A stretch of DNA of 64,000 nucleotides from positions 54,890 through 118,889 of the forward strand of contig WYBU01000019.1 of the NCBI GenBank assembly GCA_011525745.1. The letters run 5' to 3'. The notes beneath the pieces are model-generated. The model was not told the origin of the DNA and did not search any database. It saw only the letters and a list, made by a program, of their open reading frames with translations. Below are positions 1 to 64,000 of this stretch, piece by piece. The DNA is from Planctomycetaceae bacterium (GTDB lineage: Bacteria > Planctomycetota > Phycisphaerae > UBA1845 > UTPLA1). Position numbers and translations under genes: made by a program. Numbering within the stretch: position 1 is the first letter of the stretch; every line of letters starts with the position of its first letter.

Positions 1-148
1 CGTCGCACTCACCCCATCGCACCGTTACGGCGCGCCAGCATCGTTCACCAGCGCCGGGCACGGTATTCGCAACACGGCATCCCAGGCGAGTGGGCAATTG
101 AATGATGCTTTCGCAGGTCGTAAATTCGCATACGCGCCCCACGCCGCT

Positions 149-1921
149 TCACCGCCGCAGTTCAACGATAACGACCAAACGAACGGCACTTCCGCCCGCG
201 GGCGGACTCTTCGCGGTTGATGCTCCCCGGTACGCCTCGCGCGCCCGCGGCCAGCGCGGCTCGGCCAGAACGCGCCCGATCCTCTCCTCGTCCTCGCTGG
301 ACGGCGGCCGTCCACCGATCAGATGAACGTACCACCGCGCCGGTGTGGCGGCGTCGCGCTCGAGCAGTTGCTCGTACGTCCATGGCGCTTCCGGCCATTC
401 ATCCCAGGTCAGCCCGGAGTAATACACGACCTGCGACAGCCGTCGATCGGCCAGCACGCGATCGGTTGCGGCGGCGTTTACTCGCAGCCACATTGCCGCG
501 TCGCGCAGATAACGCTGCGAGTCGTTGATGGATTTCGGGCCAAGGACCGACATGATCACGCACACCGCACCCAACGTGCCGGCCGCACCCGCGCCGCCGT
601 ATCGTTCGCGCACACGCTCAAGCATGGCCAGCAGGCCCGCGGCAGCCCAGGGAATCGTCAGCCCGGCCGGGACCAGCAGGTAGCGCGTGCTGATGACTTC
701 AAAAGATCGCGACCGCAGGTAGACGGCGATGCAGTGCACGACCAACAACAAGAGAATGAATCGGGTCGGATCGGCGGCCGCTCGCGGCACGCGCCGCCAC
801 AGCAGCGCGAACAGTGCGAGCGCGGAATAAACGTAGCGGCCCGACTTGGCCCAACCATCCACGATTTGCAGCGGCGCTGGCGCCAGCGCGGCTGCGGGCG
901 CGCCCGTCACGGCGGCGCGCGCGTGGGGATCATCGCCTTGGACTGCTGATGCCGGATTTCTTTGCCTCCCGCGATGAGCGGCAAGCGATGTGCCGCGAAA
1001 TCCCAACAAGGAATTCGAATTGTCGACAGACAGTGTCGCCGCTTTTTCTCCCCTTCGCCGCTCCGTGGCTTCGTCACTTCGTCGCTTCGCTCCGCTGTCA
1101 CCCACCGCCTGCGACGCCGGCCCCATGAGCAGATCGCCAATACTCTTCTTGTGCATCAACCGACCGGTCACGGCCACGTAAGGCAGTAGCGGCACAAGAA
1201 ACGCGAGCCACAGCGCGCCTGCGGCTACGGCGACCCGATGCCATCGGACGGACCGGCCGCGCTTTGGCCAGCACAGCCAAAGCGTCGCCGCGACGGGTAT
1301 CCCCATCGCTTCCTGCCGAATCAGGTACGCCGCCGCGGCCAACACGCCGCCTGTGACGAGCCGAATCCAGATGGCCCGGCCAATGCGCGGCTTCTCGCCG
1401 TCGTCGTCGCGGCGAATTGCAGACACCGCCTGACAGCACAGAAAAACCGACGCAAGGTAAACGGCCAGGTGCGGCATGTCCGAAAGGACGTCGCCGCCAA
1501 GCTGATGCGCCTGCGGCCAGAAGACGACCAGCAACGCCGCCAAGGCGGCGGACCGGCGATCGAAGAGCCGCGCCGACAGCAGCCACAAAAGCGGCGCGCA
1601 GGCCACGTAGCCGGCCGCGGAGACGATTTGTCCCGCGCGCAGCCACGCATCGGCCGGATGGTCGCCGAGCCACTGGCCGATCAGGCCGTGCAATCCGAGG
1701 ATCATGGCCGAAAAGCCCGGCTGCGACAGATGGGCCTTCATGTAGAAAACGGGGTCCTCGCCGAGTTGCCGCGCGAACCGCAGAAAGTGAACGCCATCGC
1801 CGCTGACGCAGGCCAGACGTGACGCCGCGACGACGGCCGACGAGATCACCAGGGGGATCAGCAGCATCAGCCAGACCGGGCTGACGCCCGAAGCAGGTTG
1901 GTCGCGACTCGCCGGCGCCAT
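149..1921 (-). CDS. GT-C-like (GT39/ArnT-type) membrane glycosyltransferase
   Basis: A protein of about 590 residues with many hydrophobic segments, the first at residues 17-35, then a first extracytoplasmic loop with the acidic motif SGDGVHFLRFA (Asp near residue 40). That is the usual position of the catalytic acid in GT-C enzymes that use polyprenyl-phosphate sugars. It probably transfers a sugar to lipid or protein on the outer face of the membrane. I chose ATG 1921; a 12-codon extension to 1957 is possible but lacks hydrophobic or family character. Residues about 275-293 are a charged low-complexity stretch (KRRSDEATERRRGEK) coded by a short-period repeat that resembles the arms of the element in dnaE2; it sits between membrane segments and keeps the frame. 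The exact donor and acceptor cannot be told. The family call is by topology rather than by a strict signature. Confidence 0.75.
   Translation of the reverse strand: MAPASRDQPASGVSPVWLMLLIPLVISSAVVAASRLACVSGDGVHFLRFARQLGEDPVFYMKAHLSQPGFSAMILGLHGLIGQWLGDHPADAWLRAGQIVSAAGYVACAPLLWLLSARLFDRRSAALAALLVVFWPQAHQLGGDVLSDMPHLAVYLASVFLCCQAVSAIRRDDDGEKPRIGRAIWIRLVTGGVLAAAAYLIRQEAMGIPVAATLWLCWPKRGRSVRWHRVAVAAGALWLAFLVPLLPYVAVTGRLMHKKSIGDLLMGPASQAVGDSGAKRRSDEATERRRGEKAATLSVDNSNSLLGFRGTSLAAHRGRQRNPASAVQGDDPHARAAVTGAPAAALAPAPLQIVDGWAKSGRYVYSALALFALLWRRVPRAAADPTRFILLLLVVHCIAVYLRSRSFEVISTRYLLVPAGLTIPWAAAGLLAMLERVRERYGGAGAAGTLGAVCVIMSVLGPKSINDSQRYLRDAAMWLRVNAAATDRVLADRRLSQVVYYSGLTWDEWPEAPWTYEQLLERDAATPARWYVHLIGGRPPSSEDEERIGRVLAEPRWPRAREAYRGASTAKSPPAGGSAVRLVVIVELRR
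1044..1100 (-). repeat. Short-period repeat inside a glycosyltransferase gene
   Basis: Read on the minus strand, this stretch is a run of ACGAAG/ACGGAG/GCGAAGGGGAG words. Aligned with the tandem arm at 22950-22990, about 32 of 38 positions agree by eye, including ACGAAG, CACGGAG and CGAAGGGGAG. It is therefore probably a member of the same repeat family as the arms of the S23-bearing element in dnaE2. Only one arm is present and no S23 ORF is nearby. It is in frame and adds a basic/acidic segment to the host protein. Confidence 0.6.
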
Positions 1922-2040
1922 GCGGGGCAGTCTGCATGGTTCGGCGCGGGGACGCAATAGTGCGCTGGGCCGATGTGCGCCGCGTGGTTATCATTCCGTG
2001 GGCGGCGCGTTCGATACCGCCTTCAAAGGAGAAACGATTC

Positions 2041-3210
2041 ATGACGCCTACGATTCGATACCGCACCGTCAACTTCATGCTGACACTTGGCGCAATCACG
2101 GCGATCGCGTCGCCGCCGGCCCGCGCCCAGACGCCCCCGAAGCCCGCCGACGTGGTCGTTGTCGAAGCCGACGGCGAGGGCGTGACGCGCGAAGCCGCGC
2201 TGAAGGTTGCCCTGCGGGCGGCGCTGGAAAAGGGCGGACAGCAGGAAATCTTCTCCGACACGAAAGTGCAGAACTTTCAGCTCATGCACGACACCATCCT
2301 CTCGCGGGCCGTCGGCCTCGTGAAAGACTACGAGGTCGTCAAAGAAGCGCCCGTCGTCGGCGGCACGTTCAAGGTCTGGATCAAGGCGCGCGTGTCGAAG
2401 AGCGTGCTGGCGCAAAGCTGGGGCGAGGTGCAGAACGTACTGAACCAGATCGGGCGGCCGAAGATTCTCGTGGCGATCACCGAGAAGATCGACGGCCGGA
2501 CCGAGGATCAGAGCATTCTCGAGACCAAGATCGAAGAGCGCCTGCTGCGCAGCGGATTTGACATGGTCGAAAAATCCGGCGCGGCGTCGATTCGGCAGAA
2601 AGAACTCGACGACGCCGCGGCCGAAGGCAACGTCGGCAAGCTCCAGGCCATTGCGAAGGATTTCGACGCGCACATCTTCATCGCCGGAACGGCCAACGCC
2701 AATCAGGCCGGGATCGAGGCCGTCTTCGGCGTGCCGATCGCCTTTTACAACTGCGACGTGCAGGTCAAGGCCTTCTACACCGACACCGCCAAGCTGCTGG
2801 CAAGCAAGGGGCTGCCCTCAACTCGCGGCGGGGCACGCGGGCTGAAGGAGTACAGCCCCCAGGCCGGCAAGCAGGCCATCGACAACGTGAGCCAGCAGCT
2901 CATCAACGAAATCTACGAGCAGGTGATGGAACAATGGTGCACGGCAATCAGCGCCGGCGGCGAGCTGGTGCTGGAGGTCGAGGGTTTCAGCTTCAAGCAG
3001 GGCAATGATCTGAAAAAACTGATCGCCTCGATCGAAGGGGTGGAACACGTCAATTTCAAACTGACCAAAGGCGTGGCCACGTACGCCATCAACGCGAAGA
3101 TGAGCGCGCAGGACCTGGCCGAGAAGTTGAGTGAGGGCGAGGTTGCGAAGGTTATTGAAATCGTCGACCTCAAGCAGAACCGCTTGCAGGCCAAGGCCGT
3201 CGGGGGTTGA
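2041..3210 (+). CDS. Secreted FlgT-like/LPP20-type protein of unknown role
   Basis: A protein of 389 residues. An N-terminal signal peptide (residues ~1-30, ending near ARAQT) shows export. Residues ~35-120 have the pattern VVVEADGEGVTREAALKVAL followed by a VKDYEVVKE/FKVWIKARV strand pair, like the N-terminal domain of FlgT and related LPP20-type periplasmic proteins. The middle (~135-260) is a Rossmann-like lobe (PKILVAITEKI; DAHIFIAGTANA), and the C-terminus (~310-380) is a small alpha/beta domain. ATG 2041 is chosen because AAAGGAG lies just upstream and the signal peptide starts there. The S46 peptidase gene converges on it from downstream. FlgT works at the flagellar motor ring, but no flagellar gene is near, so only the fold is claimed. 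Confidence 0.65.
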   Translation: MTPTIRYRTVNFMLTLGAITAIASPPARAQTPPKPADVVVVEADGEGVTREAALKVALRAALEKGGQQEIFSDTKVQNFQLMHDTILSRAVGLVKDYEVVKEAPVVGGTFKVWIKARVSKSVLAQSWGEVQNVLNQIGRPKILVAITEKIDGRTEDQSILETKIEERLLRSGFDMVEKSGAASIRQKELDDAAAEGNVGKLQAIAKDFDAHIFIAGTANANQAGIEAVFGVPIAFYNCDVQVKAFYTDTAKLLASKGLPSTRGGARGLKEYSPQAGKQAIDNVSQQLINEIYEQVMEQWCTAISAGGELVLEVEGFSFKQGNDLKKLIASIEGVEHVNFKLTKGVATYAINAKMSAQDLAEKLSEGEVAKVIEIVDLKQNRLQAKAVGG

Positions 3211-3320
3211 TCCATTAGGTGGCGCGCCGCGAAGCGGCGGGTTCACGATGACAGGGAATCGAATCGACCATCATACGAGCGAGTGCTGGCCCCGCTCGTC
3301 ACCCCACCGTCCCCGCTCGT

Positions 3321-3412
3321 GACCCCCGCGGGGGCGGGGGTCCGTTCCGACCATACGGCGTCGTGCCTTTATTCAGCTCAGGCACGGTCATGGATTCCCG
3401 CCTGCGCGGGAA
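3321..3412. repeat. Two GC hairpins between convergent genes
   Basis: Positions 3321-3342 form a perfect 9-bp stem, GACCCCCGC/GCGGGGGTC, with a GGGG loop. Positions 3395-3412 form a 7-bp stem, TTCCCGC/GCGGGAA, with a CTGC loop. The second looks like the dispersed REP-type word found in many bacterial genomes. Both lie between the convergent genes ending at 3210 and 3425. They may help end transcription, but neither is followed by a T-run. Confidence 0.5.
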
Positions 3413-3424
3413 AGACGAGTCGAG

Positions 3425-5509
3425 TCACTTCGTTCCCGTCAGTTCCTTCACGAGCCACGGTGCGTCGTACATGGTTTTCAGCGCCTCGATGATGGCCCGT
3501 GAATCGACGGCCACCGCCCGCGCCTCTTCCTCGGTGTAGATGAAGTCGAACACCAGGCTCTGGATGTTGCCGTCGAAGATCAGCCCCACCACCTCGCCCG
3601 CCTTGTTGACGACCGGGCTGCCTGAGTTGCCGCCGATGATGTCGGCCGTGCAGACGAAGTTGTAGGGCGTGGCGGGGTTGAGCTTGTCCTTGCGTTCCAG
3701 CCAGCGATCGGGCAGATCGAAGGGCGCGACGCCGCCGCGCTCCTTGTGGCGCTGATACAGCCCGGCGAAGTCGGTGAACGCGGGTATGCGTCGGCCATTT
3801 TCCTCGTATCCGCGGATGGTCCCGAAGGCCAGGCGCAGCGTGAACGTTGCATCGGGATACATGTCCTCGCCGTAGCGAGCGAAGCGGGCCTCGGCGATGG
3901 CGGCGTACGAGGCGCGCTGCACCGCCTCGATCTCGTCCTCGTAACGCTTTCGCAACGCGCGCGCCTCGGCATCGACCGACGCCGCGAAGCGGATCATCGC
4001 ATCGTCGCAGGCGGCGATCGCCTCCTTGCCGCCCTCGCCCAGTTTGCGCCGCTCGGCCACGTCCTTGATCCGGGCGCCGCGCACGAGCTGTTCGGCGCGA
4101 TGTCGCGGCGACCGGCCGTCAAGAATGCGCACGACCGTCGGATCGTCGCCGCCGAGCATCTCGGCGAATAGCGACAGCGCCGACGCCAGCCGGTCGATCT
4201 CCAGTTCGTCGTAAAGCGGAGCGGGCGAATAAAGCTGCTGATAAAGTGAGTCCAGTTCCGAATCGCTGTATTCCGGCAGTCGCTCGGCGTTGGGTTTGGG
4301 CTTCTCGTCGGCGAGCCGCACGAGGTGACGAGCGACGTCGAACAGCCGGCAGCGCGACAATGCGGCCTGAAGCCGATATCGGACATAGAACTCGCGGTAA
4401 CGACCCATCGCCTCGGCAAGACGATCCCAGGCTTCGCCCCACTTCCTTGCATTCTCGGGATCGGCGGCGACGGTGGAGCGCAGCGTTTTTTCATCGGCGA
4501 CTTTTTTCCGCATCAACTCCGGATCGTGCAGGCCCTCCATCATGCCCGTGTAGGCCTTGCGGCTGTTCTGCACGCCGAAGTATTCCTCCAGCGCGATGCG
4601 GCGGTTCTCCTCGCCTCGGCCCATGAAGACGGCGAGCTGAACCTCGCGCCGCCACAGGTTGTTCAGGTGCGTCGGCAGGTGAACGTCGCGCAAAAAACGC
4701 AGATGGTCCACCGTGTTCTGTCGCTGCGTGCGGCCCGGATGTCCCAGCACGAAGATCAACTCGCCGTCCTTCGCCCCGGCCGCGGACCACTTCAGATAAT
4801 GCTCCGTCTTCAGCGGCCGGTCGTTCTCGTAGATGCGGAAGAAACACATGTCGAGATCGAATCGCGGATATTCGAAATTGTCGTTGTCGCCGCCGAAAAA
4901 CGCGATCTGCCGCTCGGGCGCCATCACCAGGCGCACGTCCGCGAACCGCTGGTAGTGGTACAGGTGATAGCGCGCCCCCTGATAAAGCGTGACGACCTGG
5001 CAGTCCATGCCGCTCTTTTTTTCCGCTTCCTCCTCGATCGTGATGATGGCCTTGCGCCGCGCGGTGTTTGCATCCGCCGCGCTCATGCCGGCCGTGGCGG
5101 CGGCCGTCACTCGCTCGGTCACGTCCTCGATTTCCCACAACACGTTCAGTTCCAAATCCGGACATTTCAGCTCATCCTCGCGCTTCGCGGCGAGAAAGCC
5201 GTCCTCGAGCAGATTTCGGTCCGGCGTGCTGAGCTTCTCGAGCACGTCCGAGCCGACGTGGTGATTGGTCACGACCAGACCGTCCGGCGAGACGATGCTG
5301 CCCGAGCCGCCAAGATTGAAACGCACGCACGACTTCTGCAAATGTTGCAACCACTCGGCCTTCGGCTCAAAGCCGTAGCGCTGCTGAAGCAGCTTCACCG
5401 GCGGGCGGTTGAGCAACCACATGCCTTCATCCGCCCGCGACGGCATGGCGGCGGTCGCGAGCGACAGCGTCAGAACCAGCAACAGGGTGCGAAACATACG
5501 GCGGTGCAT
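3425..5509 (-). CDS. S46-family dipeptidyl-peptidase (DPP7/DPP11 type)
   Basis: A 694-residue exported serine peptidase, the usual size for the family. The signal peptide (residues 1-26) ends at SRADEG. The mature N-terminus, DEGMWLLNRPP, is typical of S46. The catalytic triad is visible: His in VTNHHVG (~84), Asp in the GGDNDNFEYPRFDLD block (~215), and Ser in GGNSGSPVVN (~629). Family members remove dipeptides from the N-terminus of oligopeptides in the periplasm. The residue that sets P1 preference is Gly in DPP7 and Arg in DPP11. Here the motif after the Ser reads IFDGNIQS with Gly, so I infer a DPP7-like preference for bulky hydrophobic P1 residues. It is divergent from the redoxin gene at 5702. 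Confidence 0.93.
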   Translation of the reverse strand: MHRRMFRTLLLVLTLSLATAAMPSRADEGMWLLNRPPVKLLQQRYGFEPKAEWLQHLQKSCVRFNLGGSGSIVSPDGLVVTNHHVGSDVLEKLSTPDRNLLEDGFLAAKREDELKCPDLELNVLWEIEDVTERVTAAATAGMSAADANTARRKAIITIEEEAEKKSGMDCQVVTLYQGARYHLYHYQRFADVRLVMAPERQIAFFGGDNDNFEYPRFDLDMCFFRIYENDRPLKTEHYLKWSAAGAKDGELIFVLGHPGRTQRQNTVDHLRFLRDVHLPTHLNNLWRREVQLAVFMGRGEENRRIALEEYFGVQNSRKAYTGMMEGLHDPELMRKKVADEKTLRSTVAADPENARKWGEAWDRLAEAMGRYREFYVRYRLQAALSRCRLFDVARHLVRLADEKPKPNAERLPEYSDSELDSLYQQLYSPAPLYDELEIDRLASALSLFAEMLGGDDPTVVRILDGRSPRHRAEQLVRGARIKDVAERRKLGEGGKEAIAACDDAMIRFAASVDAEARALRKRYEDEIEAVQRASYAAIAEARFARYGEDMYPDATFTLRLAFGTIRGYEENGRRIPAFTDFAGLYQRHKERGGVAPFDLPDRWLERKDKLNPATPYNFVCTADIIGGNSGSPVVNKAGEVVGLIFDGNIQSLVFDFIYTEEEARAVAVDSRAIIEALKTMYDAPWLVKELTGTK

Positions 5510-5625
5510 GATGAATCCTCGTTTCCGTTGGTCGCGACGCCCCCTTTCGCGCCGCGTGCAAGGCCGTTTGCGTATCGCGGCGCAGGCCGCGCGTCAAGCC
5601 GCGCGAGGCGCGCGGCGGCGTCCAT

Positions 5626-5655
5626 TTCGCTCTGCAAGTCCGTCCCCGCTATAAT
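5626..5655 (+). promoter_or_regulatory. Probable promoter of the redoxin gene
   Basis: A perfect -10 hexamer TATAAT lies at 5650-5655, about 46 bases before the ATG at 5702. The -35 match (TTCGCT at 5626-5631, spacer 18) is weak. This is a match to a sigma-70 consensus only. Confidence 0.5.
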
Positions 5656-5701
5656 CGTCGCCGTCAAGTGCGAGTCTACCATCACTCTGGAGAGCCTGTT
5701 C

Positions 5702-6313
5702 ATGAAGCGCATGTGGCATCACCTGTTCAGTGCCGCGGTCGTGTTCTCGATCACCTGCGTCGGGCTGGCCGACGACAAGGACAAGCCGCCCAAGGAGAAG
5801 GAGGCAAAGTCGGACGTCAAGAAGGCCCCCGACTTCACGTTGAAGGATCTCGACGGCAAGACGCACGCTTTGAAGGACTACAAGGGCAAGTGGGTCGTGC
5901 TCGAGTGGGCCAACAAGGACTGCCCGGTCTGGCGCGCCCGGCTGAAGGAGTTGAAGAGCACGGCCGCCAAGTTCAAGGACAACAAGGACGTCGTCTGGCT
6001 GTTGATCGACTCGACCTACGCGATGGTCGAGGAGGACAACAAGAAGTACATGAAAGAAAACGAGGTCACGCGCCCGGTGCTCATCGACCGCGACGGCAAC
6101 GTCGGCGAGGCCTACGACGCGCGAACCACGCCGCACATGTTCATCATCGACAAGGAAGGCAACATCGCCTACGACGGCGCGATCGACAATCAGAAGAAAG
6201 AAAAGGAATTTGTCAACTACGTGTCGAAGGCGATGGACGAGCTGCTGGCCGGCAAGCCGGTCAGTACGCCGAAGACCAATCCCTACGGCTGCTCGGTGAA
6301 ATACAAGCGGTAG
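5702..6313 (+). CDS. Exported thioredoxin-fold (redoxin) protein with a single-Cys CPVW motif
   Basis: A 203-residue protein with a signal peptide (1-23, VGLADDK). A lysine-rich linker follows, then a redoxin/AhpC-TSA-like domain (~42-190): APDFTLKDLDGKTHALKDYKGKWVVLEWANKDCPVW, with the active-site position shown in two parts here as LEWANKDC and PVW. The second Cys of the usual CxxC is Trp, so it cannot act as a two-Cys thioredoxin on its own. It may behave like a one-Cys peroxiredoxin, or be a structural relative. A further Cys near the C-terminus (GCSV) could be a resolving residue. ATG 5702 has GGAGA upstream. A second thioredoxin-fold gene follows at 6543. Confidence 0.8.
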   Translation: MKRMWHHLFSAAVVFSITCVGLADDKDKPPKEKEAKSDVKKAPDFTLKDLDGKTHALKDYKGKWVVLEWANKDCPVWRARLKELKSTAAKFKDNKDVVWLLIDSTYAMVEEDNKKYMKENEVTRPVLIDRDGNVGEAYDARTTPHMFIIDKEGNIAYDGAIDNQKKEKEFVNYVSKAMDELLAGKPVSTPKTNPYGCSVKYKR

Positions 6314-6542
6314 GCGACGGCGTTGCACCCGCGGTTGTCCGCACGCGGAACCGAACCGCGACCGTGAGGGAGCGACGAGAAACGCCGCTTCACGGAGCGG
6401 GCGCGGGTGACGAGTTGACGACCGCCCGCGCGCATGACCGCCCATTGAGCCGGACCGCGGCCGTGTGGAAGTGTTGGAACACCCTCACGCGCGGTCCTGA
6501 ATCCGCCTTCAACACGCGCACCGCACGTTGCATTGCTCGGCC

Positions 6543-7079
6543 ATGCACAAAAGAGCGCCGCTCGTATTGCTGATATTTATTGTAATCTGCGGCTGTCGCT
6601 CCAGCGATACGCCGCCGTCGGTAGGCGCCGGACGGTTGTCGCCTCCGGTCGTTGTCGATGCGGCCGGACTGAAGCAGCACGTATCGCGGCACGGCGGCAA
6701 AGTCGTTCTGCTGGACTTCTGGGCGACCTGGTGCGCGCCGTGTGTCAGGGAACTGCCGCGCCCGGCGGCGTTGCAGAAAGAATTCGGCGGCCGCGGATTC
6801 CAGGCCATTCCCGTAAGCTTCGACGAGCCGGAAGACTGGGCCGACAAGGCCGCCCCGCGGCTGGCGGCGGCCGGTTGGAACGGCCCGGCGTTGATCGTCG
6901 ACGGCCCCGACGCGCGCAACGCGATCGTCAACTGGCTGGCGACGCGATGGCGCAGCGAGCTGCCGGCTCTGTACGTGCTTGATCGTTCCGGCCGCGTTGC
7001 GCGAGAGTTGCTGGCCGCGGAGGCCGAGAACACGGCGGCGATTCGGGCGGCAATCGAAGCGACGATCGAGAACAAATGA
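6543..7079 (+). CDS. TlpA-like thioredoxin lipoprotein
   Basis: A 178-residue protein with a short lipoprotein signal (LLIFIVICGC, lipidation Cys near residue 18). A thioredoxin-like domain follows: GKVVLLDFWATWCAPCVREL with the redox pair WCAPC near residues 60-65, and a second half containing the cis-Pro region (ELPALYVLDRSGRV). It probably reduces or exchanges disulfides outside the cytoplasm, for example in cytochrome c or envelope protein maturation; no ccm gene lies next to it. ATG 6543 is chosen because the signal peptide starts there; an upstream in-frame ATG at 6528 would add five residues. Confidence 0.85.
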   Translation: MHKRAPLVLLIFIVICGCRSSDTPPSVGAGRLSPPVVVDAAGLKQHVSRHGGKVVLLDFWATWCAPCVRELPRPAALQKEFGGRGFQAIPVSFDEPEDWADKAAPRLAAAGWNGPALIVDGPDARNAIVNWLATRWRSELPALYVLDRSGRVARELLAAEAENTAAIRAAIEATIENK

Positions 7080-7419
7080 TCCGACGGTTCCGTCGGCTGC
7101 GCCCCACGGCTATCCACGTGAATCCTCTTCGGGGATGGAAAGTCAACTGCATGCGGGCTGCTCGCGGAGAGCAGTCGCGCGCAGCGCTAACCACCGGCGT
7201 CACGGCGCGTGCGTGCAGCGCCGTTGTTCCCGTTTACGAATCAGCCCATCCCTGAAAGGGATGAACCTGAACAGCCGTGGGTGACACCCACGGTCCTATG
7301 CGCCGGAGAAAAGGATCGTCGCCGCTTCCCGCCCCTTGTCCCTGCGCCCGACCGTCGATTAAATGCGCGGTTCACCATCGGGAACGGAACGCCCGATCGT
7401 CAACCAAGGACCTGAATTC
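7080..7419. other. Intergenic region with a perfect hairpin
   Basis: There is no supported gene here. Positions 7275-7293 form a perfect 8-bp stem, CCGTGGGT/ACCCACGG, with a 3-base loop, which looks like a dispersed repeat word. No clear promoter was found for the gene at 7420. Confidence 0.5.
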
Positions 7420-8739
7420 GTGGATCACAACAGTCTGCTGAGAAAGATCAAGGACAAGAAAACGCTCGTCGGCATCATTGGCATGGGCTACGTCGGCCTG
7501 CCGCTCGTGCGCACGTTCAGCCAGGCCGGCTTTCCCACCATGGGATTCGACATCGACGAATCCAAAATCAGGATGCTCAGGGCCGGCAAGAGCTACATCA
7601 AGCACATCCCGTCCTCAATGGTCGCAGAGCTTGTCAACTCCGGACGCTTCACCGCCACCGACGACATGACGCGGCTGGGCGAACCGGACGCCATCCTCAT
7701 CTGCGTTCCCACGCCGTTGTCGATCACGCGCGATCCGGACATGAGCTACGTCGTGAACACCGCCCGCATGATCGCGAAAACGCTGCGCAAGGGGCAACTC
7801 GTGGTGCTCGAAAGCACCACCTATCCCGGAACGACCCGTGAGGACGTGCAGCCCATCCTCGAAGTCGGCGGCCTGAAAGCCGAGCGCGACTTCTACCTCG
7901 CGTTTTCTCCCGAGCGAGAGGATCCCGGCCGCACAGACTATAACACCTCGACCATTCCCAAGGTCGTCGGCGGCATCGGGCCTAAGAGCGGCCAGATCGC
8001 CACGGCGCTGTACGGCGGCGCGATCAGCCAGGTCGTGCCGGTCGCGTCGTGCGAAATCGCCGAGGCGTGCAAGATCGTCGAAAACGTCTATCGCTGCGTG
8101 AACATCGCGATGGTCAACGAACTGAAGATGGTCTTCGACAAGATGGGCATCGACGTGTGGGAGGTTATCAACGCCGCCAAAACCAAGCCGTTCGGGTTCC
8201 AGGCCTTCTATCCCGGCCCCGGCCTGGGCGGACACTGCATCCCCATCGACCCGTTCTACCTGACGTGGAAGGCCCGCCAGTACGGCGAGCCGACGCGCTT
8301 CATCGAGCTGGCCGGCGAGATCAACACGCGCATGCCCCTCTACGTTATTCACCGCCTGGCCGAGGCGCTCAATGATCGCGGCCGGCCGATCAAGGGTTCG
8401 AGCGTGCTGGTGCTCGGCCTGGCGTACAAGAAAGACGTCGACGACCTGCGTGAGTCGCCCAGCATCGAGCTGATCGAAATGCTGCGCGAGCGCGGCGCGC
8501 GCGTCGATTACAACGATCCGCACATCCCCGCGACGCACAAGCAGCGCGAGCACGATCTGAAAATGAAGTCCGTGCCGCTGACCGCCGAACAATTGAAAAA
8601 GTACGACGCCGTGCTGATCGCCACCGACCACAGTACGTATGATTACGACATGATCGTGAAGAACGCGCGGTTGATCATCGACACGCGCAACGCGACGGCA
8701 AACGTCAAGAACGGTCGCGACAAGATCGTCAAGGCGTGA
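7420..8739 (+). CDS. UDP-N-acetylhexosamine 6-dehydrogenase (WbpA/TviB/WecC family)
   Basis: A cytoplasmic enzyme of 439 residues that oxidises a UDP-sugar at C6 to the uronic acid using two NAD+. The N-terminal NAD fold starts at GIIGMGYVGLPLV (~15-27). The central dimer helix is EIAEACKIVENVYRCVNIA. The catalytic Cys lies in GPGLGGHCIPIDPFYLTWKA, which contains the Cys that forms the thioester. The C-terminal UDP-binding domain starts at GSSVLVLGLAYKKDVDDLRE. The PIDPFYL version is typical of UDP-GlcNAc/ManNAc rather than UDP-Glc dehydrogenases. GTG 7420 is preferred over ATG 7363 because AAGGA lies 9 bases before it and the upstream codons lack family character. The product would feed capsule or exopolysaccharide. 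Confidence 0.92.
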   Translation: MDHNSLLRKIKDKKTLVGIIGMGYVGLPLVRTFSQAGFPTMGFDIDESKIRMLRAGKSYIKHIPSSMVAELVNSGRFTATDDMTRLGEPDAILICVPTPLSITRDPDMSYVVNTARMIAKTLRKGQLVVLESTTYPGTTREDVQPILEVGGLKAERDFYLAFSPEREDPGRTDYNTSTIPKVVGGIGPKSGQIATALYGGAISQVVPVASCEIAEACKIVENVYRCVNIAMVNELKMVFDKMGIDVWEVINAAKTKPFGFQAFYPGPGLGGHCIPIDPFYLTWKARQYGEPTRFIELAGEINTRMPLYVIHRLAEALNDRGRPIKGSSVLVLGLAYKKDVDDLRESPSIELIEMLRERGARVDYNDPHIPATHKQREHDLKMKSVPLTAEQLKKYDAVLIATDHSTYDYDMIVKNARLIIDTRNATANVKNGRDKIVKA

Positions 8740-8757
8740 AACCGCGGAGCGAACGGG

Positions 8758-9216
8758 ATGCGCCTCGGCCGGCTCCAGCTTACTTCGATCATCGTTGGCG
8801 GCCTGCTGGGCCTGACCGGCGGGTTGGGACTGTTTACGTTCGTCTATGCCGATGGCGCGTCGTATCTGACCAACGATCCGAAGGCCTGCGCTAACTGCCA
8901 CGTCATGAACGAGCAGTATGACGGCTGGACGCGCTCCAGCCATCACGCGGTCGCCGTCTGCAACGACTGCCATACGCCCCACAACTTCGTCGGCAAGTGG
9001 ACCATCAAAAGCATCAACGGCTTCAATCATTCGCTGGCGTTCACGACCGGACGATTTCATGAGCCGATTATGGCCACGCCGCTGAATCGCCGCGTGACCG
9101 AGAACGCCTGCCGGTATTGCCATGCGGACATCGTGCAGGCCATCGACTCCAGCCCCCACGCCGACGCGGCAATGTCCTGCATCCGCTGTCATCGCAACGT
9201 GGGACATCTGCATTGA
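8758..9216 (+). CDS. nrfH: NrfH, membrane quinol dehydrogenase of nitrite reductase
   Basis: A 152-residue NapC/NirT-family cytochrome with one N-terminal membrane anchor (~6-28). Four CxxCH haem sites follow: CANCH, CNDCH, CRYCH and CIRCH. This is the right size and haem count for NrfH, which takes electrons from menaquinol and passes them to NrfA. It starts 18 bases after the dehydrogenase gene and is followed by nrfA after 87 bases, so the two form a nrfHA operon. Confidence 0.93.
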   Translation: MRLGRLQLTSIIVGGLLGLTGGLGLFTFVYADGASYLTNDPKACANCHVMNEQYDGWTRSSHHAVAVCNDCHTPHNFVGKWTIKSINGFNHSLAFTTGRFHEPIMATPLNRRVTENACRYCHADIVQAIDSSPHADAAMSCIRCHRNVGHLH

Positions 9217-9232
9217 GGGAGATTGGGTCCTG

Positions 9233-9257
9233 AACCGAACCGCGACCGTGAGGGAGC
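9233..9257 (+). repeat. Dispersed repeat word (GAACCGCGACCGTGAGGG family)
   Basis: The nrfH-nrfA spacer holds GAACCGCGACCGTGAGGGAG. The same word is seen at about 6350-6374, in part at 18335-18351, and with changes at 25557-25579. At 25552-25795 it forms both ends of an inverted pair. It is a multi-copy intergenic sequence of unknown role. Confidence 0.65.
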
Positions 9258-9303
9258 GGCCGCAGATTCGCCCCGTGGCGGTATTCTGAAAAAGGAACGC
9301 ACC

Positions 9304-10758
9304 ATGAACCAGCCACCGCCATCGCCCGCTTCTCACGAACCAGTCATTCCGCGCCGCCGCTTCGTGCGCCTGGTCGCCACAACCGCCGCCGTTACGCTGA
9401 TCGTCGCCTTTCTGGTCACGGGCGTGCTGATCAACGTGTTCGAGCATAAGCAGGAAGCCCGCAATCCGTTTTTCCGCGTGGTGGAACTGACCGACGACAC
9501 CGATGACGCCGCTACTTGGGGCAAGAACTTTCCGCTTCAATACGACGCCTACATCCGCACCGTCGACATGGTTCGCACGCGCTTCGGCGGCAGCGAGGCC
9601 GTGCCGCGCACCCCGACGCAGGCCGATCCGCGCGGCATCGTCGCCCAGTCGCGCCTCGAGGAGGACCCGCGACTCAAAACGATGTGGGCCGGCTACGCGT
9701 TCGCCGTCGATTTTCGCGAGGAGCGCGGCCACGCCTACATGCTCGAAGACCAGACGTTTACTCAGCGCCAGCACGTAGCGCAGCAGCCCGGCACGTGCGT
9801 GCACTGCCATGCCTCGACCTACACGGCGTACAAGCGGCTGGGCGAGGGCGATCTGTTCAAGGGTTTCGAGGCGCTGAACCGCATGCCTTACGCCGAAGCT
9901 CGCCGGCAGGTGTCGCACCCCGTTTCGTGCATCGACTGCCACGATCCGATCACGATGCAGCTTCGCGTGACGCGGCCGGCCTTTCTGGAAGGCATCCGCG
10001 CGTACAAGGCGCGACAGGGCGTCGAGCATTACGATCCCAATACGATGGCGACGCGACAGGAGATGCGCTCGTTCGTCTGCGGCCAGTGCCACGTCGAGTA
10101 TTACTTCAAGGGCGAGGAAAAGCGCCTGACGTACCCGTGGCACAACGGGCTGAAGGCCGACGAGATTCTGGAGTATTACGATCAGGCCGGCTTCAAGGAC
10201 TGGACCCACGCACAGACCGGGGCGACGGTGCTCAAGGCGCAGCATCCCGAATTCGAGATGTGGAACCAGGGCACGCACGCCCGCGCCGGCGTCGCCTGCG
10301 CCGATTGCCACATGCCGTATCAGCGCGTCGGAGCGATGAAAGTCAGCGACCATCACGTGCGCAGTCCGTTGTTGAATATCGCCAACGCCTGCCAGACTTG
10401 TCACCGCGTGCCCGAGAACGAGCTGCTGGCCCGCGCCGAGCTGATTCAATCGCGCACGCATGACCTGCGCGACGTGGCGATGGACGCGCTGGTCGAGCTG
10501 ATCGGCGACATCCACGCCTATCGCGAACGCGGAGCGGCCGACGCCGACCTGGCCGCCGCACGCGATGCCCAGCGAAAGGCTCAGTTCTTGCTCGATTTCA
10601 TCGAGGCCGAGAATTCGATGGGCTTTCACGCCCCGCAGGAAGCCGCCCGAGTTCTGGGCGAGTCGATCAACCACTCCCGCCGCGGCCAGGTCGCCCTGCG
10701 CGATCGACTGGGCAAGCGCCCGGCGGACGAACAGGCGGCCGGAAGAGTGGATGAGTGA
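9304..10758 (+). CDS. nrfA: NrfA, ammonia-forming cytochrome c nitrite reductase (CxxCH haem-1 type)
   Basis: A 484-residue protein that reduces nitrite to ammonium by six electrons. A single hydrophobic segment (~24-45) acts as an uncleaved anchor or signal. Five haem sites are visible: CVHCH (~165), CIDCH (~209), CGQCH (~259), CADCH (~332) and CQTCH (~363). The block CGQCHVEYYF with the following Lys-rich turn is diagnostic of NrfA. In the classic enzyme the first, catalytic site is CxxCK, with Lys as the axial ligand; here it is CxxCH. CxxCH versions of NrfA are known in some bacteria, so I call it functional. ATG 9304 has AAAGGAA upstream. It may work with NrfH in dissimilatory ammonification or in nitrite detoxification. 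Confidence 0.93.
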   Translation: MNQPPPSPASHEPVIPRRRFVRLVATTAAVTLIVAFLVTGVLINVFEHKQEARNPFFRVVELTDDTDDAATWGKNFPLQYDAYIRTVDMVRTRFGGSEAVPRTPTQADPRGIVAQSRLEEDPRLKTMWAGYAFAVDFREERGHAYMLEDQTFTQRQHVAQQPGTCVHCHASTYTAYKRLGEGDLFKGFEALNRMPYAEARRQVSHPVSCIDCHDPITMQLRVTRPAFLEGIRAYKARQGVEHYDPNTMATRQEMRSFVCGQCHVEYYFKGEEKRLTYPWHNGLKADEILEYYDQAGFKDWTHAQTGATVLKAQHPEFEMWNQGTHARAGVACADCHMPYQRVGAMKVSDHHVRSPLLNIANACQTCHRVPENELLARAELIQSRTHDLRDVAMDALVELIGDIHAYRERGAADADLAAARDAQRKAQFLLDFIEAENSMGFHAPQEAARVLGESINHSRRGQVALRDRLGKRPADEQAAGRVDE

Positions 10759-10854
10759 TCTTCGCTAACGGCGTTGCGTGGACGCTATCGAATTTCCCGC
10801 GCGGTAAGTTGCACTCGAAGCGGCGAAATAAAAGACAGCCAGCGAGACTTTCTG

Positions 10855-11328
10855 GTGCCGACCGTCTACATCGAAACTACGGTGATCAGCTACCTCACCG
10901 CATGGCCCAGCCGTGATTTGGTGCGTGCGGCGCACCAACAGATTACTCGTGAATGGTGGGAGAGCCGTCGGCCTGGCTTTTCGCTGTATGCGTCACAACT
11001 CGTCCTGAATGAGGCGGCGTCGGGGTATCCCAAGGCGGCCGCCGATCGCCTTCAGATTCTGGCGGCATTTCCACTGCTTGAATTCCGCCCCCCGACGTTG
11101 GCGCTGGCTGAAAGCCTGGAGCGTGCGTTACAGCTACCATATCACGCTCGCGCCGATGCGCTGCATGTTGCTGTTTGCGCCGCCAATGGCATTGATTACC
11201 TGCTCACATGGAATTGCCGCCATCTGGCTAACGCGACGCTCGCGCCTAAAATAGAAAGGGCTTGCCTGGCGCATGGCCTGGTTTCCCCGCGGATCGTCAC
11301 TCCGGAGCAACTACTGGAGGAGCCATGA
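10855..11328 (+). CDS. PIN-domain toxin (VapC-like), toxin-first module
   Basis: A 157-residue PIN-fold protein. It opens with VYIETTVISYLTA, where the first acidic position is Glu rather than Asp, as in the ETT(I/V)xSYL branch. Later acids lie in VLNEAAS (~47) and in RADALHVAVCAANGIDYLLTWN (Asp residues in helix and strand), followed by the NCRHLAN segment. The likely activity is Mg-dependent RNA cleavage. GTG 10855 is chosen because the fold begins there; the ORF runs upstream to 10774 without matching the family. The stop overlaps the antitoxin start (ATGA). Confidence 0.82.
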   Translation: MPTVYIETTVISYLTAWPSRDLVRAAHQQITREWWESRRPGFSLYASQLVLNEAASGYPKAAADRLQILAAFPLLEFRPPTLALAESLERALQLPYHARADALHVAVCAANGIDYLLTWNCRHLANATLAPKIERACLAHGLVSPRIVTPEQLLEEP

Positions 11329-11522
11329 AGGATGACCCGATCGTACAAGAGGTGCGCCAGGCTCGCGAAGCATACGCAGCGAGCTTCAACTATGACCTGG
11401 CCGCCATGATTGCGGATTTGCAGCGCCGCACCGAAGAGGCCCGTCGCGCGGGTCAGGCCGTCGAATCGCTCCCACCGCGCCGCGCTGAACCGCTGGCCGC
11501 CCCGGCAAACGAGAGCAAATGA
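11325..11522 (+). CDS. Small antitoxin-like partner of the PIN protein
   Basis: A 65-residue, charged, mostly helical protein (DPIVQEVRQAREAYAASFNY then DLAAMIADLQRR). Proteins with this start (DPIVxEVRxxREAYAxxFNYDL) are commonly found next to PIN genes of the type above, so I infer an antitoxin. The ATG at 11325 overlaps the toxin stop by four bases, which shows translational coupling. The toxin-first order is the reverse of the usual vapBC order. No DNA-binding motif is recognised. Confidence 0.75.
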   Translation: MKDDPIVQEVRQAREAYAASFNYDLAAMIADLQRRTEEARRAGQAVESLPPRRAEPLAAPANESK

Positions 11523-11570
11523 ACGCTCCTTCCAATTGCTCCCCGCCATTCCTTCCGTTCAAATAGCCCC

Positions 11571-12155
11571 GTGGACCGACGGGCCGTCATCTTCGACATG
11601 GACGGGACGCTCACGCGCCCGCAGTTCGATTTCGACGCGATCCGCCGCGATATCGGGCTGAAGGACGAACCGATTCTTGAAACTCTCGTCCGCATGCCGC
11701 CCGACCAGCGCCGCCGCGCCGAAGCCATCCTCAACAAGTACGAAGCGCAATTCGCCGCCAGCAGCGAGCTGCAACCCGGCGCCGGACCCATCGTCTCGGC
11801 CATCCGGCGCGCCGGCTTCGCCCTGGCGCTGATGACGCGCAACAGCCGCGAATCGACCGCCGTTTTCCTTGAGCGGCACAGGCTGACGTTCGATGTCGTC
11901 TGGACCCGCGCGGACGGGCCGATGAAGCCCTCGCCCGAACCGGTGATCGAGATCTGCCGTCGGCTGGGCGTCGCTCCGGCCCGGGCCTGGGTCGTCGGCG
12001 ACTATCTCTACGACATCCAGTGCGGAAGAAGCGCGGGCGCGCACACCGTGCTGCTGCTCAACAACGGCAAGCGGCCGCGCTGGGCCGACGAAGCCGAGCA
12101 CGTGATCGAATCGCTCGACGCGCTGGCCGTCATTCTGGAAATCGAGTACGCATGA
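11571..12155 (+). CDS. HAD-superfamily hydrolase (phosphoglycolate phosphatase-like)
   Basis: A 194-residue protein. Motif I is VIFDMDGTLTRP (nucleophile Asp ~10), motif II is ALMTRNS, motif III is the Lys in PMKPSPEP, and motif IV is WVVGDYLYDIQCG. A small helical cap lies between I and II. It hydrolyses a small phosphate ester in the cytoplasm; the substrate cannot be read from sequence. It starts with GTG at 11571. Its stop overlaps the ATG of the symporter gene (ATGA), so the two are cotranscribed. Confidence 0.87.
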   Translation: MDRRAVIFDMDGTLTRPQFDFDAIRRDIGLKDEPILETLVRMPPDQRRRAEAILNKYEAQFAASSELQPGAGPIVSAIRRAGFALALMTRNSRESTAVFLERHRLTFDVVWTRADGPMKPSPEPVIEICRRLGVAPARAWVVGDYLYDIQCGRSAGAHTVLLLNNGKRPRWADEAEHVIESLDALAVILEIEYA

Positions 12156-13435
12156 AGCAGTTGCCCGCCCTTCACTGGCAGATTCTCATCGGCATGTTCA
12201 TCGGCGCGGCCGTCGGCCTGCCGCTCAACATTCTGGCCGATCAGGGACACGTCTCGCCTGAGTGGCCGCGACAGGTCGCGTTCTACGGCAAAGCGATCGG
12301 CGATCTGTTCCTGCGGCTGCTGTCGATGATCATCGCGCCGCTGATCTTCACGTCACTCGTCACGGGCGTGACCGCCAGCGGCAGCCTGGAAGGGCTGGGG
12401 CGCATGGGGCTGCGCACGATCGTCTTTTACATCAGCACGAGCATGGCGGCGATCGTGACGGGGCTAATCCTGGTGAATCTCATTCGACCCGGCGTCGGGG
12501 CTGATATGGCGGTCTTGCAGGCTGGCGCCGAACCCGTGGCGCCAGCCGTGCTCGAAGGCGATGGCGGCGTCGGTTCGACGTTATGGAACCAGTTGCTCAA
12601 CCTGATCCCGCCCAATCCCTTCGCGGCCCTGGCCGATCCGACGAATCGATCCATCCTTGCCGTGATTTTTTTCTCGCTGCTATTCGGCATCTTCGTCGTC
12701 CGCGTCGGCGGCGAGCACGGCAAGCGCCTGACCGATGCGTTCAACGCCGCGTTCGAGGTGATGATGAGCCTGACGATGTTCATCATCCGCCTGGCGCCCG
12801 TCGGCGTGATGGGCTTCATGCTCTACGCGGCGGCCGGACGCGGACTGGGCGTGTTCGCATCGCTGGCCTGGTATATGCTGACCGTGTTCTGTGGCCTGGC
12901 GATACACGCCTGCATCACGCTGCCGATGCTGGCCGCGCTGATCGCGCGGCGCTCGCCGCGGCAGTTCGCCCGCGACATGGCGCCGGCGCTGATGACCGCC
13001 TTTTCCACCGCCAGCAGCAACGGCACACTGCCCCTGACGATGACCTGCATCGAGCAGCGCGCCGGCATCAGCAATCGCGTCAGTTCGTTCGTGCTGCCGC
13101 TGGGCGCGACGATCAACATGGACGGCACGGCGCTTTACGAAGCCGTGGCGGTGCTCTTCATCGCGCAGGCCTACGGCTCCGAGTTGACGCTGGCGCAGCA
13201 GGTCATCGTGGCGTTCACCGCGCTGCTGGCGAGCATCGGCGCGGCGGGCATCCCGCACGCGGGAACGGTGATGATGGTCGTCGTGCTGCGCGCCGTCGGC
13301 CTGCCCCTCGACGCCGTGGGGCTGATTCTGGCGGTCGACCGCGTACTCGACATGTGCCGCACCGCGGTCAACGTGTGGAGCGATGCGACCGCCGCCGCGG
13401 TAATCGAACGAGTTTGCCAGAAGCGAGTCACGTAA
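12152..13435 (+). CDS. Dicarboxylate/amino acid:cation symporter (DAACS family)
   Basis: A 427-residue membrane protein with eight predicted helices and two re-entrant loops. Family signatures are visible: LLSMIIAPLIFTSLVTGV (~55-72), the serine-rich HP1 loop FSTASSNGTLPLTM (~290-303), the NMDGT unwound helix in LGATINMDGTALYE (~318-331), and HP2 GIPHAGTVMM followed by DRVLDMCRTAVNVWSD, with the Asp/Arg/Asn that bind substrate and Na+. It imports glutamate, aspartate or C4-dicarboxylates with H+ or Na+. A variable insert (~123-148) lies between early helices. Confidence 0.92.
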   Translation: MKQLPALHWQILIGMFIGAAVGLPLNILADQGHVSPEWPRQVAFYGKAIGDLFLRLLSMIIAPLIFTSLVTGVTASGSLEGLGRMGLRTIVFYISTSMAAIVTGLILVNLIRPGVGADMAVLQAGAEPVAPAVLEGDGGVGSTLWNQLLNLIPPNPFAALADPTNRSILAVIFFSLLFGIFVVRVGGEHGKRLTDAFNAAFEVMMSLTMFIIRLAPVGVMGFMLYAAAGRGLGVFASLAWYMLTVFCGLAIHACITLPMLAALIARRSPRQFARDMAPALMTAFSTASSNGTLPLTMTCIEQRAGISNRVSSFVLPLGATINMDGTALYEAVAVLFIAQAYGSELTLAQQVIVAFTALLASIGAAGIPHAGTVMMVVVLRAVGLPLDAVGLILAVDRVLDMCRTAVNVWSDATAAAVIERVCQKRVT

Positions 13436-13460
13436 GGTCTGCTGCGCGGACCGAAAGATC

Positions 13461-13724
13461 GCGTGGCACGGGCTTGTAGCCCTTGCAAATCAGAGCCGCG
13501 CCGCGTAAGCAAGCGGGTTTCAGAGCCGCGCCGCGTCAGCAACGAAGATTCAGAGCCGCGCAGCGTAAGCAAGCGGAATCCACAAGCCGGACGCGTGGGC
13601 GCACGGCCATCTCGCGCCGCACCGTGCGAAGCCTGTCGGCGCCCCGAACATACAGGGCAAGATCGAAACGTTCCCAACCGGGCCAGGCGGCCCGATCCCG
13701 CTCGCTGACGCTGCGCGGCTCCGA
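13461..13724 (+). repeat. 264-bp dispersed element, copy A (three left units)
   Basis: It begins with GCGTGGCACGGGCTTGTAGC, followed by three exact-period 30-bp units (13491-13520, 13521-13550, 13551-13580), each with the core GAGCCGCG...AGCGTAAGCAAG in variant form. It ends with an inverted copy of that core at about 13693-13724. The length is 264 = 204 + 2 x 30, where 204 is the length of the copies at 20869-21072 and 24565-24768. It lies between two convergent genes and fills most of this gap. It looks like a non-coding MITE-like repeat; no mobility enzyme is inside. Confidence 0.8.
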
Positions 13725-13737
13725 ATGCCTGCCGCGC

Positions 13738-14922
13738 CTACACGCCAAACACGTATGCCAGCGCCTCGCTCTGTACTGCGCTGACATCCTTCGGATACGC
13801 ATGACCCGTGCGCGGTAGCTCCTTCAGCTTAACGGTCGCGCCGGCCGCCCGGAACACGTCCTGCGCCAAGCGGCTCGTCTCGCGCACCCACTGATTGTCC
13901 TCGGTGCCGGCCATGATGAAAATTCGCCGCCCCTCGCATCTCTTTTCCTCGATTGTCGGGCGCAGCCGTTGGTCGAAAATGCCCGCGGTGGCGATCAGTC
14001 CGCGGAACTTCTTCGGATTCTCGGCCAGCAACCGATAGGCGACGTCCGCGCCGCGGCAGAACCCCACCAGCACGATTCGATCTTCGTCGATCCGGTAATC
14101 CTTCATCACCGCGCCGATCGCCTCCAGAACGCGCTGTTCTGATCCGCGACCCGGCTGCCAGTCGAATTCCGACGCCGTCACATGCCGCTCACCCTGCGGC
14201 GCGAGCAGCACAGCGCCTTGGGCCGCTGCGGCGGCCGCCCACCTATCGACAAACTTCCGCATGTTGCCGCGGCTGCCGTGCAGCGCCACGATCAGCGGCG
14301 CGGCCCGCGATGCATCGTGGCCCTCGGCCACCGACACCACGTAGTCCGACTTGACGATAAGCTTCGTCTTCGGCGCCGCGGCCGGAGTCGACTCGGGCTT
14401 CTTCGCCGCGTCGGTTGCGGTTTCCGCCGCGGGACGCCGTCCTTCGCGCCGCGGCGCTCGCGTTTCTTCCGTCGCAGCCGGCTTAGGCTCTTCCTTCTTG
14501 TCGTCTCCGCGCAGTTTCGCGACGACGCGCTTGTAGCGCTCCGTGTCGCGAACGGCGGCCAGGTCCGAGTCTTCCAGCAGCAATTTCACATCGTTGAACC
14601 CGGCCTCCACGCACTTCTCCAGCCACGACAGGGCCTCGTCATGATCGCCGCACAGACAGTGCAGGCACGCGAGGTTGTACATCGCGCGATTGTCGTCCGG
14701 CCGCAGCTTGTGAATCTCCTGCGCGACCCGCAGAGCGTCCTTGTACTCCTTGGCTTCATGCAGGCGGTACATCTCGCGCATGAGATCGTCGTAGGACTTC
14801 TTAGACGGCGCATCCTGCGCCGTTGCCGGAGCGGCCGGAACCAGCGCGAGCACAACACCGAGCAGTCCCGTCAGCAGTATCACTCGCGAAATAACAGAAG
14901 CGGATTTCGGATGCGATTTCAT
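13738..14922 (-). CDS. Exported TPR protein with alpha/beta-hydrolase (esterase) domain
   Basis: A 394-residue protein with a signal peptide (1-36, ending ATAQD). Two TPR-like helical repeats follow (~44-120: YDDLMREMYRLHEAKEYKDA; DNRAMYNLACLHCLCG), then a charged Ala/Lys/Pro linker (~140-185) and an alpha/beta-hydrolase domain (~190-394). Its oxyanion strand is LIVALHGSRGN and the nucleophile elbow is VLVGFCRGADV. The nucleophile position is Cys, as in dienelactone hydrolase, not Ser. The acid and base are probably Asp in GTEDNQW and His in RTGHAYP. It may cleave an ester outside the cytoplasm. The substrate is unknown. Confidence 0.8.
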   Translation of the reverse strand: MKSHPKSASVISRVILLTGLLGVVLALVPAAPATAQDAPSKKSYDDLMREMYRLHEAKEYKDALRVAQEIHKLRPDDNRAMYNLACLHCLCGDHDEALSWLEKCVEAGFNDVKLLLEDSDLAAVRDTERYKRVVAKLRGDDKKEEPKPAATEETRAPRREGRRPAAETATDAAKKPESTPAAAPKTKLIVKSDYVVSVAEGHDASRAAPLIVALHGSRGNMRKFVDRWAAAAAAQGAVLLAPQGERHVTASEFDWQPGRGSEQRVLEAIGAVMKDYRIDEDRIVLVGFCRGADVAYRLLAENPKKFRGLIATAGIFDQRLRPTIEEKRCEGRRIFIMAGTEDNQWVRETSRLAQDVFRAAGATVKLKELPRTGHAYPKDVSAVQSEALAYVFGV

Positions 14923-14989
14923 GGCGAAACCTCCTCATCGTCGGAGAGCGCGACAATATAGCGCGCCGGCGACTCCGCGTAAAGCCGAA

Positions 14990-16129
14990 TCACGCCATCG
15001 CGGTGTCGTGCACGCCTTCATCGATGGGACGGCCCGCGGCGAGGTTCTCGTACACGCGACGCATGTTGTCGGTGAATGCGCGCGCGCCGAACACCTCGTA
15101 CGCCTGACCGCGTGCGGTATCCGCGACGTTTCGACGCAGATCGGAGTCGTCGAGTAGGCGCAGAATGGTCGAGGCGATCGTCCGCGGACGCGCATCGCGG
15201 CACAGCAGACCGTTGTGACCCGATGCGATCAGTTCGGCTACGCTGCGAATCGCCGTACCCACGATGGGCACTCCCGCCGCCATTGCCCATGCCAGCGGCG
15301 CCGACGCGCACTCGCGCTCGGCCGGCTCGACCATCACGTCGGCGGCGGCGACGAGTTGCGGCCATCCCCACTCCGAGCGCGGCGTCGTTAGCATGGAACC
15401 AAGGCCGTGAGCGGCGAGGAAGCGGCGGATGCGTTCGGCTTCCGGCCCGCCGAACGGCACGAGCAGCCGAATGCGCTCGTGAAACTGCCGAAGCATGGCA
15501 ACCGCCCATGCGGCGCTGAATTGACCGCCGGCGCGAGTCGCCGGGCCGCTGGTCAGTATCACTGGACCGTCGCCGCGCGCGATCAGCCGCTCGCGCACCC
15601 CGGCGCTGCGGGCTTCGTTGATCTCGCGAAAATCGACCGGCCCGCGTACAACGGCCACGCGCCGCGGATCGACGCCGCGTTCCGCCAGTGCCCGCCGCGC
15701 GCTTTGCGTCCCCGTCTGCACGAAAACGCTCTGCAAGCTCATCGCTCGAAGCCGACGCGCCGTCCGGTCGTCTGAAGGGGAAAGTAGCGTCAGCAGACAA
15801 GGGCCGCTATCGACGATGGCGGGCAACGGCAAATCATCGAGACTCCACACATGAATCACATCGGCCCCGCAGCGGTGCATGTATCGCACGAGGCGCGGAT
15901 TCACCAGGGCCGGCGCCGGCAGCCGCCACAGCCAACGTTGCGCCGCGCCGTCGAGCACGAGGAGAGGACGTTCCGATTTCAGCCGCACGCGTAGCATTCT
16001 TTCCGCGCGCGGATCCGTGACCGCAACCGAATGCGCGACGTTGGCATCCGCGCGGCGCAACAGGCAGCGAAGCGGCCATTCAGCGGCCCGATCCAGATGA
16101 GGCCCGATGACGTGAAGTACGGAAATCAC
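14990..16129 (-). CDS. Family 4-like (GT-B) glycosyltransferase
   Basis: A 379-residue cytoplasmic GT-B enzyme. The C-terminal donor domain (~190-360) has GPVILTSGPATRAGGQ, the segment LVAAADVMVEPAERECASAP, PLAWAMAAGVPIVGTAI and SVAELIASGHNGLL, typical of GT1/GT4 proteins. The acidic ExxxE-like pattern near the donor site is degraded (EPAERECAS). It starts with GTG at 16129, overlapping the stop of the upstream lipoprotein gene (GTGA). It closes a four-gene minus-strand run from 18048. Confidence 0.83.
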   Translation of the reverse strand: MISVLHVIGPHLDRAAEWPLRCLLRRADANVAHSVAVTDPRAERMLRVRLKSERPLLVLDGAAQRWLWRLPAPALVNPRLVRYMHRCGADVIHVWSLDDLPLPAIVDSGPCLLTLLSPSDDRTARRLRAMSLQSVFVQTGTQSARRALAERGVDPRRVAVVRGPVDFREINEARSAGVRERLIARGDGPVILTSGPATRAGGQFSAAWAVAMLRQFHERIRLLVPFGGPEAERIRRFLAAHGLGSMLTTPRSEWGWPQLVAAADVMVEPAERECASAPLAWAMAAGVPIVGTAIRSVAELIASGHNGLLCRDARPRTIASTILRLLDDSDLRRNVADTARGQAYEVFGARAFTDNMRRVYENLAAGRPIDEGVHDTAMA

Positions 16130-16815
16130 TCGTCGAGCGGCTTGTGATCGTAGAAGTACTGGGCCGTTTTCTTGCCCAGCTTGCGGGCAAGCTGTTCGGC
16201 CACGCGTACGGGCGCGGCCAGCGAGTCGTCCAGCGAGGGATCGGTTTTCACTTCAATCGTCCGATCCTCGGCGCCGTCCCGCGGCCACAGGCGCACGTCG
16301 CTCTTGCGCTCGGTCGAAACGATCTTGACGCCCACGCGCCAGCGGCCGGCGTACTGCACGTCTTCGGGGTTTTCCTTCAGCGCCCAGTACTTGACGCGCA
16401 CGTACAACACCTGCTCGGCGCCCAGTTTCTCGCCGAGCTGCCGAATCGACAATTCCTCGTAGTTGGTTTCGGTCTGCTGAAGGCGCTGCACTTCGGCCAG
16501 CGCAACGATGCGCGTCTTGATCTTGTTGGCCGACAGCGTCTCTTCAAACGTCTTGTGAAACGTCGCGATCGCTTCCGGCGTTACGCCCAGCGGTTCCGGC
16601 TCATCGACCACGACCGCCAGCAGGCCCTCCGGCAACTTGTATTCGGCGTCGACGGTGTCCCCGCCCGAAGCGACCGCCAGCACGGCCGCAATCTGCTGAC
16701 AACCGACCACCGCCGGCAGCAGCAGCGCGAGCGTCGTCACGGCCGCGATTGATCTTCCAACCCCCCGCGGTGCGGTTTGCGCCGCGGCGATTGCGGAATC
16801 GCACACATCACTCAT
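16126..16815 (-). CDS. Putative lipoprotein, paralogue of the upstream gene
   Basis: A 229-residue protein with a hydrophobic N-terminal region ending in a lipobox, VVGC (~43), and a mature domain of alternating strands and helices: LLAVVVDEPEPLG, then IRQLGEKLGAEQVLYVRVKYWALK, then RTIEVKTD and LARKLGKKTAQYFYDHK. The gene at 16808 has the same plan (VVVWAEP; EIGKRLGADVVLRVDLYQY; AVARKFYAHE), so the two are tandem paralogues. The fold suggests an envelope-assembly lipoprotein, but I do not recognise a named family. It overlaps the upstream gene by 8 bases. Confidence 0.65.
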   Translation of the reverse strand: MSDVCDSAIAAAQTAPRGVGRSIAAVTTLALLLPAVVGCQQIAAVLAVASGGDTVDAEYKLPEGLLAVVVDEPEPLGVTPEAIATFHKTFEETLSANKIKTRIVALAEVQRLQQTETNYEELSIRQLGEKLGAEQVLYVRVKYWALKENPEDVQYAGRWRVGVKIVSTERKSDVRLWPRDGAEDRTIEVKTDPSLDDSLAAPVRVAEQLARKLGKKTAQYFYDHKPLDE

Positions 16816-17488
16816 AGGCCACCTCATGCGCGTAAAACTTGCGCGCCACGGCCTCGCCGAAACGGCGCAGCGCCTCGGCCAGCACTTCCTCGTCGCTGTA
16901 ATCCAGCACGCCGATGGTCGACCCCTCGGGGAACGAGGCCGACACGTCGGTGCGATAGATGGGCGTCGCCTCGTCCACGCGCTGCACGACGATGTTGCCG
17001 CTGACCGCCCCCTTGATCAGCCCCTGCGCTTCGGGAGCGCGCGTCGTGTATTGATACAAATCGACCCGCAACACGACGTCGGCTCCCAGCCGCTTACCGA
17101 TCTCCGCATTCGACAGCGTCGGCCCGACGTTGCCCAACTGCTCCTGCAACTGAATCACTTTCATCACGTCGACGTAGCTGGCGCCCTTCAGCTCCTTCTT
17201 CGAGGCGTTTTGCTCCAGAACAAGTCCGATTTGCCGGGCCGTCCGGAAATTCGCGCCCGGATCCAGATCGAGCGTCGACGGCTCGGCCCACACGACCACC
17301 GCCACCTTGCTGCCGGCCAGCTTGTCGCACTCGGCGGCGACCGGCTTCTTCTTCTCCGAGTTCATCATGTAGAACGCCGCCCCGCAGCCGCACGGCGCGA
17401 CAAGCATGATCGCAAGAAACAGCGCGGAGAGTCGCACGGCGACAGGCCGGAACCGGCGAAACAATCGGAGTGGCATTGTTGCGTTCAT
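16808..17488 (-). CDS. Putative envelope protein, paralogue of the downstream gene
   Basis: A 226-residue protein with an N-terminal hydrophobic segment (~12-32) ending in CGCGAAFYMM, which may be a lipobox or a simple anchor. The mature part has KVAVVVWAEPSTLDLDPGA, a helix, then NAEIGKRLGADVVLRVDLYQ and a C-terminal helix AVARKFYAHEVAYE. The layout matches the next gene. ATG 17488 is chosen; the open frame extends upstream to 17848, but that stretch is the shadow of the DUF2752 gene. No enzyme motif is seen. Confidence 0.65.
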   Translation of the reverse strand: MNATMPLRLFRRFRPVAVRLSALFLAIMLVAPCGCGAAFYMMNSEKKKPVAAECDKLAGSKVAVVVWAEPSTLDLDPGANFRTARQIGLVLEQNASKKELKGASYVDVMKVIQLQEQLGNVGPTLSNAEIGKRLGADVVLRVDLYQYTTRAPEAQGLIKGAVSGNIVVQRVDEATPIYRTDVSASFPEGSTIGVLDYSDEEVLAEALRRFGEAVARKFYAHEVAYE

Positions 17489-17532
17489 GATTCCAGGTTG
17501 GGAGTACGCGTTGCGTCGAAAAAACCAACGAC

Positions 17533-18048
17533 TTAGCCGCCGCGATAGGGCAGGACGCCGGTCGCCAGTCCCAGCGCGATCTTTACGCCCCATCCGACAA
17601 AAAAAGTCACCGCCAGCGTCATCACCATCGCCGAAGGCGACACACGATACCAGTCTACTTCCAGCCGCCGACCGCCGAGCACCATCCACGTGCCGATCAC
17701 CGCCGCCGCCATCACCGCCAGTGACAACAGCGCGCCGACCGGCTGCGAGATGAACGCGCGGACCGGATGGCCGTGCATCATCCACGAAAACGCCGACGTC
17801 ATGCCGCACGTGGGACATGGCAGGCCGCTCATCAGCAGAAAACCGCACGGCGGCAGTCCCAGCCCGCGATGCGTTCCCACGCCCGATTCACTGGGCGGCA
17901 GGTACGTGGCAAACCCGAGCACAGTGCAACTGGCCGCCGCGATGATCGCGCCGATCCAGCGCGTCCGCGTCGAACGGCCGCGCGAAGCGCTCAACCACGG
18001 TCGGACGACCGGGTGCGCTTCGGCCAAGGTGTCGGGATGCCGATTCAT
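17533..18048 (-). CDS. DUF2752 membrane protein
   Basis: A 171-residue protein with three membrane segments (~31-50, ~97-117 and ~135-160). Between the first two lies the family signature PPCGFLLMSGLPCPTCGMTSAF, given here as PPCGFLLMSG and LPCPTCGMTSAF. The paired cysteines could bind a metal or form a disulfide. The function of DUF2752 is not established. ATG 18048 is preferred to 18099 because the upstream part has no family character. It heads the run of two envelope proteins and a glycosyltransferase. Confidence 0.85.
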   Translation of the reverse strand: MNRHPDTLAEAHPVVRPWLSASRGRSTRTRWIGAIIAAASCTVLGFATYLPPSESGVGTHRGLGLPPCGFLLMSGLPCPTCGMTSAFSWMMHGHPVRAFISQPVGALLSLAVMAAAVIGTWMVLGGRRLEVDWYRVSPSAMVMTLAVTFFVGWGVKIALGLATGVLPYRGG

Positions 18049-18498
18049 GCATTTCGCTCGCGGCGGCGGGGCGGTCCTGCGGTTGGCGCTGACCCCCACA
18101 CGTTAGTTGCCTCCGGCGCGCCTGTCAAACGAGGATGGTCGGCCCGCCAGAGCGTTCCATCCCGCCACGCGCGTTCGCCCGCAACATCATGCTCCCGAAC
18201 ATCTTAACACTACAGCGAAGGTTCGTTGTCGGAGGTGGATCAGTACCCTCCGCGCAAGCGGTGGGGACCGGCCCGCAGCGCCGGCCTTCAAACATCCATC
18301 GCTGTCTTATTAGAACGTGTTGAGAAGGCTGATCCGAACCGCGACCGTGGGGCGGCGGCGGTCGGTTTTCGCGTGGAGCGAAATGCTCGCCCGCCACTGT
18401 TTGCCTTGAATTGGGCTTTTCAGACACGCGATTTTGCCCAGGCGCCGACAAACCGATCAAATCGTGCTTGGTCGTTCGATTCGCGTTCGATTTTTCAC
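18049..18498. other. Intergenic region between divergent genes
   Basis: No gene is supported here. Positions 18335-18351 carry part of the GAACCGCGACCGTG repeat word. Direct copies of CGTTCGAT lie at 18473-18480 and 18484-18491, just before the imuA promoter. They could be a regulator site but do not match a known LexA box. Confidence 0.35.
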
Positions 18499-18527
18499 TT
18501 GATTTTCAGGTGTTCGTCTGGTATCCT
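18499..18527 (+). promoter_or_regulatory. Probable promoter of the imuA-imuB-dnaE2 cluster
   Basis: TTGATT (18499-18504) and TATCCT (18522-18527) are separated by 17 bases, 30 bases before the imuA ATG. The region is AT-rich against a GC-rich background. TATC at 18522-18525 and GATA at 18536-18539 form a short dyad across the expected start point, which could be an operator; this is only a guess. Confidence 0.5.
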
Positions 18528-18557
18528 AATGTATAGATAACCTAGAGAAACGCGCCC

Positions 18558-19370
18558 ATGACCCCGGCCGTTCGCCGTCCCATCCCGTCGCCCGCCCTGC
18601 TGCGCACGCTCGAAGAGAACGTCCGCCGCATCGAGGGCGGCTTCGGCCGGCGCGACCAGCGGCGGCACCTTCCCACCGGCCTGGCCGCGCTCGACGCGGC
18701 GCTGCCCGGCGGCGGCCTGGCGGCCGGCGCGATCCACGAGCTTCTCAGCGAAACCGACGGCGCCGGGTCGTGGACCTGGGCGCTGTGGCTGGCGGCGCGG
18801 GCGGCCGAAGGGGGTTTGCCCGCGCACGCCGGCCGTGGCGCCTCATCCGCGCCTTCGCGGCGCGAGCGCAGCCCGCCCGGCGGTTACCTGGTCTGGCTCG
18901 ACGGCCCGCGCGAGTTTTATCCCCCCGCCGCCGCGGCATGGGGTATCGACCCGGCCCGGCTGGTGATCGTCCGCCCCGCCGACGCGCGCGAGGCCTATTG
19001 GATCATCGACCAGACGCTGCGCTGCCCCGCCGTGGCGGCCGTCATCGCCGCGCCGCCGCCGATGCAGCGAGCCGAAGCGCGGCGCCTGCAACTGGCGGCC
19101 GAGGCAGGCGGCGGCGTCGGACTGCTCCTGCACGCTCGCCCGGGGCAAGCCGGCGACAGCGGCGCGGTTTCGCGCTGGCGGATCGCCCCGGCGCCGTCGG
19201 CCGCGACGGAGACGCGCCGATTCCGCGTAACGGTCGAGCGCTGCCGCGGCGGCGCCGCCCCGCCGCCCGTCCTGATCGAGGTGGACCATGTCGCGGGTCT
19301 TGTCGCTGTATCTGCCGTACTGGCCGATCGAACGGAGCCGGCGGCGGCAGCCGACGTCTTCGCGGCGTGA
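18558..19370 (+). CDS. imuA: ImuA, RecA-like accessory of the mutasome
   Basis: A 270-residue RecA-fold relative. The N-terminal region has LPTGLAALDAALPGGGLAAG followed by AIHELLS, the usual ImuA/SulA-like opening, where the P-loop is lost. Later strands are GYLVWLDGPREFYPPAAAAW and LVIVRPADAREAYWIIDQTL (~130-155), then CPAVAAVIAAPP. The identification rests on family resemblance and on the imuB and dnaE2 genes that follow. ImuA supports damage-induced translesion synthesis by the ImuB-DnaE2 complex. It overlaps imuB by 83 bases. Confidence 0.87.
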   Translation: MTPAVRRPIPSPALLRTLEENVRRIEGGFGRRDQRRHLPTGLAALDAALPGGGLAAGAIHELLSETDGAGSWTWALWLAARAAEGGLPAHAGRGASSAPSRRERSPPGGYLVWLDGPREFYPPAAAAWGIDPARLVIVRPADAREAYWIIDQTLRCPAVAAVIAAPPPMQRAEARRLQLAAEAGGGVGLLLHARPGQAGDSGAVSRWRIAPAPSAATETRRFRVTVERCRGGAAPPPVLIEVDHVAGLVAVSAVLADRTEPAAAADVFAA

Positions 19371-20823
19371 CCCGTTGCTGCTGATCGAGCGAACCGGCAA
19401 CACGCAACGCGTCGCGGCCTGCTCGGCCGAGGCGGTCGCGCGCGGCGTGCGCCCCGGCGTGACGCTGGCGCACGCGCAGGCGTTGGTTCCCGAGGCCGAC
19501 ACCGCGCCGTTCGACGCCGCCGGCGACGCCGCGGCGCTGCACGCCCTGGCGCTGTGGGCGATGCGCTTCGCTCCGGCCGTGGCGCTCGATCCGCCCGATG
19601 CCTTGCTGCTCGACGTGACCGGCTGCGCCCGGCTGTTCGGCGGCGACTTGCGGTTGTTGAACCAGGCCGCCGATGCGGTGGAGCGGCTGGCCTTTACGGT
19701 GAGGGCCGCGCTGGCCGACACGGTCGGCGCGGCGTGGGCGCTGTCCCACGGGGGTGACGAGCCGCGTGCCCTCGTCCCCCCGGGGCAGTGTTACGCCGCA
19801 CTGGCGCATCTGCCGCCGTGGACGTTGCGTCTGTCGCCCGAAATCCTCGACCGGCTCGACGCGCTCGGATTGCAGCGCATCGAGTCGCTGCTGATGCTGC
19901 CGCGCGCGACGCTGCCGGCGCGGTTCGGCGACAAATTGCTGCTGCGCATCGACCAAGCGCTGGGCCGCGCGACCGAGCTGCTGTCGCCGGTCCGCCCCCC
20001 GCCGCAGGCCGCCGCGCGGATGAACTTCGAGCACGCCGTGACCGACCGCCGCACGCTCGAATATGCGCTGGCGCCGGTGCTGGTCGACTTCGTCGCGCAA
20101 CTGACGCGCCAGGGACGCGGCGCGCGGCGCATCGAACTGTCGCTGTTCCGCGAGCGCAACGTTCCGCTGTCGCGAAGCATCTGCCTCTGCGCGCCGAACC
20201 GCGCGATCGGGCATCTGAGCGGCCTGCTGCGGGCGCAGCTTGAGCGCATGGACCCGGCCGATGGCGTGGTTTGTCTCGAGCTGGCGGCCATCGAGACCGG
20301 GCTGATCGTGGCGGCCCAGGGCGATTTTTTCGAAGACGATCGCTCCGTCGCCGCCGAAGCCGCCGCCGAACTGTTCGACCGCCTGACGGCGCGCTGCGGA
20401 TCGGATCGCGTCTTCCGGCCGGGACTGGTGGAATCGCACCGGCCCGAAAAGGCGTGGCGCGCCGAGGCGATTTCGTCGCCGCGCAGCGCTCGATCGGGCG
20501 CGGGCGACCGCGCATCAGCCGCGCTGCTTTCCGATCCGCGAATCTCGGTTCCCGATCTTCGCCCGTTGCGCCTGCTGCCGCGGCCGGTCCCGATTCAGGC
20601 GATGGCCGTTGTGCCCGATCAGCCGCCGATGTGGTTTCGCTATCGCGGGCGCGAACATCGCACGCGCCGCGGCATCGGCCCCGAACGGCTGTCGGGCGAA
20701 TGGTGGACCGGCGAGAAGGAAAGTCGCGATTACTACCGCGTCGAAACCGAAAACGGGGCATGGTTCTGGGTCTTTCGCGAAGAAACGTCGGGGCAATGGT
20801 ATTTGCACGGAATTCACGAGTGA
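19288..20823 (+). CDS. imuB: ImuB, inactive Y-family polymerase-like mutasome scaffold
   Basis: A 511-residue Y-family protein. Where active enzymes have DxDxFFAxVE, this has LSLYLPYWPIERSRR, so the first catalytic Asp is gone, as expected for ImuB. The second acidic block is replaced by LLLDVTGCARLFGG. Helix-hairpin-helix segments lie at LRLSPEILDRLDALGLQRIE (~185-205). The C-terminal part (~400-511) has the ImuB tail, including VVPDQPPMWFRYRGR and EWWTGEKESRDYYRVET. It links ImuA and DnaE2 to the clamp. The start overlaps imuA. Confidence 0.9.
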   Translation: MSRVLSLYLPYWPIERSRRRQPTSSRRDPLLLIERTGNTQRVAACSAEAVARGVRPGVTLAHAQALVPEADTAPFDAAGDAAALHALALWAMRFAPAVALDPPDALLLDVTGCARLFGGDLRLLNQAADAVERLAFTVRAALADTVGAAWALSHGGDEPRALVPPGQCYAALAHLPPWTLRLSPEILDRLDALGLQRIESLLMLPRATLPARFGDKLLLRIDQALGRATELLSPVRPPPQAAARMNFEHAVTDRRTLEYALAPVLVDFVAQLTRQGRGARRIELSLFRERNVPLSRSICLCAPNRAIGHLSGLLRAQLERMDPADGVVCLELAAIETGLIVAAQGDFFEDDRSVAAEAAAELFDRLTARCGSDRVFRPGLVESHRPEKAWRAEAISSPRSARSGAGDRASAALLSDPRISVPDLRPLRLLPRPVPIQAMAVVPDQPPMWFRYRGREHRTRRGIGPERLSGEWWTGEKESRDYYRVETENGAWFWVFREETSGQWYLHGIHE

Positions 20824-21194
20824 CGAATTATATCCAAACGGCGGGTCCGCTGTGCGGATCGACGCATCGCGTGGCACGGGCTTGTAGCCCGTGCGAATCA
20901 GAGCCGCGCAGCGTCAGCAAGCGGGATCCGCACGCCGAGAAGGAGAATGAACCGTGCGCTGGCACACGCACGCTCGAAGCCTGCCGGCGCGCTGAGCGTA
21001 TGCTTCTCGATCGAGGCGTTGAATAAGAGGCGCAGCCGCCCCATCCCGCTCGCTTACGCTTCGCGGCTCTGAAATCGGTGGCTTACGCTTCGCGGAATCC
21101 CGCCGCTTGCGCGGCGAGTTTCGACGGCCGCAGCGCTTGCGGCTCGAAACAACGGTCATGGTCCTCACAGCGGACCCTACAAACGTCATTTGCC
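20824..21194 (+). repeat. 204-bp dispersed element, copy B, in the imuB-dnaE2 gap
   Basis: The element itself spans 20869-21072. It opens with GCGTGGCACGGGCTTGTAGC, a hairpin word, then the ~30-bp core GAGCCGCGCAGCGTCAGCAA..., and ends with its imperfect inverted copy, CGCTTACGCTTCGCGGCTCTG. The two ends differ at three or so positions over 30. A spare right-end word (GCTTACGCTTCGCGG) follows at ~21079-21093. It has the same length as the copy inside dnaE2. The rest of the gap to 21194 shows no gene. Confidence 0.8.
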
Positions 21195-24100
21195 ATGTTC
21201 ACACACTACGCCGAACTGCAATGCACGACTAACTACTCCTATCTCCGCGGCGCTTCGCACCCGGAAGAACTGGTGAAACAGGCCGCCCAACTGGGACTGT
21301 ACGCCCTCGCGATTACCGACGAAAACACGCTCGGCGGAGTCGTCCGAGCACACTCGGCCGCCAAAGACGCAGGACTGAAGCTTCTCATCGGCGCCCGCAT
21401 CACGCCCGTCGACGGCCCCGACGTATTGCTCTATGCAACCAACCGCGCCGCCTACGGCCGTCTGGCTCGATTGATCACGATCGGCAAATCCAACGCGATT
21501 CAACCGCCCCGGACAACCGCCCCATCCTCCGCCGATCGCATCGAAAAAGGGACCTGCCGCCTGAGTGTCGACGACATCGTCGCGCATTCCGACGATCTCA
21601 TCGCCCTCGTGTCTCCCTTTTCGCGCACGCGAAGCGAATCCACTCAGCCGTCTCCCATTCCTCCCGCCCTGATCGACGCCTTTCGCGGTCGCCTCTACAT
21701 CGCCGCCACGCGCCCCTATGGCCCCGACGACGCCGCACGGCTGCGCGACCTGCGCTGCCTGGCCGACGCACATCGCCTGCCGCTGGCCGCCACCAACGAC
21801 GTGCACTATCACGCCCCCGCCCGCCGGCAAATGCAGGACGCGCTGACCTGCATTCGCGAACGATGCGCTATTTCGGAGGCGGGTTATCGTCTCTTTGCCA
21901 ACGCCGAGCGTCATCTCAAGCCGGCCGACGAAATGTGCCGACTGTTCCGCGACATGCCCGCGGCCATCGACGCCACGACCGAAATCACCGATCGCTGCCG
22001 TTTCAGCCTCGACGAACTGCGCTACGAATATCCCGTCGAAATCGCCCCGTCCGGCCTGACGCCGATGGCCCATCTGACGCAACTGACCTGGCGAGGCGCG
22101 CGGGAGCGCTTCCCCGACGGCACGCCCGACAAGGTCCGCCGGCAGATCGAACATGAGCTGCAACTCATCGAAGAACTGAGCTATGAAGCCTATTTCCTGA
22201 CGGTCTATGACGTGGTGCGCTTCGCGCGGTCGCGCGGCATTCTCTGCCAGGGGCGCGGCTCGGCGGCCAATTCGGCGGTGTGCTACTGCATCGGCGTCAC
22301 TTCGGTCGATCCGGCTCGCGTCGATCTGCTCTTTGAGCGATTCATCTCGCGCGAGCGGAATGAGCCGCCGGACATTGACGTCGACTTCGAGCATGAACGG
22401 CGCGAGGAAGTCATTCAATACATTTATGCCCGCTTCGGCCGCGATCGCGCCGGACTGACGGCGGAGAACATCACCTATCGCCCGCGTTCCGCCGTGCGCG
22501 ACGTCGGCAAGGCGCTGGGACTGTCGCTGGACTGCGTCGATCGTCTGGCGCGCTCCTGCGACTGGTGGGACGCCGAGGCGCTGCCGGCCGGGCGCCTGGC
22601 GGAACTGGGCCTCGATCCGGCGCGGCATACGACGCAACTGCTGGTGAAACTGACGCGCACATTGCTCACGTTTCCGCGCCATCGTTCGCAGCACGTCGGC
22701 GGCTTTGTCATCACGCGCGGCCCGCTCTGCGAGCTGGTCCCGATCGAAAACGCCGCCATGCCCGACCGCACCGTCATCGAATGGGACAAAGACGACATCG
22801 ATGCGCTGGGCATTCTGAAGGTAGACGTGCTGGGATTGGGGATGTTGACGGCGATTGGAAGGGCGTTTCGCATGGTGGAAGGGCGTGGGGGAATGAGGCA
22901 CGAAGGCACGAAGGCACGAAGGCACGAAGGGGAGGAAGAAGAGAGGCACGAAGGCACGGAGGCACGAAGGCACGAAGGGGAGGAAGAAGAGAGGCACGAA
23001 GGCACGGAGGCACGAAGGCACGAAGGGGAGGAAGAAGAGAGGCACGAAGGCACGGAGGCACGAGACGAGGGAGAAGAGGGGGCATTACGGTACGAGACGG
23101 ATGGGGCGGGACAGAAAGACGCGCGATGTGCCGGTGCCGGCTTATGTGGCCTCGCGTATGATGCGGCCAACTCGCCGTGTTGGGTATCGTGCGAAAGGGA
23201 CCAAGGTCATGGCAACCATTCGGAATTTCCGAGACCTCGTGGCGTGGCAAAAGGGAATGAAATTGGCCAGGGCCGTTTATCGAGCAAGCGAGACGATGCC
23301 CAAAACGGAACTTTTTGGATTGAGGATTCAAATGCGACGCTCGGCTGTGTCCGTTCCCTCCAACATCGCGGAGGGTTATGGACGGCAGAGCAGGTCGGAT
23401 TATTTGCGACACCTGCGAATTGCGAGGGGATCGTTGGCGGAACTGGCCACACAATACGAACTGGCGGCCGATATGAGAATGATCGACGAGGATCCGGAAC
23501 TTACCCTGCTGCTTGCCGAGGAGGATCGGATTCTGCAGGCTCTGATTCGCAGTCTGGAGAAGACGCCGGCGCAGGCCCACCCGAAAGCGGACGACATCGT
23601 AGTGGGTTGACAAACAAGGGCCACGATGCTGATGCTCTGCGCGAACTCGGCACGCTCTCCGCGCCACCCTGCCAGCATCCCGATGAAAGCGCCGCCCCCC
23701 CTCCTTGCGTTGGTACCTCTTCCTCTCTTCCCCTTCGTGCCTTCGTGCCTTCGTGCCTTCGTGCCTCTTCCCCCGCCGTCGTTCCGTCGCTTGCGCTGCA
23801 CACGGTTCCTCCCGAAGACCCCGCCGTCTACGACATGATCTGCCGCGCCGATACGGTCGGCGTCTTTCAAATCGAAAGCCGCGGACAAATGAGCATGTTG
23901 CCCCGGCTCAAACCGCGCAACTTCTACGATCTGGTCATCGAAGTCGCCATCCTGCGACCCGGTCCCATTCAGGGCAACATGGTTCATCCCTTCCTGCGCC
24001 GCCGCAATGGCGAAGAGCCGGCCACGTATCCCAACGACGCCGTTCGCGCCGTGCTCGAAAAAACCCTCGGCGTCCCCCTGTTTCAGGAACAGGTCATGCG

Positions 24101-25535
24101 ACTGGCTGTCGTCGCCGCGGGCTTCACCGGCGGCGAGGCCGATCGGCTGCGCCGCGCCATGGCCGCCTTCCGCCGTTACGGCGAGGTCGAGCAGTTCTAT
24201 CAGCGATTTGTCGAGGGAATGCTGGCCAACGGCTACGAGCGCGCATTGGCCGATCAATTGTTCGATCAGATTCGTGGTTTCGGAGCATATGGATTTCCGG
24301 AGAGCCATGCGGCTTCGTTCGCGCTGCTGGTCTATGTGTCGGCCTGGCTGAAGCGCTATCACCCCGCGGCATTCACGGCCGCGCTGCTCAACAGTCAGCC
24401 GATGGGATTCTATGCGCCGGCCCAGCTTGTGCGCGATGCGCGCGAGCACGGCGTCGAGGTGCGCGGCGTCGATGTCAACGAAAGCGAATGGGACTGCGCG
24501 CTGGAGGACGCATCATCTGCCAATTCTCATTCTTTGACTCACGAACTTGCAGCCCATGATTCTCGCGTGGCACGGGCTTGTGGCCCGTGCGCATCCGAGC
24601 CGCGCGGCGTAAGCAAGCGGGATCCGCACGCCGAGAAGGAATGTGAATTGTTCGCGCGTGTGCGTGCGCCCGAGACCGAGCGGCGCGCCGAGTACACACT
24701 GCAAGATCGAAGAGTCGCACATGAAGCCGAATCCCCCCCTCCCGCTCGCTCACGCTTCGCGGCTCTGAATGCCGCTGCGCCCGCCGGCGATTCCCCCGCC
24801 GACTGGGGCCGCAGCGGCCCCGCAATGCGACTCGGGTTGCGCATGGTGAAGGGACTGCCGCAGACCATCGCCGAAGCAATCACGGCCGCGCGCAAAGCGG
24901 GCGGACCGTTTCGCTCGATGGCCGATTTGGCCCGCCGGGCTGGTCTGGGGCGCGCCACGCTGGAACGACTGGCGCGGGCCAATGCGTTTGCCGGAATGGG
25001 ACTGCACCGCCGCGCCGCGCTGTGGGAAATCCTGGCGTTGGATCGCGCATCCGGCCAGACGCCGCTGTTCGACGCCCTGACGTCCGACGAGCCGGCCGTG
25101 GAACTGCCGGACATGCCCCTGGGCCAGGGACTGGTCTATGACTATCACATGGTCGGCCTGTCTCTCGAAGCCCATCCGGTCGAACTGGCCCGCAATGAAC
25201 TGGATCGCCGCGGCGTCATTTCCGCCGGCGAAATCGCCGACATTGCCACAGGCCGCTGGGTGCGCGTGGCGGGATTGGTGATCTGCCGCCAGCGCCCCGA
25301 GACGGCCCACGGTGTCATGTTCGTCACACTGGAAGACGAAACGGGAACGGCCAACATCATTGTCCGGCCGCCGGCGTTTGAGAAACAACGCCGCCAATGG
25401 GTCGGAGCGTCGATGCTGAGCGTCTTCGGTCGCATCGAGCGTCAGGGCGCCGTCACGCACATCCTCGCGCGGAACGCGGAAGACTGCACCGACCTGCTGC
25501 CCCGCGTGACGGTGCGATCCAGGAATTTCCATTGA
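21195..25535 (+). CDS. dnaE2: DnaE2, error-prone C-family DNA polymerase with two in-frame insertions
   Basis: A 1446-residue alpha-subunit polymerase of the DnaE2 branch, which copies past DNA lesions. The PHP domain opens with YAELQCTTNYSYLRGASHPE (~4-23). The catalytic Asp pair lies in PDIDVDFEHE (~392-401) and the third in KVDVLGLGM (~541). Downstream are DPAVYDMICRADTVGVFQIE, FYDLVIEVAILRPGPIQG and GAYGFPESHAASFALLVYVS. The last part (~1300-1400) is an OB domain (WVRVAGLVICRQRPETAHG). DnaE2 is usually about 1050-1090 residues. The surplus is residues ~568-858, which read through an 873-bp S23-bearing element, and ~1124-1191, which read through a 204-bp repeat. The frame is open throughout. 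ATG 21195 is chosen because MFTHYAEL is the family start. Confidence 0.93.
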   Translation: MFTHYAELQCTTNYSYLRGASHPEELVKQAAQLGLYALAITDENTLGGVVRAHSAAKDAGLKLLIGARITPVDGPDVLLYATNRAAYGRLARLITIGKSNAIQPPRTTAPSSADRIEKGTCRLSVDDIVAHSDDLIALVSPFSRTRSESTQPSPIPPALIDAFRGRLYIAATRPYGPDDAARLRDLRCLADAHRLPLAATNDVHYHAPARRQMQDALTCIRERCAISEAGYRLFANAERHLKPADEMCRLFRDMPAAIDATTEITDRCRFSLDELRYEYPVEIAPSGLTPMAHLTQLTWRGARERFPDGTPDKVRRQIEHELQLIEELSYEAYFLTVYDVVRFARSRGILCQGRGSAANSAVCYCIGVTSVDPARVDLLFERFISRERNEPPDIDVDFEHERREEVIQYIYARFGRDRAGLTAENITYRPRSAVRDVGKALGLSLDCVDRLARSCDWWDAEALPAGRLAELGLDPARHTTQLLVKLTRTLLTFPRHRSQHVGGFVITRGPLCELVPIENAAMPDRTVIEWDKDDIDALGILKVDVLGLGMLTAIGRAFRMVEGRGGMRHEGTKARRHEGEEEERHEGTEARRHEGEEEERHEGTEARRHEGEEEERHEGTEARDEGEEGALRYETDGAGQKDARCAGAGLCGLAYDAANSPCWVSCERDQGHGNHSEFPRPRGVAKGNEIGQGRLSSKRDDAQNGTFWIEDSNATLGCVRSLQHRGGLWTAEQVGLFATPANCEGIVGGTGHTIRTGGRYENDRRGSGTYPAACRGGSDSAGSDSQSGEDAGAGPPESGRHRSGLTNKGHDADALRELGTLSAPPCQHPDESAAPPPCVGTSSSLPLRAFVPSCLRASSPAVVPSLALHTVPPEDPAVYDMICRADTVGVFQIESRGQMSMLPRLKPRNFYDLVIEVAILRPGPIQGNMVHPFLRRRNGEEPATYPNDAVRAVLEKTLGVPLFQEQVMRLAVVAAGFTGGEADRLRRAMAAFRRYGEVEQFYQRFVEGMLANGYERALADQLFDQIRGFGAYGFPESHAASFALLVYVSAWLKRYHPAAFTAALLNSQPMGFYAPAQLVRDAREHGVEVRGVDVNESEWDCALEDASSANSHSLTHELAAHDSRVARACGPCASEPRGVSKRDPHAEKECELFARVRAPETERRAEYTLQDRRVAHEAESPPPARSRFAALNAAAPAGDSPADWGRSGPAMRLGLRMVKGLPQTIAEAITAARKAGGPFRSMADLARRAGLGRATLERLARANAFAGMGLHRRAALWEILALDRASGQTPLFDALTSDEPAVELPDMPLGQGLVYDYHMVGLSLEAHPVELARNELDRRGVISAGEIADIATGRWVRVAGLVICRQRPETAHGVMFVTLEDETGTANIIVRPPAFEKQRRQWVGASMLSVFGRIERQGAVTHILARNAEDCTDLLPRVTVRSRNFH
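22896..23070 (+). repeat. 48-bp tandem repeat, about 3.5 copies
   Basis: Each unit is four 8-base GGCACGAA or GGCACGGA words plus GGGGAGGAAGAAGAG. The units start at 22896, 22944 and 22992, with a partial copy from 23040. In the dnaE2 frame each unit codes for 16 residues (RHEGTEARRHEGEEEE). The first unit also supplies the left inverted arm of the element. Confidence 0.92.
23209..23610 (+). CDS. Four-helix-bundle protein of the S23/IVP family, nested in dnaE2
   Basis: A 133-residue protein. It has the full family pattern: FRDLVAWQKGMKLARAVYRA (~6-25), MPKTELFGLRIQMRRSAVSV (~30-49), PSNIAEGYGRQSRSDYLRHL (~50-69) and RIARGSLAELATQYELA (~70-86), with a longer C-terminal helix. The same family is encoded by intervening sequences of 23S rRNA in Leptospira and others, and is related in fold to the Avd protein of diversity-generating retroelements. 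It reads in the +1 frame relative to dnaE2. The ATG at 23209 has CCAAGG just upstream. The role of the protein is not known; it is basic and may bind nucleic acid. Confidence 0.9.
   Translation: MATIRNFRDLVAWQKGMKLARAVYRASETMPKTELFGLRIQMRRSAVSVPSNIAEGYGRQSRSDYLRHLRIARGSLAELATQYELAADMRMIDEDPELTLLLAEEDRILQALIRSLEKTPAQAHPKADDIVVG
24565..24768 (+). repeat. 204-bp dispersed element, copy C, inside dnaE2
   Basis: It starts with GCGTGGCACGGGCTTGTGGC, then the core CCGAGCCGCGCGGCGTAAGC..., and ends with an inverted copy, CTCACGCTTCGCGGCTCTGA. The length is 204 = 3 x 68, equal to the copy at 20869-21072. In the polymerase frame it codes for residues ~1124-1191, a charged, Arg-rich stretch (SEPRGVSKRDPHAEKE) with no polymerase similarity. 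The family joins NESEWDCALE and GPAMRLGLRMVKGLPQ with a short linker, so this copy was inserted there. Confidence 0.82.
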
Positions 25536-26041
25536 GCGACCGCGCCAAATCCAGTAACCGAACCATGACCGTGAGGGAGTGCCGGGGAGCGCACGAAACA
25601 TGGTCGCGAATCCGCAATGAGCGTATGGCTCACCCTCATGGGCGATTGTGCGCGCGAGTCCCTGTGTGCGTGATTGAAAAGCAAGATTCAACGCCAACAG
25701 TCGGAGTCGAGTCTTTCGCTCCTCGCGAAGACAACTCGGCGCTCCCTTCACGCTCCCGCCTTGGTCGCGCTCAGGGTTGCGGTTCGGTTCAGCCTTCTCA
25801 AAGACGCTCCGAGGCCTCATATTCCGGATGCATCCGGCATGGATCGCTCAGCCGCGCGCCACGACGACATCCAGCCTCTGCCGTTGCGCTATCATGAATT
25901 GCGAAACGTCAAAAACTGCACCGAGAGACCTATTCGCCCTACACTCTCCACGCAGTGACCATTGGGCCGCCAGGAGGAAACCGGATCCATCGGGCCGCGC
26001 ATGATCCGCGCACGCCCTCTGAATCAAGGAACCCACAAGCC
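25536..26041. other. Intergenic region with an inverted repeat pair
   Basis: No gene is supported between dnaE2 and the SRAP gene. A variant of the CCGAACC...ACCGTGAGGGAG word starts near 25556. A rough inverted counterpart, ending GTTGCGGTTCGGTTC, lies near 25782-25796. Together they frame about 240 bp with MITE-like layout. There is no clear promoter for the SRAP gene. Confidence 0.5.
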
Positions 26042-26740
26042 ATGTGCGGACGCTACACCATCACGGAATCTCCCCGACAGCTTGCCATCCGCTTTCAGGC
26101 CGAACTCGACGAACGTCTCGCCGACCTGCCGCCGCGCTACAACGTCGCCCCCACGCAGATCGTGCCCATCGTGCGATTCGATGACGGCCGGCGCGTCACG
26201 CCCATGCGCTGGGGACTCGTGCCGGCCTGGGCCGATGATCCGGCCATCGGCAATCGCCTGATCAACGCCCGGGGCGAAACTCTGGCGAGCAAGGCCAGCT
26301 TCCGCACGGCCTTCCGCAAGCGACGTTGCCTGGTACCGGCCGACGGCTTCTACGAGTGGCCCAAGTCCCCGCGCGGCAAGACGCCCATGCGCATCGCCCT
26401 CGCCGACGGCGGGGTGTTTGCCTTCGCCGGTCTCTGGGAGCGATGGACCGGCCCGGCGGGCGACGAGTTGCTGACGTTTACGATCGTCACGACCGACGCC
26501 AACGAAAAGCTCAAGCCCATTCATGATCGAATGCCCGTCATCCTCGAACCAGCGTCCGAGGAACGCTGGCTCGATCCCCAGATCGACCCCGCCAAGCTCA
26601 AGGATCTCATTCGCCCCGCACCGCCGGATCGGTTGGTCGCGTACGCGGTGTCGAAACGCGTCAACTCGCCGAAAAATGACGAACCCTCGTTGATTCGGCC
26701 GGCGAATGATGGCGACGCCGACACCCTTCCGATAAACTGA
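26042..26740 (+). CDS. SRAP-domain protein (YedK/HMCES family)
   Basis: A 232-residue protein that forms a thiazolidine crosslink with abasic sites in single-stranded DNA and so protects them. The N-terminus is MCGRYTI, so Cys2 is freed after Met removal. Other active-site blocks are PRYNVAPTQ, LINARGETL (Asn), VPADGFYEWP (Glu) and IHDRMPVIL (His). The sequence is complete and of normal length. It follows dnaE2 and fits the DNA-damage theme of this block. ATG 26042 is fixed by the need for Cys2. Confidence 0.95.
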   Translation: MCGRYTITESPRQLAIRFQAELDERLADLPPRYNVAPTQIVPIVRFDDGRRVTPMRWGLVPAWADDPAIGNRLINARGETLASKASFRTAFRKRRCLVPADGFYEWPKSPRGKTPMRIALADGGVFAFAGLWERWTGPAGDELLTFTIVTTDANEKLKPIHDRMPVILEPASEERWLDPQIDPAKLKDLIRPAPPDRLVAYAVSKRVNSPKNDEPSLIRPANDGDADTLPIN

Positions 26741-26907
26741 ATGATGGCATCAGGTTATACGCGGAACGCGGACGGCGGGCCTCAGGCACGATCTTTAGCG
26801 GGCCGGCGATTACATCGTCGCCTTCCGTTCGATTTCCAGGACAGAACGGGTCGAATTCGCCGCGATGTTATCGTTTTCGACCCAACCGGGGACGGCCGAG
26901 CGGGTCT

Positions 26908-27522
26908 ATGCCTATGGATCAGAAGTCCGAGCCTGCGGTGGTCGGCCTCGACCCCGGCGAAGCCGACGCGGATTGCGTTCGCCGGACGCTGGCGGGTGAC
27001 ACGCGGGCGTTCGACCGGCTGGTCGAACGCTACCAGCGACGTGTGCTGGGCGTTGCGTATCGCCTGCTGGGCAACGCGCAGGACGCCGCCGACGCCGCGC
27101 AGGAGGTGTTTCTTCGGGCCTTCCGGAGTTTGTCCTCGCTGGAAGAGCCTCGGCGTTTCGCAGGATGGCTGACGCGAATCGCGTGCAATCTCGCGCTGAA
27201 CTACCGCCGCGGTCGCCGCAGCGGCGTCAGCTTGTCGGTCGACGAAGGGGACACGGGTCTCAACGACGGCGCTGTTCCACCGGCGCTGGTCGAAGTCTCG
27301 CACGATCCAACGCTGACCGAAGAGGTGCGGCACGCCATTGAACGAGCGATCGCGCGCCTCCCGGAAAAGCAGCGCATGTCCCTCGTGCTTTTCGCGCTCG
27401 AGGGCTTGTCGCACAAGGAAGTGGCGGAGATTCTCGATTGCGGGATCGAAGCCGTGAAATGGAACGTCTTCCAGGCCCGCAAGAAGCTGAAGGACGACCT
27501 CGCGGAGTATCTGACGGAATGA
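26908..27522 (+). CDS. ECF-type RNA polymerase sigma factor
   Basis: A 204-residue sigma factor (202 if the ATG at 26914 is used). Region 2 is AFDRLVERYQRRVLGVAYRL (~34-53) with DAADAAQEVFLRAFRSL (~60-76), then FAGWLTRIACNLALNYRRGR. Region 4 is LPEKQRMSLVLFALEGLSHK (~152-171) with EVAEILDCGIEAVKWNVFQARKKL, the last part being the recognition helix. It directs polymerase to a small set of promoters. Its stop overlaps the ATG of the next gene (ATGA), which is a membrane protein of anti-sigma type. Confidence 0.93.
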   Translation: MPMDQKSEPAVVGLDPGEADADCVRRTLAGDTRAFDRLVERYQRRVLGVAYRLLGNAQDAADAAQEVFLRAFRSLSSLEEPRRFAGWLTRIACNLALNYRRGRRSGVSLSVDEGDTGLNDGAVPPALVEVSHDPTLTEEVRHAIERAIARLPEKQRMSLVLFALEGLSHKEVAEILDCGIEAVKWNVFQARKKLKDDLAEYLTE

Positions 27523-28316
27523 ATCTCGATCCGACCCAACTCGAACTTCTGTTATCGCAGCGCTCGGACGGTCCGTTATCCGCCGACGAGCGGGGGGCGA
27601 TCGAACAGACCTTGCGCTACGATCCGCGGTTGCGCGACGTTGCCGGGCGCTACGACCGGCTGGCCGATCTGCTTCGCCGACTGGCATCCGAAACCGTCAC
27701 CGCCGATCCGCGACTTCATCGCCGTATTGTCGAAGCCCTGCGCGAAGATGTCGAGTTCCGCGTATCGCAGTCCATCGACGGAGACCTGAGCGATGAGGAG
27801 CGGACGCTGCTGGCAAATCAGACCGCCTCCGATCCTTCGCTGGCGCGATTCGAAAGTCAGTTGACGCAAACGGCCGGCTTGCTCGCGCGATATGCCGAAG
27901 CGCCCATCCCCGTCGATTCCACGGCGCTCCAGACGCGCATCATCACGACCGTGCATCGCGAATCGCTGCGCGCCGCGGCGTCCGGCGGCCGGTCGCGCCT
28001 GCGACGCTGGACCGCATTCGGTGCTCCGTTGGCCGCCGCGGCCGCGATCGCACTGGCAATCATGTACAACTCTCGAACTGCCACCATCACGCCGGGTCCC
28101 ACGCCGCCCTCGCCTCCGCAACCGACGGTGCTGGTCAAGTGGCAGACGCCGGCCCGCACCAGCGGCGCCATCTCCATCCGTTTCGATACCGAGTCCACGC
28201 CCGAGTCGTTTCGCGACTCTGCCCAGGGACAGGCGTACGGCATCGTCACCGGCCGATCGGCGCCGCGTCCCACGCCTCGAGCGACCGCCCGCGGATCGCT
28301 GGCGCTGATGTATTGA
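27519..28316 (+). CDS. Membrane anti-sigma-factor-like protein with duplicated N-terminal domain
   Basis: A 265-residue protein. Two N-terminal copies of one helical unit can be aligned: residues ~7-55 (LLSQRSDGPLSADERGAIEQ ... DPRLRDVAGRYDRLADLLRR) and ~86-130 (RVSQSIDGDLSDEERTLLAN ... DPSLARFESQLTQTAGLLAR). The pattern DGxLSxxER is common in anti-sigma proteins without the zinc motif. One membrane helix follows (~167-185, GAPLAAAAAIALAIMY), then a short Pro-rich external domain. It probably holds the sigma factor at the membrane until a signal arrives. The overlap with the sigma gene supports this. Confidence 0.78.
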   Translation: MNLDPTQLELLLSQRSDGPLSADERGAIEQTLRYDPRLRDVAGRYDRLADLLRRLASETVTADPRLHRRIVEALREDVEFRVSQSIDGDLSDEERTLLANQTASDPSLARFESQLTQTAGLLARYAEAPIPVDSTALQTRIITTVHRESLRAAASGGRSRLRRWTAFGAPLAAAAAIALAIMYNSRTATITPGPTPPSPPQPTVLVKWQTPARTSGAISIRFDTESTPESFRDSAQGQAYGIVTGRSAPRPTPRATARGSLALMY

Positions 28317-28423
28317 TCCTGTCGCAACAATCCCTCTCGGCGATTACACTGTTTTGGCCGGCACGCGCCGCGCGCATTGCGTCGGCCGCGCTCCGGCACT
28401 GACTCCCAAGAGGAACTCCATCC

Positions 28424-29596
28424 ATGCCCGCCACATGGTTGTTCATCTCGCTGCTGGCCCTGTACGGTACGCAGGATACACCGCCCGAAGTCCCGGCTTC
28501 CGAGCCGGCCACGCAGGATGCCGGTTCGACCGAGCGAAAACTCGATCAGCCGATTGCACAATGGGCGATTGAAGAGCGGCCGCTGACGGAAGTGCTGGAT
28601 GCTTTGGGGAAAGTCGCTGATATCAATATTCGGCTGGACCCGCTGGCAATCGAACGCCTGCCCTGGGGCGCGCAGACGAAGTTGGCCAACCTCTCGGTGT
28701 CGGACGCGACGCCGCGCGAGATTCTCTCAAAAACACTGGGCGAGCTTGGGCTTGAATACTCGGTACAGGGATCGGACGTCTGGGTCGAACCGATGCCGGT
28801 GATCGAGCGCCTCGACGGACGCGCAAGCTGGAAAACGCTGGGATTGCTCAAGAACCTGATGACAACCTCCTACTCAGCCGAGGCGTTCTCAAAATTCGCC
28901 CTGCAATTCCGCATCACGTCCAAGGTCGACGCCCCCGCGATGCTAACCGAACAACTGGCCCGTGCCGGCCGTGGAATGATGGCCGAATTGCTCGAGACGG
29001 CCACGGCGTCACTCGGCTGGACCTGGTTCCCCCAGGAAGACCACATTGTCGTCTTGACGCGCGAAGCGGCGATTGCCCGTGCCATGTCGCGCCGCATGAA
29101 CGGACGATACGTCAAGCAGCCGCTGGGCGAAATCCTTTTTGCCCTGGGCAAGGAAGCCGGCGTGCATGTCCATTTGCAGGCCGGCATGTTCAAGAAGCTG
29201 TCCCCACAGACCGTCGAGCGCTATTCGCTCTTTTTAACCAATGTTTCCATTCGGCAGGCCTTCGATTTCATTGCCGCGGATACGGGCGTGGCCTATCGGA
29301 TACGCACGGACGGCGTGCACGTGGGTCTGGCCGAGGACATCGGCAAACTCGATTCCGCCGAAACGCAGACCGCGCCGACGGATGATCCCTATGTGGCCAA
29401 ATTGAGCGTCCCCATCGCCAATGGTCAGGGCACCTATGAATTCCTCATACGCGAGTCGGAGCTGCCGGCCGACGTACGGGCCATTCGTCGCCGCATCCGC
29501 CAGCGATTCATCGACGACGTTCGCCGGGCCAATCCCGCCAGCCAGCCTGCCGCGACGCAAGCGGCGCCGTCCGGCGAACCGCCGAAGCAGCCGTGA
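28424..29596 (+). CDS. Exported STN/secretin-N-domain-like protein
   Basis: A 390-residue protein with a short hydrophobic start. Residues ~45-125 read as an STN-type unit (PLTEVLDALGKVADINIRLD, then VSDATPREILSKTLGELGLE, YSVQGSDVWVEP). A second related unit is at ~235-305 (PLGEILFALGKEAGVHVHLQ, then TNVSIRQAFDFIAADTG, VAYRIRTDGVHVG). STN domains occur in secretins and TonB-dependent receptors, where they contact regulators. No barrel domain follows here, so it is a free-standing STN protein. It lies 107 bases after the anti-sigma-like gene and could sense for it. The Pro/Ala-rich tail is of low complexity. Confidence 0.65.
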   Translation: MPATWLFISLLALYGTQDTPPEVPASEPATQDAGSTERKLDQPIAQWAIEERPLTEVLDALGKVADINIRLDPLAIERLPWGAQTKLANLSVSDATPREILSKTLGELGLEYSVQGSDVWVEPMPVIERLDGRASWKTLGLLKNLMTTSYSAEAFSKFALQFRITSKVDAPAMLTEQLARAGRGMMAELLETATASLGWTWFPQEDHIVVLTREAAIARAMSRRMNGRYVKQPLGEILFALGKEAGVHVHLQAGMFKKLSPQTVERYSLFLTNVSIRQAFDFIAADTGVAYRIRTDGVHVGLAEDIGKLDSAETQTAPTDDPYVAKLSVPIANGQGTYEFLIRESELPADVRAIRRRIRQRFIDDVRRANPASQPAATQAAPSGEPPKQP

Positions 29597-29827
29597 CGGC
29601 GGATGCTCAATGCCCGCTCTTGACCGCTGAAGTATTGAAGTCTTGGCGGGGCGCCATCGGGCATTGGAGCATTGCGAATCGCGGCCGTGCTCGGCATCAC
29701 TCGGCGGGATGATTCATATCTGCCCGTGTGCGTTACCGCCCCTCATTCGCCCGCTTCGCAGTCAAGATACCTGATAACTACCGAAGTTATGACGTGCGGA
29801 AATCCTCGGATTTCCACACCCGCGCAC
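29597..29827. other. Intergenic region
   Basis: No gene or repeat is recognised here. The stretch before 29828 is less GC-rich than its neighbours. Confidence 0.4.
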
Positions 29828-29855
29828 TTGACGACAATCGCCACTGCACTACAGT
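29828..29855 (+). promoter_or_regulatory. Probable promoter of the C2H2-finger gene
   Basis: TTGACG (29828-29833) and TACAGT (29850-29855) are separated by 16 bases, 25 bases before the ATG at 29881. GGAGAC just before the ATG is a fair ribosome binding site. Confidence 0.5.
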
Positions 29856-29880
29856 AGTTGCTAACATAGGAGACTCATTC

Positions 29881-30615
29881 ATGAGCAAAGCCAAGTCACT
29901 CAAATGCACAGTCTGCGGGCGCGGGTTTGCACTACCCGCTCATCTGGGACGCCACATGCGCGCCTCGCACGGAAAGGGCGGCGGCGCCAAAGCGGGCCGC
30001 GCACCGATGCGGCAGGCCAAGCGCGCGGGGCGGCCTCGCGCCGCGGCAACCGTGTCCTCCAATGGCGAAGCCGTCGCACTGGCTTCGTTGCAGAGCTATC
30101 GCGATCAGCTTGTCATGCAGCGAGAGGCCATCGACCAGAAACTGTCGTCGCTCGATCAGGCCATGTCTGCACTGTCAGATGAGGCCCCCGTTGCGCGGGC
30201 CAAAGCGCCGACGCGCCGCGTCAAGCGCCGCCAAAAGCGCGCCCATCGCGCATTCCGGGCGCCGATGTCCAAGACCGTCGTCGCTCCGGCTCACAAGCCC
30301 ATCGTCCCCGTGGGTACCCGGCCGGCAACGTCGGCGGTCGGCGCCAAGCCGCGCGCCATTCTTCACCTCGGCGCCCCCCCGGCCGCCAAACCCATAGCAA
30401 CGGCCGCGCCGCGCGGCGGTTCGCTGAAGGATTACGTCACACGCGTTCTGACTGCGGCCGGTAAGCCGATGGAAGTCAAGACCATTGCCGACCAGGTCGT
30501 CAAGAACGGCTTCAAAAGCAAGAACAAGACGCTGGCCAAGAGCGTCGGCATTATTCTGGCCGGAATGAAGAACGCCGCGCGCGTCCGTCGTGGTGTTTTT
30601 CAGATCAGGAAGTAG
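29881..30615 (+). CDS. C2H2 zinc-finger protein with C-terminal HARE-HTH-like domain
   Basis: A 244-residue basic protein. A classic finger is at residues 9-30: C9-x2-C12-x12-H25-x4-H30 (CTVCGRGFALPAHLGRHM then RASH). A coiled-coil-like helix follows (~62-95, SLQSYRDQLVMQREAIDQKL). The centre (~100-170) is a Lys/Arg/Pro/Ala-rich, histone-tail-like linker. The last ~65 residues (SLKDYVTRVLTAAGKPMEVK, TIADQVVKNGFKSKNKTLAK, RVRRGVFQIRK) look like a HARE-HTH winged helix. Both ends suggest DNA binding, so it may be a nucleoid or regulatory protein. The x12 spacing is the eukaryotic-type spacing and not the x9 of Ros/MucR. Confidence 0.8.
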   Translation: MSKAKSLKCTVCGRGFALPAHLGRHMRASHGKGGGAKAGRAPMRQAKRAGRPRAAATVSSNGEAVALASLQSYRDQLVMQREAIDQKLSSLDQAMSALSDEAPVARAKAPTRRVKRRQKRAHRAFRAPMSKTVVAPAHKPIVPVGTRPATSAVGAKPRAILHLGAPPAAKPIATAAPRGGSLKDYVTRVLTAAGKPMEVKTIADQVVKNGFKSKNKTLAKSVGIILAGMKNAARVRRGVFQIRK

Positions 30616-30688
30616 CGACGTCCATCGGATCGACCTCGCCGAAAGGACGGCGGCGGTCCGTAATCGCGTCATCCACCGGCGAAAAGAG

Positions 30689-30727
30689 AAGGCCCGCCCG
30701 ATCCACGCCGGATCGGACGGGCCTTTT
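30689..30727. terminator. Bidirectional rho-independent terminator
   Basis: A 16-bp stem with one mismatch, AAGGCCCG.CCGATCC against GGATCGGACGGGCCTT, has a 5-base loop and is followed by TTTT on the plus strand. On the minus strand a T-rich run (TTCTCTTTTC) follows. It serves the convergent genes ending at 30615 and 30754. Confidence 0.85.
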
Positions 30728-30753
30728 GCATGTCCATGACCGCGGGCGACTGC

Positions 30754-31812
30754 CTACATTTTCGCCAACCGCACCGCCAGATCACAAACGCGATTGCTGA
30801 AACCCCACTCGTTGTCATACCAGGAAACGAGCTTCAACACGCGTCCCTTGCCCTTCGGTACCGTCATCGTCTGGTTGGCCGCGAAGACGGAGCTGTGCGG
30901 GTTGTTAATGATGTCGCTGGATACCAACTGCTCTTCCGAGTACTGGAGAATGCCCTTGAATCGCGGCGACGCCGCCGCCTTCTTGAACAACTCGTTGACC
31001 GCCGCGACCTCGACTTCTTTCTCGAGGTTGAGCGTCAGGTCAACCACACTGCCGTTCATCACCGGCACTCGGAACGCAAAACCATCGAGCTGGATCGATT
31101 TCTTCGGCACCACCAGCCCGATCGCCTTGGCCGCACCGGTGCTCGACGGAATGATGTTCACCGACGCGGCCCGGGCGCGCATCAGGTCCTCGCCGTGCAC
31201 CATGTCCAGGATGCGCTGATCGTTCGTGTAGGCGTGAACCGTCGTCATCATGCCGATGATGTTCTCGCCGAACACCTGCGGATTGTCCGCCAGAATCTTC
31301 ACCAGCGGCGCCAGGCAGTTCGTCGTGCAACTGCCGTTCGATACAAACGTATGCTCCGGCTTCAGCGTCTCGTCATTGACCCCCATGACGATCGTCGCGT
31401 CGATCGCGTCCTTGGCCGGCGCGGACAGAATGACCTTCTTCGCGCCCGCCGAGATGTGATCGTCATAGCCCGCCTTGCCCTTGACCGTATCGCGCCGCGA
31501 CGTGAAAACGCCGGTCGACTCGATCACCACCGTCGTGCCCAGCGCTTTCCACGGCAACTTCGAAGGCTCCCGCTCGCCGCACACGCGGATTTCCCGCCCG
31601 CCGATCAGTAACGAATTGTCGGTAAAACCCACCTCGCCGCCGAACGGCCCGTGCACGCTGTCATACTTGAACAGATGGGCGTGAACGCGCGGCGGCGGTC
31701 CGACGTCATTGATGGCCACGATCTCGAACTCCCCCGGCCGCTGCGCCATCGCACGCACCACCATCCGACCGATCCGACCGAATCCGTTGATACCGATTTT
31801 GACCGCCGCCAT
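30754..31812 (-). CDS. gap: Glyceraldehyde-3-phosphate dehydrogenase
   Basis: A 352-residue glycolytic enzyme. The NAD site is KIGINGFGRIGRMVVRA (~5-21), the catalytic Cys lies in SNGSCTTNCLAP (~160), and the active-site His is in HAYTNDQ. The phosphate-binding block is IIPSSTGAAKAIG and the C-terminal signature is WYDNEWGFSNRV. It converts glyceraldehyde 3-phosphate to 1,3-bisphosphoglycerate. AAGGAG lies before the ATG. It stands alone, without pgk or tpi next to it. Confidence 0.97.
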   Translation of the reverse strand: MAAVKIGINGFGRIGRMVVRAMAQRPGEFEIVAINDVGPPPRVHAHLFKYDSVHGPFGGEVGFTDNSLLIGGREIRVCGEREPSKLPWKALGTTVVIESTGVFTSRRDTVKGKAGYDDHISAGAKKVILSAPAKDAIDATIVMGVNDETLKPEHTFVSNGSCTTNCLAPLVKILADNPQVFGENIIGMMTTVHAYTNDQRILDMVHGEDLMRARAASVNIIPSSTGAAKAIGLVVPKKSIQLDGFAFRVPVMNGSVVDLTLNLEKEVEVAAVNELFKKAAASPRFKGILQYSEEQLVSSDIINNPHSSVFAANQTMTVPKGKGRVLKLVSWYDNEWGFSNRVCDLAVRLAKM

Positions 31813-32008
31813 AGTCCGTGTCTCCTTGGTGCGCGTTTCAGTTTCGCTTCTGCGAATCGGAAAAAGACCCGCCCGCCGCTCGCGTTGCGAATTCCAAAAC
31901 TGCCGCTGTGCTTTCGCCCCCGCGCCGACCCAATCGTCCAGATCGTCGGCGTCGTGAAGGTGATATTTGAACCAATGACTCTAGAATCAGCCTCACAGCG
32001 AGTCAAGC

Positions 32009-33115
32009 ATGGTCATCGACGTTCACTGTCACGTGGGCTTTAGCGCTCGGCGCACCGACGCCGCGCTGCCGCGGTTCTCGTTCGAACAACACGGCGCCGC
32101 CGCTCGCCCGGGCTTCGACAGCTATTTCTCGCCGCGATTCATTGCCCGCTGGCAACCGCTGTGCCGCCTGGGATTCGTACGCCGCATGTTGGGCGTCGAC
32201 TGGCGACTCGGACCGTGCGATGCGCTGGACGCACAGATTCAGGCGTTCAACGACCGGCACATGCTCGCCGCGGCCGGAGTCGATCGGATGGTCCTTCTGG
32301 CTTTTGATGAGTACCACGCCCCCGACGGCACGCCGCTCGGCCCGCCGCCTCCACGGTCCCATCGCGGCTCGCTCGGTTCGGACCTGTACGTTTCCAACAC
32401 CCTGGTCCGGTCGCTGTGCGCGGCGCGACCCGACAAGTTCCTCTTCGGCGCATCGCTGCATCCCTATCGGGTCACCGACGGCCGCGACGCAGCAAGCCTG
32501 CTCGAAGAACTCAAGTCGGCCGGCGCCGTGCTGATCAAATGGCTCCCCATCCACCAGAACATCCGCGCCGGCGATCCGCGCACCGTCGCATTCCTGCGGC
32601 GCGCGGCCGAGTTGAACGTCACCATGCTGATCCACTACGGCGGCGAAATGACGCTGGCCCGCCAGCACATGGAGTTCGAAAGCCCGGCGGAACTGCTCTC
32701 GGTGATGCGTGATCTGCGTCGGGAGCGCCGAATGCCGACGGTCATCGTGGCACATGTCGCCACGCCCTCGACGCGGTTTCATTCCGCTCGCAGCTTCCGG
32801 CTGCTGACCGACGCGTTGCTGGGGGAGTTTCGCGATGCGCCGCTCTACGCCGACGTATCCGCCCTGGCGGCGATGGGCCGCGCGGTGTGGCTGCCGCGAA
32901 TCGCGCGATGGCGGGAATTGCACCGCAAGCTGGTCTGGGGTACGGACTTCCCCGTACCCCTATTTCCAACGCTTTTTGTCCACCGCATGGGAATCGAAGC
33001 CCTGCGCATCGGGCACATCGACTCCTGGATCGAGCGCGACCTGCGCTTGAAGCGCGCGATGGGTTTATCGCAAGACGTGTTTCATCGTGCCGGCGAGTTA
33101 CTGCTGGGCGTGTAG
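32009..33115 (+). CDS. Metal-dependent amidohydrolase (TIM-barrel, amidohydrolase-2 type)
   Basis: A 368-residue protein. Metal ligands are at the start (VIDVHCHVGF, HxH at residues ~6-8), in MLIHYGGEM (His ~212), in VIVAHVATPS (His ~250), and in LVWGTDFPVP (Asp ~313). The Lys in AVLIKWLPIHQN may correspond to the usual strand-4 position. Relatives act as hydrolases or decarboxylases on ring or carboxyl substrates. The substrate cannot be stated. It is divergent from gap, and a short ORF-poor gap follows. Confidence 0.82.
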   Translation: MVIDVHCHVGFSARRTDAALPRFSFEQHGAAARPGFDSYFSPRFIARWQPLCRLGFVRRMLGVDWRLGPCDALDAQIQAFNDRHMLAAAGVDRMVLLAFDEYHAPDGTPLGPPPPRSHRGSLGSDLYVSNTLVRSLCAARPDKFLFGASLHPYRVTDGRDAASLLEELKSAGAVLIKWLPIHQNIRAGDPRTVAFLRRAAELNVTMLIHYGGEMTLARQHMEFESPAELLSVMRDLRRERRMPTVIVAHVATPSTRFHSARSFRLLTDALLGEFRDAPLYADVSALAAMGRAVWLPRIARWRELHRKLVWGTDFPVPLFPTLFVHRMGIEALRIGHIDSWIERDLRLKRAMGLSQDVFHRAGELLLGV

Positions 33116-33359
33116 GGAGTCGCGGAGACAACCCACGCACATTCGCGCAGGCGCCATGGTCAATCGCTCGCGCGAGTCGCGCCGTTGAGGTTCGAATGGT
33201 ACGGGCGTCCCGCCCGTCTGGCCACGCCTCACGGCGTCTTGGCCATGATGTAAGCTTTGGCGCCCACGACACAGCCATGCGTCAAAGCCAATTCACGCAT
33301 GGCCCCAACTGTCCGGCGCCGCGGCGTCGCCCTTCTCCACGCCTTCCCGCCGTTGCGCT
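33116..33359. other. Intergenic region with a perfect hairpin
   Basis: Positions 33201-33217 form a perfect 7-bp stem, ACGGGCG/CGCCCGT, with a 3-base loop. It lies between convergent genes. There is no T-run, so its use as a terminator is doubtful. No gene is supported. Confidence 0.45.
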
Positions 33360-33812
33360 TCAACTGCCTTCCTTCGCCCGCGCCGGCGCGCCGCCGCGCT
33401 TCGCCACCGCGTTGCGCGCCAGGTCCGCCAGCGATGTCTCCATCAGCATGCGCTCGATCTGCTGCCGTTGCGGCTGCCACCAGTCGTGCTGCGGACACGG
33501 CTGCGTATCGTCACAGCGCGCCAGTCCGATGATGCATCGCGTCAGGCGCTCGGTGCCGTCGATGGCCTGCACGATGTCGTACAGGCGAATCTCCTCCGCC
33601 GACCGTCGCAGCGCGAATCCGCCGCCGCGCCCCTTGGCCGAATAGAGAAGGCCCGCCCGAACCAGGGACTGAAAAATCTTGCCCACGAAATGCTGTGGCA
33701 GATCATGCTCGTTGGTGATGGTCCGCAACAGGCAATACTCGCCGGGCTTGGTGTTCTCGGCGAGATAAGTCATTGCCCTGATCGCGTATTCGCAGCCGAT
33801 GGAGTAGATCAC
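33360..33812 (-). CDS. Rrf2-family transcription regulator, probable Fe-S sensor
   Basis: A 150-residue protein with the family start (VIYSIGCEYAIRAMTYLAEN) and winged helix (DLPQHFVGKIFQSLVRAGLL then YSAKGRGGGFAL). The loop that binds the cluster has Cys residues in TRCIIGLARCDDTQPCPQH, that is C-x6-C-x6-C. This fits IscR/NsrR-type iron-sulfur sensors. The GTG at 33812 is preferred, since the open frame extends 22 codons upstream without family character. The target may include its own promoter. No nitrite gene is adjacent. Confidence 0.87.
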   Translation of the reverse strand: MIYSIGCEYAIRAMTYLAENTKPGEYCLLRTITNEHDLPQHFVGKIFQSLVRAGLLYSAKGRGGGFALRRSAEEIRLYDIVQAIDGTERLTRCIIGLARCDDTQPCPQHDWWQPQRQQIERMLMETSLADLARNAVAKRGGAPARAKEGS

Positions 33813-34114
33813 GACAGCCCCCGTTTCTTGCAGGGAAGCCTGACGTTTTCGCGGGCAGAGCGACTCCCTGCCCGTCATTTGGATGCTATTGTCCGCATAA
33901 TTTCGGAATCCCGCAAGCCCAATAATAAAAAGTTGTCGGACATCGAGAAACGGCAGCCGGACGAACGCAAAGTCGGTCGCCGTGCCTTCGCCACTGACTC
34001 AACGGCCCACGGCGACTGCATTCTTGCTAGAATGCCCCGCTGGCATATGACGCAGCCACGACGCTTTGCGCCGCCGCGAAAGGGCACGCATCGTCAACTT
34101 GGAGCAGCACCGTA
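33813..34114. other. Intergenic region between divergent genes, with an extended -10 site
   Basis: An extended -10 word, TTGCTAGAAT, is at 34024-34033, about 80 bases before the transaldolase-like gene. No -35 match is convincing. The half nearest the Rrf2 gene (33885-33945) is AT-rich and is a likely place for its promoter. Confidence 0.4.
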
Positions 34115-34765
34115 ATGAAGTTCTTCCTCGATACGGCCAACCTCGACCAGATCAAGGCCGCGCGCGAACTCGGCGTTCTGGACGGCATCACCACCAATCC
34201 AAGCCTGGTTGCGCAGGAAGGCCGCGAATTCACGAGCCTGATTTCCGAAATCTGCAAGCTGGTGCCCGGCCCCGTCTCCGCCGAAGTCACGGCCACCGAC
34301 TGCGAAGGCATGCTGCGCGAGGCTCGCGAGCTGGCGAAAATCGCTCCCAACGTCGTCATCAAGCTGCCCACCATTGCCGAGGGCGTCAAAGCGCTGGTCC
34401 GCTGCCGTGCCGCGGGGCTGAACGTCAACATGACGCTCTGCTTTCAGGCCAGCCAGGCGCTGATCGTCGCCAAGGCGGGCGCGAACTACGTGTCGCCGTT
34501 TATCGGCCGCTTCGACGACATCAGCATGCCCGGCATGGAGGTCATTCACGACATCCGCCAGATTTACGACAATTACGGATTTAAGACCGAAATTCTCGCC
34601 GCCAGTCTGCGGCACCCGTTGCACGTCGTCGAGGCCGCCAAGGCCGGCGCCGACGTCGCCACGATGCCCTACGCCGTTTTCGAGAAGCTGCTGAAGCACC
34701 CGCTGACCGACATCGGCCTGGAGCGCTTCCTCGCCGACTGGAAGAAAGCCGGCGCCGGTCGATAG
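34115..34765 (+). CDS. Transaldolase-like / fructose-6-phosphate aldolase (TalC/FSA type)
   Basis: A 216-residue single-domain TIM barrel. The family opening is [20 protein letters not shown] followed by [14 protein letters not shown]. The Schiff-base Lys is in [16 protein letters not shown] (~87). Later blocks are [30 protein letters not shown] and [19 protein letters not shown]. Short transaldolases of this kind either transfer dihydroxyacetone units or split fructose 6-phosphate. Sequence alone does not settle which. It is 31 bases from ispD. Confidence 0.9.
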
Positions 34766-34796
34766 TCGCCGAATCCACGATCCGAGGTGTGACAGA

Positions 34797-35537
34797 ATGC
34801 CCAAGCTCTCCGCCATCATCGTCGGCGCCGGATCAGGCTCGCGCTTCGGCGGTGAAGAAAACAAGATCTTTGCCAAGCTCGACGGCCAGCCGCTGTTCCT
34901 TCGCTGCCTTCAGTTCTTCGTCAACCGCGACGACGTGTGCGAAACCATCCTGGCCGTGTCGCCGGGTGACATGGGCCAGTTGAAATCCAAGTATGGCGCC
35001 AACATCGCCTTCATGGGAGTCAAGGTCGTCGAGGGCGGACCGGAGCGGTGCGACACCGTTCAGAATGCGCTGGCGGCCGTCAGCGACCAAGCCGATTACG
35101 TCGCCATCCACGATGCGGCCCGTCCCTGCATCGTCGCCGAGTGGATCGACGCGGTCGTTGAAGAAGCAACCAAGACCGGCGCCGCGATTCCGGCCACTCG
35201 GCTGACCGGGACGATAAAGCGCGTTTCCGAAGCCGGTGTGATCGAAGCGACGGTGCCGCGCGAGGGGCTGTGGCAGGCGCAGACGCCCCAGGTTTTCCGC
35301 AAAGATCTCTTGATAATGGCCTACGCGTACCGGCCCAACATTGCCGCGCCGATCACCGACGATGCTCAACTCCTGGAGGCCGTCGGCCATGCGGTGTCGG
35401 TGATCACCGGCGACGCGCGAAACATCAAGATCACCACGCGCGATGATCTGTCGCTGGCGGCGGCCGTGCTGAAGGCCCTGCCGCAGCCGAAGCCCAAGGG
35501 CGGTCCCATGGGAGCGTTCGACGAGGCCAAGTGGTGA
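34797..35537 (+). CDS. ispD: IspD, 2-C-methyl-D-erythritol 4-phosphate cytidylyltransferase
   Basis: A 246-residue enzyme that makes CDP-methylerythritol in the non-mevalonate isoprenoid pathway. The CTP site is IIVGAGSGSRFGGEENK (~6-22; the usual first residue is Ala). Other motifs are GGPERCDTVQNALAAV, VAIHDAARPCI (Asp ~106), TRLTGTIKRV and REGLWQAQTPQVF. A C-terminal tail of ~20 residues (PKPKGGPMGAFDEAKW) is extra. No ispF lies next to it. Confidence 0.93.
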   Translation: MPKLSAIIVGAGSGSRFGGEENKIFAKLDGQPLFLRCLQFFVNRDDVCETILAVSPGDMGQLKSKYGANIAFMGVKVVEGGPERCDTVQNALAAVSDQADYVAIHDAARPCIVAEWIDAVVEEATKTGAAIPATRLTGTIKRVSEAGVIEATVPREGLWQAQTPQVFRKDLLIMAYAYRPNIAAPITDDAQLLEAVGHAVSVITGDARNIKITTRDDLSLAAAVLKALPQPKPKGGPMGAFDEAKW

Positions 35538-35786
35538 ATTGGGTCCGTGCGAGCCGAGACGCGCGCGGAATTAACTTGCATAGTTGAATGACGGGTGGCA
35601 ACGTCATGCCCTCGAGCGAGAACGGCCGACGTTGCCGGGAATCGCGCCTCGCGAGGGCTTGGTCATGCTGAGCCTTATGGCGCGCCAAATGCAACCAATA
35701 CTACGGGGAATATACTGCGCGATTGCCGGTCCCGCGCCCTGCCGACATAAGGCGCGAGAGATGATCGATCAAACAGAGTCACCATC
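35538..35786. other. Intergenic region before ribH
   Basis: No gene is supported. There is no sign of an FMN riboswitch. Positions ~35649-35686 (CTCGCGAGGGCTTGGTCATG...) resemble ~37870-37905 downstream of ftsY (CTCGCGAGGCCTTGGCCATA...), so a short repeat flanks the ribH-nusB-ftsY cluster. Confidence 0.4.
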
Positions 35787-36263
35787 ATGAGCGAACGAAT
35801 CTCAGCATCGCTGGTTGTTCAGTCGCAACGTTTCGCCCTCGTCGTCAGCCGTTTCAACGAGTTCATCGGCTCGCGGTTGCTGGCCGGCGCCGTCGATACG
35901 CTGAAACGCCACGGCGCGCGCGATGATCAGATCACCGAAGTCTGCGTGCCCGGCGCCTGGGAGCTGCCGCTGGCGGCCAAGGCGCTGGCCGAGAGCGGCA
36001 AGTACGCCGCCGTCATCGCACTGGGCTGCGTGATACGCGGCCAGACGCCCCACTTCGAGTACGTCGCCGCCGAAGCGGCCAAGGGCCTCGCTCAAGTGGC
36101 GATGCAAACCGGCGTGCCCGTCGCTTTCGGCGTGCTCACGACCGACACGCTCGAGCAGGCCATCGAACGCGCCGGCAGCAAGTCCGGCAACAAGGGGGCG
36201 GACGCCGCCCTCTCGGCGATCGAAATGACCGGCGTGCTTTCCGCCATTCGGACGATGAAGTGA
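35787..36263 (+). CDS. ribH: RibH, 6,7-dimethyl-8-ribityllumazine synthase
   Basis: A 158-residue enzyme of riboflavin synthesis. Substrate blocks are [19 protein letters not shown] (~20-38), [39 protein letters not shown] (His near ~91) and [20 protein letters not shown]. It condenses a ribitylaminouracil with a four-carbon phosphate. The size and motifs are normal. Its stop overlaps the nusB GTG (GTGA). Confidence 0.96.
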
Positions 36264-36826
36264 CTCAACTCAGGATTCCGCGCGTGCCGACTTCGGCCTC
36301 TGATGTTCCAGCCTCCCACGTTCCCTGGCAGCGTTTCGCCCGCGTCCTGGCGATGCAGGCGCTGACGCAGCTCGAGGCCCAGGGCGACGTGTTCTTCCCG
36401 CGCCTCGAGTCATTCGTGCTGGATGCCTCGCGCGATCCGGAAATCGTCGGCGCTGACCTGGCGGGCACACAGCGCGACTACGCGGTCGACTATGCCCTCT
36501 GGCTGGCTCGCGAAGCCTGGACCCATCGTCAGCAGACCGATGAGCAACTGACCGCGGCCGTGCCCAACTGGTCGCCCCAGCGAATCGGATCCGTGGAACG
36601 TGCGCTGATTCGCGTCGCCCTCCGGGAATTCGCCGCGATCGGTCTGCTCCAATCGCCATTGAACGAACCCGGTGCATACGGCGAAATCGCCCGCCGCGTC
36701 GGACGGAACCTCACGCCGCGCATTATCATCAACGAAGCCGTTGAGCTTGCGAGGATTTACGGCGACAAAGGCTCGCCGGCGTTTGTCAACGGAGTCCTGG
36801 ACGCTATCCATCATGGGTCTGTTTGA
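36260..36826 (+). CDS. nusB: NusB, transcription antitermination factor
   Basis: A 188-residue helical protein. The N-terminal ~25 residues are extra compared with E. coli NusB. The core has [18 protein letters not shown], a long middle helix, then [20 protein letters not shown] and [20 protein letters not shown], followed by FVNGVLDAI. NusB binds boxA RNA with NusE (S10) in rRNA antitermination. The GTG start overlaps ribH. Its 3' end overlaps ftsY by 14 bases. Confidence 0.92.
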
Positions 36827-37727
36827 TCGCTTTAAGTCCGCATTATCGAAAACCAGGGACAAAGTCGCCTCCGGCTTGGGACTGCTCGGCCTGCGCAAGA
36901 AGATCGACGAATCGGTCCTGGCCGAGCTGGAACACACGCTGCTGGCCGCTGACGTGGGTCCGGCCATGACCGCGAAAATGCTCGAAGATGTTCGCGGCGC
37001 ATGGACCGGCGGGGAAATTCAGGAAACGACCGACATCGTTCCCTTCCTCAAGCGAAAGGTCGCGTCAAACTGGCCCGCCGAGGATCGCGAGCTGAAAATG
37101 GCGCCGTCCGGGCCGTCGGTCCTGCTCATCGCGGGAATCAATGGCTCGGGCAAGACGACGTCCGTCGCCAAGCTCGCCCGCCGGCTGCAATCGCAGGGAA
37201 AGAAAGTCATCCTCGGCGCCTGCGACACGTTCCGCGCCGCCGCCATCGAACAGTTGTCGGTCTGGGCCAAGCGCTGCGACGTGCCGCTCGTGCGGCACAA
37301 GGACGGCGCCGATCCCGGCGCGGTCGCCTACGAAGCCTGCGACGCCGCTGTTTCGCGCGGCCTGGACGTCGTGCTCATCGACACCGCCGGCCGACTGCAC
37401 ACGCAGGACAACCTGATGCGCGAACTGGGCAAGATTCAGCGCGTCGTCAACAAGCGCATTCCCGGCGCGCCCCACGAAGTGCTGCTGGTGCTCGACGCGA
37501 CGATCGGCCAGAACGCCATCCGTCAGGCCGAGATGTTCCGCACGCACGTCAACGTGACCGGCATCATCCTGGCCAAACTCGACGGCTCGGCGAAGGGCGG
37601 CGTGGTGGTCGGGATTCGCGAGATGCTGGGCGTGCCCGTGAAGTTCATCGGCGTCGGCGAGGGCCTCGACGATCTGGAACCCTTCGATCCCGCCGCCTTC
37701 GTCGACGCCCTGTTCGCGACCGGATGA
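36813..37727 (+). CDS. ftsY: FtsY, signal recognition particle receptor
   Basis: A 304-residue SRP GTPase. The N domain (~1-95) is short and begins [17 protein letters not shown], without the acidic A domain of E. coli. The G domain has the P-loop GINGSGKTTSVAKLA (~108), DTFRAAAIEQL, DTAGR, and LAKLDGSAKGGVVVGIRE (the TKxD motif is AKLD). It docks SRP-ribosome complexes at the membrane. The ATG at 36813 lies inside nusB, so translation is probably coupled. Confidence 0.95.
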   Translation: MGLFDRFKSALSKTRDKVASGLGLLGLRKKIDESVLAELEHTLLAADVGPAMTAKMLEDVRGAWTGGEIQETTDIVPFLKRKVASNWPAEDRELKMAPSGPSVLLIAGINGSGKTTSVAKLARRLQSQGKKVILGACDTFRAAAIEQLSVWAKRCDVPLVRHKDGADPGAVAYEACDAAVSRGLDVVLIDTAGRLHTQDNLMRELGKIQRVVNKRIPGAPHEVLLVLDATIGQNAIRQAEMFRTHVNVTGIILAKLDGSAKGGVVVGIREMLGVPVKFIGVGEGLDDLEPFDPAAFVDALFATG

Positions 37728-38191
37728 AGGCAACCGACGCCGTGGCGAGTCACTACGCATCGCCGGCAACAGACTGAACGACATCGTGGCGCGTGCGGAA
37801 CATCGTGGCGCGTGGCGCGGTCAAGTTCTCGCGCGAGAGGCGCCGATTGATTTGCACGAACGTCTCTCGCGAGGCCTTGGCCATATTGAGCCTCGAAGCA
37901 CGCAAACGGCGACGAATTGCCCATCCCCCTCAAGGCGGCGACTGATCAGCGCGGAATCGAAGCAACGAGCGCATATGCGACGTTTATGAGCACTCGCAAA
38001 TGAAATTCGAGATTCGAGATTTCGGATTCAGGATTTCAAAATTGAGATTTCGAATCTCGAATCCGAGAAATGCAATCCGGCCGTTGCACGGCCACGGCAC
38101 GTTCGGGCCAAAGCCGCGCCGCCAACCGCCATCCAAGCTGACGCCTGATCGCTGACAGCCCAAAGCCTAAGCCTTACGGCTTAAGGTTCCT
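37728..38191. repeat. Intergenic region with two short-period repeats
   Basis: Positions ~37998-38065 are a run of GAGATTTCGAATCTCGAA-type words in both orientations, rich in ATTCGAGATT, with dyad symmetry. Positions ~38137-38160 carry the GCTGACGCCTGATCGCTGAC word, seen again near 62250-62285 and 62450-62482. Positions 38165-38185 form a hairpin (CCTAAGCC TTAC GGCTTAAGG, with one bulge) that may be a weak terminator for the HDOD gene. A copy of a word near 35650 lies at ~37870-37905. Confidence 0.6.
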
Positions 38192-39070
38192 TCAACTACT
38201 GAACAACGCCTGCGTCAACGCCACCTGCTCCGGCAACTCGCCCATGATTCCTTCCACGTCCTCGCGCGACAGCTTCATCGCCTCCAGGGTCTCTTCGTCG
38301 ATCGCCTCGAGACATGCCGTCATGCAGAAGCCGATCCCCGTCCGGCACGCCAGCACGTCCGCCGCGTGCACCAGCGCAGGCAACTCCCGATTTTCGGTCG
38401 CCAGCCCCCCCGGTTCGTGGTGATGGCCGATTGCCAGCCGCAGTGTGCGCGGAAATCGCCACTTCGCCGCCAGCGCCGCGCCGAACGCCTGATGGTCCGC
38501 CCCCAGTACCTCGCGCTCCACCTGGCAAAACGGCGTGCCGTCCTGCGAGACCCGCGCGACCGCCTCGGCGAGCTTGGCCGGGAACACCTGCCGCTCGACA
38601 AGTACGCCGAGGTCGTGCAGCAGTCCCGCCAGAAAACTCTCCTCCTGAGCCGGCCTGCCTTGCAGCTTCGTCAGCAGCCGGCAGGCGGTTGCGACGGCCA
38701 TGTTGTGCCGCCACAGTTCCATGCCATCGACGCCGTCGCTGTGGCGCACGCCCCGGAACATGCGGGTCATCGACATGGCAATCGCGATGTTTTTGATCGC
38801 AGAAAGACCCAGCAGCACGATCGCCCGGTCGACGCTGGCGATCTGCCCCGGCAGACCGTAAAACGCCGAATTAACGACCTTGAGAATCTTCGCCGAAAGG
38901 GCCGGATCGTTACGAATCACCTCGTGCAGATCGCGCGCCGTGGATTTCTGATCCTCAACGATCTGGATAATCTTCACCGTGATTTCCGGCAGCGTGGCGA
39001 TCTCGCCCATCTTATTGATGGCGGCGTCCACAACCGGATTCGGCGGCGTCGCTAATGCGGTTTCGGACAT
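38192..39070 (-). CDS. HDOD-domain signalling protein
   Basis: A 292-residue protein that is one HDOD domain. Family blocks are LPEITVKIIQIVEDQKSTAR, VIRNDPALSAKILKVVNSAF, YGLPGQIASVDRAIVLLGLS, LWRHNMAVATACRLL and FLAGLLHDLGVLVERQVFP. The His-Asp of HD proteins is HDLG, but other metal ligands are not complete, as is usual for HDOD. These proteins act in cyclic-nucleotide or chemosensory signalling by protein contacts. ATG 39070 begins the family region; upstream in-frame codons to 39118 lack it. Confidence 0.87.
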   Translation of the reverse strand: MSETALATPPNPVVDAAINKMGEIATLPEITVKIIQIVEDQKSTARDLHEVIRNDPALSAKILKVVNSAFYGLPGQIASVDRAIVLLGLSAIKNIAIAMSMTRMFRGVRHSDGVDGMELWRHNMAVATACRLLTKLQGRPAQEESFLAGLLHDLGVLVERQVFPAKLAEAVARVSQDGTPFCQVEREVLGADHQAFGAALAAKWRFPRTLRLAIGHHHEPGGLATENRELPALVHAADVLACRTGIGFCMTACLEAIDEETLEAMKLSREDVEGIMGELPEQVALTQALFSS

Positions 39071-39207
39071 GATGAGTCGATTCCCCCTGTCAAAAAGCGG
39101 CAGCCGGCTGGCCGGCATCTCCGCCGGAAATGGGTGTTCCGGCGCCGCGCCTCTCCGGATTGCACGGCGTCTTATCCGGTATCGGCGGGCCGCGGCGGAC
39201 GATTGAG

Positions 39208-40992
39208 CTATCGTCCGCCAATGTCATCCCAGTTCAGCCGCGTCCCCGCCGAAAGTTCGCGTGCCGTGACACGCCCCATGACCGCGTCCCACTGTCCCGC
39301 CTCGATGCCGTCGCCGGGCCGCTGTACGTCCAGCATGTCTTCGGTCAACACTTCACCGCGCCGAATATCGGTCCGCGCGATCAGACTGCCTCGCGCCAGT
39401 CGGCGCACTTCGCGCTGCCCTTCGGTACAGCCGATACACCCGTCGCCCAGCGCGGCCGCGGCCTGACGAGCCTGCGCCACGTACTGCGCAAAGTCGCGCG
39501 GCGTCAGTGAAAAGAAATGGTCCGGACCCGCGGCATCGCGATCGAGCGTCAGGTGTTTCTCTAGGATGACCGCCCCGGCGGCAACCGCAAGCGCGCCGGT
39601 CGCAACGTCGGACGTGTGGTCCGAAAACCCCGTCGGCCGGCCGTATCGGCTCACTAATGTTGATATCGCCCGCAGGTTCGCGCCACCGATTTCAGTCGGA
39701 TATCGACTGACGCAGTGCAGCAACGCGAACCGCATAACCGCGTGCGCGCGGCTTAGTCGCGCGATGGCGGCATCGACTTCGTACAACTCCGCCGCGCCGG
39801 TCGACAGAATCAGCGGCAGCCCCGTGCGAATCGCCGCCCGCAGCAGCGGCACGTTCACGATGTCGCTCGAAGCCAGCTTGATCGCCGGCGCTCCCAGTCG
39901 CGCCAGCATCTCGACTTCCGCAACGCCGAAGGGCGTCGCCAGGAACTCCAGCCCGCTCTCCTCCGCCACGCGTCGCAACTCGTCGAAGACCCCCTCGCTC
40001 AGCTCCAGATTTCGCAGCATCTCTTGCTGCGAGATCGCACCCGCATGGGATTGCTGATACGCGCACGCTTCGGCGTCGGGTGCCGCGAGGCGGTCGGCGG
40101 AGAACGCCTGAAACTTCACCGCATCCGCGCCCGCTTCGCGCGCCGCCTCGACCAGTCGCCGGGCTTTCCCGCAATCGCCATCGTGATTCACACCCGCCTC
40201 GGCAATGATGAACACTCGACCGGGCGCTCCGATTTCGTGTCGGCCGATCCGCATCGTATGTGACGGCGAGCCGGCGAAATCGTTCGAAGCGGCCAACAGC
40301 GCTTCCGCTATTCTCAAATCGAGCGCACTGTCGATATCCACACATGCCTCGGGAGCCTGAATCACGGCCCGCCGATCGCGACCGAAAAACGCGTGATGAT
40401 CGTCCGGCCCGCCGGGCGTCGTGAACAGCGCGGCGCGCGTGACGGCCACTACGGCGGCGTCGTGAAAAAAGAGCGGCTCCAGGTCCTGACGCCGGTGAAT
40501 CAGGTTGGGGCGAAACGGAGTCATTCGATCGCCATCCAGCCGGTGCAGCCAGTCGGGATGGGTTTTGCCGACTGGTGCGACCGTGCGGACCGAATCGGCC
40601 CCGGTGCGAATCAGGTGTTCGACGGCGCGGTCAATGATGTCCGCCGCCCGAATCGGAACGTTGGCGTACAGCAGAACGATGACATCCGCACGAAACGAGG
40701 GGTGATCGCGCTCGTAGGCCTCCAGCGCGTGCCGCATTGCGGCATCGACCGGGGCGGTGTCCGTTGCCAGCGCGGCCGGCCGGTCAACGACAAAAACGCC
40801 GAATCGCCGTGCGACGTCGGCTGCCTCAGCCGAGTCGGTCGTGACGCACACGGCGCTGATGCGCCGAGCCGCCAGGGCATGGCGGATGGTGAATTCGATA
40901 AGCGGGCGGCCGAGCAGCGGCGCGACGCACTTGCCGGGCAGCCCCTTGCTGCCGGCGCGGGCCGGGATGATTGCTAAAACGTTTTCGCTCAC
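39208..40992 (-). CDS. Fused NeuA-NeuB: CMP-nonulosonate cytidylyltransferase plus sialic acid synthase
   Basis: A 594-residue fusion. Residues 1-230 are a NeuA-type cytidylyltransferase (IIPARAGSKGLPGKCVAPLL, then CVTTDSAEAADVA, PNLIHRRQD, HDAAVVAVTRAALF). Residues ~245-515 are a NeuB-type synthase that condenses phosphoenolpyruvate with an N-acetylhexosamine (FIIAEAGVNHDGD, DAVKFQAFSADRL, FLATPFGVAEVEML, KLASSDIVNVPLL, LHCVSRYPTE, GFSDHTSD, EKHLTLDRDAAGPDHFFSL). Residues ~530-594 are a SAF antifreeze-like domain (RGSLIARTDIRRGEVLTEDM). One protein would thus make and activate a nonulosonic acid. The exact sugar (Neu5Ac, legionaminate or pseudaminate) is not decided by sequence. It is likely used for surface glycans. 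Confidence 0.9.
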   Translation of the reverse strand: MSENVLAIIPARAGSKGLPGKCVAPLLGRPLIEFTIRHALAARRISAVCVTTDSAEAADVARRFGVFVVDRPAALATDTAPVDAAMRHALEAYERDHPSFRADVIVLLYANVPIRAADIIDRAVEHLIRTGADSVRTVAPVGKTHPDWLHRLDGDRMTPFRPNLIHRRQDLEPLFFHDAAVVAVTRAALFTTPGGPDDHHAFFGRDRRAVIQAPEACVDIDSALDLRIAEALLAASNDFAGSPSHTMRIGRHEIGAPGRVFIIAEAGVNHDGDCGKARRLVEAAREAGADAVKFQAFSADRLAAPDAEACAYQQSHAGAISQQEMLRNLELSEGVFDELRRVAEESGLEFLATPFGVAEVEMLARLGAPAIKLASSDIVNVPLLRAAIRTGLPLILSTGAAELYEVDAAIARLSRAHAVMRFALLHCVSRYPTEIGGANLRAISTLVSRYGRPTGFSDHTSDVATGALAVAAGAVILEKHLTLDRDAAGPDHFFSLTPRDFAQYVAQARQAAAALGDGCIGCTEGQREVRRLARGSLIARTDIRRGEVLTEDMLDVQRPGDGIEAGQWDAVMGRVTARELSAGTRLNWDDIGGR

Positions 40993-41445
40993 ATGAGTTT
41001 ATCGACGCCGGCGCGGGTGGGTCTTGATTGCCGATCATCGCGGATCGCCCGAAGGCTCATTCGTGACGGCGAGGATTCATCGAAAAGTCGGTGACGCCAT
41101 TTCGCCGGAGTGGCACGGTCATACAGCCTGTGTTGCGTTTCGCACCGCACCAGCCCTCCCATGGGTGGAGATTGCTTCTGGAGGAGCCGGAAGCTCGAAA
41201 CGGAGGCCCGATTCGCAGCACTGCCTGCCGCTGCCACCCGGAGCGACCGCCGACTGACGTCGACGGCATGCCCTGCGACAAGCGGGCGCGGCGTGGAACA
41301 GTGGGCATGGAGTACCCGTTTGCGACAAAATTTCCTCGCGAGTACTTTCATCGCAAACGTCGTTTTGATAAGCTCATGCTTTCCGATACGACGGGTCCGG
41401 TTTTGCACACGCACCAAAAAGACCTTCTGTTAAAGGGGATCGCCT
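40993..41445. other. Intergenic region upstream of the PKD gene
   Basis: No gene is supported. A candidate promoter has TTGATA (41365-41370), a 16-base spacer and TACGAC (41387-41392), 54 bases before the next ATG. AAAGGGGA before the ATG at 41446 is a good ribosome binding site. Confidence 0.45.
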
Positions 41446-43182
41446 ATGCTGCAACCTCGTCGATTCTTGCTTGCCGCGTTGACCGCACTCGTGTTCCTCG
41501 CCCCCACGTCATCCGCTGTTGCCTCGGTGACCATTAATTCCTGGGGCTTGCGTACGTTCGCGTATCGCGGGACGGGATCGGGCCTTGAGACCCTCACGAC
41601 CACGGTATCTTTGCCGTTTACTCAGACGGACACACGCACCGACGGCGCGTCGAGCAGCAGCACGACTTACAACTTCACGCTCTCAGGCGATGAGGGCGCT
41701 TTCGAGTTTTCCTTCAGCCACGCCCGTGCGGCCGCCAGCTTCGCCAGTGCCGAGAGCACCGGCGAGATTCAGTTCACCACCACGAGCACTCTTCAATACA
41801 GCCTCAGCGGCCAATATGCCATGCTGGGCAACGAATGGCTGGAAGTGGAAGTCGAGATTTTCGATGTCACGGCAAACTCCGTGCTGTTTTCTAATCGCCA
41901 GTTCAGCGACGCCACCGCGAATGAGTCTCTCACCCTCGGCCAACTCGGCGGCGACGACACGAATACCCTCGCCGGCAGCTTAACAGGCACGTTGCCGGCC
42001 GGCCATCAGATTCGCCTGCGCTACGAATTCCTGCTGTTTCGGTTCTTCTCGGCCGGCGCGACGGCAACCGCCACGGGGTCGATGAGCTTTGTCATCGGCG
42101 CCGATTGTAACGGCAACGGCGTGCCCGATCAGCTCGACCTCATCAGCAACTTCAGCGACGACTGCAACACCAACGACGTTCCCGATGAGTGCGAGCCGGA
42201 CGCCGACGGCGACGCTGTTCCCGACGCTTGCGATGTCTGCCCCGGCCACGACGATCACGAAGACGCCAACACCAACGGCCTGCCCGACGGATGCGACAAC
42301 CAGGCGCCCACGGCCAACGCCGGCGCCGACCAGTCGATTCACGCCGGTGACGTCGTTTTCCTCGACGGCAGCGGCTCGTTCGACGACAACACCGATTCGC
42401 AGAACCTCATCTATGCATGGACGCTCGCGCAGAAGCCGCCCGGCAGCAACGCGGTGCTGTTCGACGCCGACACGGCTACGCCCAGCTTTGTCGCCGACCT
42501 GCCCGGCACATACATCGCCAGCCTCGTCGTCACCGACGAAGGCAACCTCACCAGCGCGGCCGCCACCGTCACGATCTCGTCGCAGAATCTCGCTGCGACG
42601 GCAGACGCCGGCGCCGATGCCAGCGCCGTTGTCGGCGATCTCGTCGTTCTCGACGGAAGCGGCAGCAGCGATCCGGAATTCGATGCGCTCAGCTATTCCT
42701 GGTCGATCACCGCGGCCCCGGCGGGCAGCCAGGCGACGCTAAACGACGCGAACACGGCGTTCCCGTCGTTTGTGCCCGATCTGCCCGGTAGCTACACCGT
42801 GCAGCTTGTCGTCAACGACGGATTCGTCGACTCCGCTGCGGACGAAGTCGTGATTTCGGTGATTTCGGCCCAGGACTACGCCGAGTTCGCCACGATGGAG
42901 GCGCTGAATACGGTCAGCGCCCTTCCCGCGACCGCCGTGACAACAAAGGGCAACCAGAACGCTCTGGGCAACTTCCTGACCCAGGCCATCAGCGCGATTC
43001 AGTCGGGCGAAACGCAGGTTGCGATCCACAAGCTGAACCAGGCGATCATGCGAACCGACGGCTGCGCCTTGCGCGGCGCGCCCGACGGCAACGGCCCCAG
43101 CCGCGACTGGATCACCGACTGCACCGACCAGGCCGTCGTGTACCAGTACCTTCAGGACGCCCTGAACGCTCTGACGCCGTAG
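41446..43182 (+). CDS. Large secreted protein with thrombospondin type 3 and two PKD domains
   Basis: A 578-residue exported protein. The signal peptide is 1-27 (SAVASVT). Residues ~28-220 are a beta-rich, Ser/Thr-rich domain without a named match. Residues ~222-285 are calcium-binding repeats (DCNGNGVPDQLD, DCNTNDVPDECEPDADGDAV, DANTNGLPDGCD). Two PKD-like domains follow (~287-375 and ~380-472), each starting with AGADQS or AGADAS and containing LDGSGS. The C-terminus (~480-578) is helical and ends in a Cys-containing segment. It may be a cell-surface or adhesion protein. Confidence 0.85.
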   Translation: MLQPRRFLLAALTALVFLAPTSSAVASVTINSWGLRTFAYRGTGSGLETLTTTVSLPFTQTDTRTDGASSSSTTYNFTLSGDEGAFEFSFSHARAAASFASAESTGEIQFTTTSTLQYSLSGQYAMLGNEWLEVEVEIFDVTANSVLFSNRQFSDATANESLTLGQLGGDDTNTLAGSLTGTLPAGHQIRLRYEFLLFRFFSAGATATATGSMSFVIGADCNGNGVPDQLDLISNFSDDCNTNDVPDECEPDADGDAVPDACDVCPGHDDHEDANTNGLPDGCDNQAPTANAGADQSIHAGDVVFLDGSGSFDDNTDSQNLIYAWTLAQKPPGSNAVLFDADTATPSFVADLPGTYIASLVVTDEGNLTSAAATVTISSQNLAATADAGADASAVVGDLVVLDGSGSSDPEFDALSYSWSITAAPAGSQATLNDANTAFPSFVPDLPGSYTVQLVVNDGFVDSAADEVVISVISAQDYAEFATMEALNTVSALPATAVTTKGNQNALGNFLTQAISAIQSGETQVAIHKLNQAIMRTDGCALRGAPDGNGPSRDWITDCTDQAVVYQYLQDALNALTP

Positions 43183-43214
43183 TCGCGACCGGCCGCATTC
43201 GCGTTTCAATCACC

Positions 43215-43252
43215 GAGGCCCGCCGTTCCTCAACGATCGGCGGGCCTCGTTT
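43215..43252 (+). terminator. Rho-independent terminator after the PKD gene
   Basis: A perfect 11-bp stem, GAGGCCCGCCG/CGGCGGGCCTC, has a 12-base loop and is followed by GTTT. It starts 33 bases after the stop codon at 43182. Confidence 0.8.
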
Positions 43253-43305
43253 GACTTTCTGCCGGCAACCGCATCGAACAGATTGAAATTGTCCGGAATC
43301 ACCCC

Positions 43306-43685
43306 GCGCAGCACGCGCTTGCATCACGCGCGAATCCGAGCCGCGCCGCGTAAGCAAGCGGGATCCGCATGCCGCGAACCGCTGCTGCCCGTTCAGTCAC
43401 GCGAGCAAACCGTCCACCCCCGCGCATGCGAGGTCGCAGTCCTTGCGCAGCACGCGCTTGCATCACGCGCGAATCCGAGCCGCGCGGCGTAAGCAAGCAG
43501 GATCCGCATGCCGCGAACCGCGGCCGCCCGTTCAGTCACGCGAGCAAACCGTCCACCTCGCGCAAGCGAGGTCGCATTCTTGCGCAGCACGCGCTTGCAG
43601 CCCGCGCGAATCCGCGCCGCGCGGCGTAAGCAAGCAAGATCCGCACGCCGCGAACCGTGGCCGCCCGTGAATGCACACGCGCGAA
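43306..43685 (+). repeat. Three tandem copies of a ~138-bp unit related to the 204-bp element
   Basis: Units start at 43306, 43445 and 43582, giving periods of 139 and 137 bases. Each opens with GCGCAGCACGCGCTTGCA..., then the family core GAGCCGCG.(C/G)GCGTAAGCAAGC, GATCCGCATGCCGCGAACCG, and ends GCGAGGTCGCA. The core is the left half of the 204-bp element, but the inverted right end is missing. The cluster fills the gap between the PKD gene and the ATPase gene. It is tandem and of equal unit, so it is not a CRISPR array. Confidence 0.82.
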
Positions 43686-43689
43686 ACGC

Positions 43690-45873
43690 TCACCCCGCAT
43701 CCCGCTTCGGCCGCGACAACACGCGCAAACCGTTGAGCACCACGAGCAGCGTGCTTCCTTCGTGTCCTACCACGCTCAGAGACAGAATCGGCCGCTCCGC
43801 CAGCGCCACCCACGCCGCCAGCATCACGATCACGGCCAGCGCGAACGTGACGTTCTGAAGCATCACACGCCGCGCCGCACGCGCCAGCCGTACCAAACCC
43901 GGCAGCGCATCGACCCGGTCGTGCAATAGCACAAAGTCGGCCGCATCCAACGCCGTGTGCGAGCCGATCCCCCCCATCGCGATACCCACGTCCGCCCGCG
44001 CCAACGCCGGCGCATCGTTGACGCCGTCACCCACCATCACTACGCCCTCGCCGCTTCGGACGGCTTCGTCGATTCGCGCCAGCTTGTCTGCGGGCAGCAG
44101 CTCCGAGTGCTCGTCATCCAGGCCGAACCGCTCCGCCATCGCCCGCCCCACTGCCCGCCGATCCCCCGTCAGCAGCTCGATTCGGCGAATGCCGGCCCGC
44201 CGCAGCCCGGGAATGCATGACGCCGCCCCGGGCCGTTCCGTGTCGTCGAACCACAGCAGCCCCGACCGCTCGGCCGCCGCCAGCAGAACGGTCGTGCGAC
44301 CGTTGCTCGCTTCGTCGCCCAGCAGCGCGCCCAGCGCGGCGCGCTGGCTCTCGTTCAGCACTTCCGCCGCCCATTCGCACCGACCCAGCCGGATCTCGCG
44401 GTCGCCCATGCGGGCCGTCACTCCCATGCCGGCACGAATGCGAATATCCGCGGCGGCTTCGCGCGCGTCTTTCGACGCACGCTGCGCCGCATAGCCGTTT
44501 GCATGATCGCAGCCCTCGCGAATCGCCTCCGCCAGCGGATGCGTCCCATCACGTTCCAGTTCCGCCGCCAGCCGCAGCACCGCCGACGCATCCGTGCCGT
44601 CGAGCGACGCAACCCGCGCCAGCCGCGGCCGCCCGGTCGTCAGCGTGCCCGTCTTGTCGAAGAACATCCGCTGCGCCGTCGCCAGCCGCTCAAAGTACAC
44701 GCCCCCCTTGGCCACGATGCCCGACCGCGCCGCCGTCGCGATCGCCGCCAGAATCGGAACCGGCGTCGCCAGCACCAGCGCGCACGGCGACGCCACGATC
44801 AGCATGGCAATCGCGCGATACACCGCCGCGGTCCAGACCTCGCCGTAGCCGTAGCGCGCCACCAGCGTCATGACCAGCGCTGCGCACAGCACGATCGGGC
44901 CGTAGTGCCGCCCGATCCGATCGATGAGCGACTCCAGCCGCGTCTTCTGCCGCCGCGCGGACTGTACCAGCTCCGCCACCTTCGCCAACGTCGATTCCGC
45001 CGCCGGCCGCGTCACGCGCACGTGCAGCGCCGCCTCGCCGTTGAGCGAGCCGGCGTACACCGGGCTGCCCGGCGACTTCGACCGCGGCATGAATTCCCCC
45101 GTGATCATCGACTCATCGACGTGGCTGACGCCTTCGAACACGTCGCCGTCGCACGCCACGCGATCACCGGGCCGCACGATCAGCCGATCGCCCGCCCTGA
45201 CCTGCGGCAACGGCAACACAACCCGCCGGCCGTCGCGCTCCACCAGCGCCTCGGCCGGAAACTGCGTGCCCAGGAACTGCACCGCGCGCTCGGCGCGCCC
45301 CGTCGCCAGGTCCTCCAGCGCCGTCGACAGCACGAACAAGAACAGCAACAACGCGCCTTCGATCGGATGGCCGACGAACACCGCCAGCACCGCGCCGACG
45401 AGCATCATGAAGTGAATGCCGATGTCGCGCTGCCGCAGTGACTCCCACGCGCGGGCCACCGCATACGCGCCGCATGTGACGAGCGTCACGCTCATGGCCG
45501 CCAGGCTCAGCCGCGGTCGGACGTCGACGTGCTCGGCCCACCACGCAACGATCAGCGCCACGCCGCCGACCGCGGCGGCGACCAGAATATGATGCCGCAC
45601 GATCAGCCGTCGTACCGTTTCGCGCGAAAGCGGCCACATGGTCGTTGCGTCCGTCCGCGCAGCCGACGACGCCGCGCTGGACGCCAAGCACTCGGCTTCG
45701 CCCGGCGTCGTGTCCGCGACGTGCGCATCACTCGCTGCGACCCGATCATCGGTCGCGATAACCGTTGCCTGATCCGTACGGCCGTTCATAGGCTTAAACT
45801 CGACATCGCGGCCCGTCGTTTGACGCGCCGCCCGCCCTGCCGCATCATCGGTACATGTGGCGGACACATCCAA
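43690..45873 (-). CDS. P1B-4-type heavy-metal ATPase
   Basis: A protein of up to 727 residues. Catalytic motifs are the TGE loop (SMITGEFMP), the transport site ASPCALVLATP (~395), the phosphorylated Asp in FDKTGTLTTG (~440), the HP motif GTHPLAEAI, LLTGDRR and MVGDGVNDAPALARAD. The last membrane segment has VVGHEGSTLLVVLNGLR. SPC together with HEG(S/G)T is the P1B-4 signature (Co, Zn or Fe export, CtpD/CoaT-like). No N-terminal metal-binding domain with CxxC is present, which also fits P1B-4. The N-terminal ~80 residues are low-complexity, and the true start may be the ATG at 45789. Confidence 0.92.
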   Translation of the reverse strand: MDVSATCTDDAAGRAARQTTGRDVEFKPMNGRTDQATVIATDDRVAASDAHVADTTPGEAECLASSAASSAARTDATTMWPLSRETVRRLIVRHHILVAAAVGGVALIVAWWAEHVDVRPRLSLAAMSVTLVTCGAYAVARAWESLRQRDIGIHFMMLVGAVLAVFVGHPIEGALLLFLFVLSTALEDLATGRAERAVQFLGTQFPAEALVERDGRRVVLPLPQVRAGDRLIVRPGDRVACDGDVFEGVSHVDESMITGEFMPRSKSPGSPVYAGSLNGEAALHVRVTRPAAESTLAKVAELVQSARRQKTRLESLIDRIGRHYGPIVLCAALVMTLVARYGYGEVWTAAVYRAIAMLIVASPCALVLATPVPILAAIATAARSGIVAKGGVYFERLATAQRMFFDKTGTLTTGRPRLARVASLDGTDASAVLRLAAELERDGTHPLAEAIREGCDHANGYAAQRASKDAREAAADIRIRAGMGVTARMGDREIRLGRCEWAAEVLNESQRAALGALLGDEASNGRTTVLLAAAERSGLLWFDDTERPGAASCIPGLRRAGIRRIELLTGDRRAVGRAMAERFGLDDEHSELLPADKLARIDEAVRSGEGVVMVGDGVNDAPALARADVGIAMGGIGSHTALDAADFVLLHDRVDALPGLVRLARAARRVMLQNVTFALAVIVMLAAWVALAERPILSLSVVGHEGSTLLVVLNGLRVLSRPKRDAG

Positions 45874-45935
45874 ATCTAGCGTCTCGAAACCGTTGCGGCT
45901 GTGACTTCCCGTAAGTGGGACTGAGTCTCAGGAAC

Positions 45936-46259
45936 ATGAACCCACCACCGCCGGCCGGCCATCAACTGTTGACGCTGCTTGGCAGTCTGGCCATCTTCGC
46001 GCCCATGTTTCTGGGCGGCTGGATGCTGATCACCGCGCGGCGACGGATCGATGATGGCGCGCCCCACTGCGCGAAGTGCGCCTATAACCTCACCGACCTG
46101 ACCAGCGAGCGCTGCCCGGAATGCGGCATCGTGCTGTCACCCGAAAACCGGTGCATCGGCGAATACTCGGAAATGCGCTGGAGCCGGTTCGCCCTCGGCG
46201 CGGTGCTGCTGTTCGTACCGGCCATGCTGGCCATCGTGCGATTCATTCGAAGCGCTTGA
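45936..46259 (+). CDS. Small membrane protein with zinc ribbon
   Basis: A 107-residue protein with a membrane helix at each end (~10-30, ~85-103) and a ribbon in the middle: CAKCAYNLTDLTSERCPECG (two CxxC knuckles, ~46-65). This layout, in which CxxCxYxL is followed by CPECG, is common in planctomycetes. The role is unknown. The next gene has the same design and starts 7 bases later, so they are tandem paralogues. Confidence 0.75.
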   Translation: MNPPPPAGHQLLTLLGSLAIFAPMFLGGWMLITARRRIDDGAPHCAKCAYNLTDLTSERCPECGIVLSPENRCIGEYSEMRWSRFALGAVLLFVPAMLAIVRFIRSA

Positions 46260-46266
46260 AACGAAC

Positions 46267-46551
46267 ATGACCCAGGCCGTCACACTGATCGCATCCATCC
46301 TGGCATTCTGCGGCGGCGCTGCGCTGATGCTCACCGCGCTGCGGCCTCGTCCCGGCCTGCGCACTTATTGCGTCAAGTGCGGTTGCGATCTGACGGATGA
46401 CCCGATTCAGATTTGCCCGAAGTGCCGACGGCTGCTGTCCGACGAACTGCGCGTCACGTGCGCCCAATCCGCGATTCTCCCCGGCCGCTTCCTCATCGGC
46501 GGTTTCATCGTCGCCGCCGCCGCCTTCGCCGCGGTGTACGCGATCCAGTAG
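46267..46551 (+). CDS. Small membrane protein with zinc ribbon, paralogue of the preceding gene
   Basis: A 94-residue protein with helices at ~5-25 and ~73-92 and a ribbon between them: CVKCGCDLTDDPIQICPKCR (~35-54). It matches the gene at 45936 in order and spacing. No function can be stated. Confidence 0.72.
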   Translation: MTQAVTLIASILAFCGGAALMLTALRPRPGLRTYCVKCGCDLTDDPIQICPKCRRLLSDELRVTCAQSAILPGRFLIGGFIVAAAAFAAVYAIQ

Positions 46552-46654
46552 GGTCCGCTGTGCGTACCGATCCGTCACCCGCGACGGATGTTCCCCCGCC
46601 TAAACCAAAGCCGCGCACCATCGGCAAGCGGCCCGTTCCCTGTTCCCCATTCCC

Positions 46655-46725
46655 CCGTTTCGACGTATCGACTTTTTGACGTGTTGACGTGTGATTTCGA
46701 CTTTCAACTGTCGACTGTCGACTTT
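46655..46725. repeat. Short-period repeat (GTCGAAA family)
   Basis: Words of the type TCGACTTT, GACGTGTTGACGTG and GTCGACTGTCGACTTT follow one another. On the other strand they read AAAGTCGA. Similar runs are at ~49778-49807 and ~62680-62752. The 3' end of kdsB (46704) lies within this run, so the last codons of kdsB (STVDS) are made of the repeat. Confidence 0.75.
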
Positions 46726-47480
46726 CCCGCTCGGTACCTCGCCACAAACGCCTCATAGTCCTCCGGCGTATCGATCCCCGCCGATGGCCGCCTGCCGATC
46801 GCCACGAACACTTCGTGCCCGTGATACAACCAGCGAAGCTGCTCGAGCTTCTCGGTCTGCTCCAGTGCCGTCGGCTTCAGCCGCGACAGATCCAACAGCG
46901 ATTCGCGCCGAAAACCGTACAGCCCCAGGTGCAGCAGCCAGTCCGACGCCGGCGACGCCTGCCCGCCCCCTTCGCGCGGAAACGGAATCAGCGCCCGCGA
47001 GAAATACAGCGCGCGCCCGCAACCGTCGAGCACGACCTTGACGCAGTTCGGATCGCCCGGCGACCCCGGCCCACTGGCCCCGCGATCGGCCGGAAACGGA
47101 CACGCCACCGTGCCGATGTCGACTTCCGCGTTCGAGTCCATCAGTTCCACCAGCCGGTCGATGTTCTCGGGATCCATCTCCGGCTCGTCGCCCTGCACGT
47201 TCAATACGATCTCATCGCGCAGCGTCCCCGCCACTTCGGCGATGCGATCGGTGCCGCTGGCATGGTCCGCTCGCGTCATTATGGCTTCGCCCCCGAAGCC
47301 GCGCACCGCCTCGGCGATCCGCGTATCGTCCGTCGCCACGATGACGCGCGACACGCGCCTGGCCCGCGCGGCCTGCTCGACCACGTGCTGGATCATCGGC
47401 TTGCCCGTGCGATTGGCAAGCGGCTTGCCAGGAAATCGTACGGCGGCAAACCGCGCTGGGATGATGGCGACCGCGGACAT
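46704..47480 (-). CDS. kdsB: KdsB, CMP-Kdo synthetase
   Basis: A 258-residue enzyme that activates Kdo for lipopolysaccharide. Motifs are VAIIPARFAAVRFPGKPLAN (~4-23), RVIVATDDTRIAEAVRGFG, IMTRADHASGTDRIAEVA, VLNVQGDEPEMDPENID, CVKVVLD, YFSRALIPFPR, LLHLGLYGFRRESLL and EQTEKLEQLRWLYHGHEV. The presence of kdsB implies an outer membrane with Kdo-containing lipid. The end lies in a short repeat. It is divergent from the acyl-CoA dehydrogenase gene at 47559. Confidence 0.95.
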   Translation of the reverse strand: MSAVAIIPARFAAVRFPGKPLANRTGKPMIQHVVEQAARARRVSRVIVATDDTRIAEAVRGFGGEAIMTRADHASGTDRIAEVAGTLRDEIVLNVQGDEPEMDPENIDRLVELMDSNAEVDIGTVACPFPADRGASGPGSPGDPNCVKVVLDGCGRALYFSRALIPFPREGGGQASPASDWLLHLGLYGFRRESLLDLSRLKPTALEQTEKLEQLRWLYHGHEVFVAIGRRPSAGIDTPEDYEAFVARYRAGKSTVDS

Positions 47481-47558
47481 CGTTTTCGCTCCTGCCGGAC
47501 CCGTCCCGCGCAGTGTAGGCCGCAACGGTCGCGGTACAATAGCCCCACGAGGTGAATC

Positions 47559-48425
47559 ATGAACATCGACTCCATCGTCGTCATCGGCAGCGGAACCATG
47601 GGCCGCGGAATCGCACAAGTGGCCGCCACCTGCGGTCTCGACGTCTGGCTGCACGACGCCGTCGCAACGCAACTCGCCGGCGCCGCCGGCCAGATCGAAA
47701 AAGACCTCGGTCGCCTGGTCGAAAAGGGTAAGCTCACCGCCGATCAGGCTGCCGCCGCCCGCAAGCGCCTCACGATTGCCGAATCGCTCGACAGCGTCCC
47801 GTGGAAAAAGATCGGCCTGGCCATCGAGGCGATCTTCGAGGACTTCGACGCCAAGAAGGCCCTCTACGCCGCCCTCGAGCCGCGCCTGCCGGCCGACGCC
47901 ATCCTCGCCAGCAACACGTCGAGCATCAGCATCACCAAGCTGGCCGCCGCGACCCGCCGCGTGCCGCGCTTCATCGGCATGCACTTCTTCAACCCAGTGC
48001 CGGTCATGGCGCTGGTCGAGATCATCCGCGGCCTGAACACCGCCGACGAAACGAAACAGACGATCGAGGCCTTGGCGAAAAAAATGGGCAAGACCCCCCT
48101 GCACGTCAACGACATGCCCGGCTTCGTCAGCAACCGCGTGCTGATGCCGCTGATCAACGAGGCCGCCTTTTGCGTGATGGAGCACGTCGCGGACCCCGTC
48201 ACCATTGACCAGGTCATGCAACTCGGCTGCGCTCACACGATGGGCCCGCTGGCCACGGCCGATCTGATCGGCATCGACGTGTGTGTTCACATCATGGAAG
48301 TGCTGCAACGCGAGCTGGGCGATCCCAAGTTCCGCCCCTGCCCCCTGCTGCGCACGATGGTCCACGCCGGCCGACTAGGGCGAAAGAGCGGGCGAGGGTT
48401 CTTCGAGTATCCGGCGAAGAAATAG
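47559..48425 (+). CDS. 3-hydroxyacyl-CoA dehydrogenase (3-hydroxybutyryl-CoA type)
   Basis: A 288-residue NAD-dependent enzyme. The NAD site is VVIGSGTMGRGIAQVAATCG (~7-26). The catalytic His lies in FIGMHFFNPVPVMALVEII, and the Glu follows in the same block (about 20 residues after the NTSSISI motif). Other blocks are PGFVSNRVLMPLINEAAFCV and GPLATADLIGIDVCVHIMEV. The size is that of monofunctional Hbd/PaaH. It oxidises or forms 3-hydroxyacyl-CoA. No neighbouring beta-oxidation genes are seen. Confidence 0.93.
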   Translation: MNIDSIVVIGSGTMGRGIAQVAATCGLDVWLHDAVATQLAGAAGQIEKDLGRLVEKGKLTADQAAAARKRLTIAESLDSVPWKKIGLAIEAIFEDFDAKKALYAALEPRLPADAILASNTSSISITKLAAATRRVPRFIGMHFFNPVPVMALVEIIRGLNTADETKQTIEALAKKMGKTPLHVNDMPGFVSNRVLMPLINEAAFCVMEHVADPVTIDQVMQLGCAHTMGPLATADLIGIDVCVHIMEVLQRELGDPKFRPCPLLRTMVHAGRLGRKSGRGFFEYPAKK

Positions 48426-48640
48426 TCTGCTCTAAAGTACCGGCTTGTTCCGATCCTCCTGCGCCGCCTCCGCGGCGAACGGCCTCGTTCCAGCGGGCCG
48501 CATCTGAAACTCACCATGCGGCTACCCCCTTGCCGATACCTTCTGAGACGGAGCGGCAAAACAACGGGTGTTGCGTTAAGGCAACGCTCGCGGTTCTCGA
48601 ACGCCTGCGAGAGGACACCGTCGCCCGCCGGTAAACTATT

Positions 48641-49195
48641 ATGCCAACGAATCTTACAGCTCGTCGCAATCCGCGGACGCATCATGCAGGCAACGTGGCA
48701 TCCGCCTTGCCCGCCATCCCCGAAAGATCGCTACGGCCTCCAACCGCCGGTGATGCCAAGAACGCACCGCTCGACATGGACCCCGTCCCACTGCAACTTG
48801 TTGACCGCCGCGCCGACCGCCGGCTGGAAATCGATTTTCCCGTCGCGTTCCATTCCGCGCCGCACGTCGCCGCTCCGCCGCCCGCCGATTCGGCCACGGG
48901 CGAGAAGCCCGCACTGGCGAATCACGCGCGCGGCCTGGCGCGCAACGTCGCTCCGAGCGGCGTCTATTTCGAGACGGATGACGAGTCGTTGAAATCAGGT
49001 CAGACGATCGAGTTGGAAATGACGCTCCCGCCCGCGCCGGGCAGCTCGTCCTATTCAGTCCGCGCTTCGGCGCAGGCCGAGGTGCTGCGAGTCATGCGCT
49101 TGCCGACACTTTCGCCGCCGGGCAGCGCGCCGCGATTCGGCGTGGCGGCGCGGTTCCGCGAGCGCCTGCGGCTCAACTACCGCACGCCATTCTGA
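48641..49195 (+). CDS. PilZ-domain-like protein
   Basis: A protein of up to 184 residues. A PilZ-type domain starts at RRADRRLEIDFPVAF (~56-70; R...R..R motif of c-di-GMP binders) and runs through ARNVAPSGVYFETDDE (a (D/N)xSxxG-like turn with a changed first residue) to RFGVAARFRERLRL. It probably responds to c-di-GMP or is a degenerate relative. The first ~45 residues are unstructured, and the ATG at 48776 is a possible start. Its 3' end overlaps the convergent tat gene by 19 bases. Confidence 0.7.
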   Translation: MPTNLTARRNPRTHHAGNVASALPAIPERSLRPPTAGDAKNAPLDMDPVPLQLVDRRADRRLEIDFPVAFHSAPHVAAPPPADSATGEKPALANHARGLARNVAPSGVYFETDDESLKSGQTIELEMTLPPAPGSSSYSVRASAQAEVLRVMRLPTLSPPGSAPRFGVAARFRERLRLNYRTPF

Positions 49196-49512
49196 AACGC
49201 CGACGACGAATTGACGCTGCGACCGGCTGGCGGCTGGCCGGGCGTTTCGGACGAATCGGATCCCGAATGCGGCAGCGCCGACCGCGGCGCGTCAGCCCGC
49301 CGCTCGGGCAGCCGCGGCGGCGGCTCTTCCCGATTGAGGTCCGACTCCGTCTCCTTCAGCCCCTTCTTGAACTCGTTGATGCCGCGGCCCATCGAGCGCA
49401 TCACCTCCGGCAGGCGGCTGCCGAAGAGCAGCAGCAGCACCACGCCGATGACGATCACCTCGGTCGTGCCCAGCGGACCCAGCAGCGCGAGCAGAGCGGC
49501 GGTTTGCGACAT
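49177..49512 (-). CDS. TatA/TatB-type twin-arginine translocase component
   Basis: A 111-residue protein: one N-terminal membrane helix (LLGPLGTTEVIVIGVVLLLL, ~10-29), then the hinge FGSRLPEV and an amphipathic helix (MRSMGRGINEFKKGLKETES). The tail is Pro/Ser-rich. It forms or supports the channel for export of folded proteins. The ATG at 49512 is preferred, with AGGGAG nine bases before it; five more codons are open upstream. No tatC lies next to it. Confidence 0.88.
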   Translation of the reverse strand: MSQTAALLALLGPLGTTEVIVIGVVLLLLFGSRLPEVMRSMGRGINEFKKGLKETESDLNREEPPPRLPERRADAPRSALPHSGSDSSETPGQPPAGRSVNSSSAFQNGVR

Positions 49513-49852
49513 ACCGGTCTCCCTCATGGGTCCGTTCGCTTCGTGACAAACGATGCGCCCGGGACCACACATCGAGCGAGTCCTGAAACACGCCCCCTGC
49601 CGCCCGCCCAGCGGGCCAACCGGAAGGGGCATTTCTTGACCTGCATATAGTATAAGTCCCAACCCACCCCAGCGGCAGCCAATTCCGCGACTCAAGCCGG
49701 CGATCGTCGGCAAGCCCACCGGGGGCGATGCCGGCCGTCGTCGTCACCTCGCGGCTGAATCTCTCCTCCATGTCCGGCCATTTCGACTTTCTACTTTCGA
49801 CTTTCCCTTCCCATTTGCCCCCGCCCCCACTCCCGCCCTACAGTCCCGTCGA
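49513..49852. other. Intergenic region with a short GTCGAAA-type repeat
   Basis: Positions ~49778-49807 read TTTCGACTTTCTACTTTCGA, the same family as 46655-46725 and 62680-62752. An AT-rich patch (49640-49655, ATATAGTATAAG) sits upstream of the tat gene on the minus strand and may be part of its promoter. No gene is supported. Confidence 0.5.
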
Positions 49853-50701
49853 ATGACCTCCGACCGGATCAGAATCACGCTCCTCGACGGCGGCCGGCTC
49901 AGGCTCGACGGCGGCGCCATGTTCGGCATCATCCCCAAGGCCCTGTGGCAGCGGCTTGCCCCCGCCGACGAGGCCAACCGCATTCAGCTTACAACGACCT
50001 GCCTGCTGATCGAGTCCGCCGGCCGTCGCCTCCTGGTGGAAACGGGCATCGGCAACAAATACACCCCCAGGGACCGCGAGATCTTCGCCCTCTCGGAACA
50101 CTGGCTGCTCGATTCGCTTCTCGCGCGGGGCATCGATCCGGTTTCGATCGACACGGTCGTCCTGACGCACCTGCATTTCGACCACGCCGGCGGCGCGACG
50201 CGCATGGATGACACGCTCGGCAAGCCGGTCCCGACGTTCCCACGGGCCGAGTACGTTGTGCAGCGCGGCGAATGGGAAGACGCCATGAGCGGCTACTGCG
50301 TCATGTCGGCCACCTATCGCACCGAGAATCTGGCGCCGCTTGCCGAGTCCGGCCGGCTGAAGCTGGTGGAAGGCGACGGGGAGATTGCGCCGGGCGTCTG
50401 GCTGCGCGTGCTGCCCGGGCACACCCGCCATCAGCAGGGCGTGATCATTCGTGACGGCGCCCGGACGCTGATTCAACCCGCCGATCTGATGCCCACCGCC
50501 GCGCACGCCGGCGTGCGCTACAACATGTCCTACGACCTGCTGCCCTACGACAACATGAAGAACAAGCTGCGCCTGCTGAACGAAGCCGCCGGCGGCGGCT
50601 GGACGCTGCTGCTGGGTCAGGATGCGCAACACACGGCCTATTCGGTGAATCGCGAGGGCGAAGAGCGTTTTCGACTAGCGCCCGCGGAGCCGGTGGCGTG
50701 A
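49853..50701 (+). CDS. Metallo-beta-lactamase-fold hydrolase (lactonase-like)
   Basis: A 282-residue protein. The metal motif is VVLTHLHFDHAGGATR (HxHxDH, ~104-110). Later ligands are His in LPGHTRHQQGVI and Asp in IQPADLMPTAAH, with a last His in GQDAQHTAYS. The opening (ITLLDGGRLRLDGGAMFGII) and an ESAGRRLLVETGIGNK strand are those of N-acyl-homoserine-lactonase-like and related hydrolases. The natural substrate is not clear. Confidence 0.85.
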   Translation: MTSDRIRITLLDGGRLRLDGGAMFGIIPKALWQRLAPADEANRIQLTTTCLLIESAGRRLLVETGIGNKYTPRDREIFALSEHWLLDSLLARGIDPVSIDTVVLTHLHFDHAGGATRMDDTLGKPVPTFPRAEYVVQRGEWEDAMSGYCVMSATYRTENLAPLAESGRLKLVEGDGEIAPGVWLRVLPGHTRHQQGVIIRDGARTLIQPADLMPTAAHAGVRYNMSYDLLPYDNMKNKLRLLNEAAGGGWTLLLGQDAQHTAYSVNREGEERFRLAPAEPVA

Positions 50702-50812
50702 TTTCGGAACAATGCGGTCAGCATATCGCGCAGGACGCCGACAACACCGCGGCAAAGTCGCTTTGCGCCGTTTCTCCATCGCCGGCGCACTTTGCCCACT
50801 GAAAAACAAGAC

Positions 50813-50896
50813 TGCCGAAGGAGGGACTTGAACCCACACCCCCTTGCGGGGACCGGATTTTGAATCCGGCGCGTCTGCCAATTCCGCCACTTCGGC
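50813..50896 (-). tRNA. tRNA-Leu (anticodon CAA)
   Basis: The minus strand folds as a class II tRNA of 84 bases. The acceptor stem GCCGAAG/CTTCGGC closes it, with A as discriminator. The anticodon loop TTCAAAA sits on stem CCGGA/TCCGG. A variable arm (CCCCGCAAGGGG) and a T loop with GTTCAAGTC are present. CCA is not encoded. Confidence 0.97.
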
Positions 50897-50906
50897 GCGA
50901 GCGTCG

Positions 50907-50937
50907 ATTATAGACGTGCAAGCTCCGCGTTCGTCAA
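50907..50937 (-). promoter_or_regulatory. Promoter of tRNA-Leu
   Basis: On the minus strand, TTGACG (50937-50932) and a perfect TATAAT (50912-50907) lie upstream of the tRNA 5' end at 50896. The spacer is 19 bases, longer than ideal. The distance from the -10 to the tRNA is about 10 bases. Confidence 0.65.
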
Positions 50938-51005
50938 CGCTGCATTGAATTCGGATGGCCGGATATCCAACCCCGATCGGCGAGCGACGGGCGTCCGGAT
51001 CTCAT

Positions 51006-51452
51006 TCAATCCCCCGCCCCAATGTCAATTCCGAAGACGCTCACCACCAGGTTGTTCTCGGTCCGGCCGTGATGGTCGATGGCCGACAGCAGGTGCCGGA
51101 GGCGCAGCCGACAGTCTTCCCACCCGGCGGTGTTTCCGGGCTGCAACTGATTCAGCTCGGTGTACATCTCGTCGGCCATGCTCAGAATCTCGCGATGTTC
51201 CTCGCGCAAGTGATCGACTTCGCGCGACAGCGTCGGCCGGCGGGCCACGACGTGCGGCAGAAAATCCCCGGCTTCCTCCAGCGCAAGCTGCTTGTGCAGA
51301 TGAGCGCGAAAGTGCTCGAATGTCTTGCGGTACTCCGCCAGCCACGCGCCGTCGCCCATCGGTCGACCGACCCACTCACGCACGCGCCCGGCCAGGACTT
51401 TCAGCTTGGCGTATTCTTCCCGGAGTTGCTGCGAAATCTGGGCGTCCGTCAT
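51006..51452 (-). CDS. Hemerythrin-like (HHE) protein
   Basis: A 148-residue four-helix protein. Iron-ligand positions are visible as HFRAHLHKQLALEEAGDF (~60-77), DHLREEHREILSMADE (~92-107) and AIDHHGRTENNLV (~130-142). This matches the HHE domain, which binds a di-iron centre and senses or stores O2, NO or iron. ATG 51452 begins the domain; the ORF extends to 51656 without similarity. Confidence 0.82.
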   Translation of the reverse strand: MTDAQISQQLREEYAKLKVLAGRVREWVGRPMGDGAWLAEYRKTFEHFRAHLHKQLALEEAGDFLPHVVARRPTLSREVDHLREEHREILSMADEMYTELNQLQPGNTAGWEDCRLRLRHLLSAIDHHGRTENNLVVSVFGIDIGAGD

Positions 51453-51585
51453 ATTGCGTGCCTCCCGCCGTCGGATCGGCTGACCGGGGCCGACGGCGTT
51501 CCTTACGTTGACCTGTTGAATTCTAATGCCCGATCGCCTGCTTGGCGACGCGACGCAGCCCGCGCCGGAGCCGGGGGAACCGGCC

Positions 51586-53373
51586 TTACGGATAAGCTTC
51601 CATCGCCGCCAGCCAGCGACGTAATTCGTTCCTGCCGCTCGCATTCGAATCGGCATGGTAATCCAGCGGCCGTCCCCGACCGTCGAGCACGACGCCGACG
51701 ACGCCGGTCTCGATCGTCACCTCAACCGCACGTCCCCACCCCGCGCCCACATCGACCGACCGCCTCGGCGTGATCCGCACTCGAAGCGTGCGGCCGTCGC
51801 CGGGAACCCAGCGAATAAACTCGCCGGCCGACAGTTCGACCGGTGACAACCCATATTCGGTCTCCAGCGGCTCGACCCGGCACAGCTTCGTACCGCGCGC
51901 TGCCCGGCCGACCGGCGCGATCACCGTGCCCAACGGCACGAGACAGTCATGCTCGAAAACCTGCATGGCCGCCTCGATATCGACCTCCGCCAACACACCC
52001 AGATGCGGCATCATGAAAACGCGATCCACCACCAGCCGCGTCACGCCCGCCGGCTGCAAGCCGTCGATCATCAACATCATTGCCTGGGCGCGGCGCGGGG
52101 CGTGCGACAACACGCCGCCCGAGCCGATCATCAGGTCGATTCGAAGCGGATCCAACGTCTCGCGACCGCGCTGGCGCAGTGCATCGGCGATGCCCCGCTC
52201 GCGCTGCGCCCCCGCCAGGTCGCGCGCGAATGCGCGATGCTGCTCGAATGACAGACGCAGCGCCTCGCGCGCCACGGCGTGTTCGAGTTTCAGATCGTCG
52301 ATCGTCTCGGGAATCGTCGTCGGACGGACCATCTTGTTGCGAATTCGGTCGCGCAGGTCGCGCGGGTCGACATCAAACGGCATCCAACGAATGACGTTGT
52401 CCGCGCCCGCCGTCGCCAGCACGGTGGAAATGCTGTAGCTCACACCCAGGTTGGCGCTGACCGTGCGATTGAACCGGCCGCCGACGCAACTGAACACGTC
52501 GGTCGTGGCGCCGCCGATGTCCACGCCGACGACGTTCAATCGGCGCGTCGCCGCATACGACTCGATCAGCCGACCCACCGCGGCCGGCGTGGGCATGACC
52601 GGCCGCGCGGCCATCCGCTGCAACGCGGGATAGCCCGGGGCGTGTGCCATGACGTGACCGAGAAACAGCTCGTGAATTCGATCGCGAACCGGACCGGGAT
52701 TCTCATAATCCAGGTCCGGACGCAGGTTTTCGACGACGGACACATCCGCCTTTTCGCCAAGGCGCTGCATGACGATGTCGCGCGCCTCGCGATTGCCCGC
52801 GTAAACGACCGGAAGCCGCAGGCTGTCACCCGCGCGACCGCGCGGTCGCGCGGCGGCGATCGTCTCGGCCAGCCGAGCGACGTGCCGGATCGTGCCCCCG
52901 TCCGTGCCCCCCGTCAGCAGCACGATGTCTGGCCTTAGATCGCGAATGCGCTCGATGCGTTCGTCCGTGCGCCGGCCGTCGTCCAGCGCGATGGTTTCCA
53001 TGACCACCGCGCCCGCGCACAGGGCTGCACGCTCGGCGCTTTCCGCCGACATCCGCCGCACGACGCCGGCCACAAGCATCTGAAGACCGCCCCCGGCCGA
53101 GCTGGTCGTCACGTACAGATCGACGCCGCGTGGTCCGTCCTGCGGGGTGATGAGGGCGCCGTCGGGCGATATCAGCGGCCGACCGCGCAGTTCCTGAAGC
53201 TCGACGATCGCGTGGCGCACGCCCAGCGTCACATCGTTCAACGGTGCTTCCACCGTCGTCGGCGCTTCGCCGCGCCCCGTCAGTCGGTACCGATCGTCTT
53301 CGCGTTCGATCAGTATGGCCTTGGTGGTTGTGCTGCCGCAGTCGGTCGCCAGAATGGATCTGAGCTTGAACAC
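51586..53373 (-). CDS. GlmL/MutL-type ASKHA ATPase (glutamate mutase-associated)
   Basis: A 595-residue protein of the family named for GlmL/MutL of Clostridium, related to sugar kinase/Hsp70/actin folds. The first phosphate loop is ATDCGSTTTKAILIE (~9-23). A second is VVGVDIGGATTDVFSC (~285-300). Other blocks are YVTTSSAGGGLQMLVAGVV, VLLTGGTDGGTIRHV, DLMIGSGGVLSHAP and GEFIRWVPGDGRTLRVR. It may reactivate a B12 enzyme or other mutase; no glutamate mutase subunit lies in the window. Confidence 0.87.
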   Translation of the reverse strand: MFKLRSILATDCGSTTTKAILIEREDDRYRLTGRGEAPTTVEAPLNDVTLGVRHAIVELQELRGRPLISPDGALITPQDGPRGVDLYVTTSSAGGGLQMLVAGVVRRMSAESAERAALCAGAVVMETIALDDGRRTDERIERIRDLRPDIVLLTGGTDGGTIRHVARLAETIAAARPRGRAGDSLRLPVVYAGNREARDIVMQRLGEKADVSVVENLRPDLDYENPGPVRDRIHELFLGHVMAHAPGYPALQRMAARPVMPTPAAVGRLIESYAATRRLNVVGVDIGGATTDVFSCVGGRFNRTVSANLGVSYSISTVLATAGADNVIRWMPFDVDPRDLRDRIRNKMVRPTTIPETIDDLKLEHAVAREALRLSFEQHRAFARDLAGAQRERGIADALRQRGRETLDPLRIDLMIGSGGVLSHAPRRAQAMMLMIDGLQPAGVTRLVVDRVFMMPHLGVLAEVDIEAAMQVFEHDCLVPLGTVIAPVGRAARGTKLCRVEPLETEYGLSPVELSAGEFIRWVPGDGRTLRVRITPRRSVDVGAGWGRAVEVTIETGVVGVVLDGRGRPLDYHADSNASGRNELRRWLAAMEAYP

Positions 53374-53474
53374 GTTCGTCCGATCCCGCCGCGGTTGCGG
53401 CGGCGATTGCCCGGCGCTTGACCGCGCACCGAAAAGCGACCAGCATACCCTCGTTTGCGGCCCAAGGAGTCGAC

Positions 53475-54446
53475 GTGGCGCCGACGTTTACGGTCATTAT
53501 TCCCACGTTCAACCGCGCCGCCATGCTGCGCCAGGCGCTCGATTCCGTCGCCGCGCAATCGTATCAGGATTACGAAACGGTTGTGGTCGACGACGGCTCG
53601 ACCGAGGACGTCGCAGAGGCGGTCATGGACCACGTGACGCGGCCGCGCATGATTCGGCAGAACCAGCGCGGACCCGCCGCCGCCCGTAACCGCGGCGTCA
53701 TGGAAGCGCGCGGAAAGCTGGTGGCGTTCCTCGACAGCGACGATCTCTGGCTGCCCGACAAGTTGAGCGTTTACGCGCAGCGCATGCGCGATCGACCGGA
53801 CACGTCGATCTGGTACGGACCCATGAAGCCGGTCGATTCTGCGTTGCGGCCCGTGCCGGGACGCACCAAGCCCTGCCACGGCGGACAAATCACCGAGGCG
53901 CTGTTCCACAGCAGCTTCGTTCACGTTCCGACGGTTGTCTGTCCGCGCGAAACGTTTCTTTCATTCGGCGGCTTTGACGAGTCATTGCGCGTCTGCGAAG
54001 ACTACGACCTGTGGTTGCGCATGAGTCTGAAATGCGAATTCGGTCGCGTTGAATCACCCTTGGCGCTGCGCCGGCTGCACCGCGGCCGCCTGAGCAAGTC
54101 CTCCATGCGTCGCAACCTCGCCGTCAAGGCCCATGTGCTGCAACGCTTCTACGAGTCCAACGGGGCCAACGCCGGCTGGAATGACGCCGACGCCCGAAGG
54201 CGGCTGTCGCGTGTGCACTTCGCGGCCGGGCGGGCGGCCTGGTGGGCCGGAGCGTTCCATGACGCTCTGCGGTTCTTTCGCGCTGCGCGATCGTATGGTG
54301 CGCAGCCCGCGCGTGCATGGCCCCTGGCTGCGTCGGCCTTCATCCTTCGCATGTTTGAACGAGCGCCGACCAGCGACGCCCCCGTGATCGCCGCGCCGCC
54401 GGCTGCGCCCCCGGTGCCCGGAACGCACTCGATCAGAAGCGGCTAG
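53475..54446 (+). CDS. GT2-family glycosyltransferase
   Basis: A 323-residue protein with GT-A fold. The opening is FTVIIPTFNRAAMLRQALDS (~4-23), then YETVVVDDGSTED, then QNQRGPAAARNRGV and LVAFLDSDDLWLPDKL (DxD-like). A later ED pair is in RVCEDYDLWLRMS (catalytic base region). The GTG at 53475 is chosen because AAGGAG lies five bases before it. A C-terminal helical region (~225-300) has no membrane anchor. It makes part of a surface polysaccharide. Confidence 0.9.
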   Translation: MAPTFTVIIPTFNRAAMLRQALDSVAAQSYQDYETVVVDDGSTEDVAEAVMDHVTRPRMIRQNQRGPAAARNRGVMEARGKLVAFLDSDDLWLPDKLSVYAQRMRDRPDTSIWYGPMKPVDSALRPVPGRTKPCHGGQITEALFHSSFVHVPTVVCPRETFLSFGGFDESLRVCEDYDLWLRMSLKCEFGRVESPLALRRLHRGRLSKSSMRRNLAVKAHVLQRFYESNGANAGWNDADARRRLSRVHFAAGRAAWWAGAFHDALRFFRAARSYGAQPARAWPLAASAFILRMFERAPTSDAPVIAAPPAAPPVPGTHSIRSG

Positions 54447-54515
54447 CGCTGCTCAAGAGGCGCGCGGCCTCACTCACTTCGACTTGTGAAGATCGGGTTC
54501 CTCAGGAGAAGCACG

Positions 54516-54941
54516 ATGCCATACGACATCCGCAAAGAAAGCGTTTGGGTGGCCGAAATGGAAGATCGTCCGGGCGCGCTGGCGGAGAAGCTCGAGGGCG
54601 TGACCTTGGGTGGTGCGAACCTCGAGTTCATTATCGCCCGCCGGGCGTGGAACAAACCCGGGGCGGTTGTATTCGTAGCCCCGCTCCACGGCGCAGGACA
54701 GAATCGCGCCGCCCGCGCCCTGGGATTCGAAAAGGCGCTCGGAATGCACTCGTTGCGCGTGGAAGGTCCAGACAAGCCCGGACTGGCGGCGCGCATTGCG
54801 CGGCTGGTTGCGCACGCCGGAATCAACTTGCGTGGCTGGTCCGCCGCCACGCTGGGAAAGCGATCGGTGATCTACTTCGCGTTCGCCACCGAGTCCGACG
54901 CTAATCGGGCGCAGAAGGCGCTGAAGAAGGGATTGAAATAG
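54516..54941 (+). CDS. Protein of two ACT domains
   Basis: A 141-residue protein. Two ACT-like units are seen: residues ~1-70 (SVWVAEMEDRPGALAEKLEG ... VVFVAPLHG) and ~76-141 (LRVEGPDKPGLAARIARLVA ... HAGINLRGWSAATL ... SVIYFAFATES). ACT domains bind amino acids and regulate enzymes. The GGAGA before the ATG supports the start. The end overlaps the phosphatase gene on the other strand by 41 bases. Confidence 0.82.
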   Translation: MPYDIRKESVWVAEMEDRPGALAEKLEGVTLGGANLEFIIARRAWNKPGAVVFVAPLHGAGQNRAARALGFEKALGMHSLRVEGPDKPGLAARIARLVAHAGINLRGWSAATLGKRSVIYFAFATESDANRAQKALKKGLK

Positions 54942-55533
54942 CGTAGTGCCGCTCCTCGGCGTAGCGCCTCAAATGATCGCAAAGCGGCGCTTCCTTTTCA
55001 CGATCCAGGCCGAACCGATCCAGTTCCGCCAGCGCCGCTTCGAACGTCCACCCGCAATGACGCATTCGATAGGCCGCCAGCGCCGCGTTCGTTCGCTGCT
55101 TGCCGGCGGCGCATCGGAAAAACACAGGCCGGTTCGACGCATCGGCCAGCGCGTCGGCTGCGCGATCGAGCGCCTCGAACGAGCCGCGTCCGTCGCCGGG
55201 CATGGGAATGTTGATGTATTTCAGATGCAACTCGTCCACGAGCCGGCGTTGTGTCTGCGCCAACGGTGTCTCCGGCGGTTCCGCCGTGAACGTCAGGAGC
55301 GTGCGAATCGCATGATCTCGCGCCACGTTGCGCAGCGCGCTCGGCGACGCGCGCCCGCCGCGATACAACGCGCCCGGCTCCACTTCCGCAAACCGGCGAG
55401 GCTTCGATGACTGACCGAGCGGCGCGGCCCACGCCGCCAGCGTGGCCGTCATGACGGTGACCGCGACCGTCACCCAGACGTCCGCCCTCGGAAGCGAACG
55501 GACCGCGCGTCCATCAGGCGGCTCGGTGTTCAT
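54901..55533 (-). CDS. Membrane-anchored protein tyrosine/dual-specificity phosphatase
   Basis: A 210-residue protein with one N-terminal hydrophobic segment (~20-40) and a phosphatase domain. The opening is RFAEVEPGALYRGGRASPSA (~47-66), typical of DSP/PTP members. The catalytic loop is PVFFRCAAGKQRTNAALAAY, with CX5R at CAAGKQR (~142-148). The general acid may be Asp in PGDGRGS. The substrate may be a phosphoprotein or inositol. It is convergent with the ACT gene and overlaps its end. Confidence 0.85.
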   Translation of the reverse strand: MNTEPPDGRAVRSLPRADVWVTVAVTVMTATLAAWAAPLGQSSKPRRFAEVEPGALYRGGRASPSALRNVARDHAIRTLLTFTAEPPETPLAQTQRRLVDELHLKYINIPMPGDGRGSFEALDRAADALADASNRPVFFRCAAGKQRTNAALAAYRMRHCGWTFEAALAELDRFGLDREKEAPLCDHLRRYAEERHYAISIPSSAPSAPD

Positions 55534-55566
55534 GCGCGGCGCCCCATCGTGTCGGCCGACATGACG

Positions 55567-56628
55567 TTAACGTGTGCTCAACGACGCTTCGTCCGGTTCC
55601 GTCGCCAGATCGAACTCGTTGATTTCGTCGATCAACTTGCGCAGGCGGCCGTGACTGCGACGATTGAACGGAACAGCCAGGCGCGGCTTTTCCGGGAAGT
55701 CGTCCGCCTCCTCCACCGCGGCGGCAACGGTTTCGATGCGCCCCCCATTGCCGATGTCGCCGAAGCGCCCGTTGAGGTGATCCAGGACTTCCGGCGTCAC
55801 CGGCGCGTTGAGACGCAGAATGAGTCGATCGCGCACAAACCGGCTCGAATGGTAGTTGCGATAAAAGCGCACGATGTGACGCGCGGCGGCGTCGGCGTCG
55901 TCGAACACGTGGAACAGGTTCATGTCCTCTTCGCTGATCATGTGCGTACGCACCAGCTCGGCCGCCACGTACGTGCGCCAGTGTTGCCAGTAGGTGCCGC
56001 CCGGCGCATCGATCATCACGATCGGCACGATCGGCGCCTTGCCGGTCTGTACGAGCGTCAGCGCCTCGAATCCCTCGTCCTGCGTGCCGAACCCGCCCGG
56101 AAACAGCGCCACGGCGGACGCTTCCTTCATGAACATCAGCTTGCGCGTGAAGAAATACTTGAAATTGACCAGCTTCGGGTCGTTCTCGATGATGACGTTC
56201 GTCCTCTGCTCAAACGGCAGCCGGATGGCCACGCCGAAGCTCGCTTCCGGCCCCGCTCCGCCGTGACCGGCCTTCATGATGCCGTCGCCCGCGCCGGTGA
56301 TCACCATCCACTCTTCGTGGCGCATGCGTTCCGCAAAGCGGACCGCCTGCACGTAATCGGGATGCCCTTCGGGCGTTCGGCTGGATCCGAAGATGCTTAC
56401 CTTGCGAATCTGGCGATAGGGCGCAAAAACGCGAAAGGCGTACCGTAACTCCTTCAGCGCCGAATCGAGAATCTTCAGTTCGCCCCGTCCGCACTCGTCG
56501 CGCGACAGGCGGCAAATCGTGGTCATCATTCCGATGAACAGGTCCGCGTCGGGACCGGGCGCGAATTGCGATACAAACTGGCGAATGGCAGTGTCGCGTT
56601 GGAGACGATACTCGCTCGAATCATCCAT
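55567..56628 (-). CDS. LOG-family/PpnN-like nucleotide hydrolase
   Basis: A 353-residue protein. The Rossmann-like core has VSIFGSSRTPEGHPDYVQAV (~75-95), VITGAGDGIMKAGHGGAGPE and the signature VALFPGGFGTQDEGFEALTL, with PGGxGTxxE conserved. LOG enzymes release the base from nucleoside 5'-monophosphates. This version is larger than plant LOG and carries an N-terminal helical domain (~1-70) and a C-terminal extension (~260-353). Its ATG at 56628 begins the conserved part. Confidence 0.85.
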   Translation of the reverse strand: MDDSSEYRLQRDTAIRQFVSQFAPGPDADLFIGMMTTICRLSRDECGRGELKILDSALKELRYAFRVFAPYRQIRKVSIFGSSRTPEGHPDYVQAVRFAERMRHEEWMVITGAGDGIMKAGHGGAGPEASFGVAIRLPFEQRTNVIIENDPKLVNFKYFFTRKLMFMKEASAVALFPGGFGTQDEGFEALTLVQTGKAPIVPIVMIDAPGGTYWQHWRTYVAAELVRTHMISEEDMNLFHVFDDADAAARHIVRFYRNYHSSRFVRDRLILRLNAPVTPEVLDHLNGRFGDIGNGGRIETVAAAVEEADDFPEKPRLAVPFNRRSHGRLRKLIDEINEFDLATEPDEASLSTR

Positions 56629-56697
56629 AATGGTCAAAATCCCCGGGGAAGCGCGTCTCGCGGTCGATTCGATTTTATCAGCGCCGTGCCGCGAAGA

Positions 56698-56742
56698 AAA
56701 GAAAAAGCGGCGGCCGGCGTTGTTTCGCGCGACCGCCGCTTT
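56698..56742 (-). terminator. Rho-independent terminator of the pilin-like gene
   Basis: On the minus strand the stem AAAGCGGCGG/CCGCCGCTTT (56742-56733 and 56713-56704) is followed by TTTTTCTTTTCTT. It lies about 37 bases after the stop of the gene at 56779. Confidence 0.85.
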
Positions 56743-56778
56743 CTGCATGTCAAACCTTACATTCAGTGTCGGATGGCC

Positions 56779-57594
56779 TTACGGAACGAGGCATGCATCC
56801 GAGGGATCGCCGAGGTCAACCTGGTTCGGAAGACCGCCGATGACGCCCGCGTCCACGTTGGCGTTGGACGCGTGGACGGTGTAGATGTTGTCCCGGAATC
56901 GCGGACCAAACTGTGCGGCGACACCCGAGTTGCCCGAAGGACCGGCATCCGGCGCCTTCAGGAAGTCGACGTGGCCGTCGATGAACAGGATGTTCTGTCC
57001 TTCGCGATTCGTGTGGTTCGTGCTGTTGCCGCGCCACTGCGAACTGCGATCCTGGACCGGCGTACTCTGAACCGCACCCTTGATGTAGGGGTTGGCGTCC
57101 GCCGCGATCGGGAACGTCGGATCATCCGAGGTGCCCAGGATGTTCCGATCCTTGTCGTGCTGATACTGGTACGCGTAGCTCAGGTTTACGCCGCTGGAGA
57201 AATCGAAATACGCCAGAGTGTCCTGAGCCGGATCGGGAACGTCCGCGGTGCTCGGGCAATTGAACTGCTTCGGCGTACTGTTGTTCGCACGAACGAGCAT
57301 CCACAGGTCCGCCGTCGGGCTGGGGATGCCGGTTGTCGGTGGAACAATCGTCCGGAAGAACCAGTACGTCGCAGCCGACGTGGCGTGGCGGCCCGACGAA
57401 GCCGGGAACTTGTCGCCATCCTGGGCGTAGATGTACATCGACTGCCCGATTCCACGCAGGTTCGACGAGCAGACCGTCCGCTTCGACAGCTCGCGGGCTC
57501 TCGACAAACTCGGCAGCAGAATCGAGATGAGCAGCGCGATGATCGCCACGACCACCAGCAACTCAATCAGTGTAAAACCCTTGCGTTTCTTCAC
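56779..57594 (-). CDS. Type IV-pilin-like protein (DUF1559-type pseudopilin)
   Basis: A 271-residue protein with a prepilin leader, MKKRKGFTLIELLVVVAIIA (cleavage after Gly6, then Phe-Thr-Leu-Ile-Glu), followed by a helix continuing to residue ~36. The rest is a Cys-poor, Asn/Asp-rich globular domain. IGQSMYIYAQDGDKFP and FIDGHVDF (the H-x-DG end region) are typical of the large planctomycete pseudopilin family. These proteins are abundant and probably use the type II/IV export route; the function of each is unknown. The GTG at 57594 has AAAGGAG before it. Confidence 0.9.
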   Translation of the reverse strand: MKKRKGFTLIELLVVVAIIALLISILLPSLSRARELSKRTVCSSNLRGIGQSMYIYAQDGDKFPASSGRHATSAATYWFFRTIVPPTTGIPSPTADLWMLVRANNSTPKQFNCPSTADVPDPAQDTLAYFDFSSGVNLSYAYQYQHDKDRNILGTSDDPTFPIAADANPYIKGAVQSTPVQDRSSQWRGNSTNHTNREGQNILFIDGHVDFLKAPDAGPSGNSGVAAQFGPRFRDNIYTVHASNANVDAGVIGGLPNQVDLGDPSDACLVP

Positions 57595-58415
57595 GTGAAG
57601 CTCTCCTTTCGCACAACCTCTTCAACAAGGAAACCCATGAGTCCTTCGCCCCAGCCACGTGGGGCGGGATTGGATGCATGATTGCGAATGCGTTATCGCC
57701 CGCGCACGAGGCGGACGGCATTTCGGTTTGCCACCGGATCTGCCGACTTCTTCAGGCGAAACGGCTCGATGCGGCCTCCCTGGTCCGACGGCGGGTGGTG
57801 CTTCATGCCGCGGACGAATGCCTGTTGCGACGTCGAATCATCGGCAACGCTGCCGATGCGCCGCAACGTCCAACACAATATCACGTGTTTTCCTGTCAAC
57901 AATCACAGGGACCATGCCCATGATCTATACTCGCGTCGCAGTCCGATTGCTCGACGTCATGCGTTTCGATCGTGACGCCGAAACGGCGTGGGCAATCTCT
58001 GTCCCTCACCTTCTTTTTCAGCGTGGAGTCCTGGGTAGGATGAACCGCGGATTGCTCAAACCAAGCGTTCGAATGAGGACGGTACGAGCCACCGAATCAT
58101 CCGCCTGTTGGCGGTATTAACGAATAATGATGACTCTCAAAGCTCGTCCGACACGCACTTTGTGCGCTTGCTCGGCAATACCGGGGCCACCCACGATCAG
58201 ACCCCTACGCTTATTTAATTATGCTACCCTTTTTTCCACATGTCAACATCGATTCCGGACTTTTCAAAAAGCGCCCCGCATCTTAACCCTGACGGGCGTG
58301 CGAACGTGAGAAGGCTGGTCGTGTAACACAACTACAGCATCCGTATATCTCTCATAGAGCCTGCGTATCTGCGTGGACTTGGTGCCCGATCCAGACGTTA
58401 CACCCGGAATAACCG
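57595..58415. other. 820-base intergenic region with lower GC
   Basis: No gene is supported. It is less GC-rich than its neighbours. On the minus strand, TTGTTG (57902-57897), a 16-base spacer and TATTGT (57880-57875) form a possible promoter for the pilin-like gene, with a long leader. An AT-rich run at ~58207-58235 (TTTAATTATGC..TTTTTTCC) is unexplained. Confidence 0.4.
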
Positions 58416-60065
58416 TCAAATCCCTCCTGCGGGCGCTCTCGGGAACGGCTGGGTTTCCGGATGATCGTCCCCCGGCTGATCATCTTGAAGGTACCCCAGG
58501 CCGTGCAACTGATTACGCTTGGCGCCGGACGTTCCAGCAGCCGGCCGGAAACCTGCAAACGTCGGTCGGCTTCGTTCAAAAGCCGTCCAGGAATCCTTTA
58601 ACCGGTCGCACACGTCGGGAAACTCCTCGGAACGGTCGCGAAGCTCCGAAGCGTCGTCACGCAAGTTGTACAACTGCCGCCACCCTGTCGGCGTGAAAAC
58701 AAGCTTGAAGTCGTCTTGATACACCGCCCGGAAGATCGTGTTGGCCGCCGGGTACCCCGCCGGCCTCTGCTCAGCCGGGTAGTAATTCTCAGCTACGACC
58801 GGATGCGACCCGATTGCGTGCGGAAACACGCGACTCGCTTCCATGTCCATTTCGCCGATCGCGGCCGTAATCAGCCGCGGAACGTCGGCCAGCGAGATCA
58901 GTCGATCGTCAACCGATCCGGCACGGCGCCGTGGATACTTGACGATCAGCGGAACGCGCAGCACCGGTTCATGCATGCTGGCCACATGACCCGCGTACGA
59001 ATGCTCACCCAGGCATTCTCCGTGGTCGGCCAAAACGATGATCATCCAGTCGTCCCAGCATCCCTTCTCTCTCATCGCCGCGAACATTCGTCCCACGTCC
59101 TCGTCGAGATTCGCCACCGCCTGGTCGTACTGACGCGAAAAAGACTCGAAAAACCGGTCGCTCAGCGGCTGCCCGCGCTGCATGCGATCCACTTCTTCGT
59201 ACATCCGCTTGTGGCCGATCGGTCGCAGCGGCGCTTCGGGCAGACCTGGTCGCGGGCCGGATCGGAATGGAACATGCGTGTCCATGAAATTCAGAAACAC
59301 GAAATTCGGCCGCTCCGCATCGCGTTCGCGTTGACGCACGTCCAGCCATGCCAGGTACGGCGCGACAATTTCCGACGCCGGCGGCTTGAGTCGCGGCTCG
59401 TGCAGTTCGTAGGTCCTGGGAATGACGTACTGCTCGAATCCGGCGTCGAGACGAAAGCGGCGATCGAGCATCGCCGCGTTGGCGATGAACGCCGCGGTGC
59501 GGTATCCGCGTTTGAGCAGGAACTCCGCAAGCGTCGCGTGCTGCGCGTCCATCTCGGGCAGGAACACCGAGCGCACGTTCGGATCGAACGCCGGTGCCGC
59601 CGGCGCGCTTGCGCTCGCCTCAGGCTGCGGCGCCGTCGGGTCGCCGCTGTTCTCGGCGGGTGAATCGCCCGGATGTTCGGCCGTCCGCTGGACGCGGTGC
59701 ACACCGTGCTCGAACGGGAACAGTCCCGTGAACAAAGAAGCGTGAGCCGGCAGCGTCCACGGCGCCGTCGAGATGGCGCGCGTGAAGCGCACCGACTCCT
59801 CGGCCAGCGCATCGATGTTCGGCGACGTGGGCAGCGGATATCCGTAGCAGCCCAGTCGATCGGCCCGAAGCGTGTCGAGCACAATGAGCAGCACCGACGT
59901 TCGATTCGCGCCGGTTTCGATGCGATCAGGAAAAGGGGACGCAGATTGCGCACCGGCGCCGCTGCTTTCGCCCGACGTCCAACCGCGAACCGCCAGCCCG
60001 ACCGCGGCGGCGACCAGGGCGATTGCGGCAATAATCCCGATTGCACGACCGCGCATCATCCGCAT
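58416..60065 (-). CDS. Sulfatase-fold (alkaline phosphatase superfamily) hydrolase, membrane-anchored
   Basis: A 549-residue protein with an N-terminal membrane helix (~9-26). The core begins SVLLIVLDTLRADRLGCYGY (~57-76) with the first metal Asp, then the nucleophile region STAPWTLPAHASLFTGLFP. Classic sulfatases have C/S-x-P-x-R here; this has T-L-P-A-H, so formylglycine cannot form, and Thr is the likely nucleophile, as in phosphoethanolamine or lipoteichoic-type enzymes of the superfamily. Later metal blocks are NFMDTHVPF and IIVLADHGECLGEHSYAGH. A Pro/Ala/Glu-rich insert is at ~130-160. The substrate is unknown. Confidence 0.85.
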   Translation of the reverse strand: MRMMRGRAIGIIAAIALVAAAVGLAVRGWTSGESSGAGAQSASPFPDRIETGANRTSVLLIVLDTLRADRLGCYGYPLPTSPNIDALAEESVRFTRAISTAPWTLPAHASLFTGLFPFEHGVHRVQRTAEHPGDSPAENSGDPTAPQPEASASAPAAPAFDPNVRSVFLPEMDAQHATLAEFLLKRGYRTAAFIANAAMLDRRFRLDAGFEQYVIPRTYELHEPRLKPPASEIVAPYLAWLDVRQRERDAERPNFVFLNFMDTHVPFRSGPRPGLPEAPLRPIGHKRMYEEVDRMQRGQPLSDRFFESFSRQYDQAVANLDEDVGRMFAAMREKGCWDDWMIIVLADHGECLGEHSYAGHVASMHEPVLRVPLIVKYPRRRAGSVDDRLISLADVPRLITAAIGEMDMEASRVFPHAIGSHPVVAENYYPAEQRPAGYPAANTIFRAVYQDDFKLVFTPTGWRQLYNLRDDASELRDRSEEFPDVCDRLKDSWTAFERSRPTFAGFRPAAGTSGAKRNQLHGLGYLQDDQPGDDHPETQPFPRAPAGGI

Positions 60066-60395
60066 CGTTACCCTCGGCTCGCCTGAACTTACCTCTCCTC
60101 TTCACGTTACGCCGTTGGCCGGTCGAAACATCGGCCCTCATCCCCGGCGGGCCGACATCCTGTGAGACCCATCCATTTTATCCGGTTTTTCGACGAGCGG
60201 CGGTCGATGATTACATCCGGTTCGATTGACGCTCCGAGACACGGCCGGCACAGCCTACGCGACATTACGCTTGCGGACGACGAACGCTCACACGCGCCGT
60301 CGTCGTTGGACGGCGAGTTGAGCCGCAACCTGAATTGCGACCGACGCCTGCTGCGTCCTTGACCCGCCGACACGGGGCCGATACACGATGCCCAC
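60066..60395. other. Intergenic region between divergent genes
   Basis: No gene or clear promoter is recognised. The centre (60175-60235) is moderately AT-rich. Confidence 0.35.
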
Positions 60396-60833
60396 ATGGA
60401 CCCACTGGCCCTGCTGTTTCGCTGGACCCACGTCGCCGCCGTGCTCGTCGCGGTCGGCGGCAGCTTCTTTCTGCGTTTTGTGCTCTTGCCGTCGGCCGCC
60501 GTCCTTCCGGACGAACCGCATCAGGCGCTGCGCGCCGGCGTTCTGCGCCGCTGGAAACTGGTCGTGCGACCTTGCATCCTGCTGATTCTCATCAGCGGCG
60601 GTTACAACTATTTCTTTGTTACGCGCGCGGCGCATGCGGAGCAACCCGCGTATCATCTGATGATCCTTGTGAAGTTCATCCTTGCGCTGGCGGTGTTTAC
60701 GATCGCCGAGGGGTTGATCGGCCGGGCGCCGCCGTTCGAGTTCATGAGACGCGATCCGTCACGCTGGCTGGCGATCAATCTGGTGCTGGCGGCGGCCATC
60801 GTCGCGATCAGCGGGTATCTCAAGCTAAGCTGA
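60396..60833 (+). CDS. CopD/DUF2269-like membrane protein
   Basis: A 145-residue protein with four membrane segments (~10-30, ~57-75, ~88-105, ~122-143). The opening LALLFRWTHVAAVLVAVGGS and the segment YHLMILVKFILALAVFTIAE, with conserved His and Lys, are typical of CopD and related small b-type-like membrane proteins. It lies four bases before acpS. The function is unknown. Confidence 0.7.
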   Translation: MDPLALLFRWTHVAAVLVAVGGSFFLRFVLLPSAAVLPDEPHQALRAGVLRRWKLVVRPCILLILISGGYNYFFVTRAAHAEQPAYHLMILVKFILALAVFTIAEGLIGRAPPFEFMRRDPSRWLAINLVLAAAIVAISGYLKLS

Positions 60834-60837
60834 CGTC

Positions 60838-61227
60838 ATGACGATCATCGCCCACGGCATCGACCTGATCGAGTGCGCCCGCATCGGCGAGCTGCTGGAG
60901 CGACATCGCGAACGCTTCCTGCAACGCATTCTCACGCCGGCCGAGCGCGCCGGCGCGGAGCGACTGGCCCAGCCGCTGCCGCACATCGCCGGTCGGTTCG
61001 CCGCGAAGGAGGCCGTGCTGAAGGTGCTCGGCACCGGCTGGCGCGGGCCGATCTCGTGGACCGACGTCGAAATTCTCAACGACGCCGCCGGTCAGCCTCA
61101 CGTGACGCTGCACGGCCCGTGCGCGGAGATCGCGCGGCGGCTGGGCATCGAGCGGGTGCTGATTTCGATCACGCACACGCAGCAATACGGCGCCGCCAGC
61201 GCGATCGGCGTCGGCGACATTTCGTGA
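60838..61227 (+). CDS. acpS: AcpS, holo-acyl carrier protein synthase
   Basis: A 129-residue enzyme that attaches phosphopantetheine from CoA to ACP. Motifs are AHGIDLIECARIGELLERH (Asp ~9) and IAGRFAAKEAVLKVLGTGW (Glu ~59), with LISITHTQQYGAASAIG near the end. It is of normal length. It is likely cotranscribed with the upstream membrane protein and the downstream agmatinase. Confidence 0.95.
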   Translation: MTIIAHGIDLIECARIGELLERHRERFLQRILTPAERAGAERLAQPLPHIAGRFAAKEAVLKVLGTGWRGPISWTDVEILNDAAGQPHVTLHGPCAEIARRLGIERVLISITHTQQYGAASAIGVGDIS

Positions 61228-61248
61228 TAGTTTTTCGGAGATACCTGC

Positions 61249-62124
61249 TTGGAGAGCATTCCCGACAACTTCCTCGGCCTTCCGGAGCGCTACAGCGCCT
61301 ACGCGGCCGCGCACTTTGCCGTGCTGCCGATTCCGTACGACTCGACCACGAGCTTTCAGGTCGGCACGCGCCACGGGCCGCGGGCGATCATCACGGCCAG
61401 TCAGCAGGTCGAGCTGTTCGACGATGAGCTGGGCGACGAGTTCCACACGGCCGGCATCGTCACACTGCCGCCGCTGGCCCCCAACATGGCCGGGCCGGAG
61501 CAGCAGCTCGACGACGTGTTTACGGCGGCGAGAAAAGTGACAAAAGACGGCAAGTTTCTGCTGGCGCTCGGGGGCGAGCATTCGATCACCAGCGGCCTGG
61601 TGCGGGCGGTGCGGCAGCGCCACAAGAGTCTCTGCGTGCTTCAGGTCGACGCCCACGCCGACCTGCGCGATGAATGGGAGGGCACGCCGTTTTCGCACGC
61701 CTGCGTCATGCGGCGGATCGTCGACATGGGCGTGCCGATCGTGCAGGTCGGCATCCGCAACTACTCGCGCGAGGAACATCAGTTCATGAAGCGCCGGCAC
61801 CTCGCGCCGATCACGGCGTGGCACGTCAACGCGAAGGCCGACTGGATGCGCCAGGCGCTGGAGGGGCTGACGGACGACGTGTACGTCACGATCGACATCG
61901 ACGGGTTCGATCCGGCGTTCGCGCCCGGGACCGGCACGCCCGAGCCGGGCGGCCTGCACTGGTTTCACGTGGCGCAACTGCTGCGGCAGGTGGCCGAGCA
62001 GAAGCGGATCGTGGCGGCCGACATCGTGGAAGTGATGCCGATCCCGGGTTCGATGCAGACGGAGTTTCTGGCGGCCAAGCTGGCGTACAAGCTGATCGCG
62101 TACGTGCAACGAGGGCGAAAGTGA
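61249..62124 (+). CDS. speB: Agmatinase (ureohydrolase, SpeB-type)
   Basis: A 291-residue enzyme that splits agmatine to putrescine and urea. Mn ligands are GGEHSITSG (His), LQVDAHADLRDEWEG (Asp, His, Asp) and VTIDIDGFDPAFAPGTGTPE (two Asp). The opening has PYDSTTSFQVGTRHGPRAII. TTG at 61249 is used, with CGGAG just before. Arginase-like relatives differ in a few residues, so substrate choice between agmatine and others is an inference. Confidence 0.9.
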   Translation: MESIPDNFLGLPERYSAYAAAHFAVLPIPYDSTTSFQVGTRHGPRAIITASQQVELFDDELGDEFHTAGIVTLPPLAPNMAGPEQQLDDVFTAARKVTKDGKFLLALGGEHSITSGLVRAVRQRHKSLCVLQVDAHADLRDEWEGTPFSHACVMRRIVDMGVPIVQVGIRNYSREEHQFMKRRHLAPITAWHVNAKADWMRQALEGLTDDVYVTIDIDGFDPAFAPGTGTPEPGGLHWFHVAQLLRQVAEQKRIVAADIVEVMPIPGSMQTEFLAAKLAYKLIAYVQRGRK

Positions 62125-62415
62125 CGCCGGTCGGCGGCCGGATGTCGTGCGACCGGTCGGGCCGAGCATGGTACGTAACGCGGGTATCGGAATCGGGCAG
62201 TCGTGACCGGCCAGTCTAAGGCCATAAGCATCAAAGCCCAAAGCGGACAGCTTTCAGCGGTCAGCTATCACCTATCAGTCCTCGGCACGCGACACCGGTT
62301 TCGCCGGTTAGCAGGACACAAGGCCGCGCTGCGGCCGTCGCGGGTCATGGGTCAGCCGGTAGAGCGCAGGGACCGCTGTGCAGACCGAGCCGCCTTCGGA
62401 GCTTAAGCATGGTCG

Positions 62416-62431
62416 TGTTTCACGTGAAACA
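62416..62431. promoter_or_regulatory. parS site 1 (ParB-binding palindrome)
   Basis: The 16-base sequence TGTTTCACGTGAAACA is a perfect palindrome and the canonical chromosomal parS. ParB loads here with ParA/SMC help for origin segregation. Confidence 0.95.
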
Positions 62432-62496
62432 GGGAAACGCTCGGCCATCAGACGTCAGCGGTCAGCGATCAGCGATCGGCTCGTGCGACAAGGACC

Positions 62497-62512
62497 GGTT
62501 TCACGTGAAACA
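62497..62512. promoter_or_regulatory. parS site 2 (one mismatch)
   Basis: GGTTTCACGTGAAACA differs from canonical parS only at the first base. It is likely a functional, slightly weaker site. Confidence 0.85.
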
Positions 62513-62591
62513 ACAAGAGTAGCACAGCCGCCCCCGGCTGTGTCGCGTAGCTCCGGGTTTGCAGCCCGCGCGACCCTCCCGGCCGCGTTTG

Positions 62592-62607
62592 TGTTTCACG
62601 TGAAACA
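62592..62607. promoter_or_regulatory. parS site 3
   Basis: TGTTTCACGTGAAACA, an exact match to canonical parS. Confidence 0.95.
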
Positions 62608-62626
62608 GGAACCCCGGGCGAAAGCT

Positions 62627-62642
62627 TGTTTCACGTGAAACA
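62627..62642. promoter_or_regulatory. parS site 4
   Basis: TGTTTCACGTGAAACA, an exact match, 35 bases from site 3. Confidence 0.95.
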
Positions 62643-62679
62643 GCGATCGCGCGGCAGGGGCGGGGCAGGGGCGGAGGGA

Positions 62680-62752
62680 AAGTCGAAAGCACAAAGTCGA
62701 AAGTCGAAATGAAACGTCGAAAAGTCGAAAAATCAAAACGTCGAAACGTAAG
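62680..62752 (+). repeat. GTCGAAA short-period repeat next to parS
   Basis: A run of GTCGAAA/AAAGTCG words: AAAGTCGAAAGCACAAAGTC, then GAAAGTCGAAATGAAACGTC, and so on to 62752. It matches ~46655-46725 and ~49778-49807 in reverse orientation. The role is unknown. Confidence 0.78.
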
Positions 62753-63110
62753 GCCAGAGCGCGGCGGCCGACGAGCAGGCAACGCGGAGAGGCAGCGGGG
62801 CGCGGAATGGACGGTGCGCAGGCTTGCGGCCCACCGGCGCGCGGCGCAGCCGGGGCCTATTCGGCATTCTTGCACGGCGTACCGACGTCGGGAATCGCGG
62901 GGTCGAAGGACGCTGTGCCACCTTTTGCCCTTACAAGGACGACGTCCACCTTAAAGCTACACACTACACTACGTGACGAAACATACATCGCGAGAATCAG
63001 TCCCGGAGGGTGAATTTACTCGCATTCGATCGAATCAGGCCGAGTTTTGTGGCGACTAGTACTATGCCGTCCTTTGCCGGAGAATTATCGCAGTTGTTTG
63101 TTTGCTGGAG

Positions 63111-63797
63111 CTACCGGGGCATAGGCGCGCGCGGCAGTGAGACTATATCCTGAATATCATTGTACGGAATGGAAAAAAGCACCGTCATTTCATAGGCGCC
63201 GTCACGCCATAGGCGCTCCACCGTCGCATGCATGGTCTTTGGGCTCAACACGTCGTACTCAAGTAAATACCGTGTGAATATGAAGGCGGCATCATCCTCG
63301 ATGGGCGCCGGCAAACACGGAAAACGCGTACGCTTGTTTAGTGTGACATAATCAGCGTGTGCGAATCTGTTGTCCACATCGGTGTCTGGCTTCACGGCGA
63401 CATAGGAGTATTGTGGAAACAGACGTATTGAATAGATGTTGGCGAACGCATTCAGGTACTCTTCCGCGCCATTGGCATGAGGCACCTGCACAAGTCGCGC
63501 CAAATCCTTGGGGGACTGTATGCACCGCACTTGGTCGCCGACGCGCAGCACGGCCCGTGCAGCATAGAAGTCTGGTGTTGCGAATGCCTCCGAGAACTCG
63601 TAGGACAATCGACGCGATGGGTCGCAAATAGAGGCGATCCTCCATACATGGCGGTAGGCCTCAAAATGAGACCTAACCGCGATCCGGCAATCTTGCCGAA
63701 TAAGAAAGAAGTTGAGGATTCGATCAGTTGATTGATGGCTCGACAAAGGGGGTGCAGAGTTGGATACCAAGATGAGCAGCAGGACGCCGGGAAACAT
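63111..63797 (-). CDS. Unrecognised exported protein, lower GC than neighbours
   Basis: A 228-residue protein with a short hydrophobic N-terminus (MFPGVLLLILVSNSAPPLSS) that looks like a signal peptide. The rest has Tyr/Phe-rich strands (FATPDFYAARAVLRVGDQVR, IYSIRLFPQYSYVAVKPDTD) and a tail, YEMTVLFSIPYNDIQDIVSL. No domain is recognised. The codon use is less GC-biased than in the rest of the window, which, beside a probable IS, suggests recent transfer. The start at 63797 is uncertain. Confidence 0.6.
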   Translation of the reverse strand: MFPGVLLLILVSNSAPPLSSHQSTDRILNFFLIRQDCRIAVRSHFEAYRHVWRIASICDPSRRLSYEFSEAFATPDFYAARAVLRVGDQVRCIQSPKDLARLVQVPHANGAEEYLNAFANIYSIRLFPQYSYVAVKPDTDVDNRFAHADYVTLNKRTRFPCLPAPIEDDAAFIFTRYLLEYDVLSPKTMHATVERLWRDGAYEMTVLFSIPYNDIQDIVSLPRAPMPR

Positions 63798-63928
63798 ATG
63801 TTTTCGCCTCCATTCCGATTCTGGGCCGTAATATCAACCCGGCTAAACAAGACCACGACTCAAACGACATGCTACTTAACACTACAGCGCTGAATCGGCT
63901 CAAGTTTAACCAATGAACCTGCCGATCT

Positions 63929-64000
63929 CACCTCCAGCACATGGAGGTGAGTTATGACTGCCGAGCAGATCGCCGCACTCGGTCCGGCTTTCACTGCGCA
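63929..64000 (+). mobile_element. Probable insertion sequence, left part
   Basis: A perfect 8-bp hairpin (CACCTCCA/TGGAGGTG, 63929-63949, 5-base loop) sits just before an ATG at 63954, and the second arm contains the GGAGGTGA ribosome binding site. The reading frame continues past the window edge. The hairpin over the ribosome site may lower transposase expression. Confidence 0.45.
63954..64000 (+). CDS. 5' end of a probable transposase, cut by the window edge
   Basis: Fifteen codons are seen: MTAEQIAALGPAFTA. Openings of this kind occur in IS701/IS4-type transposases, so I suggest that family. GGAGGTGA lies just upstream. With so few residues the call is tentative. Confidence 0.45.
   Translation, partial: MTAEQIAALGPAFTA

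What the first reader, a model, noticed from the sequence alone, without database searches (positions are those of the whole stretch)
22895..23767. S23/IVP element inserted in frame within dnaE2
Seen: dnaE2 is interrupted by 873 bases bounded by perfect 39-base inverted repeats. The insert is a multiple of three and stop-free in the host frame, and it carries a complete four-helix-bundle gene in another frame. Known: S23/IVP genes sit between complementary arms in intervening sequences of 23S rRNA genes, where RNase III trims the stem and the rRNA stays functional in pieces. Inference: the same kind of element has landed in a protein gene. Either the polymerase tolerates a ~291-residue insert between its third catalytic motif and the next palm block, or the insert is removed or processed at the RNA level, or DnaE2 works as two chains. 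This could be a new class of small selfish or regulatory element in coding genes.
Basis: partly seen in the sequence, partly recalled or inferred. Interest (0 to 1): 0.95.

Follow-up and report, generated by a model that had tools for sequence, protein, structure and literature searches.

The report
Dual-frame S23 gene inside DnaE2
In a planctomycete bacterium and many of its relatives, a small gene (S23) bounded by inverted repeats sits inside the mutagenic DNA polymerase gene dnaE2, in a second reading frame, with the polymerase frame left open straight through it; it is likely a mobile element that lives inside working protein genes by being translated through instead of being cut out.

Summary
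dnaE2 (21195-25535) is open across 22895-23767, bounded by exact 39-base inverted repeats, with a PF05635 S23 gene at 23209-23610 in the +1 frame. It is not a one-off. Of 59 dnaE2 loci readable on both sides (58 genomes), 19 carry S23 at this very site, 19 of 19 on the same strand, in the same frame, with the host frame stop-free; the other 40 have short linkers or small S23-less inserts. The same arrangement occurs in DNA methylase genes and one GNAT-like gene. Outside host genes the equivalent frame was open in 1 of 79, 2 of 26 and 2 of 58 S23 genes. In the 19, codons that would create a host-frame stop are absent (0 of 190, against 40% T elsewhere in the same genes). S23 is the frame conserved inside the insert, mostly behind a ribosome-binding site, and dnaE2 downstream remains under purifying selection. 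S23 and dnaE2 identities do not correlate. Best reading: a mobile, IVS-like element persisting in protein genes by dual coding and read-through. Its route of movement is unknown; expression is untested.

The parts
21195..25535 (+). dnaE2 (error-prone Pol III alpha, ImuC), 1446 codons, open through two foreign inserts
   Evidence: NF004225 1397.6 bits; PHP, DNA_pol3_alpha, finger, HHH, OB domains
22895..23767 (+). S23 element, 873 nt, in frame with dnaE2
   Evidence: same site filled in 19 of 59 dnaE2 loci
22895..22933 (+). left perfect 39-base arm
23729..23767 (-). right perfect 39-base arm
22895..23063 (+). left octamer array GGCACGAA/GGCACGGA in four blocks
23209..23610 (+). S23 four-helix-bundle gene in frame +1 of dnaE2 (in-frame ATG also at 23101); predicted four helices, pLDDT 90.7
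   Evidence: 2gsc best match
23194..23199 (+). AAAGGG, weak ribosome-binding-site candidate of this copy (clearer AGGAG-type sites in most other resident copies)
24563..24769 (+). second, unrelated in-frame insert in dnaE2: about 207-nt dispersed repeat, 73 matches in this genome
   Evidence: the same place in 57 readable dnaE2 loci varies from 7 to 154 residues (window 108), several with octamer-array peptides
19288..20823 (+). imuB-like Y-family polymerase gene (PF00817) just upstream, as in an imuB-dnaE2 unit

Best explanation
An 873-nt element with inverted octamer-array arms and an S23 gene sits in frame inside dnaE2, and it likely persists there because ribosomes would translate the polymerase straight through it while the S23 protein is likely made from its own start in the +1 frame. 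Shown by sequence: the insert, the arms, the dual reading frames, recurrence at the same dnaE2 site and in other protein genes, empty sites in relatives, conservation of S23 in its own frame, and continued purifying selection on dnaE2 downstream. Inferred: that DnaE2 is made as one chain with a long, predicted unstructured loop between palm and fingers; that S23 is expressed; and that the unit is mobile. Inferred path: an S23 unit lands in a linker that tolerates a loop, and only copies whose second frame is open or becomes open by silent third-base T-to-C changes survive. How it moves, and what S23 does for it, is not known; the S23 fold resembles the four-helix subunit of a diversity-generating retroelement complex, which is only a lead.
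For: 19 of 59 dnaE2 loci filled at the same site, 19 of 19 same strand, frame +1 and host frame open (the loci were found through the dnaE2 C-terminal half, so openness did not select them). Host-equivalent frame open in only 1 of 79, 2 of 26 and 2 of 58 S23 outside host genes (the sets overlap a little). Synonymous resampling of 24 resident genes with codon usage of GC-rich free S23 expects 3.7 stops per gene, median chance of none 0.019. T-ending codons before AA/AG/GA in the 19: 0 of 190, against 279 of 701 pyrimidine-ending codons in other contexts of the same genes. S23-frame identity 56% against 28.5% in the host frame, changes concentrated on S23 third positions (24 copies). Ribosome-binding site before ATG in 24 of 31 in-gene copies against 28% of control windows. 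dnaE2 downstream of the insert: differences 0.19/0.15/0.46 by codon position, like unfilled relatives. Two resident copies have a stop in S23 but an open host frame. Other hosts: Eco57I-type methylases, N6_N4 methylases, a GNAT-like gene. Arms match each other within a locus in 22 of 24 dnaE2 copies. S23 and dnaE2 identities not correlated (Mantel r 0.12, 896 of 5000 permutations as high). No Rfam intron.
Against: No transcript, ribosome or protein data. The window's own S23 copy has only a weak ribosome-binding site (AAAGGG). Nothing here shows that DnaE2 with a 137-288-residue loop is active. Movement is inferred from patchiness and from trees on 115-117 columns; no target-site duplication was defined, because empty sites are diverged. 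The eight non-dnaE2 host genes, and six of the 25 dnaE2 copies, were found by their open frame, so 'always open' is built in there; the check for broken copies covered only known host genes. Pooled codon and permutation tests ignore relatedness. Free GC-rich S23 also use T less before AA/AG/GA (272 of 1105) than elsewhere (1502 of 3918), so part of the bias is general. Only 45 of 145 free S23 loci and 2 of 7 methylase copies exceed the arm threshold, and cross-locus controls reach 69. The structure model of the filled segment is weak (mean pLDDT 57.1). Twelve dnaE2-resident S23 do form one clade, which fits some vertical inheritance.
Confidence: 0.8

Rival explanations
1. IVS-like RNA processing: RNase III cuts the arm stem of the dnaE2 mRNA, so that DnaE2 works as two chains or is down-regulated, as the 23S rRNA works in pieces.
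For: Uninterrupted 42-pair predicted stem; RNase III excises the S23-bearing IVS of Coxiella in vitro (passages of PMC4990558).
Against: A cut mRNA has no need for an open host frame through the S23 gene, yet 19 of 19 keep it. No start signal for a second chain was looked for. Cleavage as an added, partial regulation is not excluded.
Confidence: 0.1
2. Intron or translational bypass: the insert is spliced out, or ribosomes hop over it (as in mitochondrial byp elements, recalled).
For: Insert bounded by complementary arms; unfilled relatives have a short linker at the site.
Against: No Rfam match at E up to 1 over 22700-23950; an open host frame in every one of the 19 is unneeded for either; no intein or other domain matched the insert in the host frame.
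Confidence: 0.04
3. Ancient vertical insertion, now a DnaE2-specific loop that contains a fossil or domesticated S23 gene; no mobility.
For: 12 resident S23 form one supported clade, 10 of them from one family; dnaE2-resident copies cluster on the tree.
Against: No correlation of S23 and dnaE2 identity among 19 loci; patchy filling within families (3 of 14, 4 of 16, 11 of 20); a separate S23 lineage (L044, L045) at the same site; S23 in unrelated host genes; free copies nested among resident ones.
Confidence: 0.15
4. Decayed or misassembled locus: dnaE2 is a pseudogene and the open frame is chance.
For: Two inserts in one gene; GC-rich sequence has few stops.
Against: Recurrence in 19 of 59 loci and in named public assemblies; purifying selection downstream; codon-level stop avoidance.
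Confidence: 0.02

Closest known systems
Intervening sequences (IVS) of 23S rRNA genes with an S23/IVP gene (Coxiella; others recalled)
   Same: S23 family gene between complementary arms, sitting inside a host gene that stays functional; patchy distribution
   Different: Host is a protein gene; the arms are short-tandem-repeat arrays whose unit differs from locus to locus; the host frame is kept open through the S23 gene; RNase III excision not shown
REP elements inside genes and Rickettsia palindromic elements (RPE)
   Same: Repeats inserted in frame in protein genes; REPs are reported inside DnaE2 and tRNA synthetase genes (passages of PMC3733652)
   Different: Those are short palindromes without a gene; here a whole gene is carried in another frame, 137-288 residues are added, and the arms are octamer arrays
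Short heptamer repeats of Xanthomonas and Nostoc (GGGAATC and relatives; the name STRR is from a search term of mine)
   Same: Arrays of 7-nt units; convergent array pairs are reported in Xanthomonas (passages of PMC4692102)
   Different: S23 does not occur in the main text, the arrays are mostly intergenic and under-represented in coding regions
Inteins and homing introns
   Same: Gene-bearing inserts in conserved genes, empty sites in relatives
   Different: No splicing domain or known ribozyme found; the carried gene is in another frame and is not an endonuclease family
PARCEL coding repeats (PMC2996958, abstract and outline)
   Same: Coding repeats with dyad symmetry, thought to be mobilised
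   Different: A 25-residue repeat motif conserved as peptide; here the host-frame peptide is not what is conserved

Membership tests
23S rRNA IVS with S23/IVP | Carries an S23-family gene (PF05635) | tested here: met
   112 bits; fold match to 2gsc
23S rRNA IVS with S23/IVP | Bounded by complementary terminal arms | tested here: met
   39 exact bases; 22 of 24 dnaE2 copies above the 99% level of 534 cross-locus controls
23S rRNA IVS with S23/IVP | Located in a 23S rRNA gene | tested here: not met
   In dnaE2; no Rfam match in 22700-23950
23S rRNA IVS with S23/IVP | Excised by RNase III, host RNA left in pieces | not testable with these tools
   No RNA data; stem predicted only
REP/RPE in-frame elements | In frame inside a working protein gene | tested here: met
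   In frame in 19 of 19; selection downstream of the insert; activity not tested
REP/RPE in-frame elements | Short palindrome without coding capacity | tested here: not met
   873 nt with a conserved gene
REP/RPE in-frame elements | GTAG or CGTC end tag | not tested
   -
Intein | Self-splicing domain in the host frame | tested here: not met
   No such Pfam or NCBIfam family among the matches of dnaE2 at E up to 0.01
Group I or II intron | Catalytic RNA core | tested here: not met
   No Rfam match at E up to 1
DnaE2 (ImuC) | DnaE2 domain order and family score | tested here: met
   NF004225 1397.6 bits, cut-off 939; Pfam domains

The most novel reading that the evidence does not exclude
A class of mobile, gene-bearing elements lives inside bacterial protein genes without splicing: the S23 gene is written so that its second frame never stops, and the host protein is made through it as a long loop while S23 is made from its own start; the same elements sit in DnaE2, DNA methylases and other genes across an order of Planctomycetota, and their arms are locus-specific inverted 7-8-mer arrays.
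Probability: 0.65. Interest if true: 0.93.

Novelty: new variant of a known kind. Interest (0 to 1): 0.88.

Why it matters
As generally understood, selfish DNA inside genes needs splicing (introns, inteins) or a structural RNA host (IVS). This would be a third way: silent codon choice keeps the host's frame open through a complete foreign gene. It makes the old question of what S23 proteins do testable outside rRNA, gives a natural set of overlapping genes with empty sites for comparison, and shows which linkers of a mutagenic polymerase and of DNA methylases accept more than 130 extra residues.

Tried and rejected
Considered and rejected: chance open frame; intron or other known RNA; intein; assembly error (recurrence); pure vertical inheritance. 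Tried without result: a link between the octamer arrays elsewhere in this genome and inverted arms; at the 14 other places none has a partner arm scoring above 25 within about 800 nt, against 92 for the dnaE2 element, so arrays are dispersed and unpaired there. Target-site duplications were not defined. A structure model of the filled DnaE2 segment is too weak for more than saying that the insert has very low confidence. Ten literature searches (open-access library only) listed no paper that I recognised as describing S23 genes between inverted short-tandem arrays or S23 in frame in protein genes; I saw passages of PMC4692102, PMC4990558, PMC4679880 and PMC3733652, the abstract and outline of PMC2996958, and of all others the search listing only. 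Errors of mine: searches used base 23211 instead of 23209, a wrong frame, and were redone; the S23 profile made held that one wrong-frame row among its seeds, which gives a spurious 28-bit match in L001; nine seed candidates with stops were left out there. One region (L187) was mistyped and holds no dnaE2. The script ended with an error while saving, after printing its results; ten of 188 S23 were dropped there for short flanks. Free S23 genes whose second frame is open over the S23 core but closes soon after exist too (L002; L215, L208; L240 at a contig end and L275). A notebook entry of mine gives about 17 octamer places; the count is 14 besides dnaE2.

Full report
WHAT IS THERE. The window (G000:C147:54890-118889, a 5.4-Mb draft genome) carries dnaE2 at 21195-25535, next to an imuB-like gene. 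Between its palm motif KVDVLGLGMLTAI and PPEDPAVYD lies an 873-nt insert, 22895-23767, bounded by exact 39-base inverted repeats that are the ends of arrays of the octamer GGCACGAA. A PF05635/TIGR02436 S23 gene (112 bits; likely start ATG 23209) lies in the +1 frame of dnaE2. The dnaE2 frame has no stop anywhere in the insert. Mapped on E. coli Pol III alpha the insert falls between residues 576 and 582. A model of the S23 protein (30 rows, mean pLDDT 90.7) is a four-helix bundle whose best solved match is Xanthomonas XCC0516 (2gsc), then the S23-family protein 2rld, then the four-helix subunits of a diversity-generating retroelement complex (8ub7, E 0.008). In a model of the filled DnaE2 segment the insert has block pLDDT of about 27-39; that model is weak overall (mean 57.1).

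IT RECURS AT THE SAME SITE. I examined 62 loci: 59 could be read on both sides of the site, 2 on one side only (contig ends), and 1 was a mistyped region. 19 of 59 have an S23 gene at the site: 3 of 14 loci in the window's own family, 11 of 20 and 4 of 16 in two other families, 0 of 1 in a fourth and 1 of 8 elsewhere in the class. All 19 have it on the same strand, in frame +1, with the host frame open; added length is 137-288 residues. The other 40 have -2 to 20 residues at the site, except three with 47, 57 and 72; one of these (L132) is an inverted octamer array without S23, like a deletion derivative. Seven of 80 public loci fetched by S23 similarity (80 of 577 kept) are also dnaE2, one of them cut by a contig end; two of the seven are the same genomes as two of the 19. 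With one more at a contig end, 25 distinct dnaE2 main-site copies are in hand. Two genomes (L181, L184) have a further S23 copy at a second, upstream dnaE2 site. A third place, around the window's second insert, varies from 7 to 154 residues among 57 readable loci and shows octamer-array peptides in several; protein P0001 shows S23-like second-frame peptide there too (by eye).

IT RECURS IN OTHER GENES. That gave 30 loci, and I fetched 60 more listed rows, leaving out those already known to be dnaE2 and a number of lower-scoring ones. In 11 of these 90 the S23 lies within a long ORF of another frame: 3 are dnaE2 (two of them already among the 19), 3 are N6_N4 DNA methylases, 4 are Eco57I-type methylases and 1 is a GNAT-like protein (25.1 bits, below the cut-off of 27). 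The frame is the same in all: host = second frame after S23 (f+2); none of the S23 spans in f+1, and none of 188 lies antisense in an ORF reaching 450 nt to both sides. Three Eco57I-type copies (L233, L238, L262) share one site, just before the catalytic DPACG motif; protein databases hold further such methylases (P0015, P0017, P0020 and P0024 were read by eye). Valyl-tRNA synthetases P0003 and P0012 have several in-frame array inserts without S23 (by eye).

THE HOST FRAME IS KEPT OPEN BY SELECTION. In S23 genes outside host genes the equivalent frame is open in 1 of 79, 2 of 26 and 2 of 58, sets that overlap a little; in the 22 GC-rich ones the median is 3 stops. With codon usage of GC-rich free S23, resident S23 proteins would carry 3.7 stops on average and lack them with a median chance of 0.019 per gene (24 genes; genes are related, so the product is not a probability). 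A stop in this frame always needs a codon ending in T before AA, AG or GA, and every such T can be replaced silently by C. In the 19 found by dnaE2 homology, T is used in 0 of 190 such places and in 279 of 701 pyrimidine-ending codons elsewhere in the same genes. With all 26 dnaE2 copies it is 0 of 257 against 364 of 984, and in other hosts 0 of 52 against 90 of 290, but there the zero is partly built in by how they were found; in GC-rich free S23 it is 272 of 1105 against 1502 of 3918, a milder bias of the same direction. Behind the insert dnaE2 differs by codon position 0.19/0.15/0.46, as in unfilled relatives (0.23/0.18/0.52), so it is still selected as protein. In L148 and in the second copy of L184 the S23 gene has a stop while the host frame stays open.

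S23 IS THE CONSERVED PRODUCT OF THE INSERT. Among 24 copies mean identity is 56% in the S23 frame and 28.5% in the host frame; differences per S23 codon position are 0.35, 0.28 and 0.60. An AGGA/GGAG/GAGG site stands before the ATG in 24 of 31 in-gene copies (28% of control windows) and in 43 of 120 free copies (17%). The window's own copy has only AAAGGG.

ARMS. For 178 of 188 S23 (ten dropped for short flanks) the upstream flank was matched to the reverse complement of its own downstream flank and, as control, to that of other loci of similar GC (534 pairs, 99% level 45, highest 69). Above 45 are 22 of 24 dnaE2 copies, 1 of 1 second-site copy, 45 of 145 free copies, 2 of 7 methylase copies and 0 of 1 other; in direct orientation 8 of 178. 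Of the 70 arms above the level, the best-fitting period is 7 or 8 nt in 67 and 9 in 3, though only 9 pass a 70% periodicity cut with flanks included; units differ between loci although the two arms of a locus agree. In this genome GGCACGAA arrays occur at 14 other places, none with a comparable partner arm.

MOBILITY. On trees of 188 and 53 S23 proteins the in-gene copies cluster, but need several changes (12 and 10); dnaE2 copies need at least 3 by supported branches in the smaller tree, a pair (L044, L045) stands apart, and free copies nest among resident ones. S23 and dnaE2 identities do not correlate over 19 loci (r 0.12; 896 of 5000 permutations as high). This fits repeated arrival or replacement at tolerant linkers better than one old insertion. 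The transposition route is unknown.

COMPARISON. It works like an IVS (S23 gene, arms, host stays functional) and like an RPE or intragenic REP (in frame in a protein gene), but meets the full definition of neither. REPs inside DnaE2 and tRNA synthetases are on record (PMC3733652, passages), so such genes are known to accept short loops; a complete second-frame gene is the new point. This is consistent with the second insert of this dnaE2, 24563-24769, a dispersed repeat with 73 matches in the genome.

Noticed in passing
window 24563-24769: A second, unrelated in-frame insert in the same dnaE2: a dispersed repeat of about 207 nt (73 matches in the genome; another copy just upstream of dnaE2 at 20867-21073). 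The same place is length-variable (7-154 residues) in relatives.
   Followed up: partly
P0003 and P0012 (proteins): Valyl-tRNA synthetases, an essential enzyme, carry several in-frame octamer-array inserts without S23; P0012 also seems to carry a REP-type tyrosine transposase-like stretch in frame between repeats (read by eye).
   Followed up: partly
P0100 and P0024 (proteins): Eco57I-type methylases with a Y1_Tnp (PF01797) transposase domain inside the methylase reading frame.
   Followed up: no
S23 loci in Bacteroidota, Desulfobacterota and others: Some free S23 genes in other phyla sit between inverted 7-8-mer arrays whose unit differs from locus to locus while both arms agree; how the arms stay matched is unexplained.
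   Followed up: partly
G000, the 14 other places: GGCACGAA arrays lie among other short-unit arrays (TTCGACG-like) and have no comparable partner arm.
   Followed up: partly
L181 and L184: dnaE2 open frames of 1748 and 1517 codons with S23 copies at two sites; L181 also has an array-only insert.
   Followed up: partly
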